Source of the DNA: Thioalkalivibrio nitratireducens DSM 14787 | GTDB lineage: Bacteria; Pseudomonadota; Gammaproteobacteria; Ectothiorhodospirales; Ectothiorhodospiraceae | Direction: 5' to 3' | Length of the DNA stretch: 64,000 nt | Assembly (NCBI RefSeq): GCF_000321415.2 | Contig: NC_019902.2 | Coordinates: 2,418,001 to 2,482,000 of the forward strand | Shown here: positions 1 through 64,000 of the stretch, one piece after another | How the letters are laid out: every line of letters begins with the position of its first letter | How positions within the stretch are numbered: position 1 is the first letter of the stretch | Program-made: the position numbers and the translations under genes | Notes under the pieces: generated by a model | What the model was told of the DNA's origin: nothing | The model's database searches: none | Seen by the model: only the letters and a program-made list of their open reading frames with translations

Positions 1-312
1 CGCTGCCACCGGGACCCAGTCACCACCGGGATCCTGGCGCAGCAGCCCGCCCCGGGTCGCCAGCCACAGCTGGCCGGTTCCGGTCTCGGTGGCGGCTGCC
101 GGGCGTTCGGGAAGCTCGGCCTGCCAGCGCGGGCGCAGGTCTTCGGGGCACTCGCGAAAAAGCCCCTGTTCCTGCGTCAGCACCAGCAGACAGTCGTCGG
201 AGGTAAGCAGTAGCTGCACGACACCGGCGCTGGCGATGCCGGCCGGGACGCAGACCAGGACCAGTGGCAGGCACCACAGTGCCCTGCGCCAGGACGACCA
301 TTCAATCGTCAT
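1..312 (-). CDS. Secreted protein with propeller-like repeat, partial
   Basis: The N-terminal 104 residues are visible; the gene runs off the left edge of the window. The start (MTIEWSSW) is followed by a hydrophobic stretch of about 20 residues ending near PAGIASAG, which reads as a signal peptide. Further on, GQLWLATRGGLLRQDPGG resembles one blade of a two-component-regulator-type beta-propeller repeat (LWLAT-x-GGL). I infer a periplasmic sensor or propeller protein, possibly the N-terminus of a larger signalling protein, but the missing C-terminus decides this. It lies about 200 bp downstream of the next minus-strand gene, in the same orientation. Confidence 0.6.
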   Translation of the reverse strand, partial: MTIEWSSWRRALWCLPLVLVCVPAGIASAGVVQLLLTSDDCLLVLTQEQGLFRECPEDLRPRWQAELPERPAAATETGTGQLWLATRGGLLRQDPGGDWVPVAA

Positions 313-508
313 CTGAATCGTTCCGGTTCGTGCGCCCTCTCGCTGTCTCCAGCGCTGCGACGACAGCCGGACTGACAGGTCTGCGGGCACCGCTCCACTG
401 GCGACCGTTCGCTCGGCCGGGTGTGCTGGCGAAGGCCCGATCCGTCGATGTCCATTCTGCCTTGGACGGTCCGCCGGACGACGCCGTGGGGAAGGCATCG
501 CGCGGCCT

Positions 509-2851
509 TCACGGACACCCGAGGATCTCGCCCGTGCTGTGGTCGCGCACCGTGATGCAGCGACCATCCCGGTTCCACAACGTCCATACGCCGACGCGCT
601 GGCCCTCGGCATACGCGCCCTCTGCAGCCTTGTTTCCGTTCTCCGACCAGTAGTTCCAGGGGCCGTCTTTGCTCCCGTGCTGGAACGCGCCCTCGGATTC
701 CCGGTTGCCGTTCTCGTACCCGTACACAGCCGGCCCGTGGCGGGTATTGCGTTCCCACTGTTCGCTGAGACGCAGATTTCCGTTGCCGAACCATTCCCGG
801 TTGGAACCGTGCAGCCCCCCCTGGTCGTAGCGCTTGCCATAGGCGGCATCGTAGTGACGCTCGACGACCAGCAGCCCGGACGCGTTCCAGACGCGCAGAG
901 CTCCGTGCGGGATGCCGTTCTGGAAGCCTCCCTCGCTGCGCCGGTTGCCGCTCTCGTCCCAGCGGGTATAGCTTCCGTGGTATTTTCCACCGACCCAGTG
1001 GTACTCGTCCCTCGGGTTGCCGTTCTCGTACCAGGACTTCTGCTGGCCATGGCGCTGTCCGTCGCGATAGCAGCTCTGCATGGCCAGCCGAGTCCGCGCC
1101 GCGTCGAACCAGTTCTGCTCCAGACCATGTTTCTCGCCACGGTCGTTGACATGGTATCGACCCGGCCGGAAGCTGTACTCGTCGGTCACCACGCGCAGAC
1201 CAGAGTGATCGATCCCCGGGCAGCCGCTGGCGATGGGGTCGCCTTCCCGTGGTGTGGGCACCGCCTCGACACGCAGCGCGTTGGAACGGATCGGGATTCC
1301 GCCGACGTGGACGACGAGTTGAATTTGGTCGCCCGCGTTGACCTGCAGGCCGTGCAGGGTGCCCTGGAGGATTCCAGCATGGACCTCGAGGGCGTGCGCC
1401 GCCGGGCTCTGCAGGCGCCCGTTCAGGTACAGGTCGAACACTCGCTTGTCGCTTTCGGTTGCGTTGAACACCATTTTCTCGGTGTGGGCACCGTACGGGT
1501 GGTGGATCACCTCGCCGACCAGCCTGCGGTCCTCGGGATCGTAGTCGGCCAGGGTCACCTCCACCCGCGGCATGTACAGATCGAGCAGGCGCGCCGAGCC
1601 GAGGAACGCGATCGGCAGCAGCACGCGGGCCTGGCTCATCGCGCTCTCTGCGGTGGTTTCGAAGGTGCGGCGATCGTGCCAGCGACCGCGTAGGTAATCG
1701 ACCAGAGTCGCCCGATCGGTACCTTCGCGCAGCAGGAGCACGCGCCGGGAACCCCTCGTCCCCACCGGGATGTCGGCGTAGTAGCCACCGGTATTCCCGT
1801 GCTGCTCCCAGGTCAGCTCCTCGAGCCGCGGCGAGGGGTAGACCCGACCGTTGGCCGGCAGGACTTCTTCACCGTTGCGGGTTCCAGTCACCGTATCTGC
1901 CGAGAAGAAGTTCCGGTTCACATAACTGGCGACGAGGTGGAACAGTTCCTCGGGCTCAGCCCGGCGGACCGAAGCGGCCAGGCGTGCATCGATGTCGTCG
2001 TCGATGAAGATACCGCCCATGTGCCCACGCGACAGGCCTTCGAATACCTGCATCACATGGGGTCCGAAGATCCGTTCCTCATAAGGGTCGCCGCGGAGGT
2101 TGAAGGCGGTGACGTACTCGGGTTGAGGATGCGCGTCGTCGCGGACATGGGCCGGCACGGTCATGTCCGCGAGCAGGTGCATCGTTTCCCCTAGAACGCG
2201 CCAGGCGAACGCGAACAGCTCCTCCTTGGTTTCGGGATCCCGTTCCCGGAAGGCGGCGCGCATCGCCTCCAGTCCCCTCGGCCACGCATAGCGGTTGTCC
2301 GGAGTATCTGGCGCGCGCGCGGTGCCGTCCAGCGCCCAGTGGCGTGCATCGATTCGGGGATTCTCGATCGCCACGCCGTCGCCCAGCCCGGCGGCAGCCT
2401 GGAACTTCGCATACAGGCGCGCCATTTCCGGCACGTCGGTCAGGTAGCGCTCACCCTCCGGTTTCGTGGGATCGTAGAAATGGCGCAGAGACTGAAACCA
2501 ATGGGGAGCGTCGGCCGTACGGCCACCGTCCTTGATCCAATCGACGAGGTTCCGGGATGTCGGCCCGGTCACCATGTCGGAATGCCAGCGGCCGGCCTCG
2601 AACACCGTATAACCCTCCAGGCGCCGCAACAGCGGCCAGTCGTCCCGGCCCAGCACGTAGGCACTCATGTCGACCGGCCGGGTCTGGCGATGGGTTTCGC
2701 TCCACCAGATCCGGAACGCGCTCTCGTTGATCGCCGGATGCGCGGTGACGTCGTCGTAGGCGGATGCCGGAGGGACGATGCCCGGCGAGGCCAGGAGCAG
2801 CAGGACCGCAAGAAGCCACCGCCCGCGCCGCAACAGGAGCGCGCACGCCAT
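509..2851 (-). CDS. Secreted phospholipase C-like / MORN-repeat protein
   Basis: The protein is 780 residues when started at the ATG that opens MACALLL. An upstream in-frame ATG would add 40 residues ahead of an obvious signal peptide (LLAVLLLLASPGIVPPASA), so the shorter start is preferred. Residues ~25-420 hold several His/Asp motifs (DVTAHPAINESAF, HWFQSLRHFYDP, HLLADMTVPAHVRDDAHP) of the zinc-dependent phospholipase C / S1-P1 nuclease type. The C-terminal ~200 residues are repeats of about 23 residues with the pattern WYENGNxxxEGxYxxGxxHG, typical of MORN/YwqK-like modules. I infer an exported metallo-hydrolase-like domain attached to a repeat scaffold; substrate unknown. It lies downstream of the 3018-3761 gene on the same strand. 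Confidence 0.6.
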   Translation of the reverse strand: MACALLLRRGRWLLAVLLLLASPGIVPPASAYDDVTAHPAINESAFRIWWSETHRQTRPVDMSAYVLGRDDWPLLRRLEGYTVFEAGRWHSDMVTGPTSRNLVDWIKDGGRTADAPHWFQSLRHFYDPTKPEGERYLTDVPEMARLYAKFQAAAGLGDGVAIENPRIDARHWALDGTARAPDTPDNRYAWPRGLEAMRAAFRERDPETKEELFAFAWRVLGETMHLLADMTVPAHVRDDAHPQPEYVTAFNLRGDPYEERIFGPHVMQVFEGLSRGHMGGIFIDDDIDARLAASVRRAEPEELFHLVASYVNRNFFSADTVTGTRNGEEVLPANGRVYPSPRLEELTWEQHGNTGGYYADIPVGTRGSRRVLLLREGTDRATLVDYLRGRWHDRRTFETTAESAMSQARVLLPIAFLGSARLLDLYMPRVEVTLADYDPEDRRLVGEVIHHPYGAHTEKMVFNATESDKRVFDLYLNGRLQSPAAHALEVHAGILQGTLHGLQVNAGDQIQLVVHVGGIPIRSNALRVEAVPTPREGDPIASGCPGIDHSGLRVVTDEYSFRPGRYHVNDRGEKHGLEQNWFDAARTRLAMQSCYRDGQRHGQQKSWYENGNPRDEYHWVGGKYHGSYTRWDESGNRRSEGGFQNGIPHGALRVWNASGLLVVERHYDAAYGKRYDQGGLHGSNREWFGNGNLRLSEQWERNTRHGPAVYGYENGNRESEGAFQHGSKDGPWNYWSENGNKAAEGAYAEGQRVGVWTLWNRDGRCITVRDHSTGEILGCP

Positions 2852-3017
2852 GATCAGGCTGTGCCTCCGCACAGCATCGCGAGGGAAGCCAGTGCTCCTG
2901 CCTTCATACGCGCTGGCGCCGGTATCGGGGCCCATGCTGCCATGGCAGTCAAAGCGACGACCGCGCATCACACAGCATCCCGGGTGCCGGAAGGGGCTGG
3001 AAGCAGGACGGCGGGCC

Positions 3018-3761
3018 TCACAGATCCCAGAGCAACCACTGATCGCCCTCCCGAACCAGTCGCATCATCAGGACTGCGTCACCGATGGCGATATCGAACT
3101 CCGCGGCATCGCCCGAGGCTCGCACCAGATTCCGCTCCTGCAGCCAGCGGCCCAGGATCAGCATGTCCGCCTCGACGCCGGCCAGCTCTGCCCAGATCGC
3201 CTCGCGTCGGTCCGGATGGGTCAACCCAAGCAAGGCGTCCAGATCTTGGGCCAGCAACGCATCCTCGACGTGAGCGGCCACCCGGTCGATCGGAGCACGG
3301 ATCTCCCCTGACAGGCGGTCGGCCACCGTCACTGCGCCCGGGCCAGCATCCACCTCCGCGGTGCTGGCGACAGCCGCGGCCTGCAGCATCCGCTTCAAAA
3401 CATCCACCAGTGCCCCCAGGTCATCGCGGTACGGGGCCAGAACGCTCCCGGCCACCGCCGCGTCCTGCACCAAGCGGTTAAGCGCGGGGAGGTCGGCCCT
3501 GAGCAGGTCGATGTCCTGCGCGCGAAGCGCCAGAGCGAGCCCGGTAAACCGTTCGGGTAACAGGCCCCAGGCACGCAATGCGTGCACCGTCAGCGCATCG
3601 CGCCGGGCGAGCTCGAGGAGTTCCGCCGGAAGGTCGGAGGGGCCGAGGGACGGTGGGGCCGGCGACGTTTGCGCCTGCGCCGAAGCGAACGGGCTGGCCA
3701 CGGCGATCAGGCCGATCACAGACACCAGGACCCGGAATGCCTTGAGTGGTCGGTACTCCAC
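3018..3761 (-). CDS. Secreted hypothetical protein
   Basis: I do not recognise a family. A GTG start is chosen because it is preceded by a purine-rich AGGGGGG and opens directly into a signal peptide (FRVLVSVIGLIAVASPFASAQA). The mature part (~220 residues) is Leu/Ala-rich and mostly helical by composition. It ends in a short module (DIAIGDAVLMMRLVREGDQWLLWDL) that looks like the end of an NTF2-like or DUF4878-type lipoprotein fold, but this is only a resemblance. It diverges from the ABC transporter operon across about 225 bp. Confidence 0.55.
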   Translation of the reverse strand: MEYRPLKAFRVLVSVIGLIAVASPFASAQAQTSPAPPSLGPSDLPAELLELARRDALTVHALRAWGLLPERFTGLALALRAQDIDLLRADLPALNRLVQDAAVAGSVLAPYRDDLGALVDVLKRMLQAAAVASTAEVDAGPGAVTVADRLSGEIRAPIDRVAAHVEDALLAQDLDALLGLTHPDRREAIWAELAGVEADMLILGRWLQERNLVRASGDAAEFDIAIGDAVLMMRLVREGDQWLLWDL

Positions 3762-3987
3762 CGCGCCCCCCTGAACTCCCCCAGCGTCGACCACCGCGCT
3801 CGCCACGAAGGTTCCATCATCCGACAGTCCAGGACTATATCGGATCGTCGAGCGGCGCGCGACTTCGCCGCCGCCTGAACTCGATCGGCCTTCCAAGCCC
3901 CCGGACCACCCCCACCCTTGTCGCGCCCGGACGCGTTGACTATCGTGTCCGCAGCTTTCCGACCACAGGGGCCCTGGCCCAGTCACG

Positions 3988-6510
3988 ATGAACCGATTCG
4001 GACTTGCCGCAGCCGCGCTGCTTCTCGCAGGCATCGCGGCCCTCCTCTTCCTGCGCCCCGAGAGTACCGGTACCGGGGCGCCCGCAGACCGTGGTGTGCC
4101 GGGGGATCCGGCCGAGCGCACTGGGGCGCTGGTCGATCAGATCGTATTCACGCAGGAGTCCGATGTCGGCAAGGTCACCGGGCTGATCGAGGCCGGCACG
4201 CACCACGTGTTCGGGCAGGGCGTCACCAGCACCACGGTGTTCCAGCGCCTGCGCGACTCCGAACGCGCGGCGTACGATCTCGCGTTCGGCTCGTCGATGG
4301 AACTGACCGTGAATCCCGCGGGGCCGCATTTCGCCAGCGGCGAACTCAACCCCTTTTACGTGCGCGAGGTCCGCGAAGCGCTGAACTGGCTGATCAACCG
4401 CCGCTACGTCGCCGAGGAGCTCTACGGCGGGCTGGCCGTGCCGCGTTTCCTGCCGCTGAACACCGTATTCCCGGACTATGCGCGGCTTGCCGAGGCGGCG
4501 CGCGCGCTGGAGCTGCGCTACCAGCACGACCCGGTGCGCGCCGAACGCGTGATTCAGCGCGAGATGGAACGGCTCGGGGCCACGCGCGAAGACGGACGCT
4601 GGGTCTATCAGGGGCAGCCGGTCCGGGTGAGCGTGCTGATCCGCACCGAGGACGCGCGCAAGCGCGTCGGCGATTACGTGGCGAACCTGATGGAGGATCT
4701 CGGATTTCGGGTGGAGCGCCTGTACCGCACCGCAGAGGAGGCCTCGCGCATCTGGATCGCCGGCGATCCGCACGCCGGGCGCTGGCACCTGTACACCGGT
4801 GGCTGGATCTCGACCGTGATCAACCGCGATCTGGCCGAGAACTTCAGCTATTACTACACGCCGCGCGGGCGCCCGGACCCGCTCTGGCAGGTCTACACGC
4901 CCGATCCCGAGTTCGACGAGGCCGCTGACCGGCTGCAGCGCCGCGACTACGAAAGCTGGGACGAACGCGAGGCGCTGATGACGCGCGCGCTGGAGCTGGC
5001 GATGCAGGACTCGGTGCGGGTCTGGGTCGCCGATCAGCTGAACGTGCTGCCGCACGCCCGGGAAGTCGAACTCGCGGTGGATCTTGCCGGCGGCATCTCC
5101 GGATCGCGCCTGTGGCCATATACGATCCGTTTCCGCGACCGGGTCGGCGGTCGCGTGGTGTTCGCGGTGCCGAACCTGCTGACCGAGCCCTGGAACCCGG
5201 TCGCAGGCAGCAACTGGATCTTCGATACGATGATCATGCGCGCGCTCGGCGACATCGAGCTGATCCCCGATCCGTTCACCGGGCTGTACTGGCCGCAGCG
5301 AATCGAGCGCGCGGAACTGACCGTCCAGGAGGGCGTTCCGGTGGTACGCAGCCATGACTGGCTGAGTCTCGAAACCGCCGAGCGCATCGAGGTGCCCGAA
5401 GACACCTGGATCGACTGGGACGGCGCTGCCGGGCGTTTTGTCACCGTCGCCGAACGCCATCCCGAAGGCGTCACCGCCCGCACCCGCACCCGCGTACTCT
5501 ACGAGCCGGGATACCTGGAACGGCAGTGGCACGACGGTTCGCCGGTCTCGCTCGCCGACATGGTGCTGCCGTGGATCCTGAGCTTCGAGCGGGCCGATGA
5601 GAACAGCGCGCTGTTCGACCCCAGCCATGTACCGACCTTCGAGGTCTTCCAGCGCCATTTTCGGGGCTGGCGCATCGTCTCGCAGGATCCGCTGGTGATC
5701 GAGATCTACAGCGACCAGATCTATCCTGACGCGGAGACCATCGTCGCCGCGCGCACGCCTTCGGCCTCGCCGTGGCACACGCTGGCGCTCGGCATCCGTG
5801 CCGAGGCGGCCGGCGATCTCGCGTTCTCCTCGCTGAAGGCCGACCGGGAACGCCTGACCTGGATGAGCCTGGTGGCCGGCCCGAGCCTCGCGATCCTCGA
5901 CCGGCACCTCGACGCGGCGCTGCACGACGGCTTCGTGCCGTTCCCCGAGGCGCTGGCCGATTTCGTCGGCGCGGACGAGGCCGGCGCGCGGTTCCGGGCG
6001 CTCGCCGACTGGCGGGAAGCCCGCGGCCACTTCTGGGTCGGCGACGGACCGTTCTACCTGCACTCGGTGCATGCACTCGAGCGGACGCTGGTGCTGCGGC
6101 GCTTCGAGGACTTCCCCGACCGCTCCGACAAATGGCTGCGCTTCACCCGACCGGCGATCCCGGAACTCGAGCTCGACGGGCCGATGGTCGTGGAAGCCGG
6201 CGCGGCCGCCGAATTCACGCTGCGCGCGACCTTCGACGGCGAGCCGTACCCACTGGACGACATCGAGAACGTGCAGTACCTGCTGTTCGACGGCGTCGGC
6301 TCGCTGGTCCGGCGCGGGTCGCCGGAGGCGGACGGGCCGGGTAGCTGGCGCCTGCGCCTGGAGCCGGACACCATCGCCGCGCTGGGCACCGGCGCGAACA
6401 GCCTCGAGTTCGCGGTGATTTCCCGGCGCGTGGCCCTGCCCTCGTTCGCGTCGCAGGTGTTCGCGACATTGCCGGCGCCGTCGGCCGCGCGCAACGGAGG
6501 CTCGCGATGA
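3988..6510 (+). CDS. Peptide-type ABC transporter substrate-binding protein, large
   Basis: This 840-residue protein has an N-terminal membrane-anchor or signal segment (FGLAAAALLLAGIAALLFL). It belongs to the family 5 solute-binding proteins (SBP_bac_5) that deliver peptides and similar solutes to DppBCDF-like importers. It is much longer than DppA/OppA (~530 residues). The block usually found in the C-terminal half (GELNPFYVREVREALNWLINR) comes first, around residues 110-145. The block usually found near the N-terminus (AVPNLLTEPWNPVAGSNW, then WHDGSPVSLADMV) comes later, around 390-530. This order resembles the large binding proteins of archaeal peptide transporters. It is the first gene of an operon and overlaps the permease gene by 4 bp (ATGA). 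Solute unknown. Confidence 0.8.
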   Translation: MNRFGLAAAALLLAGIAALLFLRPESTGTGAPADRGVPGDPAERTGALVDQIVFTQESDVGKVTGLIEAGTHHVFGQGVTSTTVFQRLRDSERAAYDLAFGSSMELTVNPAGPHFASGELNPFYVREVREALNWLINRRYVAEELYGGLAVPRFLPLNTVFPDYARLAEAARALELRYQHDPVRAERVIQREMERLGATREDGRWVYQGQPVRVSVLIRTEDARKRVGDYVANLMEDLGFRVERLYRTAEEASRIWIAGDPHAGRWHLYTGGWISTVINRDLAENFSYYYTPRGRPDPLWQVYTPDPEFDEAADRLQRRDYESWDEREALMTRALELAMQDSVRVWVADQLNVLPHAREVELAVDLAGGISGSRLWPYTIRFRDRVGGRVVFAVPNLLTEPWNPVAGSNWIFDTMIMRALGDIELIPDPFTGLYWPQRIERAELTVQEGVPVVRSHDWLSLETAERIEVPEDTWIDWDGAAGRFVTVAERHPEGVTARTRTRVLYEPGYLERQWHDGSPVSLADMVLPWILSFERADENSALFDPSHVPTFEVFQRHFRGWRIVSQDPLVIEIYSDQIYPDAETIVAARTPSASPWHTLALGIRAEAAGDLAFSSLKADRERLTWMSLVAGPSLAILDRHLDAALHDGFVPFPEALADFVGADEAGARFRALADWREARGHFWVGDGPFYLHSVHALERTLVLRRFEDFPDRSDKWLRFTRPAIPELELDGPMVVEAGAAAEFTLRATFDGEPYPLDDIENVQYLLFDGVGSLVRRGSPEADGPGSWRLRLEPDTIAALGTGANSLEFAVISRRVALPSFASQVFATLPAPSAARNGGSR

Positions 6511-7613
6511 CCGGCACCGCGGCGGCACCGGCACGGGGCCTGCTGCGCGATATCCGCCAGCTGGTGCTGTTCACCTCCAAGCGGCTGATCGCGCTGTTCC
6601 TGACCGTGCTGGTCGGGGTGTACCTGACGATCCTGATCGCGAACATGGGCGGACAGGTCGACGAGCTGCGGCTGGTACAGATCCAGAGCACGGTCGCGGA
6701 GCAGGTGCGGGCGGACCCGGCGTTCTTCGACATGAGCCTGCAGGAACGCAACGAGCTGATCGAACGCCAGGCGCAGTTCGAAGTGGAACGGCTGCGCCTG
6801 GACCAGCCGTTCATCGTGCGCAGCGTCGACTACCTGCAGCAGGCAATCCGCCTCGATCTCGGCCGCGCCGAACACATGCACAGCGACCGCGGCGCCCGCG
6901 AGGTGTACTGGATCATCGTCGAGCGGCTGCCGGCGACACTGCTGCTGTTCGGCACCGCGAACCTGCTGGTGTTCTTCACCTCGGTGTTCATCGCGCTCGG
7001 GCTGTCGCGACGCTACGGCAGCGCACTCGACCGCAGCGTGATCGCGCTGGCCCCGACTTCCGCGGCGCCGGGCTGGTTCTATGGAATCTTCCTGATCCTG
7101 ATCTTCGCGTTCCTGATTCCGGTGCTGCCCGCGGGCGGCATGGTCGACGTGCCGCCTCCGGAGGGTACGCTGGAGTACGCCGCGAGCCTGCTGCGGCACA
7201 TGCTGCTGCCACTCGCGGCAATGTTCATCTCGACGATCTTCATCTCGATCTACTCGTGGCGCACGTTCTTCCTGATCCACTCGAGCGAGGACTACGTGGA
7301 GATGGCCCGGGCCAAGGGGCTGCCTTCGCGGCTGATCGAACAGCGGTACATCCTGCGGCCCACGCTGTCGCCGATCATCACCAGCTTCGCGCTGATGCTG
7401 ATCGGGCTGTGGAGCGGCGCGATCATCCTCGAGCAGGTCTTCAACTGGCCGGGGCTCGGCACGCTGCTGTTCCAGGCGATCGGACACCGGGACACGCCGG
7501 TGATCATCGGCACGGTCGTGATCTTCGCCTACCTGCTTGCGATCACGGTCTTCCTGCTCGACATCCTCTACGCGATGCTCGATCCGCGGGTGCGCGTGGG
7601 AGCGGGACGATGA
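6507..7613 (+). CDS. ABC transporter permease, DppB type
   Basis: The 368-residue membrane protein starts inside the end of the binding-protein gene (ATGA overlap). It has one N-terminal membrane helix, a periplasmic segment of about 100 residues, and then the five-helix binding-protein-dependent permease core. The cytoplasmic EAA-type loop (EDYVEMARAKGLPSRLIEQR) that contacts the ATPases is visible around residues 258-278. It would form the import channel together with the next gene product. Tight spacing through 10958 supports one transcription unit. Confidence 0.88.
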   Translation: MTGTAAAPARGLLRDIRQLVLFTSKRLIALFLTVLVGVYLTILIANMGGQVDELRLVQIQSTVAEQVRADPAFFDMSLQERNELIERQAQFEVERLRLDQPFIVRSVDYLQQAIRLDLGRAEHMHSDRGAREVYWIIVERLPATLLLFGTANLLVFFTSVFIALGLSRRYGSALDRSVIALAPTSAAPGWFYGIFLILIFAFLIPVLPAGGMVDVPPPEGTLEYAASLLRHMLLPLAAMFISTIFISIYSWRTFFLIHSSEDYVEMARAKGLPSRLIEQRYILRPTLSPIITSFALMLIGLWSGAIILEQVFNWPGLGTLLFQAIGHRDTPVIIGTVVIFAYLLAITVFLLDILYAMLDPRVRVGAGR

Positions 7614-7644
7614 GCCGCGCCGGCACCATGGCAGAGGTGGCGAC

Positions 7645-8976
7645 ATGAGGCCGATCCTGGAAGGCCTGCGCCAGCTTGCGCGCTATCCGTCGGCGCTGGT
7701 CGGGCTTCTGATCATCGCGGCGCTGGTCGGGACTGCGGTGTTCACCGTGGTCACGATTCCGTACGGGCAGGCACTGGAGCTCTGGCGCGGGGGCGAGGTC
7801 TGGCGCATGCACCCGGTGAACGCCCGGCCGGTCTGGGTGGACCGGATCGCGGGCGGCGACCTGCCGCGCACCCAGGTCATCTCGAGCCGCGACGCGGCCA
7901 CCGACCACGAGCCTTTCGAGGGCGGCAGCCGTGTGCGCATTCCGCTGGAGTTCGACTACGCCCACAAGGGCTTCCCGAGCGAACTCAACCTGTTCCTGAC
8001 CTCGGAGTTCGCCGAACGCGAGCCGTTCGTGCGCCTGACCTGGGAAACCCCCGACGGGCGCGAGTTCATACTCGGCGGACGCCGGCTCGCACGCGACGAG
8101 CGCATTTCGATCTCGCAGGACTGGGGCCTCGAGCGGCGCCTCGGCCGGGTTCCACACGTGGGCCTGTTCGCCGAACCCGGGGCCGAGGATGTTCCGGAAG
8201 CGCTGCCCGGGCGCTACCGGCTGGTGCTGGACGCGATCGTGTTCGAGGAACAGGCCACGATCGACGCCGACCTGGTCGTCTACGGCCGGGTGCACGGCCT
8301 CGCCGGCACTGATCATCAGCGCCGCGACCTGATGGTGGCACTGCTCTGGGGGATCCCGGTCGCACTGGCGTTCGGCCTGCTCGCAGCCGTCGGCACCACG
8401 GTGACGACGCTGGTCATCGCCGCCGCCGGGGTCTGGTACGGCGGCTGGGTCGACGCGGTGATCCAGCGGCTCACCGAGGTGAATATCATCCTGCCGCTGC
8501 TGCCGGTGCTGGTGATGGTCGGCACGCTGTACTCGACCAGCATCTGGGTGATGCTCGGCGTGGTGATCGCGCTCGGCATCTTCAGCGCCGGGATCAAGAT
8601 GTACCGCGCGATGCTGCTGCCGATCCGCGAGGCGCCGTACATCGAGGCCGCCCGCGCCTACGGCGCCGGCAACGCGCGCATCGTGCTGCGCTACATGATC
8701 CCGCGCATCCTGCCGGTGCTGATCCCGACGTTCGTCACGCTGATCCCGTCGTTCGTGTTCCTCGAGGCGTCGCTCGCGCTGCTCGGGCTCGGCGACCCGG
8801 TTCTGCCCACCTGGGGCAAGGTGATGAACGACGCCCAGACCCAGAGCGCGCTGTACCACGGTTTCTACTACTGGGTGTTGTCGCCGGCGGCATTGCTGAT
8901 GCTGACCGGTCTCGGCTTCGCGATGCTCGGCTTCGCGCTGGACCGGGTCTTCAACCCACGTCTGAGGGCCATGTAG
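7645..8976 (+). CDS. ABC transporter permease, DppC type, extended
   Basis: The 443-residue protein starts at the ATG opening MRPILEGLRQ. It has one N-terminal membrane helix and a periplasmic insertion of about 190 residues (rich in charged residues, with FDYAHKGFPSELNLFLTSEF). The standard DppC-like transmembrane core follows, with the EAA loop (APYIEAARAYGAGNARIVL) near residues 330-350. DppC proteins are usually ~300 residues, so the periplasmic insertion is the unusual part and parallels the oversized binding protein. A short in-frame ATG-TGA stretch at 7610-7648 just upstream is too small to call a gene. Confidence 0.85.
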   Translation: MRPILEGLRQLARYPSALVGLLIIAALVGTAVFTVVTIPYGQALELWRGGEVWRMHPVNARPVWVDRIAGGDLPRTQVISSRDAATDHEPFEGGSRVRIPLEFDYAHKGFPSELNLFLTSEFAEREPFVRLTWETPDGREFILGGRRLARDERISISQDWGLERRLGRVPHVGLFAEPGAEDVPEALPGRYRLVLDAIVFEEQATIDADLVVYGRVHGLAGTDHQRRDLMVALLWGIPVALAFGLLAAVGTTVTTLVIAAAGVWYGGWVDAVIQRLTEVNIILPLLPVLVMVGTLYSTSIWVMLGVVIALGIFSAGIKMYRAMLLPIREAPYIEAARAYGAGNARIVLRYMIPRILPVLIPTFVTLIPSFVFLEASLALLGLGDPVLPTWGKVMNDAQTQSALYHGFYYWVLSPAALLMLTGLGFAMLGFALDRVFNPRLRAM

Positions 8977-8979
8977 ACG

Positions 8980-9954
8980 ATGGCCGGCGAACCCCTGCTG
9001 CAGGTCGAGGATCTCCGGCTGCATTACCGCAGCGGGCGCGGCGTGGTGCGTGCGGTCGACGGCGTCAGCTTCGACCTGCGGCGCAACGAGGCGTTGGTGG
9101 TGCTCGGCGAGTCGGGCTGCGGCAAGAGTTCGCTGGCGAAGGCGCTGACGCGCGTGCTGCCGCGCAACGTGCAGCAGTTCAGCGGCAGCGTAAAGGTCGA
9201 CGGCACCGAAACGATGGGCTACTCGGAGGAGCGGTTCCGGCGCGAGGTGCGCTGGGTGCGGCTGTCGCTGGTGATGCAGGCGGCGATGAACGCGCTGAAC
9301 CCGGTCGTGCGGGTCGGCGAACAGGTCGCCGAGCCGCTGCGGGTACACCGGGGTTGGCCGCGCAAACGGGCGCTGGCCCGCGCCGCCGAGGTCTTCGGCC
9401 TGGTCGGCATCTCACCGGACTTCCTGCAGCGCTACCCGTTCGAACTCTCGGGCGGGATGCGCCAGCGCGCGGTACTGGCAATGGCGCTGGTGACCGAACC
9501 GGATCTCGTGATCATGGACGAGCCGACCTCGGCGCTCGACGTACTGACGCAGGCGGGGATCATGAATGCGCTGAAGCGCATCAAGCGCGAGCTCGGCACC
9601 AGCTTCCTGCTGATCACCCACGACGTGGCCACGTCCAGCGAGATCGCCGAGCGGGTCGCGCTGATGTACGCGGGCCAGATCGTCGAGTTCGCCGATGCGC
9701 GGGACTTCTTCCGGGAACCGGCGCACCCCTATTCGCAGTTGCTGATGGCGAGCGTCCCGCGCCTGCACCAGCGCCAGCGGCCCGAACACATTCCGGGACA
9801 GCCGCCGAGCCTGCTGAATCCGCCGGAGGGCTGCCGGTTCGCCGAGCGCTGCCCCTTCCGCTTCGAACGCTGCGGCCTCGACCCGGAGCCGATCGCTGTC
9901 GGCGACCGGCACCGGGTACGCTGCTGGCTCCATGCCGCGGGGATACGCCGATGA
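8980..9954 (+). CDS. Peptide ABC transporter ATPase, DppD type
   Basis: The 324-residue cytoplasmic ATPase shows Walker A (GESGCGKSS) near residue 45, the signature motif LSGGMRQRA near 153, Walker B (DLVIMDEP) near 173 and the switch His (ITHD) near 210. The C-terminal oligopeptide/dipeptide transporter extension carries the Cys-rich CRFAERCPFRFERC segment. In this subfamily such Cys motifs can bind an iron-sulfur cluster. It begins 3 bp after the permease stop and overlaps the next ATPase gene by 4 bp. Confidence 0.9.
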   Translation: MAGEPLLQVEDLRLHYRSGRGVVRAVDGVSFDLRRNEALVVLGESGCGKSSLAKALTRVLPRNVQQFSGSVKVDGTETMGYSEERFRREVRWVRLSLVMQAAMNALNPVVRVGEQVAEPLRVHRGWPRKRALARAAEVFGLVGISPDFLQRYPFELSGGMRQRAVLAMALVTEPDLVIMDEPTSALDVLTQAGIMNALKRIKRELGTSFLLITHDVATSSEIAERVALMYAGQIVEFADARDFFREPAHPYSQLLMASVPRLHQRQRPEHIPGQPPSLLNPPEGCRFAERCPFRFERCGLDPEPIAVGDRHRVRCWLHAAGIRR

Positions 9955-10958
9955 GCGCCGAACCGTCCACGATGCCGCCGGCGTCCGGCCCCGTGCTGGC
10001 CGTGCACGATCTGCACACCTGGTTCGACCTGCGCCAGTGGGGATTCCTGCGCGTGGGTTCGGTGCGCGCGGTCGACGGGGTCAGCTTCGAACTCGGCCGC
10101 AGCGAGTCGGTGGCCTTCGTCGGCGAGAGCGGCTGCGGCAAGAGTTCGCTCGCCCGGACATTGCTGGGCCTGCACCCGCCGACCCGCGGCGAGGTGGTGT
10201 TCGAGGGCCGCCCGCTGCAGGAGATGCGCCCCTCGGAGCGCAACGATTATCTCGCGCGCGTCGGCTACGTTCAGCAGGATCCGTACGGCGCACTGCCGCC
10301 GTTCATGGACGTCCGCCGCATCCTGCACGAGCCGCTGATCGTGCATGGCGTGCGTGACCGCAGCGAACGCGACCGGCGCGCGCGGGCAGTCCTCGAGGAG
10401 GTGCGCCTGACACCGCCGGAGGACTTTCTGGCGAAGTTCCCGCACATGCTGAGCGGCGGCCAGCAGCAGCGCGTGGTGATCGCACGGGCGCTGATCCTGC
10501 GCCCGCAGGTGATCATCGCCGACGAACCGGTGTCGATGCTCGACGCGTCGGTGCGCGTCGAGATCCTGCAGCTGCTGCGCCAGATCCAGCAGGAATACGG
10601 CCTGACCCTGGCGTTCATCACCCACGACCTCTCCACCGTGCGCCATTTCGCGGAACGGATCTTCGTGATGTACGCCGGGCGGATCGTCGAGCAGGCAGCG
10701 GTCGACGATCTGCTGAACCACCCGCAGCATCCGTACACACAGGCGCTGCTCGCCGCGATCGCCGATCCCGACCCGGACAATGCCGAACGGGAACGGGCGG
10801 TACCCCCGGGCGAGGCCCCCAGCCTGATGAACCCGCCCTCCGGCTGCCGTTTCCACCCGCGCTGCCCGCAGATGATTCAAGGCACCTGCGAGCGGGAGGA
10901 TCCGCCCAATTTCGAACCGCGCCCCGGGCACCGTGCCGCCTGCTGGCTGCACCGTTGA
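9951..10958 (+). CDS. Peptide ABC transporter ATPase, DppF/OppF type
   Basis: The second ATPase of the importer is 335 residues. The start is the ATG in the ATGA overlap with the upstream ATPase; further upstream the same frame is only the shadow of that gene. It shows Walker A (GESGCGKSS), Q-loop, signature LSGGQQQR, Walker B (QVIIADEP) and ITHD. The C-terminal extension has the CRFHPRCPQMIQGTC cysteines. It forms a heterodimer with the preceding ATPase, as in Dpp/Opp systems. Confidence 0.9.
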   Translation: MSAEPSTMPPASGPVLAVHDLHTWFDLRQWGFLRVGSVRAVDGVSFELGRSESVAFVGESGCGKSSLARTLLGLHPPTRGEVVFEGRPLQEMRPSERNDYLARVGYVQQDPYGALPPFMDVRRILHEPLIVHGVRDRSERDRRARAVLEEVRLTPPEDFLAKFPHMLSGGQQQRVVIARALILRPQVIIADEPVSMLDASVRVEILQLLRQIQQEYGLTLAFITHDLSTVRHFAERIFVMYAGRIVEQAAVDDLLNHPQHPYTQALLAAIADPDPDNAERERAVPPGEAPSLMNPPSGCRFHPRCPQMIQGTCEREDPPNFEPRPGHRAACWLHR

Positions 10959-10968
10959 GGTGGCGTCG

Positions 10969-11148
10969 ATGCGGCTGCTGATCGTGGGTGTTGCCGTGGC
11001 GCTTGCCGGGCTCGCACTGCTGCTCGCACAGGCGACCCGGGCGCTCGAACCCGGCCTCGCGCTGTCGCTGCTCGCCTACGCGGTGGCCTTCGGCGGCATG
11101 CTCGCCGGGATCGCCGGCGCAATCCGGGGATTCCAGCGCCGCCGTTGA
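10969..11148 (+). CDS. Small membrane protein
   Basis: A 59-residue protein starts at MRLLIVGVAV, 10 bp after the ATPase stop. It is almost wholly two hydrophobic helices (LLIVGVAVALAGLALLLAQA and LALSLLAYAVAFGGMLAGIA) separated by a short polar turn, and it ends in a basic tail (RGFQRRR). I recognise no family. Its position as last gene of the transporter operon suggests cotranscription, but a role in transport is only inferred. Confidence 0.55.
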   Translation: MRLLIVGVAVALAGLALLLAQATRALEPGLALSLLAYAVAFGGMLAGIAGAIRGFQRRR

Positions 11149-11213
11149 TCGTCGGCGGCGCTCGCCGCCAGCGCGGCCTTCCGGTCAATCGGGGTACGCC
11201 GGGCAGGGCTATT

Positions 11214-11232
11214 CTTGACTATTTCACTCAGG
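11214..11232 (+). promoter_or_regulatory. IscR type-1-like operator overlapping a promoter
   Basis: The 19-bp sequence CTTGACTATTTCACTCAGG matches the palindromic type-1 IscR consensus as I know it (CCTGACTAwwTTAGTCAGG) at 16 of 19 positions, and is followed by AATA as in several IscR sites. TTGACT is also a good -35 box; TAGATT 16 bp downstream is a weaker -10. The site lies about 70 bp upstream of the ATG of the monooxygenase-fold gene. IscR type-1 sites are bound by the [2Fe-2S] form, so repression in iron-sulfur-replete cells would be expected. Confidence 0.5.
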
Positions 11233-11303
11233 AATATAGATTAGCGTTCAACGATGTACCGAAACGCCCCGTCCCGGGGCGGTATCCAGCCCAGGAGGCA
11301 GTC

Positions 11304-11753
11304 ATGAGTCAGCTCATCAGCAACTTCCCTACCGATGGTGTCGTGACCCTCAACCGCGTGATCATCAAGCCCGAGTACACGGTGGACGATCTGCAGGAGC
11401 GGGTCGCGGTACTGTGCGAGAATGTGAAGACCTACCATTCGGACACGGGATTCGTCGGCGGCTTCGTCGCGCTGAATTCCGGCGCCGTATCGAACGAGGG
11501 CTCGACCGTCGGCCAGGCCGTGGACAGCCCGCTGAAGGATCGCGAGGCCCTGATCATCACGTTCTGGAGATCCTTCGAGGACCACGAGGCCTCGCACCGG
11601 AGCGAGACGTTCCAGCCACTGTTCCGCGAAGTACTCGACCTGTGCGAGAACGGCAACGAGGAAATCGCGTACGAAATGCTCTGGTCGGGCAAGGCCTACT
11701 CGGCCGAGGAGGCGCAGGCGGCCCGGGAAGCCAAGGCGCGCTACGCGGCCTGA
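11304..11753 (+). CDS. ABM-fold (antibiotic biosynthesis monooxygenase-like) protein
   Basis: The 149-residue soluble protein starts at MSQLISNFP after a strong AGGAGG. The pattern of a beta strand near the start (VVTLNRVIIKP), then ALIITFWRSFEDHEASHRSETF and a C-terminal helix/strand is that of dimeric alpha-beta barrel (ABM) proteins. That superfamily includes heme-degrading and quinol monooxygenases. No Asn/Trp pair diagnostic of IsdG-type heme oxygenase was identified, so the reaction is unknown. The gene stands alone behind the IscR-like promoter and ends at a GC-rich hairpin, suggesting iron- or redox-linked control. Confidence 0.6.
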   Translation: MSQLISNFPTDGVVTLNRVIIKPEYTVDDLQERVAVLCENVKTYHSDTGFVGGFVALNSGAVSNEGSTVGQAVDSPLKDREALIITFWRSFEDHEASHRSETFQPLFREVLDLCENGNEEIAYEMLWSGKAYSAEEAQAAREAKARYAA

Positions 11754-11768
11754 CCATCGCCCACGATC

Positions 11769-11794
11769 GCAGGGGCGGCAACTGCCGCCCCTGC
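11769..11794. terminator. Bidirectional hairpin between convergent genes
   Basis: A perfect 12-bp GC-rich inverted repeat (GCAGGGGCGGCA, loop AC, then its complement) lies between the convergent ABM-fold gene and mrpG. There is no T-tract, so this is a hairpin barrier or terminator by position and stem strength only. Confidence 0.5.
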
Positions 11795-11804
11795 CCCGTG
11801 ACAC

Positions 11805-12230
11805 TCACGATTCCGAACGGTTACCGCGCGCCCCCTGGTCCCGCTGGGCAGACCCCTTCTCGCCCGACGATGCCAGCGTGTGGGTTTTCTGATCGTAGCG
11901 GCCTTTCAACTCATCGGTGTGCGTCTGCGACCAGAGCGGCACTCCGACGAAGTAGCCGGCGCGGCCGATCGCGTGCGCGGCTACCGGCGCGGTGAGAATC
12001 AGGAAAGCAACCACCGCAATGGCCTTAACCACCACCGTCAGTTGGCCAATGTAGATCGCGGCACCCACCATGATCAGACCGGCACCGAGCACGCCCGCCT
12101 TGGTTGTAGCGTGCATGCGTGTAAGCAGATCCGGCATGCGCAGCAAACCCATCGCGGCAATCAGCATGAAGCCGGCTCCAGCCACCAGAAACACCGCGGT
12201 CAGTAACTCAATCATCGAGAATTCAATCAT
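11805..12230 (-). CDS. mrpG: Mrp Na+/H+ antiporter subunit G
   Basis: Small membrane subunit of the Mrp cation/proton antiporter, 141 residues. It has three hydrophobic helices and the family core GLLRMPDLLTRMHATTKAGVLG near residues 30-50. The ATG opening MIEFSMIELL overlaps the end of mrpF by 8 bp; a second ATG 15 bp further in is an alternative start. The C-terminal ~45 residues (from the HTDELKGRYD region on) form a charged tail. It is the last gene of the mrpABCDEFG operon and faces the ABM-fold gene. Confidence 0.9.
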   Translation of the reverse strand: MIEFSMIELLTAVFLVAGAGFMLIAAMGLLRMPDLLTRMHATTKAGVLGAGLIMVGAAIYIGQLTVVVKAIAVVAFLILTAPVAAHAIGRAGYFVGVPLWSQTHTDELKGRYDQKTHTLASSGEKGSAQRDQGARGNRSES

Positions 12231-12498
12231 CGACGCGGTGCCCTCCCTTCTCGAGATAGCGTGCAAAGGCGATCGCAGCGAGGAACGCGGTCAGCGCCAG
12301 CACCAGTGCCACGTCCAGGTACGCGGATCGACCCGTGGCCACCACCGCAACGCCGATGAAGCCGACGGTCAGCGACGCGAGTAGCTCCAGCGCCACCACG
12401 CGATCGGGTAGCGTGGGCCCGAGAACGAGGCGTATAAAACTCAACACCAGTGCCAGACTGAGAAGCGCGTAGGCGAGAAAGATCGCGTAATCGAACAT
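12223..12498 (-). CDS. mrpF: Mrp Na+/H+ antiporter subunit F
   Basis: The 91-residue membrane subunit has three predicted helices and the conserved RLVLGPTLPDRVVALELLAS segment after the first helix, characteristic of MnhF/PhaF. It is needed for assembly of the antiporter complex in studied Mrp systems. It sits between mrpE (9-bp gap) and mrpG (overlap). Confidence 0.92.
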   Translation of the reverse strand: MFDYAIFLAYALLSLALVLSFIRLVLGPTLPDRVVALELLASLTVGFIGVAVVATGRSAYLDVALVLALTAFLAAIAFARYLEKGGHRVDD

Positions 12499-12507
12499 AC
12501 CGGTCCC

Positions 12508-12981
12508 TCAGCGCAACACCTGGAGCGCGCGGGCCTCCAGGACCTTGATACTCCGGATCACCGCGTCGCGGTCGTCCAGGTACATCACGTGGATATAGAG
12601 CACCTTCTTGTCGCTCGACACGTCCAGGCTCAGTGTCCCGGGCGTCAACGAGATCAGGTTCGCGACGATGGTGATCTCGCCGTCGGTTTCGGCGTCCAGC
12701 GGCATCGCGATCACGCCGGGGCTCATGTGATGCGTCGGCGTCAGCACGTCGTAGGCGACCCGGAGATTCGACAGCAGCAGTTCCCAGAAGAAATAGCCGA
12801 CGAACCCGAAGAACCGCGGCACCTTCAACAGGTATTTGCGAACGTCAGGTTTGCGCCCCAGCGTCAGCGCGAGCACGAGATAGCCCAGGACGAATCCAAG
12901 GAGGAGGTTCGCGCCGGTGAAGGAGCCGGTGAGCGCCATCCAGATCAGCGCCAGCGCGATGTTCCAGATCAGCGCAATCAT
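12508..12981 (-). CDS. mrpE: Mrp Na+/H+ antiporter subunit E
   Basis: 157 residues. The start is the ATG opening [10 protein letters not shown], which overlaps the mrpD stop by 4 bp. Two N-terminal membrane helices are followed by a cytoplasmic domain with the MrpE signature ([17 protein letters not shown]). The long open frame upstream in the same phase is the antisense-phase shadow of mrpD and is not part of this gene. Confidence 0.92.
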
Positions 12982-14522
12982 CGCCGCATCTCCTGCAGGG
13001 ACTCGACGTAGTCGGCACCGAGCACCGCGTCGATATAGCGCGAGGTATCCAGCAGTTGCTCGGCGGACAGTTCGGCCATTTCGAAGATCGGCTGGCCATA
13101 GAGCCCGATCATCACCGTCATCAGCGCGAGGCCGACGATCGGCGGCCACATCCAGAACAGCGACCCGGCCGGCGCACCGCTGCCGGCGGCGCGGCCGGCA
13201 GGCTCGGGCTGCGCCTTCCAGAACACCTCGTTCCAGATCTTGACCATCGAATACAGGGTCAGCAGACCGACGACCAGCGCCACCGTTACCGCCAGCCAGG
13301 CTTCGACCTCGATGCCGGCACGGATGATGATGAACTTCGCGAAGAACCCGGATAACGGCGGCAGACCTGCGAGCGACAGCGCGGGCACCATGAACAGCAC
13401 CCCGAGCATCGGATGCGAACGGTACAGCCCGCCCAGTTCCTTGAGTTCGTGCGATCCCTTCAGTTGATACGTCAGGCCACTGATCAGGAACAGGTTCGCC
13501 TTCACGATAATGTGGTGCATGATGTAGAACACCCCGCCGACGATCGCGAGCGGAGTGAACAGCGCGAGGCCGAGAATCATGTAGCCGATCTGGCTGATGA
13601 TGTGGAACGACAGGATCCGCCGGAACTCGAACTGCGCCGCCGCGCCGAGCACGCCGGTGAGCATGGTCAGCATCGCGATCCACAGCAGGATTTCGTGCGT
13701 GTAGTCGACGTCCTGGTTGAAGATCAGCGTGAACACCCGGAACAGCGCGTACACCCCGACCTTGGTCAGCATGCCCGCGAACAGCGCCGAGACCGCGACC
13801 TTCGGCGTGTGATACGACGCCGGCAACCAGAAAAAGAACGGGAACGCCGCGGCCTTGATCCCGAACGACACCATGAACAGCATCGCGATCACGGTCACCA
13901 GGCCGGTGTCTTCCACCTCGCCCAGCCGCACCGCGATGTCGGCCATGTTCAGCGTGCCGGTCAGGCCATAGAGCAGACCGATCGCGGTCAGGAACAGCAT
14001 CGACGAGACGAGGTTCAGCGTCACGTACTTGATCGCGCCTTCCATCTGCGCGCGTTCGCCGCCAAGGATCAGCAACGCGAACGACGCGACCAGCATCACC
14101 TCGAACCACACGTAGAGGTTGAAGATGTCGCCGGTCAGGAACGCGCCGTTCACGCCCGCGAGCAGCAGGTGGAACAGCGGGTAGTAGCCAAAGCGCTCGT
14201 GCCGGCTGCCGATGTCGGACAGCGAATAGATCGCGGTCGCAAGACCGATGATCCCGGTCAGCACGACCATGATCGCCGAGAGCATGTCGGAAACCAGCAC
14301 GATGCCGAACGGCGCCTGCCAGCTTCCCATGTGCATCACCAGATGGTCATGCTCCCAGGTCTCGAACAGCAGGTGCACCGACACCGCCAGCAGCGCCAGC
14401 GTGCCGAACACGCCCAGCAGCTTCTGCGCGGCATGCGAGCGCCAGAGCGCCAGCGACAGTGCCCCGATCAGCAGCGGGAGGATGACGGGAAGCGCAACCA
14501 GCGCGTCCATGTACGCGCTCAT
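12978..14522 (-). CDS. mrpD: Mrp Na+/H+ antiporter subunit D (NuoN/NuoM-like)
   Basis: The 514-residue polytopic protein of the proton-translocating NADH:quinone oxidoreductase subunit family carries about 14 transmembrane helices. The conserved Glu ([18 protein letters not shown]) and Lys residues of this superfamily are present ([18 protein letters not shown]). In Mrp complexes, MrpA and MrpD provide the ion-conducting modules that exchange cytoplasmic Na+ for external H+. It overlaps mrpC and mrpE by 4 bp on each side. Confidence 0.94.
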
Positions 14523-14866
14523 GTATCGGTGTCCTTCATCTGATCCATGTCATCGGCGCCGACCACTTCGTAGGCGCGGTGAATCAGCACCACCGCGAAC
14601 GCCAGCACCCCGAACCCGATCACGATCGCGGTCAGGATCAGCGCCTGCGCGAGCGGGTCGGCGCTGACGCCGGGCGGCAGGAGTTCGCCCGGGTAGATCA
14701 GCGGGGGCGCGCCGCGCACCATGCCGGCAGCGGTAAAGATCAACAGGTTCGCTGCGTTCGACAACAGCACCAGGCCGATCACGAGCTTGACGATCGACCG
14801 GCGCAGCATCATGTACAGCGCCGCGGCGTACAGGAAGCCGACGGTGACGGCCATCACGACTTCCAT
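14519..14866 (-). CDS. mrpC: Mrp Na+/H+ antiporter subunit C (NuoK-like)
   Basis: The 115-residue NuoK-type membrane protein has three helices and the family motif [20 protein letters not shown]. The [16 protein letters not shown] helix carries the conserved segment of MnhC/NuoK. The start is the ATG opening [10 protein letters not shown]; the upstream extension of this frame lies in mrpB and lacks membrane character. Confidence 0.93.
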
Positions 14867-14868
14867 CG

Positions 14869-15294
14869 TCAGTCCTCCGCCTCGGCCAGGTTGAGAATGA
14901 TCGTCAGCACCGCGCCGACGACCACCAGATACACGCCGATGTCGAAGATCAGCACCGTACTCAGCTTCAGCTCGCCACCACCGGGCAGCGCAAACTCCCA
15001 CCACTGCGCGGTGAAGTACGGCTGACCCAGAAACGCCGCCGGCGCGCCGCTGAGCACCGCGATCACCATCCCCGCACCGAGCAGATCACGCGGATCGACG
15101 CGCAGCAGCCGGCGCGCGGACGCGATGTCCATCGAGAAGACGTACAGCACGATTGCACCGGCGGCGACCAGCCCGGCGATGAATCCGCCACCGGGCTCGT
15201 CGTGGCCGCGCAACAGCAGGAACACCGAGAACAGCAGCAGCAGCGGCAGCAGGAAATTTCCTGCGGTACGCAGGATCAGCGAATACATGTTCAT
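14869..15294 (-). CDS. mrpB: Mrp Na+/H+ antiporter subunit B
   Basis: A 141-residue MnhB-domain protein with four predicted helices and the diagnostic [19 protein letters not shown] segment near residues 28-47. It starts within the last codons of mrpA (4-bp overlap), so translation is probably coupled. Confidence 0.93.
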
Positions 15295-17642
15295 CGACGG
15301 TCCTCCGCGCGGAATCGGATCATCGCGTAGACGCCCACGGCGGCCAGCGCCAGCACGAAGATCTCACCCAGCGTATCCAGCGTCCGGAAATCCACCAGGA
15401 TCACGTTCACCACGTTGCGGCCATAGCCCTCGGGCACCGACCACTCGATCAGTTCCCGCGCAATAGAATCGAACTCGCGCGCGCTGTGCGTGCTGAGGAT
15501 CAGCAATGTCACCATGCCGCCGGCCGCAAGCGCGATCGTCGCATCCCGCAGCTTCACCCACCACGGCGACAGGCCGAGGAAGCCGGGCAAGCGGAACAGC
15601 ACCAGCACCAGCAGGATCACCGTCAGCGTCTCGACCAGGATCTGGGTGATGCCCACATCCAGCGCGCTGAACAGCACGAACACCAACGCGACGGTAAAGC
15701 CGAACGAACCCAGCGCCGCGACCGCGCCCAGGCGCGAGCGGGTAAGAATCGCGTACAGCGCGGACAACGCCATGATCGCGACGATCGCCATCTCGTAAAG
15801 GCGCAGATCGGCAATCGCCAGCGGGCCGACGGAAACGCCGAAGATCTGCGCAGTCACGCCGACCATCAGCGCGGTGGAGACGATCACGAACATGATGTAG
15901 AAGCGCAGATAGCCGCTCTGCAGCACCCGCGTCTGCCAGTCCGAGACGCCGACGATGCCGTCCATCATCTTGTCGTAGCCGCGCTCGGGACCGTAGCGCG
16001 ACGCGGTATCGACCCAGGCCAGCTGCTCGCGCACGCGGTCCCAGCGGCTGTACAGGAACAGCCCGCCCACCAGCGCGAGCACGCTGATCGCGAGCGGCCA
16101 GTTGAGCCCATGCCACAGCGCCAGGTACGCATCCACCGGCACGCCGCCGTTCACCGCCTGCGCCGCGGCGGCGAGGATGCCGTCCTCGGCGAGGCCCGTG
16201 CCGAGACCGAACACCAGCCCGAGGCTCGCCAGCACCGCCGGACCCGCGATCAGTGCCGGCGGCGCCTCGTGCGGTGTCTTCGGCGTCTCCACGCGCGGGC
16301 CGAACCATGGCCGGATACCGACAATCGCCGCGACGCCAACCCCGAGGATTGCCGAGGCGATCGCGAGCAGCGCCAGCAGCGGCACCAGGCCCGGAGCACC
16401 GAGCACCGACTCGAGCATCAGTTCCTTGGCGACGAAACCGAACAGCGGCAATACACCGGCCATCGACAATGCCGCGAGAATCGCGAACGCCGATGTGACC
16501 GGCAGCGCCGCTCGTAACCCGCCGGTTTGCAGGAAATCCTTCGCGCCTGCCTTGTGGTCGAGAATGCCCGCGACCAGGAACAACGCGCCCTTGTACAGCG
16601 AATGCGCGAGCAGGAACGCCATCGCCGCGAGCAATGCGGTATCGGTGCCGATGCCGATCAGCATCGTCAGCGTGCCCAGCGCCATCACGGTCGAATACGC
16701 CAGCACGCTCTTGATGCCGGTGCTGCGGAACGACAGGAACACCCCGACGAACATCGTTACCGCACCGAACAGCGCGAGCAGCGTGAACCAGACCTCGGTG
16801 CCCCCCAGCGACGGATTCAGGCGCGCCAGCAGGTACACGCCCGCCTTCACCATGGTCGCGGAATGCAGATAAGCGGAGACCGGGGTCGGCGCCGCCATCG
16901 CGTTCGGCAGCCAGAAATGGAACGGCACCTGCGCCGACTTGGTGAACGCCCCGAGCAGGATCAGCAGCAGCAGCGGCAGGTACAGCGCGTGCTCACGGAC
17001 CGCATCGCCGGAATTCAGGATCTCGGAGAGCTCGTAACTGCCGCTGGCCAGCGCGAGCATCACGATGCCCGCAAGCAGCGCGAGTCCGCCGGCGACGGTC
17101 ACGATCAGGCCCTGCAACGCGGCCTTGCGCGCCTTAGCATCCTCGTGGTTGTAGCCGATCAACAAATAGGAGGTGACGCTGGTCAACTCCCAGAAGATGA
17201 ACATCGCAATCAGGTTGTCCGCGAGCACCAGCCCGAGCATCGAGCCCATGAACGCGAGGATCACGACATAGAACCGGCCCAGATCCCGGCTCTTTTCGAG
17301 ATAGCGCCCCGCATAACTGACGATGAAGAAGCCGATCCCCGAGATCAGCAGTGCGAACAGCAGCGACAGGCCGTCGACCAGGAACGACAGCTGAATCTCC
17401 AGCCCCGGCATCCAGAGCATTCGGCCCAGCGCCGCGTCCAGCCAGGCCGGCGCCCATCCTCCGGCCGACGGACCGAGCACCACCGTCCCGCCGGCGGCCA
17501 CCTCGGGCAGGAAGCTCAAGAAATAGACGAACAGCGACGCCGGGAGCAGCGCGAGCACCCAGCCGCTGTACCGGCCGGTCAGCCGGTGCACCCAGGGCGC
17601 GAGCGCAGCCAGCAGAAAGGTCGACAGAATCGCGTAAAGCAT
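15291..17642 (-). CDS. mrpA: Mrp Na+/H+ antiporter subunit A
   Basis: The 783-residue large subunit has an N-terminal NuoL-like domain (about residues 1-500; motifs include [23 protein letters not shown] and [15 protein letters not shown] in sequence). A C-terminal MbhD/MbhE-like part follows ([20 protein letters not shown] at the end). It is the first gene of the operon. The ~170 bp upstream, up to the 17817 gene, is the only place for the operon promoter, but I see no convincing box. The complex would use the proton motive force for Na+ expulsion and pH homeostasis, fitting a saline or alkaline habitat. Confidence 0.94.
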
Positions 17643-17816
17643 CCAGTCAGGATTCCTTGGTGATGGACCCGGGCCTCACCCGGCAGCAACGGCCAACACC
17701 AGCCTGGCCGCGAAGCAGAGAGCAGGGGGTTACACGACTGCCCCCAGAACCCCGCGAAGGCTAGCGGCGGATCCGCGCCCGCGCAAGCGACCTCGCTGGC
17801 GCTGGGTCCGAGCGGC

Positions 17817-18494
17817 TCACCACTCGCTGCTGCGCCGACGCCGGGGAATCCGGGTAAGCAGGATCCCGAGAATCAGCGACCCCACGGTGACCAGTGCGCC
17901 AGTCATGAACCACTTGCGGTGGTTGTCCGCCCGCATCACCTCGACCCGCCGCCGATAGTCCTCGGCCGAGTCCTGCGCCTCGAGCAGCGCGCTGCGCAGC
18001 TGCGCGTTCTGCGCGCGGATCTCCTGGGGACGGGCCGCAACGTCGCGCAGTTCCTCCAACTCATTCTCCAGGCCAGCGATGTGGCGCTGCAACGACTCGC
18101 GTTCGGCCTCGAGGTCGCGCCGCGTCTCCAGCAACTCGGCGATGCGTCCGGCCTGGTCATCGGTACCCGACCGGATCTCGTCGAGTTCGGCCTGGACCGC
18201 GGCGAGCCGCTCGCGCGAGTGGGGTTCGTCCTGCAGGTACCGGGTCAGGATCCAGCCCTCGGTGCCATTGGCAAAACGGATCAGCGAGTGACCGTCTGCA
18301 TCCTGCTGCAGCACCGTCACTTCCTGGCCGCTGCGCGCGCTGCGGATGATCCGGTGCTGCAGCGTCTTGCCGGCGCGCACACCGACCTCGAGTTCCTCGC
18401 TGACATAGCGCGTCGCGTCCTGCGCCGCTGCCTGCATGGAAAACGCCACGACAAGCCCTGCGACGATCGCGACGACGGCGAACCTTAAACCCAT
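17817..18494 (-). CDS. TIGR04211-type SH3 domain / coiled-coil envelope protein
   Basis: The 225-residue protein has a signal peptide (VVAIVAGLVVAFSMQAAAQ) and a bacterial SH3 domain (residues ~28-90, YVSEELEVGVRAGKTLQHRII through GTEGWILTRYL). A long coiled coil (~95-190) and one C-terminal membrane helix with a basic tail (RIPRRRRSSEW) follow. This is the architecture of the YgiM/TIGR04211 family, anchored in the inner membrane with the SH3 domain in the periplasm. Function is unproven in this family. Confidence 0.8.
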   Translation of the reverse strand: MGLRFAVVAIVAGLVVAFSMQAAAQDATRYVSEELEVGVRAGKTLQHRIIRSARSGQEVTVLQQDADGHSLIRFANGTEGWILTRYLQDEPHSRERLAAVQAELDEIRSGTDDQAGRIAELLETRRDLEAERESLQRHIAGLENELEELRDVAARPQEIRAQNAQLRSALLEAQDSAEDYRRRVEVMRADNHRKWFMTGALVTVGSLILGILLTRIPRRRRSSEW

Positions 18495-18586
18495 GGCATC
18501 TCTCTCCCGGCCGTTGCCTGCCGTATCCAGTCAAACGCGCGCCAGTCTACCAGCCATCGCGCGCGGTGCCTCCCCATCGGGAACCG

Positions 18587-19957
18587 TCAGCTGCGGAACT
18601 CCGCACCTCCGTAGCGCCAGCGCCGTACCGCTTCGGGCAGGACGATCAGCAGATCGAAGCCTGCCGGCAGCCAACGACGCAGGTGGCAGGAGACCCCCGC
18701 CAGCCATTGCAGCAGCCCGGCCAGCAGCGCGAGCAGGAACCAGAGGGCGGCGCCGAACAGCACGCGCGTGGCGGCCATCAAGCCGACCAGCCAGAGCGGC
18801 GCGAGCGCGACCACCAGCGGCAGCACCAGCCCGAGCAGCCCGCCGAGCAGTTGCGCCACCCAGTTCACGTCCGGAACCGGGGGGGCGTCGTTACCCGCCA
18901 TCAGTACGTCGATCAATTCCACGCGGTAGATCAGCCAGTCGCGCAGATAACCGTTCACCATCGACACGATCACCGTAGCCAGCAACACCCCTCCGGCCAG
19001 AACGCCGACCACGGCCCTCGGCAGCGCCCCCAGGCTACCGAGCGGGGTGATCCCGGGCGGGGCCGCGACGCGCGTCTCGGCCAGGATCCAGCCGCTGAGG
19101 CCCGCGGTGCCGAGCAGCGCCCAGATCGCGAGATCAGCGGTCCTGACCTCGGTACCGGAAGCGCCCGGGAACAGCAGTTCGAACGAGCCTGCAAACACCT
19201 GCTGGTACACATACACGGCCAGCCCGGCAAGCGCGAGACCCGCAGCGTGCAATACCCACTGGCTCCCGGCGTGGGCATAGACCGGGAGGCGCAGGGACCG
19301 GTGCCCGCGATGGCGTTCGAAACGCTGCAGCGTGTCGTCCAGACCCTGCGCCTGTTGTTGCAGCTGTGCGAGGCGTTCCTGCAGCGAAGCCAGGCGAGAC
19401 ACCAGTTCTCCGAGCGGCTCCCGCAGCCGCCGCCGCGTGTTCACCAGTGCCCGCGCGTGCTGCCGGTGCTCCTCCAGGGCCAGGCGCGCGATACGCAGCA
19501 CGGTTTCCTGCATGTCCCGTGCAAGCCGCTGGCTCTGCGGCTGGTCCCCTGCCGGTGTCCGGGCGAGCACCTCGAGTCGCTGCACCCAGGGGGGCTCGTC
19601 GGTGAGCCCGGTCTCCTCCCGTGCGTAGGCCGCCTCCAGTTCCCTGAGCACCTGGTGGGTGTCCTGCCGCAATGCCGGCAACTGCGCGAGGTCGTGGCCG
19701 ATCAGGCGCGCGTAATCGCGCTCCAGCGCATCGATGGCATCCACAAGCTGGCCCGCTTCCAGGCGCGCGAGGTGGGCGCCGTGCCAGCGGCCAACGCGGT
19801 CGCGCAACCGGACGAACTGGGTCCGCAGACCGCAGGTGATCCGGGCGAGCAGCGTCGCGGTGGCCACCAGGAAACGCCGGATCGGGTGGCGCGCCAGGTC
19901 CAGCAGCACGATGGCGGCGACCACAGCCGCAACCCAGATCAGAACCGTTACCGTCAC
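18587..19957 (-). CDS. Membrane protein with long cytoplasmic coiled coil, unknown
   Basis: I do not recognise a family. A GTG start is chosen because a GGAGG lies about 7 bp upstream and the protein opens with a membrane helix ([20 protein letters not shown]). The 456 residues comprise that helix, a ~200-residue helical domain rich in Arg/Gln/Leu (coiled-coil prone, ending [22 protein letters not shown]), and then about five further membrane helices. It has no gene partner with a known function. A scaffold or mechanosensitive-channel-like role is possible but unsupported by any motif. Confidence 0.6.
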
Positions 19958-20196
19958 GCAACCTCCCCAACCGCCCCATCGGACCGCGAAGTATGGCCGA
20001 TCCGGGACCCCGATGCAGGGTCGACGGCCGGTTTGGGGCACTGCCGCGCCGGCGTGTCTGGCAACGCGGTCTGATGGTGAGCCTCCCGCATGGCCCACTC
20101 GCCATCCTTGAACGGGCGGGATGGGCCGGAGCCGGGTCGATAATTGCTTTTGCCGGCCGGTTTCGGTCCAATACCCGGTTTCCGCCGGGATCAGTG

Positions 20197-20709
20197 ATGC
20201 AAAAGGATCAATACGACCGCGACGAGCTACTGGCCTGTGGCTACGGCAACATGTTCGGCCCGGGCAACGCCCAGTTGCCCGTTCCGAACATGCTGATGAT
20301 GGACCGGGTGCTGAGGATCAACAGCGACGGCGGGCAGTACGGCAAGGGCGAGATGGTCGCGGAACTCGACATCCACCCCGATCTCTGGTTCTTCGCCTGC
20401 CATTTCCCCGGCGATCCGGTGATGCCGGGATGCCTGGGCCTGGACGCGATGTGGCAACTGGTCGGGTTCTACCTGGCGTGGCTGGGCAACCCCGGGCGTG
20501 GGCGGGCGCTCGGCGTCGGCGAGGTGAAGTTCACGGGCCAGGTACTGCCCACCGCAAAGAAGGTGACCTACCATGTCGAGATGAAGCGGGTGATCACCCG
20601 CAAGCTGGTGCTGGGGATCGGCGACGGCTCGGTGCGGGTGGACGACCGCGAGATCTACGTCGCCAAGGACCTGCGGGTCGGCCTGTTCACCTCGACCGAG
20701 AATTTCTGA
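20197..20709 (+). CDS. fabA: 3-hydroxydecanoyl-ACP dehydratase/isomerase
   Basis: FabA makes trans-2-decenoyl-ACP and isomerises it to cis-3, the branch point for unsaturated fatty acids. The 170 residues match the family length. The catalytic His69 ([14 protein letters not shown]) and Asp83 ([13 protein letters not shown]) are present. An in-frame GTG directly precedes the ATG. fabB, which usually follows fabA in gammaproteobacteria, is not adjacent here. Confidence 0.93.
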
Positions 20710-20792
20710 CCCGGCCGCCGAAGGCCGTCACCGCCGTTCCCACACCGGGGCAGTCGCGTGGTGCCGGAACGGGATCGGCGTAAGCGCCGAGC

Positions 20793-20818
20793 GGTGGATG
20801 ACGCTGCGCCCGCCCTCC
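20793..20818 (+). repeat. REP-like half-palindrome
   Basis: GGTGGATGACGCTGCGC followed by CCGCCCTCC resembles the REP-type hairpin seen complete at 44346-44381 and split at 51986/53885. It lies in the gap between the convergent fabA and dcd genes. Confidence 0.4.
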
Positions 20819-20854
20819 GGGCCAGCCCGCGGCGGCAGCCCGCGCTTGGCGCGC

Positions 20855-21421
20855 TCAGGTCTTCGGGAGCGTGACGCCCCGCTGGCCCTGGTACTTTCCG
20901 CCACGGTCGCGGTACGACGTCTCGCAGACCTCGTCGGACTCCAGAAACAGCATCTGGGCAATGCCCTCGTTGGCGTAGATCTTGGCCGGCAGCGGCGTGG
21001 TGTTCGAGAACTCCAACGTTACATGTCCCTCCCACTCGGGCTCCAGCGGGGTCACGTTCACGATGATACCGCAGCGAGCATAGGTCGATTTCCCAAGGCA
21101 GATGGTCAGCACGTTGCGCGGGATGCGGAAATACTCGACGGTGCGCGCGAGCGCGAAGGAATTCGGCGGGATGATGCAGACATCGGCCTTCACGTCGACG
21201 AAGCTGCGTTCGTCGAAGGACTTCGGGTCGACCACCGAACTGTTGATGTTGGTGAAGATCTTGAATTCATCAGCACAGCGCACGTCGTAGCCGTAGCTCG
21301 AGGTGCCGTAGGACACGATGCGGTGATCCCCGCGGAACCGCACCTGCCCCGGCTCGAACGGCTCGATCATGCCGGTGGATTCGGCCATGCGCCGGATCCA
21401 CCGGTCCGACTTGATCGGCAT
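20855..21421 (-). CDS. dcd: dCTP deaminase
   Basis: 188 residues. It deaminates dCTP to dUTP in pyrimidine deoxynucleotide synthesis. Family motifs are clear: [15 protein letters not shown] near residue 38, [22 protein letters not shown] near 111-132 with the catalytic Glu region, and the C-terminal [10 protein letters not shown] lid. It begins 3 bp after the apbC stop, so the two are cotranscribed, a common gammaproteobacterial pairing. Confidence 0.95.
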
Positions 21422-21424
21422 CGG

Positions 21425-22516
21425 TCAGGTGTTCTTGATCACGATGTTCGGGAACTTGCCGCTGTAGTCCTTGCTCTGCTCGGCCAGCTTCGCGCCGGTG
21501 CGGCGGGCGATTTCCCGGTAGATCTCGGCGATCCTGCTGTCGGGCTCGCGCACCACGGTCGGCTCGCCCCCATCCGCCTGCTCGCGGATCTGGATGTCGA
21601 GCGGCAGCGCGCCGAGCAGGTCGACCCCGAAGTCCTTCGCCATCTGCTCGCCGCCGCCGTGACCGAAAATGTGCTCCTCGTGACCGCAGTTCGAGCAGAT
21701 GTGGATACTCATGTTCTCGACGATACCGAGCACCGGAACGTCGACTTTCTCGAACATCTTTAATCCTTTGCGGGCGTCCAGCAGCGCGATGTCCTGCGGC
21801 GTGGTCACGATCAGCGCGCCGCTGACCGGGATCTTCTGCGACAGCGTCAGCTGCACATCACCGGTGCCCGGCGGCAGGTCGACAACCAGGTAGTCGAGAT
21901 CGTGCCAGTTGGTGTCGCGCAGCAGTTGCTCCAGCGCCTGCGTGACCATCGGCCCACGCCAGATCATCGGAGTGTCTTCCTCGATCAGAAAACCGATGGA
22001 CATCGCCTGCAGGTCGTACTTCTGCAGGGGCTCCATGGTCTTGCCGTCCTTCGACTCCGGCTGGTCCTTGATGCCCAGCATCCGCGGCTGGCTGGGGCCG
22101 TAGATGTCTGCATCCAGCACACCGACCTTGCCGCCCTCAGCGGCCAGCGCGAGCGCGAGGTTTACTGCGGTAGTCGACTTGCCGACGCCACCCTTGCCGG
22201 AGGCCACCGCAATGATGTTCTTGATGCCCGGCATCGGTTGCAGGCTCTTCTGCACCGCATGCGAGACCACGCGGCTGGAGATCTGCACCTCCGCGCCCTC
22301 GAGGTCACGCACGGTCTGCAAGGCCTTCTCGACCTCCGCAAGCAACTCGTCGAAGTAACCCGCGGCCGGGTAACCGAGCTCGATCATGACCGTAGCACGG
22401 GCGCCGTCGATCTGGATATCCTTGACCTCGCCAGCGGCCATCAGGTCCTTCTCGATGTACCTGTCCTGAACCGTTTTCAGGGCCGTTTCGATCTGCAGAC
22501 GCGATAGCTCGGACAT
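21425..22516 (-). CDS. apbC: Iron-sulfur cluster carrier ATPase, Mrp/ApbC family
   Basis: The 363-residue P-loop ATPase loads or transfers Fe-S clusters to apoproteins. The N-terminal DUF59/MIP18-like domain (~1-95) precedes the deviant Walker A (GKGGVGKST) near residue 111. The cluster-binding CxxC (HICSNCGHEEHIFG) lies near residue 276. It diverges from metG across ~220 bp, a conserved arrangement. It is unrelated to the Mrp antiporter despite the shared name. Confidence 0.93.
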   Translation of the reverse strand: MSELSRLQIETALKTVQDRYIEKDLMAAGEVKDIQIDGARATVMIELGYPAAGYFDELLAEVEKALQTVRDLEGAEVQISSRVVSHAVQKSLQPMPGIKNIIAVASGKGGVGKSTTAVNLALALAAEGGKVGVLDADIYGPSQPRMLGIKDQPESKDGKTMEPLQKYDLQAMSIGFLIEEDTPMIWRGPMVTQALEQLLRDTNWHDLDYLVVDLPPGTGDVQLTLSQKIPVSGALIVTTPQDIALLDARKGLKMFEKVDVPVLGIVENMSIHICSNCGHEEHIFGHGGGEQMAKDFGVDLLGALPLDIQIREQADGGEPTVVREPDSRIAEIYREIARRTGAKLAEQSKDYSGKFPNIVIKNT

Positions 22517-22738
22517 GGTTGCGTGGTTTCCTGATATTTGTGTAGGACGCGCATAGTACCGGGCGTCAAGGGCGCCGCCAAATCACGCACATGCCGGGGC
22601 AAAATGGGCGCCCCGCGATGCGAACCCCGGGCCGGAAAGCGGCACCGGGACCCCGTGGCTCGACAAGACTGCCCGCAGACCCGAAAATATCGGGTTCCGC
22701 TCAGCGCCCCCGCTCCCACCGAGGATCAGCCCCCCGCG

Positions 22739-24790
22739 ATGACGCCCGTGAATCCCGTAACCCCGCGCAGGATCCTGATCACCAGCGCGCTGCCGTATGC
22801 AAACGGCCCGATCCACCTCGGGCACCTGGTCGAGTACATTCAGACCGACATCTGGGCCCGGTTCCAGCGCGCGCGCGGCCACGAGGCGATCTACGTCTGC
22901 GCCGACGACGCCCACGGAACGCCGATCATGCTGAAAGCCCGTGCCGAGGGCATCGAGCCGGAAGAGCTGATCGCACGGGTCCGCGAGGAACACGAGGCCG
23001 ACTTCGCCGAGTTCCTCGTCGACTTCGACCATTACCACAGCACCCACTCGGAAGAGAACCGCTACTGCGCAACGCGAATCTACGAAGGGCTGAAGGCCGG
23101 CGGTCACATCGCGACGCGCACGATTCAGCAGGCCTTCGATCCCGAGGCCGGCATGTTCCTGCCGGACCGTTTCATCAAGGGGACCTGCCCGAAGTGTGGC
23201 GCGGCTGACCAGTACGGAGACTCCTGCGAGGTCTGCGGCGCGACCTACAGCCCGACCGACCTGATCGACCCGGTCTCGGCGATCAGCGGCGCCCGCCCGG
23301 TCGCGCGCGACTCCAAGCACTACTTCTTCCGGCTCACCGACTTCGCGGCCTTTCTGCGCGACTGGACCGGCTCCGGCCGGCTGCAAAGCGCGATCCGCAA
23401 CAAGCTGAACGAGTGGTTCGAGGCCGGTCTCGCGGACTGGGACATCTCCCGCGATGCGCCCTACTTCGGCTTCGAGATCCCGGATGCGCCAGGCAAGTTC
23501 TTCTACGTCTGGCTCGACGCGCCGATCGGCTATATGGCGAGCTTCAAGGCCTACGCGGAAAAGCACGGGCTTGATTTCGACGCCTGGTGGGGCCCGGACT
23601 CCGATACCGAGATGTACCACTTCATCGGCAAGGACATCGCCTATTTCCATACCCTGTTCTGGCCGGCGATGCTGCACGGCGCCGGCTTTCGCACGCCGAC
23701 TGCGGTCTTCTGCCACGGCTTCCTGACCGTGAACGGCCAGAAGATGAGCAAGTCGCGCGGCACCTTCATCCGCGCGCGCGACTACCTCGGCCACCTGAAC
23801 CCGGAGGCGCTGCGTTACTACTTCGCGGCGAAGCTCAGCGCCGGCGTCGACGACATCGACCTGAGCCTCGACGACTTCGTGCAGCGCGTGAACGCCGACC
23901 TGGTCGGCAAGGTGGTGAACATCGCCAGCCGCTGCGCGGGCTTCATCACCAAGCGCTTCGACGGCCGCCTTGCCGGTACCCTGCCCCGCCCCGACCTGCA
24001 CGAGCTTTTCGCGGCAGAAGGCGCCGAGATCGCGGAACACTACGAAACACGCGAGTACGCCCAGGCGATGCGCCAGATCATGGCGCTGGCCGACCAGGCC
24101 AACCAGTACATCGACGAGGCCCGCCCGTGGGTGCTCGCAAAGGATCCAGAGCGTGCCAGCGAGGTGCAGGCGATCTGCACCCAGGGGCTGGAGCTGTTCC
24201 GCATCCTGGCCATCTATCTCGCGCCGGTACTGCCCCGGCTGGCGGCCCGCGCCGGCGCGTTCCTGAACCGGCCCGAACTCGACTGGGCCTCGCGCGCGCA
24301 GGCGCTGACCGGCGGCAGCATCCAGCCCTACGAACCTCTGATGACCCGGATCGAGCCGGCTGCGGTCGAAGGCCTGCTCGCGGCCTCGAGTTCCAATCTG
24401 GCGCCGACAAAACCCGCGCCCACCCCCCGCGCCGGAGAGACTCCCGCCATGGACCCGATCGCCGAGACCATCGATTTCGAGACCTTCGCCCGAGTCGACC
24501 TGCGCATCGCCCGCATCGCGACTGCCGAGTACGTCGAAGGTGCGGACAAGCTGCTGCGCCTGACGCTGGATCTGGGGGCGGAGCAGCGCCAGGTGTTCGC
24601 CGGCATCCGCTCGGCCTACCGCCCGGAGGATCTCAATGGCCGGCTGACGGTGATGGTTGCGAACCTGGCGCCGCGGAAAATGCGCTTCGGCGTGTCCGAG
24701 GGAATGGTGCTCGCAGCCGGGCCGGGTGGCGGGGATCTCTTCCTGCTCGCCCCCGACGAAGGCGCCCGGCCCGGCATGCGCGTGAAGTAG
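22739..24790 (+). CDS. metG: Methionyl-tRNA synthetase
   Basis: The 683-residue class I synthetase starts at [10 protein letters not shown]. The HIGH-like motif is [12 protein letters not shown] (~residues 18-29). A zinc knuckle ([17 protein letters not shown]) is near 145, and KMSKS ([11 protein letters not shown]) is near 335. The C-terminal ~110 residues are the EMAP-II/Trbp111-like tRNA-binding domain ([17 protein letters not shown]), which dimerises the enzyme. Confidence 0.97.
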
Positions 24791-24970
24791 GGTTCTGATG
24801 GAGCCGTTCGACGGCCAGCATGCTGGAATCGGCATTGGCAAAGCCGGGCGGCGATGCGAATCGCTGCGTTTGCGCGCACCTCCGGGGGGCTTGCCAGCCG
24901 CGGGAGTTTTCTCAGATGTTTTCTTACGTCCCGGGCTCGCGTAAGCTTCTGCCCTTTTGCCGGCATATGC

Positions 24971-25594
24971 ATGATTGAAGATTCCCTGGAATACAAGGCG
25001 CAGGTGCGGCTTCTCGCCGACGCTGGCCGGCTGTTTGCCCAGCGCGGATGGGTTCCCGCGACCGCCGGCAACTTCTCCGCGCGGCTGAACGAGGAGCAGA
25101 TCGTGATCACCGTCTCCGGGCGCCACAAGGGGCACCTGGACGACAGCGGGTTCATGGTGGTCGATCTCGAGGGCAACATCCTGTCGCCCGGAAAGACACC
25201 GTCCGCCGAAACCTTCCTGCACATCATCATGTACCGGCGCGACCCGAGCATCGGGGCGGTGCTGCATACCCACTCGGCAAACGCTACGGTGCTCTCCCGG
25301 CTGTTCCCTTATGGCCTCACGCTGAACGACTACGTGGTGCTGAAGGCATTTCCCGCAATCACGTCGCACGAGACCTCGCTGCCCGTCCCGGTGTTCCCCA
25401 ATACCCAGGACGTACCACAGCTGGCCGCCCAGGTGGACGACTACATGAATCGGCACCCCGGCGTCTCCGGCTACCTGGTCAGCGGCCACGGGCTCTACAC
25501 CTGGGGACGCTCGGTGGAAGCGGCGATACAGCACGTCGAGGCCTTCGAGTTCCTGTTCGAGTGCGAGATCCTCTCCAGGAGGCTGAGCCCATGA
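24971..25594 (+). CDS. mtnB: Methylthioribulose-1-phosphate dehydratase
   Basis: The 207-residue class II aldolase-fold enzyme belongs to the methionine salvage pathway. The start is the ATG opening MIEDSLEYKAQ, with hydrophobic upstream codons rejected as non-coding. Zinc ligands are visible in LHTHSANATV (~residue 97) and LVSGHGLYTWG (~172). It is followed immediately by a short overlapping reading frame and mtnC. mtnA, mtnP and mtnD are not seen in this window. Confidence 0.92.
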   Translation: MIEDSLEYKAQVRLLADAGRLFAQRGWVPATAGNFSARLNEEQIVITVSGRHKGHLDDSGFMVVDLEGNILSPGKTPSAETFLHIIMYRRDPSIGAVLHTHSANATVLSRLFPYGLTLNDYVVLKAFPAITSHETSLPVPVFPNTQDVPQLAAQVDDYMNRHPGVSGYLVSGHGLYTWGRSVEAAIQHVEAFEFLFECEILSRRLSP

Positions 25595-25709
25595 CCACGC
25601 GCCACGCAAACCCGGACACCGACCCGCGCCCGTGCGCCCGCGTTGCCGACCCGGCCGGGATCATCCGGCGCTTTCCGACACGGGGCCAGCCCCCCGGACC
25701 GATGTCGTG
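25591..25709 (+). pseudogene. Possible N-terminal remnant of mtnD
   Basis: A 39-codon frame starts in an ATGA overlap with mtnB and ends in a GTGA overlap with mtnC, exactly where acireductone dioxygenase (mtnD) commonly sits. Its product (MTTRHANPDTDP, then RVADPAGIIRRF) loosely resembles the MtnD N-terminus, where a D-x-A-x-I-x-x-R-L segment precedes the catalytic cupin. The His/Glu metal ligands of MtnD are absent. It may be a deletion scar or simply spacer; the resemblance is by eye. Confidence 0.3.
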
Positions 25710-26405
25710 ATTCGTGCGGTGCTGCTGGACATCGAGGGCACCACGACCAGCCTCTCGTTTGTCCACGACACGCTGTTTCCGTATGCGGCCGAGCACCTCG
25801 GGGACTACGTGCGCAGACACCGGAACGTGCCCGAGGTCGCCCGGCTGCTGGCAGATGCGCGCGCCTATGCCGGTGGCGACCTCGACGACGACGCGCTGGT
25901 CGAGCGGATGCGGGCCTGGATCGCGGCCGATCAGCAGATCACCCCGCTGAAGGGCCTGCAGGGCCTGATCTGGGAAGACGGCTATCGCCAGGGCCACTTC
26001 CACGGACACGTCTACCCCGATGTTCCCGAAAGCCTGCACCGCTGGGCACAGGCCGGTATTCGCCTGTACGTGTTCTCGTCGGGGTCGGTACACGCACAGA
26101 AACTACTGTTCGGACATACGCCGGCGGGCGACTTGAATCCGCTGTTCTCCGGCCACTTCGACACCCGGATCGGCGGGAAGCGAGACGCCGACAGCTACCG
26201 CCGGATCGCCGCTCAGATCGGCCTGCCGCCCGAACAGATCCTGTTCCTGTCAGACCGCCGCCACGAGCTCGATGCCGCGGCGCAGGTCCGCATGGCCACC
26301 GCGGCGGTGCTGCGCGAGGGCGTGCACGGCCCGTTCGGCCCGCATCGAACGGTCCCCGACTTCACCGCGCTGGATCTACCCGGCACCCCCGAGCCGATGC
26401 ACTAG
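25707..26405 (+). CDS. mtnC: Enolase-phosphatase E1
   Basis: The 232-residue HAD-superfamily enzyme enolises and dephosphorylates 2,3-diketo-5-methylthiopentyl-1-phosphate to acireductone. HAD motif I is LLDIEGTTTSLSFV (near residue 5), motif II is YVFSSGS, and motif III is ILFLSDRRHELDAA. The start is taken as GTG because it opens immediately into motif I. It overlaps the small upstream frame. Confidence 0.9.
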   Translation: MIRAVLLDIEGTTTSLSFVHDTLFPYAAEHLGDYVRRHRNVPEVARLLADARAYAGGDLDDDALVERMRAWIAADQQITPLKGLQGLIWEDGYRQGHFHGHVYPDVPESLHRWAQAGIRLYVFSSGSVHAQKLLFGHTPAGDLNPLFSGHFDTRIGGKRDADSYRRIAAQIGLPPEQILFLSDRRHELDAAAQVRMATAAVLREGVHGPFGPHRTVPDFTALDLPGTPEPMH

Positions 26406-26583
26406 AATGACGGGTAACGCCCGGGGCGACCGGCTCCGGGCAGCACATCCCGGTGAAGGGTTGGAGTGGCCACCGGATCCTCGCAGAGCCCCGGACACGC
26501 CCCGAAAGGCACGCGTCGCGTCGGGTTGAGCCCAGCCGGCGGGCTGGCCGATACTATCGTTGACTTTCCCACTCGGAATTGCC

Positions 26584-27162
26584 GTGGAATATGCCCTGAT
26601 CCTCGTTAGTACGATCCTGGTCAACAACTTCGTGCTGGTGAAGTTCCTGGGCCTGTGCCCGTTCATGGGCGTTTCCCGGAAGGTCGAGACCGCCACCGGC
26701 ATGGGCCTGGCCACCACCTTCGTGCTGACCCTGTCGGCGGTGAGCAGCTACTTGATCAACGAATACCTGCTGATCCCGCTCGGGCTCGAGTACCTGCGCA
26801 CGATCGCGTTCATCCTGGTCATCGCCGCGGTCGTCCAGTTCACCGAGATGGTCGTGCACAAGACCAGCCCGCTGCTGTACAACGTGCTGGGAATCTTCCT
26901 GCCGCTGATCACCACCAACTGTGCCGTGCTCGGCGTCGCGCTCTTGAACGTGCAGGAAGCGCACGGCTTCGTCGAATCGGCTCTGTACGGTTTCGGCGCT
27001 GCGGTGGGCTTCTCCATCGTGCTGATCCTGTTCTCCGCGATCCGCGAGCGCATCGCCGCCGCCGACGTTCCCGCTCCGTTCCGAGGCAGCGCCATCGCGA
27101 TGATCACCGCCGGCCTGATGTCACTCGGGTTCATGGGCTTCTACGGGCTGGTGCGCCTCTAG
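26584..27162 (+). CDS. rnfA: Rnf electron transport complex subunit A
   Basis: The 192-residue integral membrane subunit has six helices. The family opening [19 protein letters not shown] carries the conserved Cys that helps hold the membrane [2Fe-2S] centre shared with RnfE; the second is in [12 protein letters not shown]. The GTG start matches the usual RnfA N-terminus ([12 protein letters not shown]); a TTG 24 bp upstream is an alternative. It is the first gene of rnfABCDGE. Confidence 0.95.
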
Positions 27163-27164
27163 CG

Positions 27165-27749
27165 ATGCTCGCCGCCGTCCTGACCATTGCCGGCCTCGCT
27201 ACTGCCTTCGGATTGATCCTGGGCTACTCGGCGCAGCGCTTCCGTGTTGAAGGAGACCCGATCGCAGACCAGGTCGACGCATTACTGCCGCAGACCCAGT
27301 GCGGACAGTGCGGCTATCCCGGCTGCCGGCCTTACGCCGAGGCCATCGCCGGAAACCAGGCCGACATCAACCACTGCCCACCCGGTGGCGAGGCTACGGT
27401 GCTGGCGCTCGCCGACCTGCTCGGCCGCGACCCGAAACCTCTGGAGGCCGAGGTCCGCGAAAAGGCGGTGGCCGTGATCGACGAGAACACCTGCATCGGC
27501 TGCACGCTGTGCATCCAGGCCTGCCCGGTGGACGCGATCGTCGGCGCGGCGAAGCAGATGCATACCGTGATCGAGAGCGAATGCACCGGCTGCGAGCTGT
27601 GCTTGGAACCCTGCCCGGTGGACTGCGTCGAAATGGTCCCCGTGCACCGCGACATCCGGGACTGGCGCTGGGCGCAGCCGCCCCCCTCGCCGATCGAAGC
27701 GCCGCGGCCCTCGCGCAGGCCCGCCGACGCCGGGGGGGAATCCGCCTGA
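27165..27749 (+). CDS. rnfB: Rnf complex subunit B, iron-sulfur protein
   Basis: 194 residues. One N-terminal membrane helix is followed by the 4Fe-4S motif CGQCGYPGC and a downstream Cys (CPPGG). Two ferredoxin motifs ([12 protein letters not shown] and [12 protein letters not shown]) come next, in the usual RnfB order. It passes electrons between ferredoxin and the membrane subunits. The start is the ATG 2 bp after rnfA. Confidence 0.95.
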
Positions 27750-27767
27750 CGGCGCGATTCCCCTACA

Positions 27768-29342
27768 ATGCGCACCATGCACCTGCACCGTTTTCACGGC
27801 GGCCTGAAGCTGCCCGACCACAAGACCGAAAGTACCGTCCGCCCCCTGCTGGCGCTGGACATCCCGCAAGTTCTTTTCCTGCCGTTGTCGCAGCACATCG
27901 GCGAACCCGCCGAACCCCTGGTCGGTCCCGGCGATACCGTGCTGAAGGGCCAGCGGATCGGCCACGCCAACGACTACATCGCCGCCCACCTGCATGCGCC
28001 GACGTCGGGCCGGGTGCGCGAGATCGCGGAATACCCAGTGCCGCACCCGTCCGGCCTCACCGCGCCTTGCATCGTGATCGAAGCCGACGGCGACGACCGC
28101 TGGCACGACGACCGGCTGCGGGGCTGGCCGGACTGGCATGAACGCGACGCCCGGAGCCTGCGCGAACGCATCCGCGATGCAGGAATCGTCGGGCTCGGCG
28201 GCGCGGCCTTCCCGACCGCGGTGAAACTGAACCCGCGTCCCGGGAAAGCCATCCACACCCTGGTGGTCAACGGCGCCGAGTGCGAACCCTACATCAGCTG
28301 CGACGACACCCTGATGCGCGAGCGCCCCAAATCGGTGCTGGCCGGCGTCCGCATCGTCGCTCACCTGCTAGGCGTGGAACGGGTGCTGTTCGCGGTCGAG
28401 GACAACAAGCCCGAAGCCCTGCGCGCCTTGCGCGACGCCCTTTCCAGCCATGATCGCAGCCGAATTCAACTGGTGGGGATTCCAAGCATTTACCCCACTG
28501 GCGGCGAACGCCAGCTGATCCGGGTGCTCACCGGGCGCGAGGTGCCCAGCGCCGGCCTGCCGGCGGACCTGGGCATCGTCTGCCACAATCCCGGCACGCT
28601 GAAGGCTGTAGCGGACGCGGTGCTCGACGGCCACCCGCTGATTTCGCGGATCGTGACCGTGACCGGCCCCGGCGTGCGCGAACCGCGCAACGTCGAGGCG
28701 CTGATCGGAACCCCGTTCGCCGATCTGGTTGCCGCAGCCGGCGGCTACGCACCCGAGGTGAACCGGCTGGTGATGGGCGGCCCGATGATGGGCTTTGCGG
28801 TCGGCGACGATGCAGTGCCGGTGATCAAGGGCACCAACTGCCTGCTGGCGACCCGCCCCCAGGATACGCCGGAGCCGGGACCGCTGATGCCATGCATCCG
28901 CTGCGGCGAATGCACCCGGGTCTGTCCGGCCAACCTGCTGCCGCAACAGCTGTACTGGTTCGCCAAGAGCAAGAACTTCGACGCGATCCAGGATTACGGG
29001 CTGTTCGACTGCATCGAATGCGGCTGCTGTGCCCGGGTCTGCCCCAGCAACATTCCGCTGGTGCAGTACTACCGTTTTGCGAAGAACGAGATCTGGGCGC
29101 GCGAGAAGGAACGGCAGAAAGCCGACCTCGCCCGCGAGCGCTTCGAGTTCCGGCAGCTGCGCCAACAGCGCGAGGAACAGGAGAAGGCCGAGCGGCTCGC
29201 GCGCAAGAAGGCCGCGGTCGCGAAACAGGCGCCCGAAGGCGAGAAGAAGGCGGCGATCGATGCCGCGCTGGAGCGGGCGCGCGCGAAGAAGGCCGCCCAG
29301 ACTGGCGAGAACCCGGCGGACAACGGAAGGCCCGACACCTGA
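27768..29342 (+). CDS. rnfC: Rnf complex subunit C, NADH/FMN-binding
   Basis: The 524-residue peripheral subunit has an NADH/FMN-binding fold (GLGGAAFPTAVKLN and VNGAECEPYISCDD) and two 4Fe-4S motifs (CIRCGECTRVCP and CIECGCCARVCP). The C-terminal ~95 residues are a highly charged Lys/Glu/Ala-rich helix, as in many proteobacterial RnfC proteins. An in-frame ATG 9 bp downstream is an alternative start. It ends in a TGATG overlap with rnfD. Confidence 0.95.
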   Translation: MRTMHLHRFHGGLKLPDHKTESTVRPLLALDIPQVLFLPLSQHIGEPAEPLVGPGDTVLKGQRIGHANDYIAAHLHAPTSGRVREIAEYPVPHPSGLTAPCIVIEADGDDRWHDDRLRGWPDWHERDARSLRERIRDAGIVGLGGAAFPTAVKLNPRPGKAIHTLVVNGAECEPYISCDDTLMRERPKSVLAGVRIVAHLLGVERVLFAVEDNKPEALRALRDALSSHDRSRIQLVGIPSIYPTGGERQLIRVLTGREVPSAGLPADLGIVCHNPGTLKAVADAVLDGHPLISRIVTVTGPGVREPRNVEALIGTPFADLVAAAGGYAPEVNRLVMGGPMMGFAVGDDAVPVIKGTNCLLATRPQDTPEPGPLMPCIRCGECTRVCPANLLPQQLYWFAKSKNFDAIQDYGLFDCIECGCCARVCPSNIPLVQYYRFAKNEIWAREKERQKADLARERFEFRQLRQQREEQEKAERLARKKAAVAKQAPEGEKKAAIDAALERARAKKAAQTGENPADNGRPDT

Positions 29343-30385
29343 TGCGCTTCGAGACCCGCACGTCTCCGCATCTGATTCCCAGTCACAGCGTGGGCGGCGT
29401 GATGCGCCAGGTGCTGTATGCGCTGGTACCCGGCACGCTGGCGATGACCTGGTTCTTCGGCTGGGGGGTACTGGTCAACGTGATGCTCGCCGTTCTATTC
29501 GCGGTCGGCTTCGAGGCGTTGATGGTGGCGCTGCGCCGGCGCCCGGTCGGGGCAACGCTGGCGGATTCCAGCGCAATCCTGGCCGGGTGGCTGTTCGCAC
29601 TCGCGATCCCGCCGCTGGCGCCGTTCTGGGTGCTGCTCACCGGCACCGCGTTCGCGATCGTGGTCGCGAAGCACCTCTACGGGGGACTCGGCTACAACCC
29701 GTTCAACCCGGCGATGGTCGGTTACGTCGTGGTGCTGGTCTCGTTCCCGCGCGAGATCTCGCTCTGGCCCGCTCCCGAAGGCCTGCTGCACGGATCGCTG
29801 ACGCTGTTGCAGACGCTGCAGACCTCGCTGACCGGGAGACTGCCCGACGGAATGGAGTGGGATGCGATCACGCGAGCGTCGCCCCTGGACCTGATGCGGG
29901 ACGGCCTGGTTGCCGGCCAAACCGTCGGCGAGGTGACCCGCAGCCCGGTGTTCGGCTCGTTCTCCGAGACCGGCTGGGAATGGACCGGGAACCTGTTCCT
30001 GCTGGGTGGGCTCTGGCTGCTGTACCGGCGCGTGATCACCTGGCACATCCCCGCGGCGATGGTGCTGACGCTGGCCACCACCGCCGGCGTGTTCTGGGTG
30101 ATCGATCCAGACCAGTTCGCGTCGCCCGCGTTCCATGTGTTCAGCGGCGCCGCGATCATCGGCGCCTTCTTCATCGCCACCGACCCGGTGTCCGCCGCGA
30201 CCACCCCGCTCGGACGCATCCTCTACGGCGCCGGAATCGGCCTGCTGACCTACGTGATCCGCACCTGGGGCGGATATCCCGACGCGGTTGCGTTCGCGGT
30301 GCTGCTCATGAACATGGTCGCGCCGACGCTGGATCATTACACCCGTCCCCGGATCTTCGGCCACTCGCGGGACCGGCATGGCTAG
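29342..30385 (+). CDS. rnfD: Rnf complex subunit D
   Basis: The 347-residue membrane subunit of the NqrB/RnfD family has about nine helices. The segment where this family carries its covalently FMN-linked Thr reads DAITRASPLDLM around residue 180, so Ser appears where Thr is expected. The rest, including GGLGYNPFNPAMVGYVVVL, fits the family. It overlaps rnfC by 1 bp and rnfG by 8 bp. Confidence 0.94.
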   Translation: MRFETRTSPHLIPSHSVGGVMRQVLYALVPGTLAMTWFFGWGVLVNVMLAVLFAVGFEALMVALRRRPVGATLADSSAILAGWLFALAIPPLAPFWVLLTGTAFAIVVAKHLYGGLGYNPFNPAMVGYVVVLVSFPREISLWPAPEGLLHGSLTLLQTLQTSLTGRLPDGMEWDAITRASPLDLMRDGLVAGQTVGEVTRSPVFGSFSETGWEWTGNLFLLGGLWLLYRRVITWHIPAAMVLTLATTAGVFWVIDPDQFASPAFHVFSGAAIIGAFFIATDPVSAATTPLGRILYGAGIGLLTYVIRTWGGYPDAVAFAVLLMNMVAPTLDHYTRPRIFGHSRDRHG

Positions 30386-31130
30386 GATCATTGCCCGGGA
30401 TGTGATCATCACCACGCTGCTGCTGGGTCTGTTCGCGGCCGCCGGGACGGGTCTGGTGGCCTGGGTCCATTCCGGCACCGAGGCGCGGATTGCCGAGAAC
30501 CGGCTCGCGGTCACACGCTTGCGCGTGACCGCGGCGCTGGAGGGCCTTGACTACGACAACGACCCGGTCGGCGACCACACGACCGTGAGCGATCCCCTGC
30601 TCGGCGGAGAGGACCTTCCGGTCTGGTTCGCGCGCAAAGGCGACGACGTGGTAGGGCTGGTGCTGTCGGCAGTCACCGCGCAAGGCTACAGCGGCAACAT
30701 CCACCTGCTCGTGGGCCTGGATACCGCCGGCAACCTGCTGGGCGTCCGTGTCACCCAGCACCGGGAGACCCCGGGTCTGGGCGATGACATCGAAGTCGAC
30801 CGCTCGGACTGGATCCTGGGCTTCCGGGGACGCTCGCTGGAGAACCCGCCGATCGAGCTTTGGCGGGTGCGCCGCGACGGCGGCATCTTCGACCAGTTCA
30901 CCGGCGCCACTATCACCCCACGTGCAGTCGTGCAGGCCGTGCGCGACGCCCTGCTATATTTCAGGGATCATGCCGACCCACTGCTGGCCACTCCGCCACC
31001 GGAGCGTCCGGCCGAGCCCCAGCCGCTCGAACCGGCGACCGGCGCGACGGATCCGATGACGCCTGCGGGCGCCGCCGAAGTCCCGGGCGCAGCTCCTGCT
31101 CAGAACCCGACTGAGATAGCCCCGCCATGA
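30378..31130 (+). CDS. rnfG: Rnf complex subunit G
   Basis: 250 residues, with one N-terminal membrane anchor and a periplasmic FMN-binding domain. The flavinylation motif [12 protein letters not shown] is intact near residue 175; ApbE-type transferases attach FMN to Thr in this motif. The C-terminal ~50 residues are a Pro/Ala-rich tail not needed by the domain. Overlaps with rnfD and rnfE indicate coupled translation. Confidence 0.94.
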
Positions 31131-31819
31131 ACGAGAGCTACACCGACATCCTCCGCGAGGGGCTCTGGACCAACAACCCGGGACTGGTACAGCTGCTGGG
31201 GCTGTGCCCGCTGCTGGCGATCTCCGGCACGGTGGTCAATGCGCTCGGGCTCGGGATTGCGACCATCGCCACGCTGGTGCTATCGAACTCGCTGGTCTCG
31301 CTGCTGCGCGAGTATGTGCGGCCGGAGATCCGGATCCCGGTCTACGTGCTGATCATCGCCTCGGTCGTCACCGCGATCGAACTGGTGATGAACGCGTATT
31401 TCCACGGCCTGTTCCTGGTCCTGGGCATCTTCATCCCGCTGATCGTGACCAACTGCGCGATCATCGGCCGCGCCGAGGCCTTTGCCTCGCGCAACTCGGT
31501 CCCGCGCGCGGGCCTGGACGGGCTCGCGATGGGCGTCGGCTTCACCGGCGTACTGGTCGCGATCGGAGCAATGCGCGAGGTCGTGGGACAGGGCAGCCTG
31601 CTCGTCAACGCCCATTTGCTGTTCGGCGAATGGGGACGCGGGTTGCGCATCGAGATCTTCCCCGAGGAACACGGCTTCCTGCTCGCGCTGCTGCCGCCGG
31701 GCGCTTTTCTCGCGATGGGTCTCTTGATCGCACTGAAGAACCTGATCGATGCGCGTCTGGAGCAGAAACCGGTCGGATCCCCGGCACCGGAACCGCGGCC
31801 CGTGGAATCCGCGACCTGA
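31127..31819 (+). CDS. rnfE: Rnf complex subunit E
   Basis: The 230-residue membrane protein is paralogous to RnfA. It has six helices and the conserved [20 protein letters not shown] and [17 protein letters not shown] segments with the iron-sulfur Cys. The complex couples ferredoxin/NAD electron flow to ion movement. With Mrp in the same window, the coupling ion may matter for cation balance, but that link is inference. Confidence 0.95.
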
Positions 31820-32006
31820 TGGACGCTGATGCCACTCCGGTACCTGCTACGGCAGAGCGCGTCGTTCCCACCCCCGCCCGCGGCCCGGCTTCCGGATGCC
31901 GACTGGGGTCATGGCCGACCGGCCCCGGGCGGGCGCTAGAATACCGGTCCCAACGATGGACCGGCGCGGGCCCCGTGGCCCGGGGTTCCGACCGCAGGAG
32001 AATGGC

Positions 32007-32444
32007 ATGTCAGGACATTTCCCCTTTGCCGGCGAACGGGGAACGCGCTACGGCCTGGCGCCGCGCGGAACCCTCGCCGCGTTTTTCGAGAACCACGGGT
32101 TCAACGACGAACTGCAGGAGAAGTACTACCGCTGGTGGTACGACTACGCGAATGATTTCGTGGCGAATGATCCCGATCTTTCCGCCACGGTCGGCGTGCG
32201 CTTCCACTTCTACCCGATGGGCACCCACGCGCGGCATTCGTTCCACCTGAACGGCAAGTTCTGGGCTGTGAACATGGAGGAGCTAGGATCGTTCATCAGC
32301 AACCTGATCCTGCCGAAACTCGACGCCGATACCCTGCACGGGCTCGAGGCAAAACACCGGGCACTGCTGGATACCCTCCGGGAGGAGGCCAAGACCAACC
32401 CGCGCGAGGCGCCCCCGGATGTCGGCCTGTTCCGGCACGTCTGA
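32007..32444 (+). CDS. Conserved hypothetical protein between rnfE and nth
   Basis: The 145-residue soluble protein starts at MSGHFPFAG after a strong GCAGGAG. Aromatic-rich segments (KYYRWWYDYANDF, VRFHFYPMGTHARHSFH, KFWAVNMEELGSF) suggest a compact folded domain. I recognise no family or catalytic motif. A possible -10 (TAGAAT) at ~31937 suggests its own promoter. Confidence 0.65.
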   Translation: MSGHFPFAGERGTRYGLAPRGTLAAFFENHGFNDELQEKYYRWWYDYANDFVANDPDLSATVGVRFHFYPMGTHARHSFHLNGKFWAVNMEELGSFISNLILPKLDADTLHGLEAKHRALLDTLREEAKTNPREAPPDVGLFRHV

Positions 32445-32474
32445 GTGCACCGCTGGTGGTGCCCGGGGGGACCC

Positions 32475-33113
32475 GTGAATGCCACGAAGCGGCGCGCGAT
32501 CTTCGAGCGCCTGCGCGCGCGCAACCCGGCACCGACCACGGAACTCGAATACCGCACGCCGTTCGAACTGCTGGTGGCGGTGATCTTGTCGGCGCAGGCG
32601 ACCGATGTCGGCGTAAACCGCGCCACGCGTGGGCTGTTCGCCGCCGCGAACACCCCCGAGGCCATGCTGCACCTGGGACTCGACGGGCTGAAATCCCACA
32701 TCCGCACGATCGGGCTGTACAACGCCAAGGCCGAGAACATCCTGAAGGCCTGCGAAATCCTGGTGCGCGACCATCGCAGCGAGGTTCCACGGGACCGCGC
32801 GGCGCTGGAGGCGCTGCCGGGAGTCGGCCGCAAGACCGCAAACGTGGTGCTGAACACCGCGTTTGGGGAACCCACCATCGCGGTGGACACCCATATCTTC
32901 CGGGTGGCGAACCGGACCGGGCTAGCGCCCGGCAAGACGCCGCTGGAGGTCGAACACAAACTGCTGCGGTTCACGCCGGCGGAGTTCCGCAAGGAAGCCC
33001 ATCACTGGCTGATCCTGCACGGCCGCTACACCTGCCGGGCCCGACGTCCGCTCTGCGGCGAGTGCGTGATCATGGATCTCTGCGAATTCCGCAACAAGAC
33101 GCCCGCCGGCTGA
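32475..33113 (+). CDS. nth: Endonuclease III
   Basis: The 212-residue DNA glycosylase/AP lyase removes oxidised pyrimidines. Lys120 (GVGRKTANVV) and Asp138 (IAVDTHIFRV) fall at the same positions as in the E. coli enzyme when the GTG start after GGGGGGACCC is used. The C-terminal 4Fe-4S pattern C-x6-C-x2-C-x5-C is complete. Linkage to rnf is conserved in gammaproteobacteria. Confidence 0.96.
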   Translation: MNATKRRAIFERLRARNPAPTTELEYRTPFELLVAVILSAQATDVGVNRATRGLFAAANTPEAMLHLGLDGLKSHIRTIGLYNAKAENILKACEILVRDHRSEVPRDRAALEALPGVGRKTANVVLNTAFGEPTIAVDTHIFRVANRTGLAPGKTPLEVEHKLLRFTPAEFRKEAHHWLILHGRYTCRARRPLCGECVIMDLCEFRNKTPAG

Positions 33114-33142
33114 GCCATCGGCCAGGACGATCGGGAGGCAAC

Positions 33143-33565
33143 ATGTTCGGCAACCGGGACCAGCTCCGCCGGCAGTTCATCGAAGCCTGGGCGAAGGCAC
33201 GCGACGGTCGGTCGCTTGATGGCCTTGACGCGCAGCTCGCACAGATCATCCGCGAGCACCCCGAGTACCACGACCTGCTCGCGGAGCCCGAGAAGGCACT
33301 GCAGGCCGAGTTCCCCCCCGAGGCGGGCCAGAGCAACCCTTTCCTGCATCTGGCCATGCACCTCAGCATCCGCGAACAGGCGGCAACCGACCGCCCCGCG
33401 GGCATCCGCGAGATCCACCGGCGCCTGGGCCGGCACCTCGGTGTGATGGAGGCGGAGCACCGGATGCTCGAATGCCTGGGGCAGGTGCTCTGGGAAGCAC
33501 AGCGGGCCGGCGCGATGCCGGACGAGCGTGCCTACCTGGAGTGCCTGCGCCGCATCGACGGCTGA
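33143..33565 (+). CDS. DUF1841 family protein
   Basis: The 140-residue cytoplasmic protein starts at MFGNRDQLRRQFIEAW, 29 bp after nth with a GGGAGG ribosome site. The sequence (NPFLHLAMHLSIREQAATDRP, HRLGRHLG, HRMLECLGQVLWEAQR in order) fits the DUF1841 family of Proteobacteria, whose function is unknown. Its place after nth suggests cotranscription. Confidence 0.85.
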   Translation: MFGNRDQLRRQFIEAWAKARDGRSLDGLDAQLAQIIREHPEYHDLLAEPEKALQAEFPPEAGQSNPFLHLAMHLSIREQAATDRPAGIREIHRRLGRHLGVMEAEHRMLECLGQVLWEAQRAGAMPDERAYLECLRRIDG

Positions 33566-33720
33566 GCGCTGGTGTCCGGCCCGCGTTCTGCCCCGGGGGA
33601 ACCGGGCGGTGAGGTTTGTGACGCGGCGTGGTGCCTGGCGGCACAACCCACGACTGTCGGGGCTTCTCCCGGCGTTGAGGCTTGCGACGGAGTGGCGGAG
33701 GCAACCCGTGCAGGGGCTGC

Positions 33721-34176
33721 TCAGCCCGGGAACAACGAGCGCCACCAACGGCGACGGCTGCGGGTCGGCGGCATCGCGGCTTCCAGGTCGACCGGAATGT
33801 CGCGTGACAGCACCCAGCCCGGCAGCACCCGCAGCCCGGAGGAACCGCAGCTCGAGCCGAGATTGTTGGGATCAAAGATCTTCACCAGGCTCGGCACATC
33901 GGTGGAATCGACATAGACCACGCCGCAGTACTCCTCGTCGTGCTCCGCGCGCAGCAGCGCGTCCAGCTCGCGGATGAACCGGTCGAGTTCCGCGGCAGTG
34001 ACCGGCTCGACCGGCGGCGGCTCGCCAATCGCGTAGACGTGCCAGGTGCCGTCCAGCTGCGCCCGCAAGCGCTCCCAAAGGGCGTCCAGCTGATGCCAGT
34101 GCAGAATGCCGGTGAAGCCGCCGTTGAATCGTTCCAGGAATTCGTCGCCGATCCCGGCCTCGACGGAGGTCGTCAT
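33721..34176 (-). CDS. Hypothetical protein
   Basis: The 151-residue soluble protein starts at MTTSVEAGIGDEF; the upstream in-frame extension lacks a ribosome site. Visible features are VYVDSTDVPSLVKIFDPNN followed by LGSSCGSSG, and a basic C-terminal tail (TRSRRRWWRSLFPG). I recognise no family. It lies about 150 bp downstream of the DUF255 gene on the same strand. Confidence 0.6.
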   Translation of the reverse strand: MTTSVEAGIGDEFLERFNGGFTGILHWHQLDALWERLRAQLDGTWHVYAIGEPPPVEPVTAAELDRFIRELDALLRAEHDEEYCGVVYVDSTDVPSLVKIFDPNNLGSSCGSSGLRVLPGWVLSRDIPVDLEAAMPPTRSRRRWWRSLFPG

Positions 34177-34323
34177 GCCGTTCTGTCCTTCTTTGAAATC
34201 GGCCGCGATTATCCCGCAGCCACGGCGCCGGTGCACGTTTCCGCCGCGCACCAGCCGCTTCCCGCAGCGGGACGCGGCACCGGATGCGGGATCCCCGGCA
34301 AACGCTGCGACCCCATCGTCGGC

Positions 34324-36216
34324 TCAGTCGTCGCTGGCGACGAGCAGGATCAGGTCTGCATGCGGTATCGGTTCGGCCTCGATCTCGCGACCGGGCCGCA
34401 GGTCGAACGCCGCCAGCCGGTCGTTCAGCGTTTCGCTTTGCTCGCGGTAGCTGCGGGTCAGCGCCAGCAGCGTCGTGGTGGGCGATGGCTCGTGCACTCC
34501 GGGATGGAAACGCCGGGACACCATCCCGGGCAGCGGTTGATCGCGCGCGGCACGCCAGCCGTGCGGGTCGGCGAAGGTCTCCCAGGCCGTCTCCAGCAAC
34601 GGAATCACGGCCTTTTCGACGCCTTCCTCTCCGGTGGCCCGTGCCCAGTCGTGCAGGCCCTGCGCAAGCCAGGCGTAGTCGGCGAGTTCGGCCGCGCCGG
34701 CAACATCGGCCGAGAGATCCAATAGCCGTGAAAGATCCTGCGGATGCCGTCCCAGGTCGCACAGCCTCTGCGCAAGCTCGGTGCCCGCAGCGGCGAATGC
34801 GGGCTCCCCGGCCACCTCGGCCACCTCGGCCAGTGCCGACAGCAATAGCCCGTGCAGGCCGGTAACCTGCTTGTCGTCGCGCGGCCGCCCGCGCGTCCCG
34901 CGGGCTTCGAGCAGCAGGGCACGGCCCTGCTCCAGCTGCGCACCGGCCTGCGTTTCGGTCAGGCCGAAGCGCCCGGCCAGCTCCGCCACCGTTCCCCGCC
35001 ACTTCGGAAGGTGGCCATGGTCGAAGGTCGGGGCGCTTTCCAGCCCGAAGTACGCCTTCACAAGCGCCGGTTCGGGATGCCCTGCGAGTGCCGCTTCGAC
35101 CTGTTGCGGAGTCCACAAGTACACCCCGCCCTCGCGCCCGTCGCCATCCAGTGCCGAGAGTCCAGACGCAAAGGCCGCCGGTGCATCCAGCGCCATCTCC
35201 CGCAACACGAACTGCAGGGTCTCACGGCCCACGCGGATCCAGTCCGGCCGGTCGAATGAGCGGCCGGCGCGCAGGTAGAGACGCGCCAGCTGGGCCTGGT
35301 CGTCGAGCATGATCTCGAAATGCGGCCGGGCCCAGTCCGGCGTTTCCGAGTACCGGAAGAAACCACCGCCGATCACGTCCCGAAGGCCCGCCCGCGCCAT
35401 CTCGTCCAGCGTCACGGCGAGGAACTCGTCGGCCCACCCGGGCGCCCTGCCCTGGTCGCGGGCCTGGAGCAGCGCCGCCAGCGCCGGCGCACGGGGAAAC
35501 TTCGACTGCATGCCGAACCCACCGCCGAGCAGATCGGCCTCGCGCTCCATCGCGGTCCAGAGCGCCTGCGGCAACCGCGCCGCCCGGGATGCCGACAACG
35601 GCTCTTCGCCGGCCCGCATCCGCGCGATCAACTCCAGGCGTCCCTCCCGTGCAAGCGCAGTCAGCGCCTCGCGTTCGGCGCTCAGGCGCGCGCTGATCCG
35701 GTCCAGGAAGGCAGCGAAATCGTCCCGGGGAGCGTAGACCACCCCGGTCAGCGCATCGCCGGTCGGCAACACCACGACGTTCAGCGGCCAGCCGGCGCTG
35801 CCTCGGGTCGCCCGCAGGAACTCGAGCAGGTAGTGGTCGAGCGCTCCGTGCAATTCGCGGTCGATCTTCACCGGGATGAAGTCCCGGTTCAGACGTTCCC
35901 CGATACCGGCATCCTTGAAGCTCTCCTCCTGCATTACGTGGCACCAGTGGCAGGCGTAGTAGCCGCTGGAGATCAGCAGTGGGCGGCCGGTGGTCTGCGC
36001 CTCGTCGAACAATTCCGGGCTCCAATCCCGCCAGCGTACCGGGTCGTCCGCGTGCAGCCGCAGGTAGGGCGAGATGCTCTCGGCCAGCGGCGACCGGGCG
36101 TCGGCGGCGACCGCCACAGGAGCGCCAAGGATCAGCACCAGCAGCAGCGTCAGCAGCGCCAGGCCGGGCCGCAGGCACGGCGCCGCCGATGCCGAAAGGA
36201 TACGGGCCTGGGACAT
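34324..36216 (-). CDS. Secreted thioredoxin-fold DUF255 protein (YyaL/spermatogenesis-associated 20 type)
   Basis: 630 residues. The ATG opening MSQARILSAS is preceded by GAGGAG and leads into a signal peptide (LALLTLLLVLILGAPVAVAAD). The thioredoxin-like DUF255 domain follows with CHWCHVMQEESF (CxxC near residue 93). A long alpha/alpha-barrel-like part comes after, including GGFFRYS and the conserved DDKQVTGLHGLLLSALAE segment (often DDK-x-x-T-x-WN). The usual Asn of that last motif is replaced here. The signal peptide is notable, as many homologues are cytoplasmic. Confidence 0.8.
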   Translation of the reverse strand: MSQARILSASAAPCLRPGLALLTLLLVLILGAPVAVAADARSPLAESISPYLRLHADDPVRWRDWSPELFDEAQTTGRPLLISSGYYACHWCHVMQEESFKDAGIGERLNRDFIPVKIDRELHGALDHYLLEFLRATRGSAGWPLNVVVLPTGDALTGVVYAPRDDFAAFLDRISARLSAEREALTALAREGRLELIARMRAGEEPLSASRAARLPQALWTAMEREADLLGGGFGMQSKFPRAPALAALLQARDQGRAPGWADEFLAVTLDEMARAGLRDVIGGGFFRYSETPDWARPHFEIMLDDQAQLARLYLRAGRSFDRPDWIRVGRETLQFVLREMALDAPAAFASGLSALDGDGREGGVYLWTPQQVEAALAGHPEPALVKAYFGLESAPTFDHGHLPKWRGTVAELAGRFGLTETQAGAQLEQGRALLLEARGTRGRPRDDKQVTGLHGLLLSALAEVAEVAGEPAFAAAGTELAQRLCDLGRHPQDLSRLLDLSADVAGAAELADYAWLAQGLHDWARATGEEGVEKAVIPLLETAWETFADPHGWRAARDQPLPGMVSRRFHPGVHEPSPTTTLLALTRSYREQSETLNDRLAAFDLRPGREIEAEPIPHADLILLVASDD

Positions 36217-36350
36217 GCCGGCACTCCTCGGGGACTTGCTGCTATGGATTCCCCGCGAGCACGAAAAATTCCGTGTCCCGATTGAATCGGGTGCATGTGC
36301 CGAACGGCCACACCGGAGCTCGGCATCCAGCGGCCCGTCGATGGAAAGAA

Positions 36351-36367
36351 TGTACAAATGTTATACA
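36351..36367. promoter_or_regulatory. Inverted repeat operator upstream of the MerR regulator
   Basis: TGTACAAATGTTATACA is a 7-bp inverted repeat with one mismatch around a 3-bp spacer, ending 3 bp before the first ATG of the regulator. TGTACA/TATACA-type half-sites are used by light-responsive MerR regulators of the LitR/CarH group. TATACA also looks like a -10 box, and on the other strand TATAAC could serve the divergent DUF255 gene. Confidence 0.4.
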
Positions 36368-36370
36368 CTG

Positions 36371-37369
36371 ATGCGCATGTCGCGACCAACCGATCCTGAC
36401 CTGCCGCCCGACGATGGCCTCTTCCCGATCCGCCATGTGTGCGCGGAGACCGGTGTCAACCCGGTCACGCTGCGCGCCTGGGAGCGTCGGTACGGTCTGA
36501 TCCGCCCCCTGCGCACCCCCAAGGGTCACCGGCTCTACAGCACTGAGGACATCGCGCGTATCAAGCGCATCCTCGCGCTTCTCGACGAGGGGGTGGCGGT
36601 GTCACAGGTCGGCCGGGTGCTCGAACGCAACCCGCGGTCCGGCCCCGCAGCGCCGCCGCACCCCGACCGGCGAAACGGCAACGGGCAGGATGCCGGCACG
36701 GCGCCGGATAAAGGTTCGACGATTTCGCTGCAGGATCCGGTCGCCGGCGCCCTGCTCGACGCAAGTCGGGAACTGACCACGGTTCGGCTTGAGCGCAGCT
36801 ACGCGCGCCTGGTCATGCGTCACGGCTGGGAGGGCGTGCATGAACACGCCTTCCTGAACGCCTACCACGCGCTGCGCGAGGAGGCCCGGCGCGATCCTGC
36901 GGCGGAAGCGCGCCTGGCGGTGTTCGCGACCTGGGCCAACGCCTCGTTCGCCGAGCAGCTGCGTTCGGCCCTGCTACTCTGTGAGGGCCCTACCTGCCCC
37001 GCCCTGACCCTGGGCAGCGGCCACCGGCGGGTCGCCGGGATGCTGTTCCTGCTCGCCAGTGCGCGCCAGGGCCTGCGGGTGCTGCCGCTGCTCGACGTCG
37101 TGTCGCCGGAGGCGCTGCAGCGGCTGGTCGACGGGGTCGCGGCGCCGGCCATCACGGTATACCTTCCGTCCCTCTCCGCTCAGGGTCTCGATCGGGACCG
37201 AGTCCGCGAACTGCTGGACCAGGACGGCATCCCCTGCTTCGCGGCCGGACCGGGTGCCCGCGAGCTCTCCCCGCTGCACGGCAACCGGCAGCTGTCCCTG
37301 TTGCCCGAATCTCCGCTGGAGGCAGCAGATGTCCTTACCCGTGCGCTCCTGGGTCCGGCACGCGCCTGA
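36371..37369 (+). CDS. MerR-family regulator, LitR/CarH-like, degenerate B12 domain
   Basis: 332 residues from the first of two close ATGs. The N-terminal MerR winged helix (FPIRHVCAETGVNPVTLRAWERRYGLIRP, in order, residues ~18-46) is typical. A linker of ~40 residues leads to a C-terminal domain shaped like the helical bundle plus cobalamin-binding fold of CarH/LitR. The key Glu-His pair reads EQ at ~195-196 (ASFAEQLRSA) and the DxHxxG motif is not kept (SGHRRVAG). Cobalamin binding is therefore doubtful. It sits 70 bp upstream of photolyase, the classic partner of light-responsive regulators of this group. Confidence 0.8.
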   Translation: MRMSRPTDPDLPPDDGLFPIRHVCAETGVNPVTLRAWERRYGLIRPLRTPKGHRLYSTEDIARIKRILALLDEGVAVSQVGRVLERNPRSGPAAPPHPDRRNGNGQDAGTAPDKGSTISLQDPVAGALLDASRELTTVRLERSYARLVMRHGWEGVHEHAFLNAYHALREEARRDPAAEARLAVFATWANASFAEQLRSALLLCEGPTCPALTLGSGHRRVAGMLFLLASARQGLRVLPLLDVVSPEALQRLVDGVAAPAITVYLPSLSAQGLDRDRVRELLDQDGIPCFAAGPGARELSPLHGNRQLSLLPESPLEAADVLTRALLGPARA

Positions 37370-37438
37370 CGGCCGCGGTCGAGGACCGCAACCCGTCGCG
37401 CCGCCGACCAGGACAGGCCTTCGGTCGCTGGGGCACCG

Positions 37439-38908
37439 ATGACCGCGACCCTGGTCTGGCTGCGCCGTGATCTGCGCCTCGCGGACCAGCCGGCGCTGCA
37501 CGCGGCAGTCGAACGCGGGGCGCCGGTGATTCCGGTGTTCGTTCACGCCCCGGAAGAAGAGACCCCATGGCAGCCCGGTGCTGCCTCCAACTGGTGGCTG
37601 CATCATAGTCTTGCGCGGCTGTCAGAAGCGCTGGAGCGCCGCGGCAGCCAGCTGATCCTGCGCCGCGGGCCCACTCTGGGAACCCTTCGCGAACTGGTGC
37701 GGGACACCGGGGCCGACGCGGTATTCTGGAACCGCCTCTACGAACCCGCGCTGATCCCGCGCGACCGCGAGATCAAGCACCACCTGCGTGAATCGGGTCT
37801 GCGGGTCGAGAGCTTCAACGCTGCGTTGTTGCACGAACCCTGGTGCATCCGATCCGGCAGCGGAAACCCCTACCGGGTGTTCTCGCCGTTCTGGAAATCC
37901 TGCCGGCAGGCGGGCATCGATGACACTCCGCTGCCCGAACCGCAGGCGATCCCGGCACCTTCCGCGTCCACGGCCGGAACGCAACCGCGCGCCGCGCGCT
38001 GGCCCGCGTCGGAACCGCTCGCCGCGCTCGCACTCCTGCCCCGGATCCGCTGGGACGCGGGTCTCGCCGAGACCTGGACACCCGGGGAAGCCGGGGCGCT
38101 GGTGCGCCTGCGGGATTTTCTCGAGACCTCAGCGGAGCGTTACCACGCGATGCGGGATCTCCCTGGGCAGCCGGGCACGTCGCGGGTGTCGCCGCACCTG
38201 CACTTCGGCGAGATCTCGCCGCGCCAGATCGTGCGCGCGCTGCGCGACGCGGGGTTCGACCCGGATTCCGGCGGTGCCGATCAGTTCCTGAGCGAGATCG
38301 GCTGGCGCGAGTTCGCCCATCACCTGCTGTTCCACTTCCCGCACACCACGGGGGCACCGCTGAACCCACGTTTCGAGGCGTTTCCCTGGCGCGAATCGGA
38401 CCGGGACCTGCACGCCTGGCAGCAGGGCCGGACCGGGATACCGATCGTCGACGCCGGCATGCGCGAACTGTGGCAGACCGGCTGGATGCACAACCGCACC
38501 CGGATGATCGTTGCATCGTTGCTCACGAAGAACCTGCGCATGCACTGGCTGCACGGCGCACGCTGGTTCTGGGACACGCTGGTGGATGCCGACCTCGCCT
38601 CGAACACGCTGGGCTGGCAGTGGACCGCCGGCAGCGGCGCCGATGCCGCACCCTACTTCCGGGTGTTCAACCCGGTGCTCCAGGGCGAGCGGTTCGACCC
38701 CGACGGCTGCTACGTGCGCCGCTACGTGCCCGAGCTCGGGCGGGTACCCGCCAGCGCCATTCACGCGCCCCGCGCAGGCCGGGGACGATCGTTGGATCCG
38801 GCGCTCATGCACGACTATCCGTCCCCGATCGTCGACCTGCGGCAGAGCCGGGAAGCGGCCCTGGAAGCCTTCAGGCGATTGCCGCCGCCCGGCGCGGGCC
38901 GGTCTTGA
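37439..38908 (+). CDS. phrB: Deoxyribodipyrimidine photolyase
   Basis: The 489-residue flavoprotein repairs UV-induced pyrimidine dimers using blue light. The N-terminal Rossmann domain opens VWLRRDLRLADQPAL. The FAD-binding region has the family segments GGADQFLSEIGWREFAHH and GIPIVDAGMRELWQTGWMHN, followed by NRTRMIVASLLTKNL. The C-terminal WQWTAGSGADAAPYFRVFNP is diagnostic of class I enzymes. It is probably cotranscribed with the MerR regulator. Confidence 0.95.
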   Translation: MTATLVWLRRDLRLADQPALHAAVERGAPVIPVFVHAPEEETPWQPGAASNWWLHHSLARLSEALERRGSQLILRRGPTLGTLRELVRDTGADAVFWNRLYEPALIPRDREIKHHLRESGLRVESFNAALLHEPWCIRSGSGNPYRVFSPFWKSCRQAGIDDTPLPEPQAIPAPSASTAGTQPRAARWPASEPLAALALLPRIRWDAGLAETWTPGEAGALVRLRDFLETSAERYHAMRDLPGQPGTSRVSPHLHFGEISPRQIVRALRDAGFDPDSGGADQFLSEIGWREFAHHLLFHFPHTTGAPLNPRFEAFPWRESDRDLHAWQQGRTGIPIVDAGMRELWQTGWMHNRTRMIVASLLTKNLRMHWLHGARWFWDTLVDADLASNTLGWQWTAGSGADAAPYFRVFNPVLQGERFDPDGCYVRRYVPELGRVPASAIHAPRAGRGRSLDPALMHDYPSPIVDLRQSREAALEAFRRLPPPGAGRS

Positions 38909-38909
38909 C

Positions 38910-39069
38910 GCGCCGGTGATCGCGAGCAGGGTGATCACCGCGCCGTTCTGTGGCAGGGTGTCGAGGCCCCCGGTGGCCACCGCGGCAACGCGGTGCAGCA
39001 GCTCGGGGCTGATGCCGTGGGTCCGGGCCATCTCCAGGTAGGTCTCGCCGAGCGTTGACAGCGCCCGGC
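38910..39069 (-). pseudogene. Fragment of a GntP-family permease
   Basis: On the minus strand one frame reads LGETYLEMARTHG, then ISPELLHRVAAVATGG and LDTLPQNGAVITLLAITG, which is recognisable as the C-terminal part of GntP-family gluconate/H+ symporters (usual form SGGLDTLPHNGAVITLL). Only about 50 codons survive. The fragment runs directly into the end of phrB and abuts the patatin remnant, so neither end has a gene boundary. It is a relic left by deletion. Confidence 0.6.
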
Positions 39070-39074
39070 GGCCG

Positions 39075-39708
39075 GAAGCTGTCGGTGAACAGGCTGCCGA
39101 GGTCGAAGGTCGACCGGACCCCGAGGTCGTCGAAACGGCGTTTCAGGAAGCGGTCGGCCCAGGCGCGGCCGCGGTCCTTCAGGTGCACCAGGTAACCCCA
39201 CTCGGCGTTCATCTTGCTCGACGCGGCCAGATCCTTCAGTTCCTCGTGGGCATGGATCAGGTGCACGTAGACGTCCCGGTAGCGCTCGGACTCCAGGCCT
39301 TCCGCCTCGATCAACTGGTGCAGCAGCGCTGTTCTCGCCAATCCTGCGCTCGCTCTGGGACCGGCTTACGAACAACTACAGCATGGACCAGTCCCCGGGC
39401 TACCTGTTCTTCGAACATCTGACGCGGCAGTTCTCGCCCTACGAGTTGAACCCTCTGAATCTCAACCCGCTGCGGGACCTGGTCGCTTTCCAGAAACCCG
39501 AGAGTGCCTCGCGGGTGCGGTCACGGCCGGGCCGGTCAAGCCCATCGGCCATCACCACCGCGTTCATCGCTCCCGCGCTGGTTCCACTGACGCTGGCAAT
39601 GCGGATGCGCGCGTCCTCAAGCAGCCGGTCGAGCACGCCCGAGGTCAGCGCTCCGTGAGCCCCGCCGTCCTGCAGTGCGACGTCGACTGGCTTTCGGTCC
39701 GGTTCCAT
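39075..39708 (-). pseudogene. Patatin-like phospholipase gene broken by inversion and deletion
   Basis: Three pieces of one gene are recognisable. Minus strand 39708 to ~39482: the N-terminus, with VDVALQDGGAHGALTSGVLD and the nucleophile elbow SVSGTSAGAMNAVVMADG. Plus strand ~39341 to 39484: the next part, inverted, with YSMDQSPGYLFFEHLT and SPYELNPLNLNPLRDLV. Minus strand ~39341 to 39075: the C-terminus, with TALLHQLIEAEGLESERY and ASSKMNAEWGYLVHLKDRG. About 110 codons between the middle and C-terminal parts are missing, including the catalytic Asp region. The oxyanion motif GGG also reads DGG. The gene cannot make an active enzyme. Confidence 0.7.
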
Positions 39709-40056
39709 GCCCCCGCTCCCCGATTCCGTCAGGACTCCACCGTAGCCCAGGCACAGTGCCCTGCCCAGTACCGGACCCGGGTCGACCCGGTCCAGGATCG
39801 GCAGGCGGCACTGACCGGCGTGCTCCAACCCAGCCACCACCTGAGGTTATCTATTCGATTTCTTCAACAAGCATCAGTTTTATGGGCACTCAAGACCGAA
39901 TCCTGAAGTGAATTTCGAGATTGTCCCCCTATCACACTGCCACACAACGAAAACCGGCCCCGAAGAACGGGAGGATCGCCTGTCGACCATCTGGCCCTTC
40001 GGACCGACGGGAAAGCAGTCTAGACTCCCTGAGAACCCACCGGGAAGCGAACCGCG
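39709..40056. other. Gene-free stretch, locally A+T-richer
   Basis: I see no gene here. 39842-39925 is clearly richer in A+T than its surroundings. TAGACT near 40020 could be a -10 box for the gene starting at 40057. The rest probably includes the former promoter of the broken patatin gene. Confidence 0.4.
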
Positions 40057-40401
40057 ATGCCACGTTTGAACCGCAGTCTTCAGGCCTACGGAACCCCCGA
40101 TTTCGAGGCGACGCTGAAAGAGGAACTCGCGGCCCTCGGTCCGGACGTGCTGGGCCTGCAGCAGGGGCTGACCGCGGGCAGCATCAGTCTTGGCGAGAAC
40201 CTGGGCGTGATGCCGCTGCGTGTGACCGACTCCCCGGCGGCCATATGCGTGCGTGCCGGCATCTTCTTCAACAGCATCCTTTCGGGCTGTGCCTGCGCCG
40301 ACGACCCTACGCCGGAGAACGAGAACGCCGAGTATTGCGAGATCGACCTCGAGATCGAACGTAATACCGGCGAGGTGCGCATCGCCCCGGTTACCGAATA
40401 G
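40057..40401 (+). CDS. Hypothetical protein with cysteine-rich segment
   Basis: 114 residues starting at MPRLNRSLQAYGTPDF, after a GGGAAG. The centre has four Cys (AAICVRAGIFFNSILSGCAC and later EYCEIDLEIE) around an acidic stretch (DDPTPENENAEYC), which could bind a metal. I recognise no family. The C-terminal half (IDLEIERNTGEVRIAPV) alternates polar and hydrophobic residues like a beta hairpin. Confidence 0.6.
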   Translation: MPRLNRSLQAYGTPDFEATLKEELAALGPDVLGLQQGLTAGSISLGENLGVMPLRVTDSPAAICVRAGIFFNSILSGCACADDPTPENENAEYCEIDLEIERNTGEVRIAPVTE

Positions 40402-40574
40402 CCACAGCACGACCAGCCGCGACACCGCAGGCCATTGCAATCACGCATCGTGGACCCAGCCCCGCGCCGTGGCGACCCGCGCGGAAACCGGCAGCGCCGG
40501 TCTCGCTTCGGGCATGCACGACCCCGGCAGCACTGCCCCGCGCCAGGGTCTCCGGTCGGCTATAGTGCGCAGGC

Positions 40575-41054
40575 ATGACGCTCCTCACCTGGCTGCTCGC
40601 CGCCCTGCTGGTGATCGCCGGCCTAGCCGGACTGGTGCTACCCGCGCTTCCGGGCCCGCTGCTGCTGTTCGCCGGCCTATGGGCGGCCGCCTGGGCCGAA
40701 GGATTCGCATACGTGGGTGCGAAGACCCTGATCGTGCTCGGGGGCATGGCCGCGCTGGCCTCGCTGGCGGACTTCATCGCTGGCGCGTTCGGCGCGCGCC
40801 GCTACGGCGCGTCGCCGCGCTCGGTGGCAGGTGCCGCCATCGGGGCCGTGGTCGGCCTGTTCTTCGGCCTGGCCGGCCTGCTGCTCGGCCCGTTCATCGG
40901 CGCCCTGCTGGGCGAACTCTCGGCCCGCAGGGATCTACTGGCCGCGGGCCGCGCCGGCTGGGGCGCGACGATCGGACTGGTGCTCGGGACCGCCGCGAAG
41001 GTTGCACTGGGCTTCATGATGGTGGCGCTGTTTCTGACCGTGCGGTTCCTCTGA
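40575..41054 (+). CDS. DUF456 family membrane protein
   Basis: The 159-residue protein has four to five helices and two Gly-rich glycine-zipper segments (ALPGPLLLFAGLWAAAWAEGF and AAIGAVVGLFFGLAGLLLGP in order), the pattern of DUF456 proteins. The family has no assigned biochemical role. A TATAGT sits 9 bp before the ATG, so a very short leader is possible. Confidence 0.8.
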   Translation: MTLLTWLLAALLVIAGLAGLVLPALPGPLLLFAGLWAAAWAEGFAYVGAKTLIVLGGMAALASLADFIAGAFGARRYGASPRSVAGAAIGAVVGLFFGLAGLLLGPFIGALLGELSARRDLLAAGRAGWGATIGLVLGTAAKVALGFMMVALFLTVRFL

Positions 41055-41206
41055 GAGGCTCTCGGAATCGGCGCCCAACGGCTGCCGCCGCGCCTGAATG
41101 CGCCTGGTGATAGCGCGGGGATCCCCGCGACGATCGACTCCTGGCGACCGAGACCGTCCCGGCGACCGCCCCGCCGACCGGGGACACCCACAGCCCTGCC
41201 GGCGGC

Positions 41207-42544
41207 TCAGCGGGCGCGAGTGCCGCGTGACGCACCACCGCGGCCGGTGCCCCGTGGCGGGCGCCGGGCGCCCGCGTTGCCAGGCCGGGGCCCCTTGCCG
41301 GGATTACCAGACCGGGCGCTGCGGGGCGCAGCCTTCGGCGCGCCGCGGCCGGCAGCGCTGTTGGGACGGGACGCAGCGGCCCCGACAGACACCGCAGGCG
41401 CCTCGAACCCCTCGGTCTGGACCCGGTCGATCGGACGCCGGATCAGGCGCTCGATTCCGGAGAGTAGTTTCAGCTCGCCGGCATCGACCAGCGACAGCGC
41501 AGAACCGGCACTGCCCGCACGGCCGGTACGGCCAATGCGGTGCACGTAGTCTTCGGGTACGTTCGGCAGCTCGAAGTTGACCACCTGCGGCAACTGGTCG
41601 ATATCCAACCCGCGTGCGGCAATGTCGGTGGCCACCAGCACCGGAATCCGTCTGCTCTTGAACTGGTCCAGCGCCTTGGTGCGCGCAGCCTGGCTCTTGT
41701 TGCCGTGGATTGCGGCGGCCGGGATGCCGTCTTTCGAGAGCTTATCGGCGAGCCGGTTCGCGCCGTGCTTGGTACGCGTAAACACCAGCACCTGCTCCCA
41801 GCTGTGCTTGCGGATCAGATGGCTCAGGAGATCGCGTTTCTGGTCGGATTGGACGAGGTGGACGGACTGCCGCACGAGTTCGGAAGCGGTGTTTCGCGGC
41901 GCAACTTCGACCTGGACCGGGCTGTTCAGGATACCGTCGGACAGGCGGCGGATCTCGTCGGAGAACGTCGCCGAGAACAGCAAGTTCTGGCGCTTGCCGG
42001 GGAGCAGCTTCAGGATCCGACGGATATCGTGAATGAAGCCCATGTCCAGCATCCGATCGGCCTCGTCCAGCACCAGGATCTCGATGCCGGACAGGTCGAG
42101 GGTTTTCTGGCCCACGTGGTCGAGCAGGCGGCCCGGGGTCGCGACGACGATGTCCATCGGCCCGCGCAGCGCCTTGATCTGGGGATTGATGTTCACTCCA
42201 CCGAAAACGACCATCGAGCGCATCTTCAGGTAGCGGCCGTAGTCGGTGACCGACGCCTGGACCTGGGCCGCCAGTTCGCGCGTCGGGGTCAGCACCAGAC
42301 AGCGCGGGCGGCCGGCACGGGCGGCCGCTGCCGACCGCTCGGACAGCCGTTGCAGGATCGGCAGCGTGAACGCAGCGGTCTTGCCGGTGCCGGTCTGGGC
42401 GGCGGCGAGCAGATCCCGGCCTCTCAGGATCTCGGGAACGGCCTTGGCCTGGATCGGCGTGGGCGCCGCATAGCCGGCCTCGGCGAGTGCGCGCAACAGG
42501 GGATCGGCCAACCCGAGGCTGGCAAACGGGGAAACAGCAGACAT
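41207..42544 (-). CDS. rhlE: DEAD-box RNA helicase, RhlE type
   Basis: 445 residues. The ATG opening [12 protein letters not shown] lies 6 bp after GGAG; an upstream ATG two codons earlier is less well spaced. All helicase motifs are present: Q motif ([12 protein letters not shown]), [37 protein letters not shown] and [10 protein letters not shown]. The C-terminal ~75 residues are a basic, Gly/Pro/Arg-rich disordered tail ([11 protein letters not shown] at the end), typical of RhlE enzymes that remodel RNA in ribosome assembly and cold adaptation. Confidence 0.9.
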
Positions 42545-42863
42545 GGACATCTCCAACGGCGGCCCGCCACTCCACCGGGGAGAGGCGCCCATCGAGGCAG
42601 ACGAAATCGGGGTGATCGAAACGATCGGGTGAACGGACGCCGACGGGCGGGGCGTTCGATGCGCTGCAGCATACGGGGAATGAATCAGAAAAGAAACATA
42701 TTCCAAGAAAAGAATCGCGACGGACACGCGTCCGCAACCGCACACGCACCCTGCGCTGGACTATCATTCGCGGTGGCGGAAAGGCTCAAGCGGCGCGACA
42801 GGCAGCATCGCATTGCGCCGTCCACGTACAATGGCTGCTGCAAACCGGAAGGAGATGCGCACG
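42545..42863. other. Divergent promoter region, helicase / DUF924
   Basis: No gene is seen in this ~320-bp gap between two diverging genes. 42675-42715 is A+T-rich and is the likely site of the helicase promoter, leaving a 5' leader of more than 100 bases, as is common for cold-responsive helicase genes. No definite -35/-10 pair was found. Confidence 0.35.
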
Positions 42864-43412
42864 GTGCAGCAGGATTGTCGCGAGATCCTCGAGTTCTGGT
42901 TCTCGGAAGACGTACGGCCATTCTGGTTTCGGTCGACTCCCGAGTTCGACCAGCAGCTGCGCGGGCGTTTCCGGGGGGTCTGGGAGACCGCGGCACGGGG
43001 TGGGCTCGAGGCCTGGCTCGGCAGCGCGGACGGGACGCTGGCGCTGGTGATCGTGCTGGATCAGTTCCCGCTGAACATGTTCCGGGGCCACGCAAAGGCG
43101 TTCTCGACCGAGGCGCGCGCGCGGGACGCGGCAGACCACGCGATCCGGCAGGGCTGGGATCGCGCGATGGACGATGCTCGCAAGGGATTTCTGTATCTCC
43201 CGTTCATGCATAGCGAGTCGCTCGACGATCAGGACCGCTCGGTCCGGCTCTACCGCGAGGCCGGCCTGACCGGCAGCCTGCGCTGGGCCGGGCACCACCG
43301 CGGCATCATTCGCCGCTTCGGACGCTTTCCACACCGCAACACCGCGCTGGGGCGGGTCAACACACCGGAAGAAGTCGCATGGCTCGCGTCGAAGGAGGCG
43401 TTTCGCGGATGA
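42864..43412 (+). CDS. DUF924 family protein
   Basis: The 182-residue soluble, all-helical protein is of the DUF924/TPR-like family. Conserved segments are ILEFWFSEDVRPFWF, LVIVLDQFPLNMFRG and FLYLPFMHSESLDDQ. The GTG is chosen because GGAAGGAG lies 9 bp upstream of it, while the ATG three codons earlier touches that site directly. It overlaps the amidotransferase gene by 4 bp, so the two are coupled. Confidence 0.85.
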   Translation: MQQDCREILEFWFSEDVRPFWFRSTPEFDQQLRGRFRGVWETAARGGLEAWLGSADGTLALVIVLDQFPLNMFRGHAKAFSTEARARDAADHAIRQGWDRAMDDARKGFLYLPFMHSESLDDQDRSVRLYREAGLTGSLRWAGHHRGIIRRFGRFPHRNTALGRVNTPEEVAWLASKEAFRG

Positions 43413-44140
43413 GTGCCGACAGACCGCTGCTGATTCTCAAGACCGGGCGCAAGACCCCCTGCCTGAACCCGCTCCCCGGCGACTACGAGGACTGGATTGC
43501 CGCCGGCATGGGCTGGGATCCGGCGCAGGTCCGCGTGGTCGACGCAGCCGCTGGCGACATGCTCCCTGACCTGCATCGCATCTCGGGGATCGCGATCACC
43601 GGTTCCGGCGCGATGGTCACCGATCAGGCTCTATGGATCTCGAGGGCATCGGAATGGCTGGCGCAGGCGGTCGAGCAGCAGGTTCCGGTCCTGGGCATCT
43701 GCTTCGGCCACCAGCTGCTCGCCCATGCGCTCGGCGGCCGGGTGGGCTACAACCCGCAGGGGGTCGAGGTCGGCACGGTGGATCTCAAGCTGTCGCGGGA
43801 AGCCGCCGACGACCCCCTGTTCTCTGTCCTGCCCGAACGGATGCCCGCGCAACTGAGCCACCGCCAGTCCGTGCTGGCGCTGCCGCCGGGTGCACGATTG
43901 CTCGGTCGCAGCGCGATGGAGGCGCATCAGGGCTTCGCGTTCGGCCCGCGGGCCTGGGGCGTTCAGTTCCATCCCGAGTTCGACCACCGGATCGTCGGCT
44001 GTTTCGTGGAACACTACCGCGAGATCCTTGCGGAACAGGGAGCCTCGGCGGACGCGCTGCACGCTGCGATCCGCCCAGCGCCGCAGAGCCGGCACGTGTT
44101 GCGGCGCTTTGGGGAACTCGTGGTCGACGCCGGGGGCTGA
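43409..44140 (+). CDS. Class I glutamine amidotransferase domain protein
   Basis: The 243-residue stand-alone triad-type amidotransferase is of the GMP-synthase-like GATase1 group. The nucleophile Cys98 lies in VLGICFGHQLLAHALGG and the His-Glu pair in WGVQFHPEFDH (~residue 192). No synthetase domain is attached. Relatives of this size include YfeJ-type proteins and gamma-glutamyl peptide hydrolases, and the true substrate is unknown. The ATGA overlap with the DUF924 gene makes a two-gene operon. Confidence 0.85.
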   Translation: MSADRPLLILKTGRKTPCLNPLPGDYEDWIAAGMGWDPAQVRVVDAAAGDMLPDLHRISGIAITGSGAMVTDQALWISRASEWLAQAVEQQVPVLGICFGHQLLAHALGGRVGYNPQGVEVGTVDLKLSREAADDPLFSVLPERMPAQLSHRQSVLALPPGARLLGRSAMEAHQGFAFGPRAWGVQFHPEFDHRIVGCFVEHYREILAEQGASADALHAAIRPAPQSRHVLRRFGELVVDAGG

Positions 44141-44345
44141 GCGGGGCTCCTCCCGACGCCGGTGGAGCAGAAGCGGCTGACGACCTTGGAGCGGGCCCCA
44201 TGGGCGCTTCCCCACACCAGGTGCGCACGGCAGATAACGGCTCTTCGGGCTCGTGCCCCCGTGGACCATCACCTGGAGGGCGCAGGAGCGCAGTGTCCGA
44301 CCGGCGCCAGCCGAAGTTCCATCTGGCGCGCAACCCGAACCCGGA

Positions 44346-44381
44346 TGGCGGATGACGGCCCGAGGCCTTGTCCGCCCTACC
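44346..44381 (+). repeat. REP-type palindrome
   Basis: TGGCGGATGACGGCC, a short loop, then GGCCTTGTCCGCCCTACC forms a hairpin with an unpaired GTAGGG-type tail. It is the most complete copy of a REP-like element that recurs at 20793, 51903 and 51986/53885. It lies in the 288-bp gap between convergent genes; nothing else is seen there. Confidence 0.6.
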
Positions 44382-44428
44382 CTGGGTCGGGATGCGACGT
44401 CAGAAACCGAGCAGCGGTTTCGAGGGAA

Positions 44429-44956
44429 TCAGCGGTAGAATTCGGCCACGCCCTCCAGCATGCCGCGCAGTTCGTCCGCGACGATCTTGATCGTCTCGCG
44501 TTCCTCGATGCCCAACAAGTCGGCCTCGTGCATCGGATTCGCCACGCCGATCACGATCTTGCCGCCCTCGGCCCCGGCCCCGGCTGCACGGCCGGCGTAA
44601 TCGACCCGGTAAATCGCGATGCGGCAGGGCACCAACAGCGTGACGTTGGGGTTCTCCTTGATCGCCTCCGCGAGATACTTGGACCTGCAGGCGTAGATGA
44701 CCTTGTTCTGGATATCGATCCCATAGTGCTCGCGCAGGCCATCGTCGATATCCTGGACCCGCAACACCTCCCAACTCTGGGCCTCGATTTCAGTGTACAA
44801 GCGCTCCAGCACCTCGCTGAACTCGACCGCGGGGGACAGATACAGGTAGAAGGCACCGCCCCGCGTCTGCACCTCGCTGGCCACCGCCTGGGCACTCCAT
44901 GCAAGCAGCAACAGCGGCACCAACAGCAGCGTCTTCAGATGTTTCACTCGTGACAT
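44429..44956 (-). CDS. DUF302 family exported protein
   Basis: 175 residues with a signal peptide (LLLVPLLLLAWSAQAVASE) and a DUF302 core (EVLRVQDIDDGLREHYGID, then KVIYACRSKYLAEAI and LLVPCRIAIYR). The second of two adjacent ATGs is preferred, being better spaced from GAGGAGG. DUF302 proteins often occur in sulfur-oxidising and thiocyanate-using bacteria, with unknown activity. The two Cys could form a disulfide in the periplasm. Confidence 0.8.
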   Translation of the reverse strand: MSRVKHLKTLLLVPLLLLAWSAQAVASEVQTRGGAFYLYLSPAVEFSEVLERLYTEIEAQSWEVLRVQDIDDGLREHYGIDIQNKVIYACRSKYLAEAIKENPNVTLLVPCRIAIYRVDYAGRAAGAGAEGGKIVIGVANPMHEADLLGIEERETIKIVADELRGMLEGVAEFYR

Positions 44957-45143
44957 CATTCACCTCCTCAACCCTGGCGGCACGACACCGCCTGTTCACG
45001 CCTTGCGGCGATTCCACGCAGATCGTCGATTCTTGAACCCGGTATACCCTCTGAACGTAGGCAACACCCGGACCACCGTCAAGGCAAACCGCCAGAACAG
45101 TGTACCGCCGGTACGCGGTCGCCGCGCCGGCCCGGGCCGCCCG

Positions 45144-45902
45144 CTAGAGATCACGCAGGAACTGCACCACGAGCAGGCCGGCCAGGAGCCACAGCAGGCC
45201 GCGCAGCCAGTGACGGTAGGCTTCGGCGGAGAACCGGTCGCTCAGCCACATGCCGGCACGCAACCCGGCCAGCGCGAACACCCCGAGCGGCAGCGACACG
45301 AGCAGCAGCGCCGGAGTCAGCGCGCCCAGCGCGGCAAACGTCACCGCCTGGGTGGACTTGCCGAGCAGGAACGCCAGGTTGATCGCCTGCACCACCACCA
45401 GCGCTGGCACCCGCATCTCGAGGAAGTAGACCATCAGTGCCGGACCACCGACGTTCACGGTACCGCCCAGCAGCCCGCCGAGCAGCCCCGCCCCGGCGCC
45501 ACTGGCGCGCGGATAGCGGCGAATTCCGTTCCAGTCGACCTGCGTCAGGCGGTCCCCGAGCAGATACAGCACGATCACCAGCGCCAGCAGCAGGCGGAAC
45601 GGATTCGGATCGAGCGCGACCAGGATCAGGGTGCCCACGGCCGACCCCGCCAGCATCCATACTGCCACGAACCAGAAACGCCCGATGCTGGCCCCCAGAT
45701 TGCCGCCCCGCAGCATGCTCCACAGGTTCACCGCAATATTCGGCGCCAGCGTCAGCAGGATTGCGGTCTGAACATCGGTCAGCAGCGCCAGCACTGGCGT
45801 GGCCACCATCGGGAATCCGAGACCGAAGGTGCCGTGAACCGCACCGGCGAAGGCGACGACCAGCAGCGCAACCAGGATCTCGTTCAGCGAATAGGCGTCC
45901 AA
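45144..45902 (-). CDS. TauE/SafE family anion exporter
   Basis: The 252-residue polytopic protein has about eight helices and the two family repeats (GAVHGTFGLGFPMVATPVLALL near the start and LLGGLLGGTVNVGGPALMVYFL near 150). TauE/SafE proteins export sulfite, sulfoacetate and related C1-C2 anions. The most upstream reasonable start is TTG (MDAYSLNE) without a clear ribosome site, so the N-terminus is uncertain. Confidence 0.85.
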   Translation of the reverse strand: MDAYSLNEILVALLVVAFAGAVHGTFGLGFPMVATPVLALLTDVQTAILLTLAPNIAVNLWSMLRGGNLGASIGRFWFVAVWMLAGSAVGTLILVALDPNPFRLLLALVIVLYLLGDRLTQVDWNGIRRYPRASGAGAGLLGGLLGGTVNVGGPALMVYFLEMRVPALVVVQAINLAFLLGKSTQAVTFAALGALTPALLLVSLPLGVFALAGLRAGMWLSDRFSAEAYRHWLRGLLWLLAGLLVVQFLRDL

Positions 45903-46073
45903 CGCATCGGGGTCAACGAAGCGACAAGGGATGGGACATCATACTGCCTGCGCGGCCGTAGGGGTCCGACGCACACCTCAGCCACTGTGGCGCAGTCCGC
46001 CGGCCGGTTGCACGAGCAGCCCGGCCGAGCACCGTGGCCCCGTTCGGAGTCAGGCCCTGCTATCCTTGCTCGC

Positions 46074-46331
46074 ATGCGCGGACTCGTACCTCCTGATCCC
46101 GAAGGCGGCGTCTCGACCCCCAGCTACGCGGTGGTCTTCATGCCCGGTCGCACCCGCAAGCGGTTCCCGGCCGGCTGTGTGCGCGTGCTGGAATCCCGCG
46201 AGCAGGCCCTGGCCGAAGCGGATGCCGCCCAACGGCAGTTCGCGGCCATCGTCCTCGGGCCGTCGAAGTCCTCCGAGGGCCAGTACCTCTACTACCTGCT
46301 CGAGTGGCTGGACGAAGACGCTCCGGCCTGA
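46074..46331 (+). CDS. Small hypothetical protein
   Basis: An 85-residue soluble protein starts at MRGLVPPDPEGG. Segments YAVVFMPGRTRKRFPAGC, ESREQALAEADAAQRQFAA and GQYLYYLLEWLDED look like a small alpha/beta domain. I recognise no family. The frame upstream of this ATG has no protein-like composition. The 254 bp after it, up to the P-type ATPase stop, holds only a weak REP-like hairpin near 46448-46485. Confidence 0.55.
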   Translation: MRGLVPPDPEGGVSTPSYAVVFMPGRTRKRFPAGCVRVLESREQALAEADAAQRQFAAIVLGPSKSSEGQYLYYLLEWLDEDAPA

Positions 46332-46585
46332 TGATCACCCGCCTGGGCCAGCCCCCGACCACGCAAGACGCGTGCGACGGTCAGCGTGCAGGCCACCATC
46401 CTCCATTGCGGCGCCCGGGGTTACACAGGAGCGCCTGGTTCTTCCTGGCACCGCAGGTGGATGACCGCTGCGCGGTTCCACCCTGATACGGACTGCATCG
46501 CAACCATTTGTCCCAGAAACTCTTTTTCGGGTGCCGATATTGGCCAGTTCCGGAGATTCCCCGTTCTTCGACGCAATCCATGGAT

Positions 46586-49330
46586 CTACGGGGTGTCCGA
46601 CAAGCCTCGTGCCCGGGCGCGATGGGCCGTGAGCCGATTGCGCACCGACTTCTCCAGTTCCAGCACTGCGAACACCAGGACCCCCACCCCCAGAATGATC
46701 AAGCCCTCGCGCAGTGCCATCGGACGGCTGTCGAAGAAGAACTGCATGAACGGGGCGTAAGTGAAGATCAGCTGCAGCGTGGACACGACGACTACCGCGA
46801 TCAGCACCGCCTTGGTGCCAATGATCCCGGTCACGGTCAGCGTGCGCGTGCGCAGCGAGCGCACGCTGAACAGGTAGAAGACCTCCATCACCACCAGCGT
46901 GTTGACCGCGTGGGTGCGGGCCATCTCCACGCTGAAGCCTTGCCCGATGGACCAGGTGTACATCCCGAATATGCCGACCAGGAAGAGCAGGGACACGAAC
47001 ACGATGCGCCAGACCACGAACGCGGACAGGATCGGCTCGCCGGGCGGTCGCGGGGGCCGCTGCATGATGTCCTTCTCGGCCGGCTCGAAGGCCAGAGCCA
47101 TCGCCAGACCGACCGAGCTGACCATGTTGACCCACAGCACCTGAAGCGGCGTGATCGGCAGCGCCAGACCCAGCATGATCGCCGCGATGATCGACCCCGA
47201 CTCGCCGCCGTTGATCGGCAACAGGAAGGTGATGGCTTTCTTCAGGTTATCGTAGACGGTCCGTCCCTCGCGGACCGCGTTCGCGATCGAGGCGAAGTTG
47301 TCGTCGGCCAGCACCATCTCCGCCGCCTCCTTCGCGGTTTCGGTACCGTTGTTGCCCATCGCCACGCCCACGTCGGCCTGTTTCAGCGCCGGTGCGTCAT
47401 TGACCCCGTCCCCGGTCATCGCGACCACCAGTCCGTGCGACTGCAATGCGCGCACCAGCCGCAGCTTGTGTTCGGGCGTGGTGCGCGCGAACACGTCGAC
47501 CTCGGGCACCGTCTTGCGCAATGCCTCGTCGCTGAGTGTGTCGAGTTCGCGGCCGGTCAGCACCTTATCCGGGCGTGCCAGGCCCAGCTGCCGGCCGATC
47601 GCCTGCGCGGTACCGGCATGGTCTCCGGTGATCATCTTGACATTGATGCCCGCCGACTGGCATTCGGCCACTGCGCTGATGGCCTCATCACGCGGCGGGT
47701 CGATCAGTCCAAACAGCCCCAGCAGCCGGAAATCCTCGCCAATCCCATCGAAGCGCAGTTCCCGCTGACCCTCGTCGGCCGGGCGGTAGGCCACTGCCAG
47801 CACCCGTTCCCCTTTCGCGGCGAGTTCGTCGACACGGCGCATCCAGGCATCTCGATCGAGCGTCGTGCATTCGTCGGCCGCATGCACCGAGGCGCACATC
47901 TCCAGCACCTTTTCCGGTGCGCCCTTTACATAGACATGCGCATGGCCCTCGTGATCATGATTCAGGGTGGCCATGAACTGGTGTTCGGACTCGAACGGGA
48001 TCACGTCGATCCGTGGCCACGCCTTGTGTTCGAACTCGGCGTCGAGTGCCGCCTTGTACCCCACCGTCAGCAGCGCGCCTTCCATCGGGTCGCCGTCCAC
48101 GGTCCATTCGCCCCCGTTCTCGCGCAGGGTCGCGTCGTTGCAGAGGATCATCGCCCGTAGTGCGAATTCAAGCGCCGGGTCGCTGTCGGGTTCGAGTTCA
48201 CGCCCCTCGTGCTCGAACCCCCCACGGGGTGCATACCCGACCCCGGTGACCTCGTAGGTTCTCTCGCCGACCGCGACTGAGCGCACCGTCATCTCGTTGC
48301 GGGTGAGGGTACCGGTCTTGTCGGAACAGATGATCGACACCGAGCCCAGCGTCTCGACCGCAGGCAGGCGGCGGATGATCGCGTTGCGCGAGGCCATGCG
48401 CTGCACCCCGATCGCCAGCGTCACGGTCAGGATCGCGGGCAGCCCCTCGGGGATCGCCGCCACCGCCAGCGCGACCGAGGCCATGAAACTGTCCACCGCG
48501 CCGAAATCGCGAAGCACGAACGCGAAGAAGAACACCAATGCCGCGAAACCGATGATCGCGACCGTCAGCCAGCGGGCGAACACGTTCATCGCCCGCAGTA
48601 GCGGCGTGGTCAGCGGCTCCACCTCGGCGAGCATGGTGCTGATGCGCCCGATCTCGGTCTCTACACCGGTTGCAACCACCAGCCCGGTACCCCGCCCGCT
48701 GGTGACCAGCGTGCTCGAGTAGGCCATGCTGAAACGATCCCCGAGAGCGGTGTCCTCGTCGACCGGGTCGACCCGTTTCTCCACGGGCACCGACTCTCCT
48801 GTAAGGGCGGCTTCCTGCACCTGCAGCCCCTTGACGCGAAGCAAGCGCACGTCAGCTGGGACCTTGTCCCCCGCCTCCAGCAGTACCCGGTCACCCGGTA
48901 CCAGGTCCTCGGCCGGGATCGTGATACGGTGCCCGCCGCGGATCACCGAGGCCTGGGGTGAAAGCATTTCGCGGATTGCCTCCAGTGCCTTCTCCGCCTT
49001 GCCCTCCTGGATGAAGCCGATGATGGAGTTGACCAGCACCACGGCCAGGATCACGCCGGTGTCGACCCAGTGCTGCATCATAGCGGTCACGAAGGCCGCA
49101 CCGAGGAGCACGTAGATCAGCAGGTTGTTGAACTGGGCAAGGAACCGGCGCAGCGGGCCGCGCACCTGGGGCGGCGGCAATTTGTTCTGGCCGTAACGCT
49201 CACGCCGGCGCTTGACTTCACCCTCGTCGAGCCCGTCCTCGCCGCTTTCGAGGCGCCGTTCTACCTCATCCGGGCTCAGGTGATGCCACGGATCCGAGTT
49301 CCCGCCCGCTTCCGGCCTGCGCTCTGTCAT
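46586..49330 (-). CDS. Cation-transporting P-type ATPase, type II
   Basis: 914 residues. The second ATG is used because AAGAGG lies 6 bp ahead of it. Features in order: N-terminal cation ATPase domain, actuator motif LTGES, M4 AAIPEGLPAILTVTLA, phosphorylation site CSDKTGTLTRNEM (Asp ~335), nucleotide domain with KGAPEKVLEMC, hinge MTGDGVNDAPALKQAD, and six C-terminal helices. The M5 Asn-x-x-Glu (INGGES) is present, but M6 reads VNMVSSVG, lacking the Asp that co-ordinates ions in SERCA and Na,K-ATPase. The ion is therefore uncertain. Confidence 0.9.
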   Translation of the reverse strand: MTERRPEAGGNSDPWHHLSPDEVERRLESGEDGLDEGEVKRRRERYGQNKLPPPQVRGPLRRFLAQFNNLLIYVLLGAAFVTAMMQHWVDTGVILAVVLVNSIIGFIQEGKAEKALEAIREMLSPQASVIRGGHRITIPAEDLVPGDRVLLEAGDKVPADVRLLRVKGLQVQEAALTGESVPVEKRVDPVDEDTALGDRFSMAYSSTLVTSGRGTGLVVATGVETEIGRISTMLAEVEPLTTPLLRAMNVFARWLTVAIIGFAALVFFFAFVLRDFGAVDSFMASVALAVAAIPEGLPAILTVTLAIGVQRMASRNAIIRRLPAVETLGSVSIICSDKTGTLTRNEMTVRSVAVGERTYEVTGVGYAPRGGFEHEGRELEPDSDPALEFALRAMILCNDATLRENGGEWTVDGDPMEGALLTVGYKAALDAEFEHKAWPRIDVIPFESEHQFMATLNHDHEGHAHVYVKGAPEKVLEMCASVHAADECTTLDRDAWMRRVDELAAKGERVLAVAYRPADEGQRELRFDGIGEDFRLLGLFGLIDPPRDEAISAVAECQSAGINVKMITGDHAGTAQAIGRQLGLARPDKVLTGRELDTLSDEALRKTVPEVDVFARTTPEHKLRLVRALQSHGLVVAMTGDGVNDAPALKQADVGVAMGNNGTETAKEAAEMVLADDNFASIANAVREGRTVYDNLKKAITFLLPINGGESGSIIAAIMLGLALPITPLQVLWVNMVSSVGLAMALAFEPAEKDIMQRPPRPPGEPILSAFVVWRIVFVSLLFLVGIFGMYTWSIGQGFSVEMARTHAVNTLVVMEVFYLFSVRSLRTRTLTVTGIIGTKAVLIAVVVVSTLQLIFTYAPFMQFFFDSRPMALREGLIILGVGVLVFAVLELEKSVRNRLTAHRARARGLSDTP

Positions 49331-49432
49331 GATCATCCTCTTGGGAAGGCTTTTTCATTCCAATTCCGGGCCGCAGTACTGCCCGGGAACCACACCCGGC
49401 CGTTGGCCTCACGGACAAACGAAGCGTTCGGC

Positions 49433-50149
49433 TCAGTTGGATTCCTGCAGCCGTTCGAAATAGGTGCGGATACGCCGCGCGTTGGTGCCCGCATCGCTGC
49501 GCCCGACTCGCGACACCGAGCGCACATCGACACGGGTGGTCGCGCCATCCGGAGTGACCCGGATCACGACGTCGTCCTTGAAACCGTACCAGAAGGTGGT
49601 GGCCACTGCCTCGATGCGCCCTTCCCGCGGGTCGACTGCGACGATGTCCCAGCCCATGGTCTGCGCCGCATCCAGCGCCTGCTCCAACACGCGTTCCGGT
49701 GGGGCCTCGAGAACCAAGGTCCGGATATCGGGATAGGCCTGGCGCTGCTGTTGCGCCACGGTCTCGCCGGGATATGCGGCGGGATTCGGCGCAGTTGCGC
49801 GCAGTTCGAGGATCGCCTCGAAACGCGGGGGATCGGCAGTATCGGTCGTGATGTCGTGGATCGGTGGGACTTCCCGCGCACGCTCCAGCGCCTGCCAAGG
49901 GATATAGACGCTCCCCAGCGCCAGTACCAGGGCCGCTGCCCGCCACCCCACGTCGCGCCGCCTGAGCCGGGGCGCCAGCGTAAAAACGACGACCAATGCC
50001 AATGCCGCGAGGCCCAGGTGGACGGACCAGCGCATCAACAGGAAGCCGGTGGAGAACTCCCAGAGGCTCAGCCGGGTACCCGGGCCCGAAACGAGGAGCA
50101 ACAGCGCTGCCAGCAGCGCGATCAGGAACGCGACCCGGGCACCTGTCAT
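49433..50149 (-). CDS. DUF1499 family membrane protein
   Basis: 238 residues. Three N-terminal helices (FLIALLAALLLLVSG and two more) are followed by a periplasmic DUF1499 domain, from about residue 110 (YPDIRTLVLEAPPERVLEQAL) to the end (GTNARRIRTYFERLQ). The start is the ATG opening MTGARVAFL; the extension to an upstream GTG lacks membrane or ribosome-site support. Family function is unknown. Confidence 0.82.
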   Translation of the reverse strand: MTGARVAFLIALLAALLLLVSGPGTRLSLWEFSTGFLLMRWSVHLGLAALALVVVFTLAPRLRRRDVGWRAAALVLALGSVYIPWQALERAREVPPIHDITTDTADPPRFEAILELRATAPNPAAYPGETVAQQQRQAYPDIRTLVLEAPPERVLEQALDAAQTMGWDIVAVDPREGRIEAVATTFWYGFKDDVVIRVTPDGATTRVDVRSVSRVGRSDAGTNARRIRTYFERLQESN

Positions 50150-50279
50150 CAACGCCCCCAGGTGGGGACGGACTCCGGGACCACCACCCGACGGTACCAC
50201 TGCGTGGCCACGATCCCGGTGGCGTCAGCAGCAAGCGCGGGACTGGGCCGGCAGACAGCGGGAAGCCCGAACACCCGTG

Positions 50280-50810
50280 TCAGCGCAGTGGCGGATAGAC
50301 GGGCTGGTAGGCGGGGCCCTCGGGCTGACGTCCCTCCCACTGTCTTCGCTCGAGCTCCTCGATCCGTTTCTCGAGTTCGCGGATGCGCTGCTGCGCGGCA
50401 TCGTCGGCTGCCCAGGGATCACGGTACTCGCCCGGCAGACCCATGCCCGGATCCCCGTAGAGACCCGGGTAGCCGTAGCCGGGGTCGATTCCGCGGTATT
50501 CCTCCGGCAGACCCATCGGCGGAGTGCCATAGCCGTAGGGTGCTGCGCCCTCCATCGGCAGGCCCGGCTGCCCATAGGGTTGTTGGTAGCCGTGCGGTTG
50601 ACCGTAGGGTTGACCATAGGGGTGCCCATAGTAACCCGGTGCGCCGTAGGGGTGGCCGTAGCCATAGTCCCGGTCGTGGTCCTGACCGCCGAACCAGCGG
50701 CCCGGACTCATCACGTCGCCGAAGTTGATCGCCTGCGCAGGCGCCATCACGGCCATGCCGAGAATCGCAAGGACCAGCATCCCGCTGCGCCTGAATGTTC
50801 TGTTGTCCAT
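50280..50810 (-). CDS. Secreted Tyr/Gly/Pro-rich repeat protein
   Basis: The 176-residue protein starts at MDNRTFRRSG after GGAGACAGGTG. A signal peptide (MLVLAILGMAVMAPAQA) is followed by low-complexity sequence in short units of GYGHPYG / GQPYGQPHG type (residues ~45-130), and then a short coiled coil (QQRIRELEKRIEELERRQWEG). It is probably exported, with the repeat disordered and the coiled coil oligomerising. I recognise no specific family. Confidence 0.65.
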   Translation of the reverse strand: MDNRTFRRSGMLVLAILGMAVMAPAQAINFGDVMSPGRWFGGQDHDRDYGYGHPYGAPGYYGHPYGQPYGQPHGYQQPYGQPGLPMEGAAPYGYGTPPMGLPEEYRGIDPGYGYPGLYGDPGMGLPGEYRDPWAADDAAQQRIRELEKRIEELERRQWEGRQPEGPAYQPVYPPLR

Positions 50811-50888
50811 CACCTGTCTCCAAGGGTGTGTGGGGACCCGGGGAGGCAAGCAGCCGCCACGAGCCCGGGAGCCGAGACGGTTCCCAAC

Positions 50889-51020
50889 CTACTCGTAGCA
50901 CCCGCGGGTGTTGGGGTCAATCATCGTGCACTCGCCCTGACACCCGAAGCGGCGGCAGGAACCATCGGGATTCGACAGGATCTTCGCCGTGCACCCGCCG
51001 GAACCGGTCCCACCGGGCAA
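50889..51020 (-). CDS. Candidate small cysteine-rich protein or gene remnant
   Basis: Between folE and the repeat protein a 43-codon frame (TTG start at best) encodes CTAKILSNPDGSC, then RRFGCQGECTMIDPN and TRGCYE. It has six Cys in the last 34 residues and coding-like codon use (high GC at third positions). An in-frame TGA lies ~15 codons upstream and there is no ATG or clear ribosome site, so it may be the end of a decayed secreted-protein gene. Confidence 0.3.
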   Translation of the reverse strand: MPGGTGSGGCTAKILSNPDGSCRRFGCQGECTMIDPNTRGCYE

Positions 51021-51055
51021 AGGAACGCCCGCTGCCAGCCGGTGGCCGCGGGGAT

Positions 51056-51679
51056 TCAGCGCCGAATCAGATCAAGGAATTCCTCGCGAGTGCGCTGATC
51101 CTCGCGGAACGCGCCGAGCATCACCGAAGTGGCCATCGACGAATTCTGCTTCTCGACCCCGCGCATGGTCATGCACATGTGCTTGGCATCGATCACCACC
51201 CCGACACCGCGGGCGTTGGTCACCTTCATCAGCGCCTCGGCGACCTGCCGGGTCAGGTTCTCCTGGATCTGCAGGCGGGCCGCGAACATGTCCACGATGC
51301 GGGCGATCTTCGACAGGCCAATCACCCGGCCATTCGGCAGGTAGGCGACGTGCGCCTTGCCGATGATCGGCAGTACGTGATGCTCGCACAGCGAATAGAG
51401 CTCGATGTCCTTCAGCAGCACCATCTCGTCGTTCTCGGAGGTGAACAGCGCGTTGTTCACGATTTCATCGAGATTCTGGTGGTACCCACGGGTCAGGTAT
51501 TTCATCGCCTTCACCGCGCGAGCGGGTGTATCCAGCAACCCCTCGCGCTCGACATCTTCGCCCAACCCCCGAAGGAGCTGCCGATAGTGCTCGGAAAGGG
51601 TCTCCACGCTGGCCAGCGGAACGGTCATCGGCTCGGTCTCGTTTTGCTCGATCTTAATCGGTCGGGTTACGGCAGTCAT
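51056..51679 (-). CDS. folE: GTP cyclohydrolase I
   Basis: The 207-residue enzyme makes dihydroneopterin triphosphate, the first step of folate/pterin synthesis. Zinc-binding Cys/His are in [17 protein letters not shown] (near residue 96) and [14 protein letters not shown] (near 165). The ATG 6 bp after AAGGAG is chosen; an adjacent GTG one codon upstream is possible. The 50811-51055 gap downstream holds only the small Cys-rich frame. Confidence 0.95.
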
Positions 51680-51856
51680 CACAATCTCCTTGTCGACGCC
51701 AGGTATGGGCGGCAGACATCAGGGCAATACCAGGCTGGCAATCGCGCCAGATGATAGGGAAAGCATCGCCCCCAGGGTCAAATACCCTCGCAGCGCGATG
51801 TATCCGGGAGCCGGCGCGTGCCGAATCAGGCTCACGCGATCGACGATGAACACCAG

Positions 51857-51900
51857 CGCTAACTCTCATGGCACACGCGGCCACCCCTGAGGATGAAAGT
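51857..51900 (+). repeat. ~45-bp repeat, copy A
   Basis: The copy starts CGCTAACTCTCATGG, continues to CGGCCACCCCTGAGG and ends ATGAAAGT. It is shared with copies at 53934 and 55532. Copy A lacks the TTTCA lead seen in the other two. It abuts a REP palindrome on its right. Confidence 0.55.
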
Positions 51901-51902
51901 GG

Positions 51903-51938
51903 CGTAGGGCGGAAAAGGCCGAAGGCCGTCATCCGCCA
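51903..51938 (-). repeat. REP-type palindrome (reverse orientation)
   Basis: CGTAGGGCGGAAAAGGCC, then GAAGGCCGTCATCCGCCA: the reverse complement of the REP unit at 44346. Together with the split copy that starts at 51986 in the opposite orientation it forms a head-to-head pair like a BIME. Confidence 0.6.
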
Positions 51939-51985
51939 GCCGGCGCCCGGGGTGCCGCGGGCGTCTGGGCACTGCGAACGCCATG

Positions 51986-52001
51986 TGGCGGATGACGCTG
52001 C
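51986..52001 (+). repeat. REP palindrome, left half (interrupted)
   Basis: TGGCGGATGACGCTGC is the first arm of a REP unit whose second arm (TGCGCTTTTCCGCCCTACG) lies at 53885-53903, on the other side of the insertion element. TGC is present at both junctions and could be a 3-bp target duplication. Confidence 0.6.
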
Positions 52002-53884
52002 GAGACTGTGAAAGTATTCGCCCCGAGTCTCGGTTCGGGGGTGGGGGCTTGGTAGAATTGGCGCACGCTGTGATGCCCCCCCCACGTGCATGGGGCGATT
52101 GAGGAAAGCCGATGCTGAGCGAGCCTGAGTCTGCACCACCGGAAGCGTTGACCCTGTGGCCGTCCCCGGAGGACGGTGGACCCCCGGCGGCGGCCGGTCC
52201 GGAGCCGCGCCCGCCGTTGCCCCGGTCGCGGCGGTACAAGGAAGGGCCGTCGGGAGAGCAGCCGCTGCTGCTGCCGGCGTGCGTGGACGACTACGTGGCG
52301 GCGAACCATCCGGTGCGGGCGATCGCGGCCTACGTGGAGATGCTGGACCTGGAGCGGTTGGGCTTTCGGCATGCCGGGGGTGCGCTCACGGTGGGGCAGC
52401 CGGCGTACGCGCCCGGCGATCTGCTGAAGTTGTATCTCTATGGCTATCAGGAGCGGGTGCATTCCAGCCGGCGTCTGGAGGCCGAGTGCCGCCGCAACCT
52501 CGAGGTGATGTGGTTGCTGAACGGGCTGCGCCCAAACTATCACACGATCGCTGATTTTCGTAAGAACAACGCCGCGGCACTGAAGGCGGCGAACCGGGAG
52601 TTTGTGCTGCTGTGCCGGGAGCTGGGGCTGATCAGCGGGACCCGGGTGGGGGTGGACGGGAGCTTCTTCCACGGCAATGCGAGTGCCGCCAGCGTCAAGA
52701 CCAAGAAGCAGTTGGAAGCGGAGCTGGCCGCACTGGAACAGGACATCGACGGCTACTTGGCAGCGCTGGAGCGAGGGGACGCCGACGCAGCGGCGGCCGA
52801 AGCGACAACGGTCAGCGCGCAGCAGCTTGCGGATCTGCAGGCGCGCGCGCAGCGCCGGCGAGAGCAACTCGAGGAGTTGGCCCGGACCGGCGAGACCCAG
52901 ATCTCGCGGACCGATCCGGACGCCCGGCGCCTGAGCAAGAACGGGCAGAAAGTGACCGGCTACAACGTGCAGAGCGTGGTCGATGACCAGCACCACCTGA
53001 TCCTGACCCACGAGGTCACCAACGCCGGAAACGACCTGGGCCAACTGGTGCCGATGGCGGAACAGGCCCGGCAGATGCTGCTCGATGGGCAGACCACGGA
53101 AGCCGCACAGCCGCTCGAGGTGTTGGCGGATGCCGGTTATTTCACCGAGTCCGACATCGCGGCCTGCGCGTCGCGGGGCATCGTGCCGTATGTGCCGGTT
53201 CCGGAGAAGACCGGTGCGGCCGAGCGGGCCGGCCGTCTGAGCGCCCGGGAGTTTGTCTACGACGCCGAGCAGGACCGGTACCGCTGTCCGGGTGGGGAAG
53301 CCCTGCATCCGTACGGCCAGCCGGATACCCGTAACGGCGTGAACTACCGGCGCTATCGCAGCCGCGCGTCGGTCTGCCAGTCCTGTCCTCTGAAGGCGCA
53401 GTGCCTGCCGCCGGCCGGCAAGCGTCGGGAGATTCTCCGCTCCGAGCACGCCGAGGCGGTGGAGCGGCATCGGGAACGGATGGCGGCGGCGCCGCAGGTG
53501 ATGCGCCAGCGCGCGGCGCTCTGCGAACACCCGTTCGGAACCCTGAAGCGCTGGCTGGGGTGGGACCACTTCCTGGTACGGGGGTTTGACAAGGTGCGCG
53601 GTGAGATGGCGATGATCGTGCACAGTTACAACTTCCGCCGCGTGCTCAGCATCCTGGGGGTTGCGGCCTTCATCGCCTACTGCCAGGCGCGGGGCGTTGC
53701 GCGCGGCTTTCTTGCGGCTTGGTACGGGCTCCTCGAGCGCCTCTGCCAGCCGTTCTGGGGTCGCGATGACCCGTGGCCCATGGCCGGGACCGTTAGCGGC
53801 TCGCACCGTCCACGCGCGGCTCCGTTCGTCCCAGTGCGTTTCACGCCTGCTCCCTAGCATCGGTGCCCATTCTTTCACGGTCTC
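52002..53884 (+). mobile_element. IS1182-like insertion sequence
   Basis: The element of about 1,883 bp contains one transposase gene. Its ends are imperfect inverted repeats: GAGACTGTGAAAG on the left and, read inward from the right, GAGACCGTGAAAG, with further partial matches (CCCCGA / CACCGA). It interrupts a REP hairpin exactly at the loop. The element looks complete: the transposase is intact and both ends are present. Confidence 0.75.
52112..53857 (+). CDS. IS1182-family transposase
   Basis: The 581-residue DDE-type transposase starts at ATG after GAGGAAAG. Catalytic segments are VGVDGSFFHGNAS (first Asp ~residue 179), VLADAGYFTESD (second Asp ~345) and ALCEHPFGTLKRWLGWDH (Glu ~471). 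A Cys-x2-Cys-type knuckle (SVCQSCPLKAQC) lies near 425, usual for the family. The frame is uninterrupted, so it may still be active. Confidence 0.92.
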   Translation: MLSEPESAPPEALTLWPSPEDGGPPAAAGPEPRPPLPRSRRYKEGPSGEQPLLLPACVDDYVAANHPVRAIAAYVEMLDLERLGFRHAGGALTVGQPAYAPGDLLKLYLYGYQERVHSSRRLEAECRRNLEVMWLLNGLRPNYHTIADFRKNNAAALKAANREFVLLCRELGLISGTRVGVDGSFFHGNASAASVKTKKQLEAELAALEQDIDGYLAALERGDADAAAAEATTVSAQQLADLQARAQRRREQLEELARTGETQISRTDPDARRLSKNGQKVTGYNVQSVVDDQHHLILTHEVTNAGNDLGQLVPMAEQARQMLLDGQTTEAAQPLEVLADAGYFTESDIAACASRGIVPYVPVPEKTGAAERAGRLSAREFVYDAEQDRYRCPGGEALHPYGQPDTRNGVNYRRYRSRASVCQSCPLKAQCLPPAGKRREILRSEHAEAVERHRERMAAAPQVMRQRAALCEHPFGTLKRWLGWDHFLVRGFDKVRGEMAMIVHSYNFRRVLSILGVAAFIAYCQARGVARGFLAAWYGLLERLCQPFWGRDDPWPMAGTVSGSHRPRAAPFVPVRFTPAP

Positions 53885-53903
53885 TGCGCTTTTCCGCCCT
53901 ACG
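53885..53903 (+). repeat. REP palindrome, right half (interrupted)
   Basis: TGCGCTTTTCCGCCCTACG completes the REP arm left at 51986-52001; joining the two halves across the element regenerates a normal hairpin unit. Confidence 0.6.
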
Positions 53904-53933
53904 GGTCGCCAGGGACACGAGACAGGCCGTGAC

Positions 53934-53985
53934 TTTCACGCTAACTGTCATGCCGCCGGGCGCGCGGCACCCCCGATGATGAAAG
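53934..53985 (+). repeat. ~45-bp repeat, copy B
   Basis: It begins TTTCACGCTAACTGTCATG and ends GATGATGAAAG. The two ends match copies A and C; the middle (GCCGCCGGGCGCGCGG) is diverged. It sits between the two transposable elements. Confidence 0.5.
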
Positions 53986-54223
53986 ATAATGGGCGTGCTG
54001 TCGCGTCGGGCTGAGGTCGCGATAATTCTTGATGGCGCCTGACCGCGCACGCTAACTCGACCCGCTGCCCTTCACTCGTACCCCGGATTGCCTGGCATGG
54101 CCTGGAAGGGTCATGGACAGCGCACGCTAAAAAGAGCCGTCGAGTCCCGACAGGCCGTTGAAGGACGGCGCCCTTGGCGACAGCACATCGTGAAGGATAG
54201 TGCGTTTGCCCGAGGAGGTCAGC
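53986..54223 (+). ncRNA. IS110 upstream noncoding region, candidate bridge RNA
   Basis: This 238-bp region before the IS110 transposase has no open frame of its own. In IS110-group elements such as IS621, the equivalent region encodes the bridge RNA that guides target and donor pairing. Here TCGAGTCCCG at 54140-54149 recurs at 55458-55467 just after the transposase, as a donor-guide match would. A stem around GCCGTCGAGTCCCGACAGGC and the direct repeat GCGCACGCTAA (54045, 54119) are also visible. The assignment is by position and family knowledge only. Confidence 0.3.
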
Positions 54224-55440
<1,217 letters not shown>

Positions 55441-55531
55441 GCCGCCACACAGGCTCTTCGAGTCCCGCAAGCAGGCATTTGCGCACCGGCATGCGTCACG
55501 CCAGAATCTCGCTCGCCCCAACGTCAGGTTC

Positions 55532-55576
55532 TTTCACGCTAACTACCATGGCCAGCGGCCACCCTGCAGGATGAAA
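55532..55576 (+). repeat. ~45-bp repeat, copy C
   Basis: TTTCACGCTAACTACCATGG, then CCAGCGGCCACCCTGCAGG and ATGAAA: closely similar to copy A, with the TTTCA lead of copy B. It lies ~90 bp after the IS110 reading frame. A short TTTCACGCTA also occurs at 55704. Confidence 0.55.
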
Positions 55577-55583
55577 AAGCGAG

Positions 55584-55648
55584 CCACGGATGAACACGGA
55601 TAGGGTTTCAACCAATAAACATCCGTGTTCATCCGTGTTCATCCGTGG
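55584..55648. repeat. CACGGATGAACACGGAT inverted repeat
   Basis: CCACGGATGAACACGGAT (55584-55601) is mirrored by ATCCGTGTTCATCCGTG repeated in tandem at 55621-55648, giving a long hairpin. The arms are themselves built of a 10-bp unit, ATCCGTGTTC. A similar but shorter series of TCCGTG units follows at 55665-55700. Confidence 0.6.
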
Positions 55649-55845
55649 CAACGAACGCCTTTCGGCCCTTGTCCGTGCCTTCCGTGTGCTTCCGTGGCCG
55701 TATTTTCACGCTATCAATGTTTGCGTAAGTGCCCGCAGGGTGGTGCGTCATAGGATGATCGATCGCGCCCGCACAATACTCTTCGCAATCAGTAACTTGG
55801 AATCCGATCAAGCGATCATTCAAACTGCGCGAACTTTCGCAAAGA
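55649..55845. other. Gene-free A+T-richer stretch after the mobile region
   Basis: No gene is supported. TCCGTG units fill 55665-55700, and a copy of TTTCACGCTA lies at 55704-55713. 55720-55850 is less GC-rich than any neighbouring gene and includes the end of senB transcription. Open frames here lack protein-like composition. Confidence 0.4.
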
Positions 55846-56802
55846 TTAATAACAGCCTATGTCACGCAGCAGTGCCTCCCAGGCACGGTGTTCACGCCGT
55901 GGCTCGAACCGCGGCCGGCACGCGGCGCAGGCCCGTTCCAGCATTTGGAGGAACTGCTTGTCCGACTCCGCGCGCAGCAACAGTGCGCGCAGCGCCCCGG
56001 TGTCGGCCACCGGGTAGTAGCCGGGATAATCGTCTCCCAGCAGCCCGACAGACCCGGCGATGCGCGAAGCGATCACCGGCAGGCCTGCCATCACCGCTTC
56101 CGAGATCACGTTCGCCCCGCCCTCCATGCGCGAGGGCAACACCAGCAGCTGGGACCGGGCGAACACCCGCCGCAGGCGATGGTGCGGCACCTCCCCGTGC
56201 CAGCGGTAGCGCGGGTTGGCGGCCATCTCGGCACGGGCCGCATCGGCCCAGTCGGGGCTGTGTGCGCCGCCGTAATGGTCGACGCGCAGGCGGCTGGCGG
56301 TGGGCAGCCCGCGCAGCGCCAGGGCCGGGCGCAGCGGATCCTTCTCCTCGCGCAGGTGCCCGGCCACGCAGACGCGAAACCCACGCCGGTACGGATCGCG
56401 CGGCAGTCCGGGCGGAGCCGATTGGAAAATGACCCGCAGCTTGCCGATCTGCTCGGGCGGCAGCACGTCCCCGATCCGGTCGTGCAGCCCGACCAGGCGG
56501 TCGGCCAACTCCAGCGAGCGCAGCGTCGGCTCCGGGTGGCTGTGGATGAAGCGGTAGGCGTCGGTCCCGGTCAGGGCCACCACCAGCGGGCGCGAGGGAT
56601 GCCGATCGGCGAAACCCGCGATCGAATCCGCGCTGCGCCATGCGTGCAGGGCCACCATCAGGTCCGCCGCCTCCCCCCGGTAGGTTCGCGCGACCCGCAC
56701 GCGGTGCCCAAGCCCTCGCAGGATCCGGGCCCAGCGTGCCGCGGTCGTCCAGTTCCCTCCCCGGGACGGCGACGGAGACGGCGTGATCAAGTGTATTCGC
56801 AT
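55846..56802 (-). CDS. senB: Selenosugar synthase SenB (TIGR04348-type glycosyltransferase)
   Basis: The 318-residue GT-B-like glycosyltransferase starts at MRIHLITPSPSPSRGGNWTT. Family marks include the N-terminal GNWTTAARWARILRGLGH, HAWRSADSIAGF near residue 60, VALTGTDAYRF near 85, and EGGANVISEAVMAGLPVIAS near 250. In the established pathway SenB couples selenophosphate with a UDP-N-acetylhexosamine to give a 1-seleno-sugar. It diverges from senA across ~170 bp, which supports this function over a general glycosyltransferase. Confidence 0.85.
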   Translation of the reverse strand: MRIHLITPSPSPSRGGNWTTAARWARILRGLGHRVRVARTYRGEAADLMVALHAWRSADSIAGFADRHPSRPLVVALTGTDAYRFIHSHPEPTLRSLELADRLVGLHDRIGDVLPPEQIGKLRVIFQSAPPGLPRDPYRRGFRVCVAGHLREEKDPLRPALALRGLPTASRLRVDHYGGAHSPDWADAARAEMAANPRYRWHGEVPHHRLRRVFARSQLLVLPSRMEGGANVISEAVMAGLPVIASRIAGSVGLLGDDYPGYYPVADTGALRALLLRAESDKQFLQMLERACAACRPRFEPRREHRAWEALLRDIGCY

Positions 56803-56975
56803 CTGGGACGTATGATGCGCGATATTTCGGCGTACCGGAACGTGCGCGCCGACTCTACAATGCTGGCCATCGGCAGCGATACCCCGTAGGTTGTGCCGAC
56901 GCAGGAAACACGACAGCAACCCCTGGGGCCGTGCCCAAGCGTCGCGCCCTTCGACCGAACCCCACGAGATATGCC

Positions 56976-58280
56976 ATGGACCTGCCCGACCCACAGCAAC
57001 TGATCGCGCAGATCAAAGACGCCCGGGCCCGGACGCTGACGCTGATCCGCGGCCTGGACGACCGGCAGCTGATGGGCCCGCGACTGCCGGTCGTGAACCC
57101 CCTGCGGTGGGAAATCGGCCATGCCGCCTATTTTCACGAGTATTGGGTGCTGCGCCACCACTTCGGAGAGGCTCCCGCGCGGCCGGACGTCGACCGGCTG
57201 TTCGATTCGATCAGCATTGCGCACGACAGCCGCTGGGATCTGCCGTTGCCCACACTCGATGACACCCTCGCCTACATGGACGACGTGCAGCGGAGGGTCT
57301 GTACCCACCTCGAGCAGGGCGGCGCGGCGCCCCGGCGCGACTACCTGGTGCAGTACGCGGTGTTCCACGAGGACATGCACACCGAGGCTTTCACCTACAC
57401 CCGCCAGACGTTGGCCTACCCGCCACCGGAGATCGGACGCCCGCGCGATCGCGCGTGGACCGCCGGGGGACTCGCCGGCGACGCCGAGATACCGGGCGGG
57501 CTGTTCCAGCTCGGCGCATCCCCGGACGGCGCGTTCGCGTTCGACAACGAGAAATGGGCGCACCCGATGGAGGTGGCGCCGTTCCGCATTGCCCGCGCGG
57601 CGGTCAGCAATGCCGAGTTCGCCGCCTTCGTCGAGGATGGCGGATACCGCAGGCGCGAGTACTGGGACGAGGACGGCTGGCGCTGGCGCGAGGCGACGGG
57701 CCTCGAGCATCCGGTCTACTGGCGGCCAGGCAGCGACGGTTGGGAACGGCGACGCTTCGACCGCTGGGAGCCGCTGCCCCCCGATGCCGCGGTGATCCAC
57801 GTCAGCTGGTACGAAGCGAGGGCCTGGTGCCGCTGGGCGGGCCGGCGGCTGCCGACGGAACTCGAGTGGGAGGTCGCGGCTGCCGGCGAACCGGCTGCAA
57901 ACGGCACGCAGCTGGCTCCGGTGAAGCGGCGGTACCCTTGGGGCGAGGCGGCACCCGATCCTTCGAGAGCGAACCTGGACGGCGGCGCGCTGGATACGCT
58001 CGACGTGGGCGCGCTGCCTGCTGGCGACAGCGCCTTCGGTTGTCGCCAGATGCTCGGAAACGCCTGGGAATGGACCGACACCGTGTTCGCGCCCTACCCC
58101 GGCTTCACCCCGGATATGTACCAGGACTATTCGCAGCCGCTGTTCGGCCAGACCCGGGTGCTGCGCGGAGGCGCGTGGGCGACCCGATCGAGGCTGATCC
58201 GCAATACCTGGCGCAACTACTATGGTCCGGAGCGCAACGACGTGTTCGCCGGGTTCCGGACCTGTGCGGCCGATCGCTGA
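56976..58280 (+). CDS. senA: Selenoneine synthase SenA (EgtB-like)
   Basis: The 434-residue protein has a DinB-like four-helix domain (~1-150) and a formylglycine-generating-enzyme-like domain (~165-434). The iron ligands are His49 (EIGHAAYF) and the HxxxHxE motif at 131-137 (FHEDMHTEAF). SenA uses O2 to form a C-Se bond between hercynine and the selenosugar. EgtB does the same with sulfur. The neighbouring senB and selD favour SenA, but specificity cannot be read from the motifs alone. The ATG at 56976 is used; TACAAT at 56856 is a possible -10. Confidence 0.82.
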   Translation: MDLPDPQQLIAQIKDARARTLTLIRGLDDRQLMGPRLPVVNPLRWEIGHAAYFHEYWVLRHHFGEAPARPDVDRLFDSISIAHDSRWDLPLPTLDDTLAYMDDVQRRVCTHLEQGGAAPRRDYLVQYAVFHEDMHTEAFTYTRQTLAYPPPEIGRPRDRAWTAGGLAGDAEIPGGLFQLGASPDGAFAFDNEKWAHPMEVAPFRIARAAVSNAEFAAFVEDGGYRRREYWDEDGWRWREATGLEHPVYWRPGSDGWERRRFDRWEPLPPDAAVIHVSWYEARAWCRWAGRRLPTELEWEVAAAGEPAANGTQLAPVKRRYPWGEAAPDPSRANLDGGALDTLDVGALPAGDSAFGCRQMLGNAWEWTDTVFAPYPGFTPDMYQDYSQPLFGQTRVLRGGAWATRSRLIRNTWRNYYGPERNDVFAGFRTCAADR

Positions 58281-58329
58281 CCGTTCCGCGAAACCGTCCC
58301 GTCCTGCCGCGAACGAGGAGAACCGCCAG

Positions 58330-59295
58330 GTGCCGACGCCACGGATCCAGTATCACGACCTCCATCCCACGCCCGCCGATCTCGCCGCCGAGGTGCTGGC
58401 CGGGCTGCGGCAGAAACCGCGCTGCATTCCGCCGAAGTTCTTCTACGACGCCGAGGGTTCGCGCCTGTTCGACGCAATCACCCGGCTGCCCGAGTATTAC
58501 CCGACCCGGACCGAGATGGGCATCCTGCAAACCCATGCCCCCGAGATCGCCGCGCGCGTCGGGACCGGCGCACTGCTGGTCGAGCCTGGCGGGGCCACTC
58601 CAGCGAAAGCCCGCCTGCTGTTCGATGGGCTGCAGCCCTGCGCCTACGTGCCGATGGACATCTCCCGGGATCATCTGTGGGTCGCGGCCGAGCAGGTCGC
58701 GGCCGAGTATCCCTGGCTCGAGGTCCACGCGGCGTGTACCGACTTCACGCGCCTGCTCGAGCTGCCGCCGAACACCCCTCCCGGGGTCCGGGTCGCGTTT
58801 TTCCCGGGCTCGAGCATCGGCAACTTCAACCCCGACGACGCGGTTGCGTTTCTGACCACCGTCGCCGAACTGGTGGGCCCGGGCGGATACCTGCTGATCG
58901 GCGTCGACCTGAAGAAGGATCCGGAGCGGCTCGAGGCCGCCTACGACGACGCCGACGGCGTGACCGCGGCATTCAACCTGAACCTGCTGCGACGGATCAA
59001 CCGGGAACTCGGGGCAGACTTCGACCTGCAGGCCTGGCGACACCAGGTTCGTTACAACGCGGAACACGGACGCGTCGAGATGCACCTGGCCAGCGTCCGG
59101 CCGCAGGCCGTGCAGCTGGCCGGGGAGCGCTTCGAGTTCGACGCCGGCGAGACCATTCACACCGAGAATTCCTACAAGTATCACGTCGACGAGTTCCAGG
59201 CGCTGGCTCGCCGGGCCGGGTTCTGGCCCGACGCGGTCTGGCTCGATCCCGACGCGCTGTTCAGCGTGCAACTCCTCGCGGTGGAGGGTTCCTGA
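58330..59295 (+). CDS. egtD: L-histidine N-alpha-methyltransferase
   Basis: The 321-residue SAM-dependent enzyme trimethylates histidine to hercynine. The GTG start (VPTPRIQYHDL) follows GAGGAG. EgtD marks are PPKFFYDAEGSRLFDAIT (~residue 36), TRLPEYYPTRTE, VEPGGATPAKARLL (SAM site), FFPGSSIGNF (~159) and the C-terminal IHTENSYKYHVDEF with its histidine-binding acidic residues. It overlaps the following gene by 1 bp (TGATG), so both are translated together. Confidence 0.93.
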   Translation: MPTPRIQYHDLHPTPADLAAEVLAGLRQKPRCIPPKFFYDAEGSRLFDAITRLPEYYPTRTEMGILQTHAPEIAARVGTGALLVEPGGATPAKARLLFDGLQPCAYVPMDISRDHLWVAAEQVAAEYPWLEVHAACTDFTRLLELPPNTPPGVRVAFFPGSSIGNFNPDDAVAFLTTVAELVGPGGYLLIGVDLKKDPERLEAAYDDADGVTAAFNLNLLRRINRELGADFDLQAWRHQVRYNAEHGRVEMHLASVRPQAVQLAGERFEFDAGETIHTENSYKYHVDEFQALARRAGFWPDAVWLDPDALFSVQLLAVEGS

Positions 59296-61559
59296 TGCAG
59301 ACTTCGTCCGCCCCCGTCGCGAAGGATCTGGTGCTCGTCGGCGGTGGCCACTCGCATGTCGCGGTGCTGCGCCGCTTCGGCATGCGGCCGCTGCCCGGCC
59401 TGCGCCTGACGCTGATCACTCGGGACATCCACACGCCCTATTCCGGCATGCTCCCGGGCTACGTCGCCGGCCACTACGACTTCGACGAGTGCCACATCGA
59501 CCTCGGGCCGCTGGCCCGCTTCGCCGGCGCCCGGCTCTACCACGGCGAGGTGGAAGCGCTGGACCTGGAACAGCGCAGCGTCCGGGTCGCCGGTCGGCCT
59601 CCGGTCGCCTTCGACCTGCTGTCGATCAACACGGGCTCCCGGCCGGGCACGATGCAGGTGCCCGGCGCCGCGGAACACACGCTGCCGGTGAAGCCGATCG
59701 ATCGGTTCCTCGAAGGCTGGGAGCGCCTGATCGATCGTGTCGCCGCGAGCCAGGGCCGGTTCCGCGTTGCGGTGGTCGGTGGTGGCGCAGGCGGCGTCGA
59801 GCTTGCCCTCGCGACCCGGTACCGGCTGCGCCGCCTACTGGCCGAGCACGGCGACGACCCGAACCGCCTGGAATACCTGCTGCTGACCCAGGGCCCCGAG
59901 ATCCTGCCGACGCACAGCCCGGGCGTGCGCCGCCGTTTCCAGCGGGTGCTCGGCGAGCGCGGCATCCGCGTGCTCACCGGGCACACCGTGGTCGAGGTCC
60001 GCGAGGGAACGGTGCGGGCGGACGGTCGACCGGAGGTGAACGCCGACGCGGTGCTGTGGGTGACCTCGGCCTCTGCGCCGGCCTGGCCGCGCGAGTCCGG
60101 GCTGGCGGTCGACGCGGCCGGCTTCATCCGGGTCGACGATCGGCTGCAGTCGCTGTCGCACCCCGGCGTGTTCGCCGCCGGCGATGTCGCCGCGCTGCCC
60201 GATCCCCGCCCGAAGTCGGGCGTCTTCGCGGTCCGTCAGGGGCCGGTCCTGACCGACAACCTGCGCCGTGCCGCCACCGGACGGCCGCTGCGTCCCTACC
60301 GCGCGCAGCGTCGTTTCCTCGGGCTGATCAGCACCGGCGACCGTTACGCGGTAGCGTCGCGCGGCGCCTGGTCGATGGAAGGGGCGTGGCTCTGGCGACT
60401 GAAGGACCGGATCGACCGTCGCTTCATGGAGCGATATAACAACCTTCCACAAATGGATGAAACAAAAGGCCCTGAACTGGCCTCGGGTGTCGCGGACGAA
60501 CAGGCCATCCGGGAACTCTCGACGCTGGCGATGCGCTGCGGCGGCTGTGGGGCGAAAGTCGGCAGCACCGTGCTGACCCGGGTGATGCAGCGCCTGCCGG
60601 TGACCCGTCGAGACGACGTCGTCCTCGGCATCGACGCACCGGACGACGCAACCGTACTCTCGGTGCCGGAGGGTCGGTTGCTGGTGCAGAGTGTCGACTA
60701 CTTCCGGGCGTTCATCGACGACAGCTACACCTTCGGCCGGATTGCGGCCAACCACGCCCTCGGCGACCTGTTCGCGATGGGCGCCGAGGCGCAGTCGGCG
60801 CTGGCGATCGCAACCGTGCCCTACGGGCGCGAACGCGTGGTCGAGGAGGCGCTGTACGAACTGCTGGCCGGCGCACTGGCGGTGCTCGAACCGGCCGGAG
60901 CGGTCCTTGCCGGCGGGCATTCCAGCGAGGGCGCAGAACTCGCCTTCGGCCTGACGGTGAACGGACTGGTCGACCCGGATGCGATCTGGCGCAAGGGCGG
61001 ACTGCAGGCCGGCGACGCGTTGGTGCTGACGAAACCGCTGGGCACCGGCACGCTGTTCGCGGCCGACATGCGCGGCAAGGCCAAGGGCCGCTGGATCAGC
61101 GATGCGATCGCGTCGATGTGCGTCAGCAACCAGCAGGCGGGAGACTGCCTGCGGCGCTTCGGCGCCACCGCCTGCACCGACGTGACCGGGTTCGGGCTGC
61201 TTGGTCACCTGCTGGAGATGACCCGCGCCTCCAACGTCGACGCGGTGCTGGAGGTCGGCGCTGTGCCGCTGCTGGACGGGGCCGGCGAGACCGTGGCCGC
61301 CGGCATCGTGTCGTCGCTCCAGCCGCAGAACCTGCGCCTGCGGCGCGGCGTCGCCGACCTGGAACGGGCGGCGAAGCACCCGCATTTTCCGCTGCTGTTC
61401 GACCCGCAGACCGCCGGCGGCCTGCTCGCCGGCGTGCCGGCCGAGCGCGCTGCCGCCTGTGTCGACGAACTGCGCCGCCTGGGCTACCCGGCCGCCGCGG
61501 TGATCGGCGCCATCGAGGCGCGCGGCTCGGTCGCCGAACCGGTGCGCATCGCGCTCTGA
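59295..61559 (+). CDS. selD: Two-domain FAD oxidoreductase - selenophosphate synthetase
   Basis: 754 residues. The N-terminal ~370 residues are a pyridine-nucleotide-disulfide-oxidoreductase-like domain of the type found attached to SelD, with an FAD site (LVLVGGGHSHVAVL), an NAD-type site (VAVVGGGAGGVELALA) and GVFAAGDVAALPD near 295. The SelD domain starts near residue 400. Its catalytic Cys418 and Lys421 lie in RCGGCGAKVG, as Cys17/Lys20 of E. coli. DVTGFGLLGHLLEM and FDPQTAGGLLAG are also conserved. It supplies selenophosphate to SenB and may serve as the SenC-type enzyme. Confidence 0.9.
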   Translation: MQTSSAPVAKDLVLVGGGHSHVAVLRRFGMRPLPGLRLTLITRDIHTPYSGMLPGYVAGHYDFDECHIDLGPLARFAGARLYHGEVEALDLEQRSVRVAGRPPVAFDLLSINTGSRPGTMQVPGAAEHTLPVKPIDRFLEGWERLIDRVAASQGRFRVAVVGGGAGGVELALATRYRLRRLLAEHGDDPNRLEYLLLTQGPEILPTHSPGVRRRFQRVLGERGIRVLTGHTVVEVREGTVRADGRPEVNADAVLWVTSASAPAWPRESGLAVDAAGFIRVDDRLQSLSHPGVFAAGDVAALPDPRPKSGVFAVRQGPVLTDNLRRAATGRPLRPYRAQRRFLGLISTGDRYAVASRGAWSMEGAWLWRLKDRIDRRFMERYNNLPQMDETKGPELASGVADEQAIRELSTLAMRCGGCGAKVGSTVLTRVMQRLPVTRRDDVVLGIDAPDDATVLSVPEGRLLVQSVDYFRAFIDDSYTFGRIAANHALGDLFAMGAEAQSALAIATVPYGRERVVEEALYELLAGALAVLEPAGAVLAGGHSSEGAELAFGLTVNGLVDPDAIWRKGGLQAGDALVLTKPLGTGTLFAADMRGKAKGRWISDAIASMCVSNQQAGDCLRRFGATACTDVTGFGLLGHLLEMTRASNVDAVLEVGAVPLLDGAGETVAAGIVSSLQPQNLRLRRGVADLERAAKHPHFPLLFDPQTAGGLLAGVPAERAAACVDELRRLGYPAAAVIGAIEARGSVAEPVRIAL

Positions 61560-61685
61560 ACGACCATGGTTCGTCCTCCCGGTCCACTGCCGAGACGCGG
61601 CGCGCTCAGCAACCGTAACGGGCAGCTGTCGCTGATCTAGGACGCAGCCCAGTCGCGGAAGCCGGTGTGCGTCCGGCTCGGGAGT

Positions 61686-62286
61686 TCAGTCCACGACGCG
61701 GGCGACCACGCCGTCGGCCACGAGCACCCGGCGCAGTTTGCCGTTGGCATAGAGCAGTTCCAGACCCGCCCCGGACCGGGCGGCGTTTCGATTCACGCGG
61801 TTGGGGCTGCCCCAGGCGATCACCGCGTACTCCCAGGGATCCCCGACCCGGAAAGCCCCGTTCAGCACGCGGTCGACCTCGCGCTCGCTGAGCTGCAGGC
61901 GTTCCATCAGCGCGGGCTTGTTGCGCTCGCGCCAGGCCAGCGCCCGCTGATACAGCTCGGTCGTATAGGCCGGCCCGAGCCGCTGCTCCATCAGTGGCGA
62001 CGTTACCGGCCCCCGACCCAGCACCGCGGGATGCACCGCGCCGCTGCGCGTTGCGGGTCGCGACGTCAGCGTGTGCAAAAAGGCCTGCGCGCGGGCATAG
62101 TTCTCGACCGCATTCTCCGGGGGACACCGGGTCGTCGATCTGACTCCAGATGCGCTCGACCATCGCTCGCTCCAGCTCGTTGACCCGCTCGAATTCGAAC
62201 GGCGACGGCCCCGGATCGGGCGGCATCGGCTTCGCACAGGCAAAGGACGCAGCGACCAACAGCACAACGGCGACGACTCGGTGCAC
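61686..62286 (-). pseudogene. Putative lipoprotein gene with frameshift
   Basis: The N-terminal part (VVAVVLLVAASFACAKPMPP, then ELERAMVERIWSQI) and the C-terminal part (YARAQAFLHTLTSRPATRSG through GLELLYANGKLRRVLVADGVV) are in different frames. They join at a run of five C near 62122-62126; removing one C gives a single ~200-codon gene. The start is GTG at 62286 or TTG just upstream, after AAGGAG. The first part is a signal peptide with a Cys, but not a canonical lipobox. I recognise no family. A sequencing error in the homopolymer is possible. Confidence 0.6.
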
Positions 62287-62471
62287 GATCAACGATCTCC
62301 TTCCAGCGGGGAAGCGGAATGCGGGCCGGGTACCGGGCGTCGGACGCCAAGCACCCTGGAGCGAGTCTAGACGCATACCGGCGCGCGGAAATGCGACCTG
62401 CGGCACATTGCGCCGCAATCATCGGCCGACCCGACCCGGGAACGCGGCTCAGCCCCCCGCCGGAATCCGCC

Positions 62472-64000
62472 TCACCGCGCGTTCCGCTCGCGCAGGATCC
62501 CGAGCGCGTTCACGAACCGGAACGCATGAATTTCCCGCGCGACCGCATCGAAATCGGCACCAAGCCCGGCCCGCAGCTCGGTTTCCTGACGCTCAAGCAG
62601 CTCCAGCGCCGCAGTGTCGGCCGCCTCCAGCAGCACTGCGAGTTCATCGACCGACGCCCGCGCGCGGTGTTCGGGAACGGACGTTCCCTGCTCGAGCGCC
62701 CCGGTTTCCTGGATCTTCGTAGTCTCGTCCAGCGCGCCCGCAAGATCCGCAAGGACGTGGCTCAGCGATTCGATCTCGGCGCGCAGCGCTTCAGGCGCGG
62801 CAGGGGCGTAATCGAGCGCACGCTCGATGCGCCCGCAGGCATCGGACACGGACTTCGCTCCCAGGGTGGCCGCCGCCCCTTTGAGACCGTGGACGATCGC
62901 ACGCGCGTCTTGCCTGCGTTCATCGGCAACGGCCGCGGCGGCCTGCCTGGCGTCGTCCGCGTGGCGCTCGACCAGTTTGCGAAGCAGCGCGAGATACTTC
63001 GCCGCGTCGCCGCCGAGTGCCGCGACGCCCCGCACAGCATCGAGCCAGGGGAGCCGCTCGCTCAGCTGCTCGAGCACCGGCCCGGCCGCGGGTTCGGCGT
63101 CTGGTTTCCCGGCACGCGGTTCCCAACTCTTCCCGACCGTGCCCGCGCCATGCGACGTCGGCGGGCGCCGTTCCAGCCAGTCGAGCAACGTGGCATAGAG
63201 ATCCTCCGGATCGACCGGCTTGGGGAGGAAGCCGTCCATCCCGGCCTGCTCGCAGGCCTTGCGATCCTCCTCAAAGGCGTTCGCGGTCATCGCGAGGATC
63301 GGTTGCCTCTCCCAGCCCGGCAGCGCGCGGATCAGCCGCGCCGCTTCCAGGCCATCCATCTGCGGCATCTGCAAGTCCATCAACACGAGGTCGTACACCT
63401 GCTCCTGTGCCTTGTGCACCGCCTCGCGCCCGTCGTCCGCGGTGTCGACCGCGAACCCGACCGCGTGCAACAGCTCGAGCGCGACCTCCCGGTTGATCGG
63501 GTTGTCCTCGGCCAGCAGCACGCGCGCGCCCGCGTACCGGGCGCGCAGGTCGGCATCGGCATCGGCACGAACGGCGTGTCTCACCTCCGGTACCGCACCG
63601 CGCCCGCGCTGCAGGCGCACGGTGAACCAGAAGCGGCTGCCGGTTCCCGGCTCGCTGTCGGCACCGACTTCGCCTCCCATCATCTCGGCCAGACGGCGCA
63701 CGATGGACAGCCCGAGACCGGTACCGCCCCGTGCGCGATCCCCCGCGTTCGCGACCTGCGCGAAGTCCTCGTGGAAAAGACGTTGCAACTCGCCTTCCGG
63801 CACCCCGATGCCGGTGTCGACGACCTCGAAACGCACCTGCAGGCCCTGTTCGTTCTCCTCGAGCAATTCGGCACGCAGCGTGATCGAGCCCGCGTCGGTG
63901 AACTTGACCGCATTACCGGCGTAGTTCAACAACGCCTGGCGCAGCCGGGTCGGATCGCCCCGCAGCCAGACCGGCACGGCATCGGGGTCGATTTCGATCG
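62472..64000 (-). CDS. Hybrid sensor histidine kinase, C-terminal part
   Basis: 509 residues are visible; the sensor and His-kinase dimerisation parts lie beyond the right edge. Order: HATPase domain ([18 protein letters not shown]-box, [18 protein letters not shown]) at ~15-130; receiver domain ([27 protein letters not shown] with the phospho-Asp, LPKPVD) at ~150-275; linker; Hpt domain ([17 protein letters not shown], phospho-His) at ~355-440. This BarA/TorS-like phosphorelay would pass phosphate to a separate response regulator not seen here. The extreme C-terminus is another short helical bundle. Confidence 0.92.

Follow-up and report, generated by a model that had tools for sequence, protein, structure and literature searches.

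At one place in the window, by which we mean the whole 64,000-nucleotide stretch analyzed here (bases 2418001 to 2482000 of the single 4,002,350-bp contig of Thioalkalivibrio nitratireducens DSM 14787), what looks like an operator for IscR, a sensor of iron-sulfur (Fe-S) clusters, precedes the gene of a small protein. We asked what this protein is likely to be, and whether IscR is likely to control it. The gene (window positions 11304 to 11753, stop codon included, plus strand) encodes a single-domain, ABM-fold protein of 149 amino acids resembling sulfur oxygenase reductase (SOR), as judged from its open reading frame (ORF) and from profile and structure-prediction evidence. Upstream of it, on the same strand, lie a predicted 25-bp type-1 IscR operator (11211 to 11235), the −35 hexamer TTGACT within that operator (11215 to 11220), the −10 hexamer TAGATT (11237 to 11242), and the sequence AGGAGG (11293 to 11298), which is likely the ribosome-binding site.

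The gene stands alone, with oligopeptide-ABC-type genes upstream and Mrp-antiporter-type genes downstream on the opposite strand (names assigned by eye). When neighboring ORFs were clustered for 80 loci of the family and for 40 further ones, no partner common to most of them emerged, and we set aside the idea of an operon partner or a conserved gene pair. In Thiobacillus-type loci (e.g., L077 and L091), a small S24/LexA-like ORF is located directly upstream of the gene (23 loci); together with the mutL and miaA-like genes around these loci, we read it as synteny.

Family, fold, and conserved residues of the protein

Scored as a single sequence, the protein stays below the Pfam cutoffs of both SOR (PF07682; 16.9 bits versus 25) and ABM (PF03992; 14.7 bits versus a gathering cutoff of 23.1), so that it does not formally enter the ABM family. 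Nor is it a full-length SOR: it reaches 18.9 bits with the NCBIfam model NF047630, whose cutoff is 400 bits, and it consists of one domain of 149 amino acids, whereas the SOR chains listed have 307 to 318 residues. By sequence, the closest named relative is nevertheless the N-terminal half of SOR (PF07682, NF047630), an enzyme that assembles into a hollow sphere of 24 subunits and both oxygenates and reduces S0. The sequence-only reading had described an ABM-fold protein of unknown function, which is right as to the fold but too general as to the family. The genome also encodes two full-length SORs (2805693 to 2806646 and 1116195 to 1117064; 414 and 215 bits), one of them divergent, which makes the gene studied here a third, separate one.

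To characterize the family, we aligned 85 sequences chosen from those fetched, of which 66 belong to subfamily A, that of the window protein, and 19 to subfamily B. Mean column identity was 86% among 12 orthologues, and 24 columns were invariant across all 85 sequences, including Cys38, His94, His98, and Glu120; of the glutamates at 115, 119, 120, and 124, the one at 120 alone is kept without exception in both subfamilies. When the 85-sequence profile was searched against the PDB, SOR chains ranked first (best E value, 9.2e-7), with unrelated triosephosphate isomerases starting at an E value of 0.0095. A comparison with ten SOR sequences from relatives by hhalign gave an E value of 9.2e-6 and a probability of 83%, compared with just 17.5% for a 12-sequence profile.

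According to the excerpted text of PMC7398979, the iron of SOR is held by His86, His90, and Glu114, and alanine variants of these residues or of Cys31 are inactive; the SOR cysteines lie 9.5 to 13 Å from the metal. Both hmmsearch and hhalign pair His94 (codon at 11583 to 11585) with His86 and His98 (11595 to 11597) with His90. Glu120 (11661 to 11663) is paired with Glu114 by hmmsearch and left unaligned by hhalign, while Cys38 (11415 to 11417) is paired with Cys31 by hhalign and shifted by one residue in hmmsearch; thus, no single alignment pairs all four residues. As far as sequence alignment goes, then, the two histidines, the glutamate, and the cysteine of SOR all have counterparts in this protein, invariant in 85 of 85 members.

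The AlphaFold monomer model (pLDDT, 90.0; pTM, 0.79) has the ABM fold, a ferredoxin-like alpha+beta arrangement; an earlier one, built on 12 sequences, reached a pLDDT of just 66.3 and was discarded. In structural comparisons, the ABM protein SnoaB has the same predicted fold and the higher score (Z, 14.5; rmsd, 1.5 over 97 residues; identity, 16%), against a Z of 11.6 for SOR, aligned over chain residues 125 to 301, so by structure SOR does not stand out among the ABM proteins. With SnoaB and other ABM proteins as the best structural matches, and with 19 of the 85 members touching Pfam ABM at an E value of ≤0.1, the protein might be an ordinary ABM-fold enzyme or a binding protein for a small organic molecule, whose conserved His, Glu, and Cys are structural and whose likeness to SOR reflects the shared fold. 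We consider this unlikely, given that 69 of the 85 members touch Pfam SOR, that SOR chains lead the PDB sequence search (though unrelated triosephosphate isomerases come up at E values of about 0.01), that the four SOR catalytic residues are invariant despite an identity of about 35% between the subfamilies, and that the distribution of the family tracks sulfur oxidation, as described below. Judging from its residues, the protein likely binds iron in the manner of SOR.

Distribution among sulfur-oxidizing bacteria

An orthologue was found in 20 of the 24 other genomes of the same genus, the four misses being 66 to 80% complete, and in 18 of 18 same-genus genomes with a completeness of at least 90%. 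Of 369 genomes sampled from the class, 73 had a match: 50 carry subfamily A and 25 carry subfamily B, which is about 34% identical (five with both), and three contain fragments only (G105, G169, and G234), which we left out of the carrier lists. Among the 50 subfamily A genomes, 44 encode dsrA, 46 encode soxB, and 49 encode at least one of the two, compared with 115 of 319 noncarriers (Fisher P value of 1.7e-18, kinship ignored). These co-occurrence lists were compiled by hand with E value thresholds of <1e-70 for subfamily A, <1e-30 for dsrA, and roughly <1e-130 for soxB, and the two genes are markers rather than proof of sulfur oxidation. Three genomes of about 1 Mb that keep the gene also all contain dsrA. 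The family is found mainly in sulfur-oxidizing bacteria. Subfamily B, whose members have about 130 amino acids and are 31 to 38% identical to the window protein, shares the four residues and the kind of genome (dsr/sox) but differs from subfamily A upstream, where an IscR-type site of at least 19/25 occurs in just 1 of 19 regions (L159 to L171 and L173 to L178).

A second explanation would make the product an iron donor or Fe-S repair protein, the same site binding iron and passing it to cluster assembly, in the way of IscR-regulon accessory proteins. The predicted IscR control and the likely iron site both fit such a role, as does the occurrence of the gene in lineages such as Halochromatium, an anaerobic phototroph. 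Among the loci clustered, however, the gene was not found in isc or suf neighborhoods, and the invariant cysteine aligned to Cys31 of SOR points to sulfur chemistry, which makes this explanation improbable.

The operator and its candidate regulators

The 25 bp at 11211 to 11235 read ATTCTTGACTATTTCACTCAGGAAT and agree at 22 of 25 positions with the E. coli type-1 IscR consensus, as quoted in PMC3899308, a palindrome of the form ATASYYGACTRWWWYAGTCRRSTAT. For scoring, we built a weight matrix from 19 hand-picked iscR-promoter sites of other genomes, leaving out sites of the genome itself, duplicates, and the second IscR paralogue type (L133 to L138); since the training sites were selected by their likeness to the E. 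coli consensus, the matrix is circular to that extent. The site scores 30.1 bits, the top value among 127,952 window positions, compared with 19.6 bits for its own reverse strand and 10.5 bits for the next-best other position. On the same matrix, the E. coli K-12 iscR site ATAGTTGACCAATTTACTCGGGAAT, which was outside the training set, scores 32.3 bits. The site therefore carries the same 25-bp motif as the type-1 operator at the isc promoter of E. coli, and both overlap promoter elements, but the gene targeted here is not one for Fe-S assembly, and an ISC operon was not found in the genome.

Two degenerate patterns, searched through the 4.0-Mb genome with up to 3 mismatches, matched the site, its reverse complement, and the promoter of one IscR-like gene, while the reversed-pattern controls gave 0 matches genome-wide for both. 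As the patterns were written to fit 11211 to 11235, their match to this site is no proof, and the result lies in the scarcity of other matches. The TTGACT/TAGATT pair is the only sigma-70-like pair between 10500 and 12500 (1 found, against a mean of 0.3 in shuffles); with this promoter, identified by consensus match, the −35 falls inside the predicted operator, where a bound regulator could block RNA polymerase. This confirms the sequence-only reading in its central claim of an IscR-type site on the −35 of the only apparent promoter. The span it had given, 11214 to 11242, contains most of the site and also the −10; the full operator is the 25 bp at 11211 to 11235. By its sequence, the site is very probably a genuine IscR-type operator.

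Conservation upstream of orthologues points in the same direction. A consensus score of at least 19/25 was reached in 20 of 26 orthologue upstream regions (own genome included), in 45 of 62 regions of a wider set (versus 10 of 2408 control windows), and in 14 of 21 further loci of a third set; with the matrix, 60 of 80 orthologue loci scored at least 15 bits (versus 12 of 3164 control windows), another 5 scored 10 to 15 bits, and 15 scored below 10 bits. The sets overlap in species. Among the matches of at least 19 in the 62-region set, the site lies at distances between −56 and −154 from the start codon, so its conservation is not simply that of an upstream region frozen as a whole. Across 21 loci of the genus, the columns within the site average about 1.25 bits, against about 0.39 for the 40 columns before it (means computed by hand), although this comparison favors the site, as the rows were aligned on their best site.

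Lineages with the site comprise Thioalkalivibrio, Thiobacillus, Rhodocyclaceae, Candidatus Thiodiazotropha, and one Sedimenticola locus (L104). A match to a motif derived from the iscR promoters of other genomes, together with retention across several lineages, supports the proposed placement of the gene in the IscR regulon, as far as sequence can. In the matrix scan of the 80 loci, several other Sedimenticola loci and Halochromatium lacked a site (<10 bits). IscR matches were present in all four site-less genomes tested (L062, L052, L109, and L102), indicating that IscR control was lost, was replaced, or was never gained there. The gene is also kept without the operator in three genomes of about 1.0 to 1.1 Mb (L147, L148, and L149), likely those of reduced symbionts. 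Given these and the 15 of 80 loci below 10 bits, IscR control is not universal in the family.

Concerning the regulator itself, the genome does contain iscR, as the sequence-only reading presupposed. Two iscR genes, at 1175923 and, for the second copy, 783128, encode all cluster ligands (Cys92, Cys98, Cys104, and His107, read by eye), one scoring above the TIGR02010 cutoff (209.3 versus 207.55 bits) and the other just below it (201.9 bits), and all 14 of the other carrier genomes tested had an IscR match as well. Upstream of the canonical iscR (L001), the matrix gives a weaker match of 12.5 bits, compared with 6.6 bits for the second iscR (L002); no site above 5 bits was found at the suf loci of the genome (L004, L115, and L116) or at its sufU-like locus (L114), and the isc/suf promoters of this genome thus yielded no motif of their own. 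A Rrf2-type gene adjoins the suf locus, and iscU was not found in this genome, whose single NifU_N match scores as SufU-like. Thiobacillus thioparus has an iscR gene with two type-1-like sites and with iscS after it.

The closest second type-1 site of the genome belongs to the promoter of an IscR paralogue (347455 to 347931, minus strand) with no cysteine in the ligand region. Cysteines are absent from this region in 11 of 11 sequences, namely, the paralogue and its 10 close orthologues, which are 86 to 100% identical, while the rest reach 66% or less. The paralogue is perhaps a cluster-independent IscR and is a candidate coregulator in this clade. IscR-like proteins without part or all of the ligand cysteines also occur in other sulfur oxidizers (L137, L138, L139, and L144), so ligand loss seems recurrent in this group.

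The operator could accordingly be real and yet be read in this clade by the Cys-less paralogue, as a cluster-independent repressor or activator, rather than by IscR holding its cluster. The paralogue's own promoter is the only other genome-wide match of the first pattern, and 9 of the 11 paralogue promoters score at least 15 bits (the other two, 11.3 and 12.8 bits). The operator is, however, also present in same-genus genomes in which no close orthologue of the paralogue was found, and in Thiobacillus, so the paralogue cannot be the general regulator, and we regard its taking the place of holo-IscR as quite unlikely. Least credible of all is a chance promoter match devoid of regulation: the operator includes a usual −35 hexamer, and some of its conservation is therefore owed to the promoter, but when the 250-bp upstream region was dinucleotide shuffled 2000 times, no shuffle reached 30.1 bits (maximum, 10.8), and both half-sites are conserved across lineages.

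Sulfur oxidation and Fe-S cluster supply: a possible link

On balance, we favor a reading in which the gene, repressed by IscR, encodes a SOR-like iron protein of half size that stands alone and acts on sulfane sulfur. Its regulatory half is well supported by sequence, whereas the chemical half is offered as a hypothesis from the conserved residues and the distribution. Type-1 operators are bound by [2Fe-2S]-IscR rather than by its apo form. From the computed operator and its conservation we infer that holo-IscR, with its [2Fe-2S] cluster, would occupy the −35 and keep the gene repressed, and that a shortage of Fe-S clusters, or damage to them, would leave IscR without its cluster and allow expression. 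The computed fold, the residue conservation, and the joint occurrence with genes of sulfur oxidation suggest that the product, one ABM-fold domain, would probably form a homodimer, with a mononuclear nonheme iron on His94, His98, and Glu120 and a persulfide carried by a reactive Cys38. In bacteria with Sox or reverse Dsr, it would then process sulfane sulfur or render it harmless, its supply being tied to Fe-S status. Sulfane sulfur as the substrate is a tentative assignment, which we hold less firmly than the iron site.

In the open-license literature, we found no paper describing this family or its control by IscR. A review of sulfur oxidation in 75 Thioalkalivibrio genomes reports full SOR in three strains, and the words monooxygenase and IscR are absent from its main text (PMC6382920). 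For Acidithiobacillus thiooxidans, an in silico network assigns IscR to 8 of 22 sulfur-oxidation operons, with no such gene named in the excerpted text (PMC6966769). In Allochromatium vinosum grown on pyrite, Alvin_1688, annotated as an “antibiotic biosynthesis monooxygenase,” falls along with the dsr genes (log2 value of −2.73), while iscR rises (+2.39) (PMC11267869, Table 1). Alvin_1688 is named by annotation and may not belong to the family described here; if it does, its fall while iscR rises counts against the reading favored here.

More broadly, and with less assurance than for the window gene, the data could reflect a widespread, as yet unnamed family of half-size SOR-like nonheme iron enzymes, regular in oxidizers with Sox or reverse Dsr and handling sulfane sulfur or persulfides, whose level IscR matches to Fe-S status in many lineages. 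This half-size family may be similar to the one-domain ancestor from which SOR arose by duplication and fusion. How sulfur oxidizers handle cytoplasmic sulfane sulfur without harm to their Fe-S proteins is poorly resolved. A small conserved protein with the catalytic residues of SOR and a predicted Fe-S-sensing switch is a concrete and easily tested candidate, and it suggests that sulfur oxidation is linked to the supply of Fe-S clusters in a way not yet studied.
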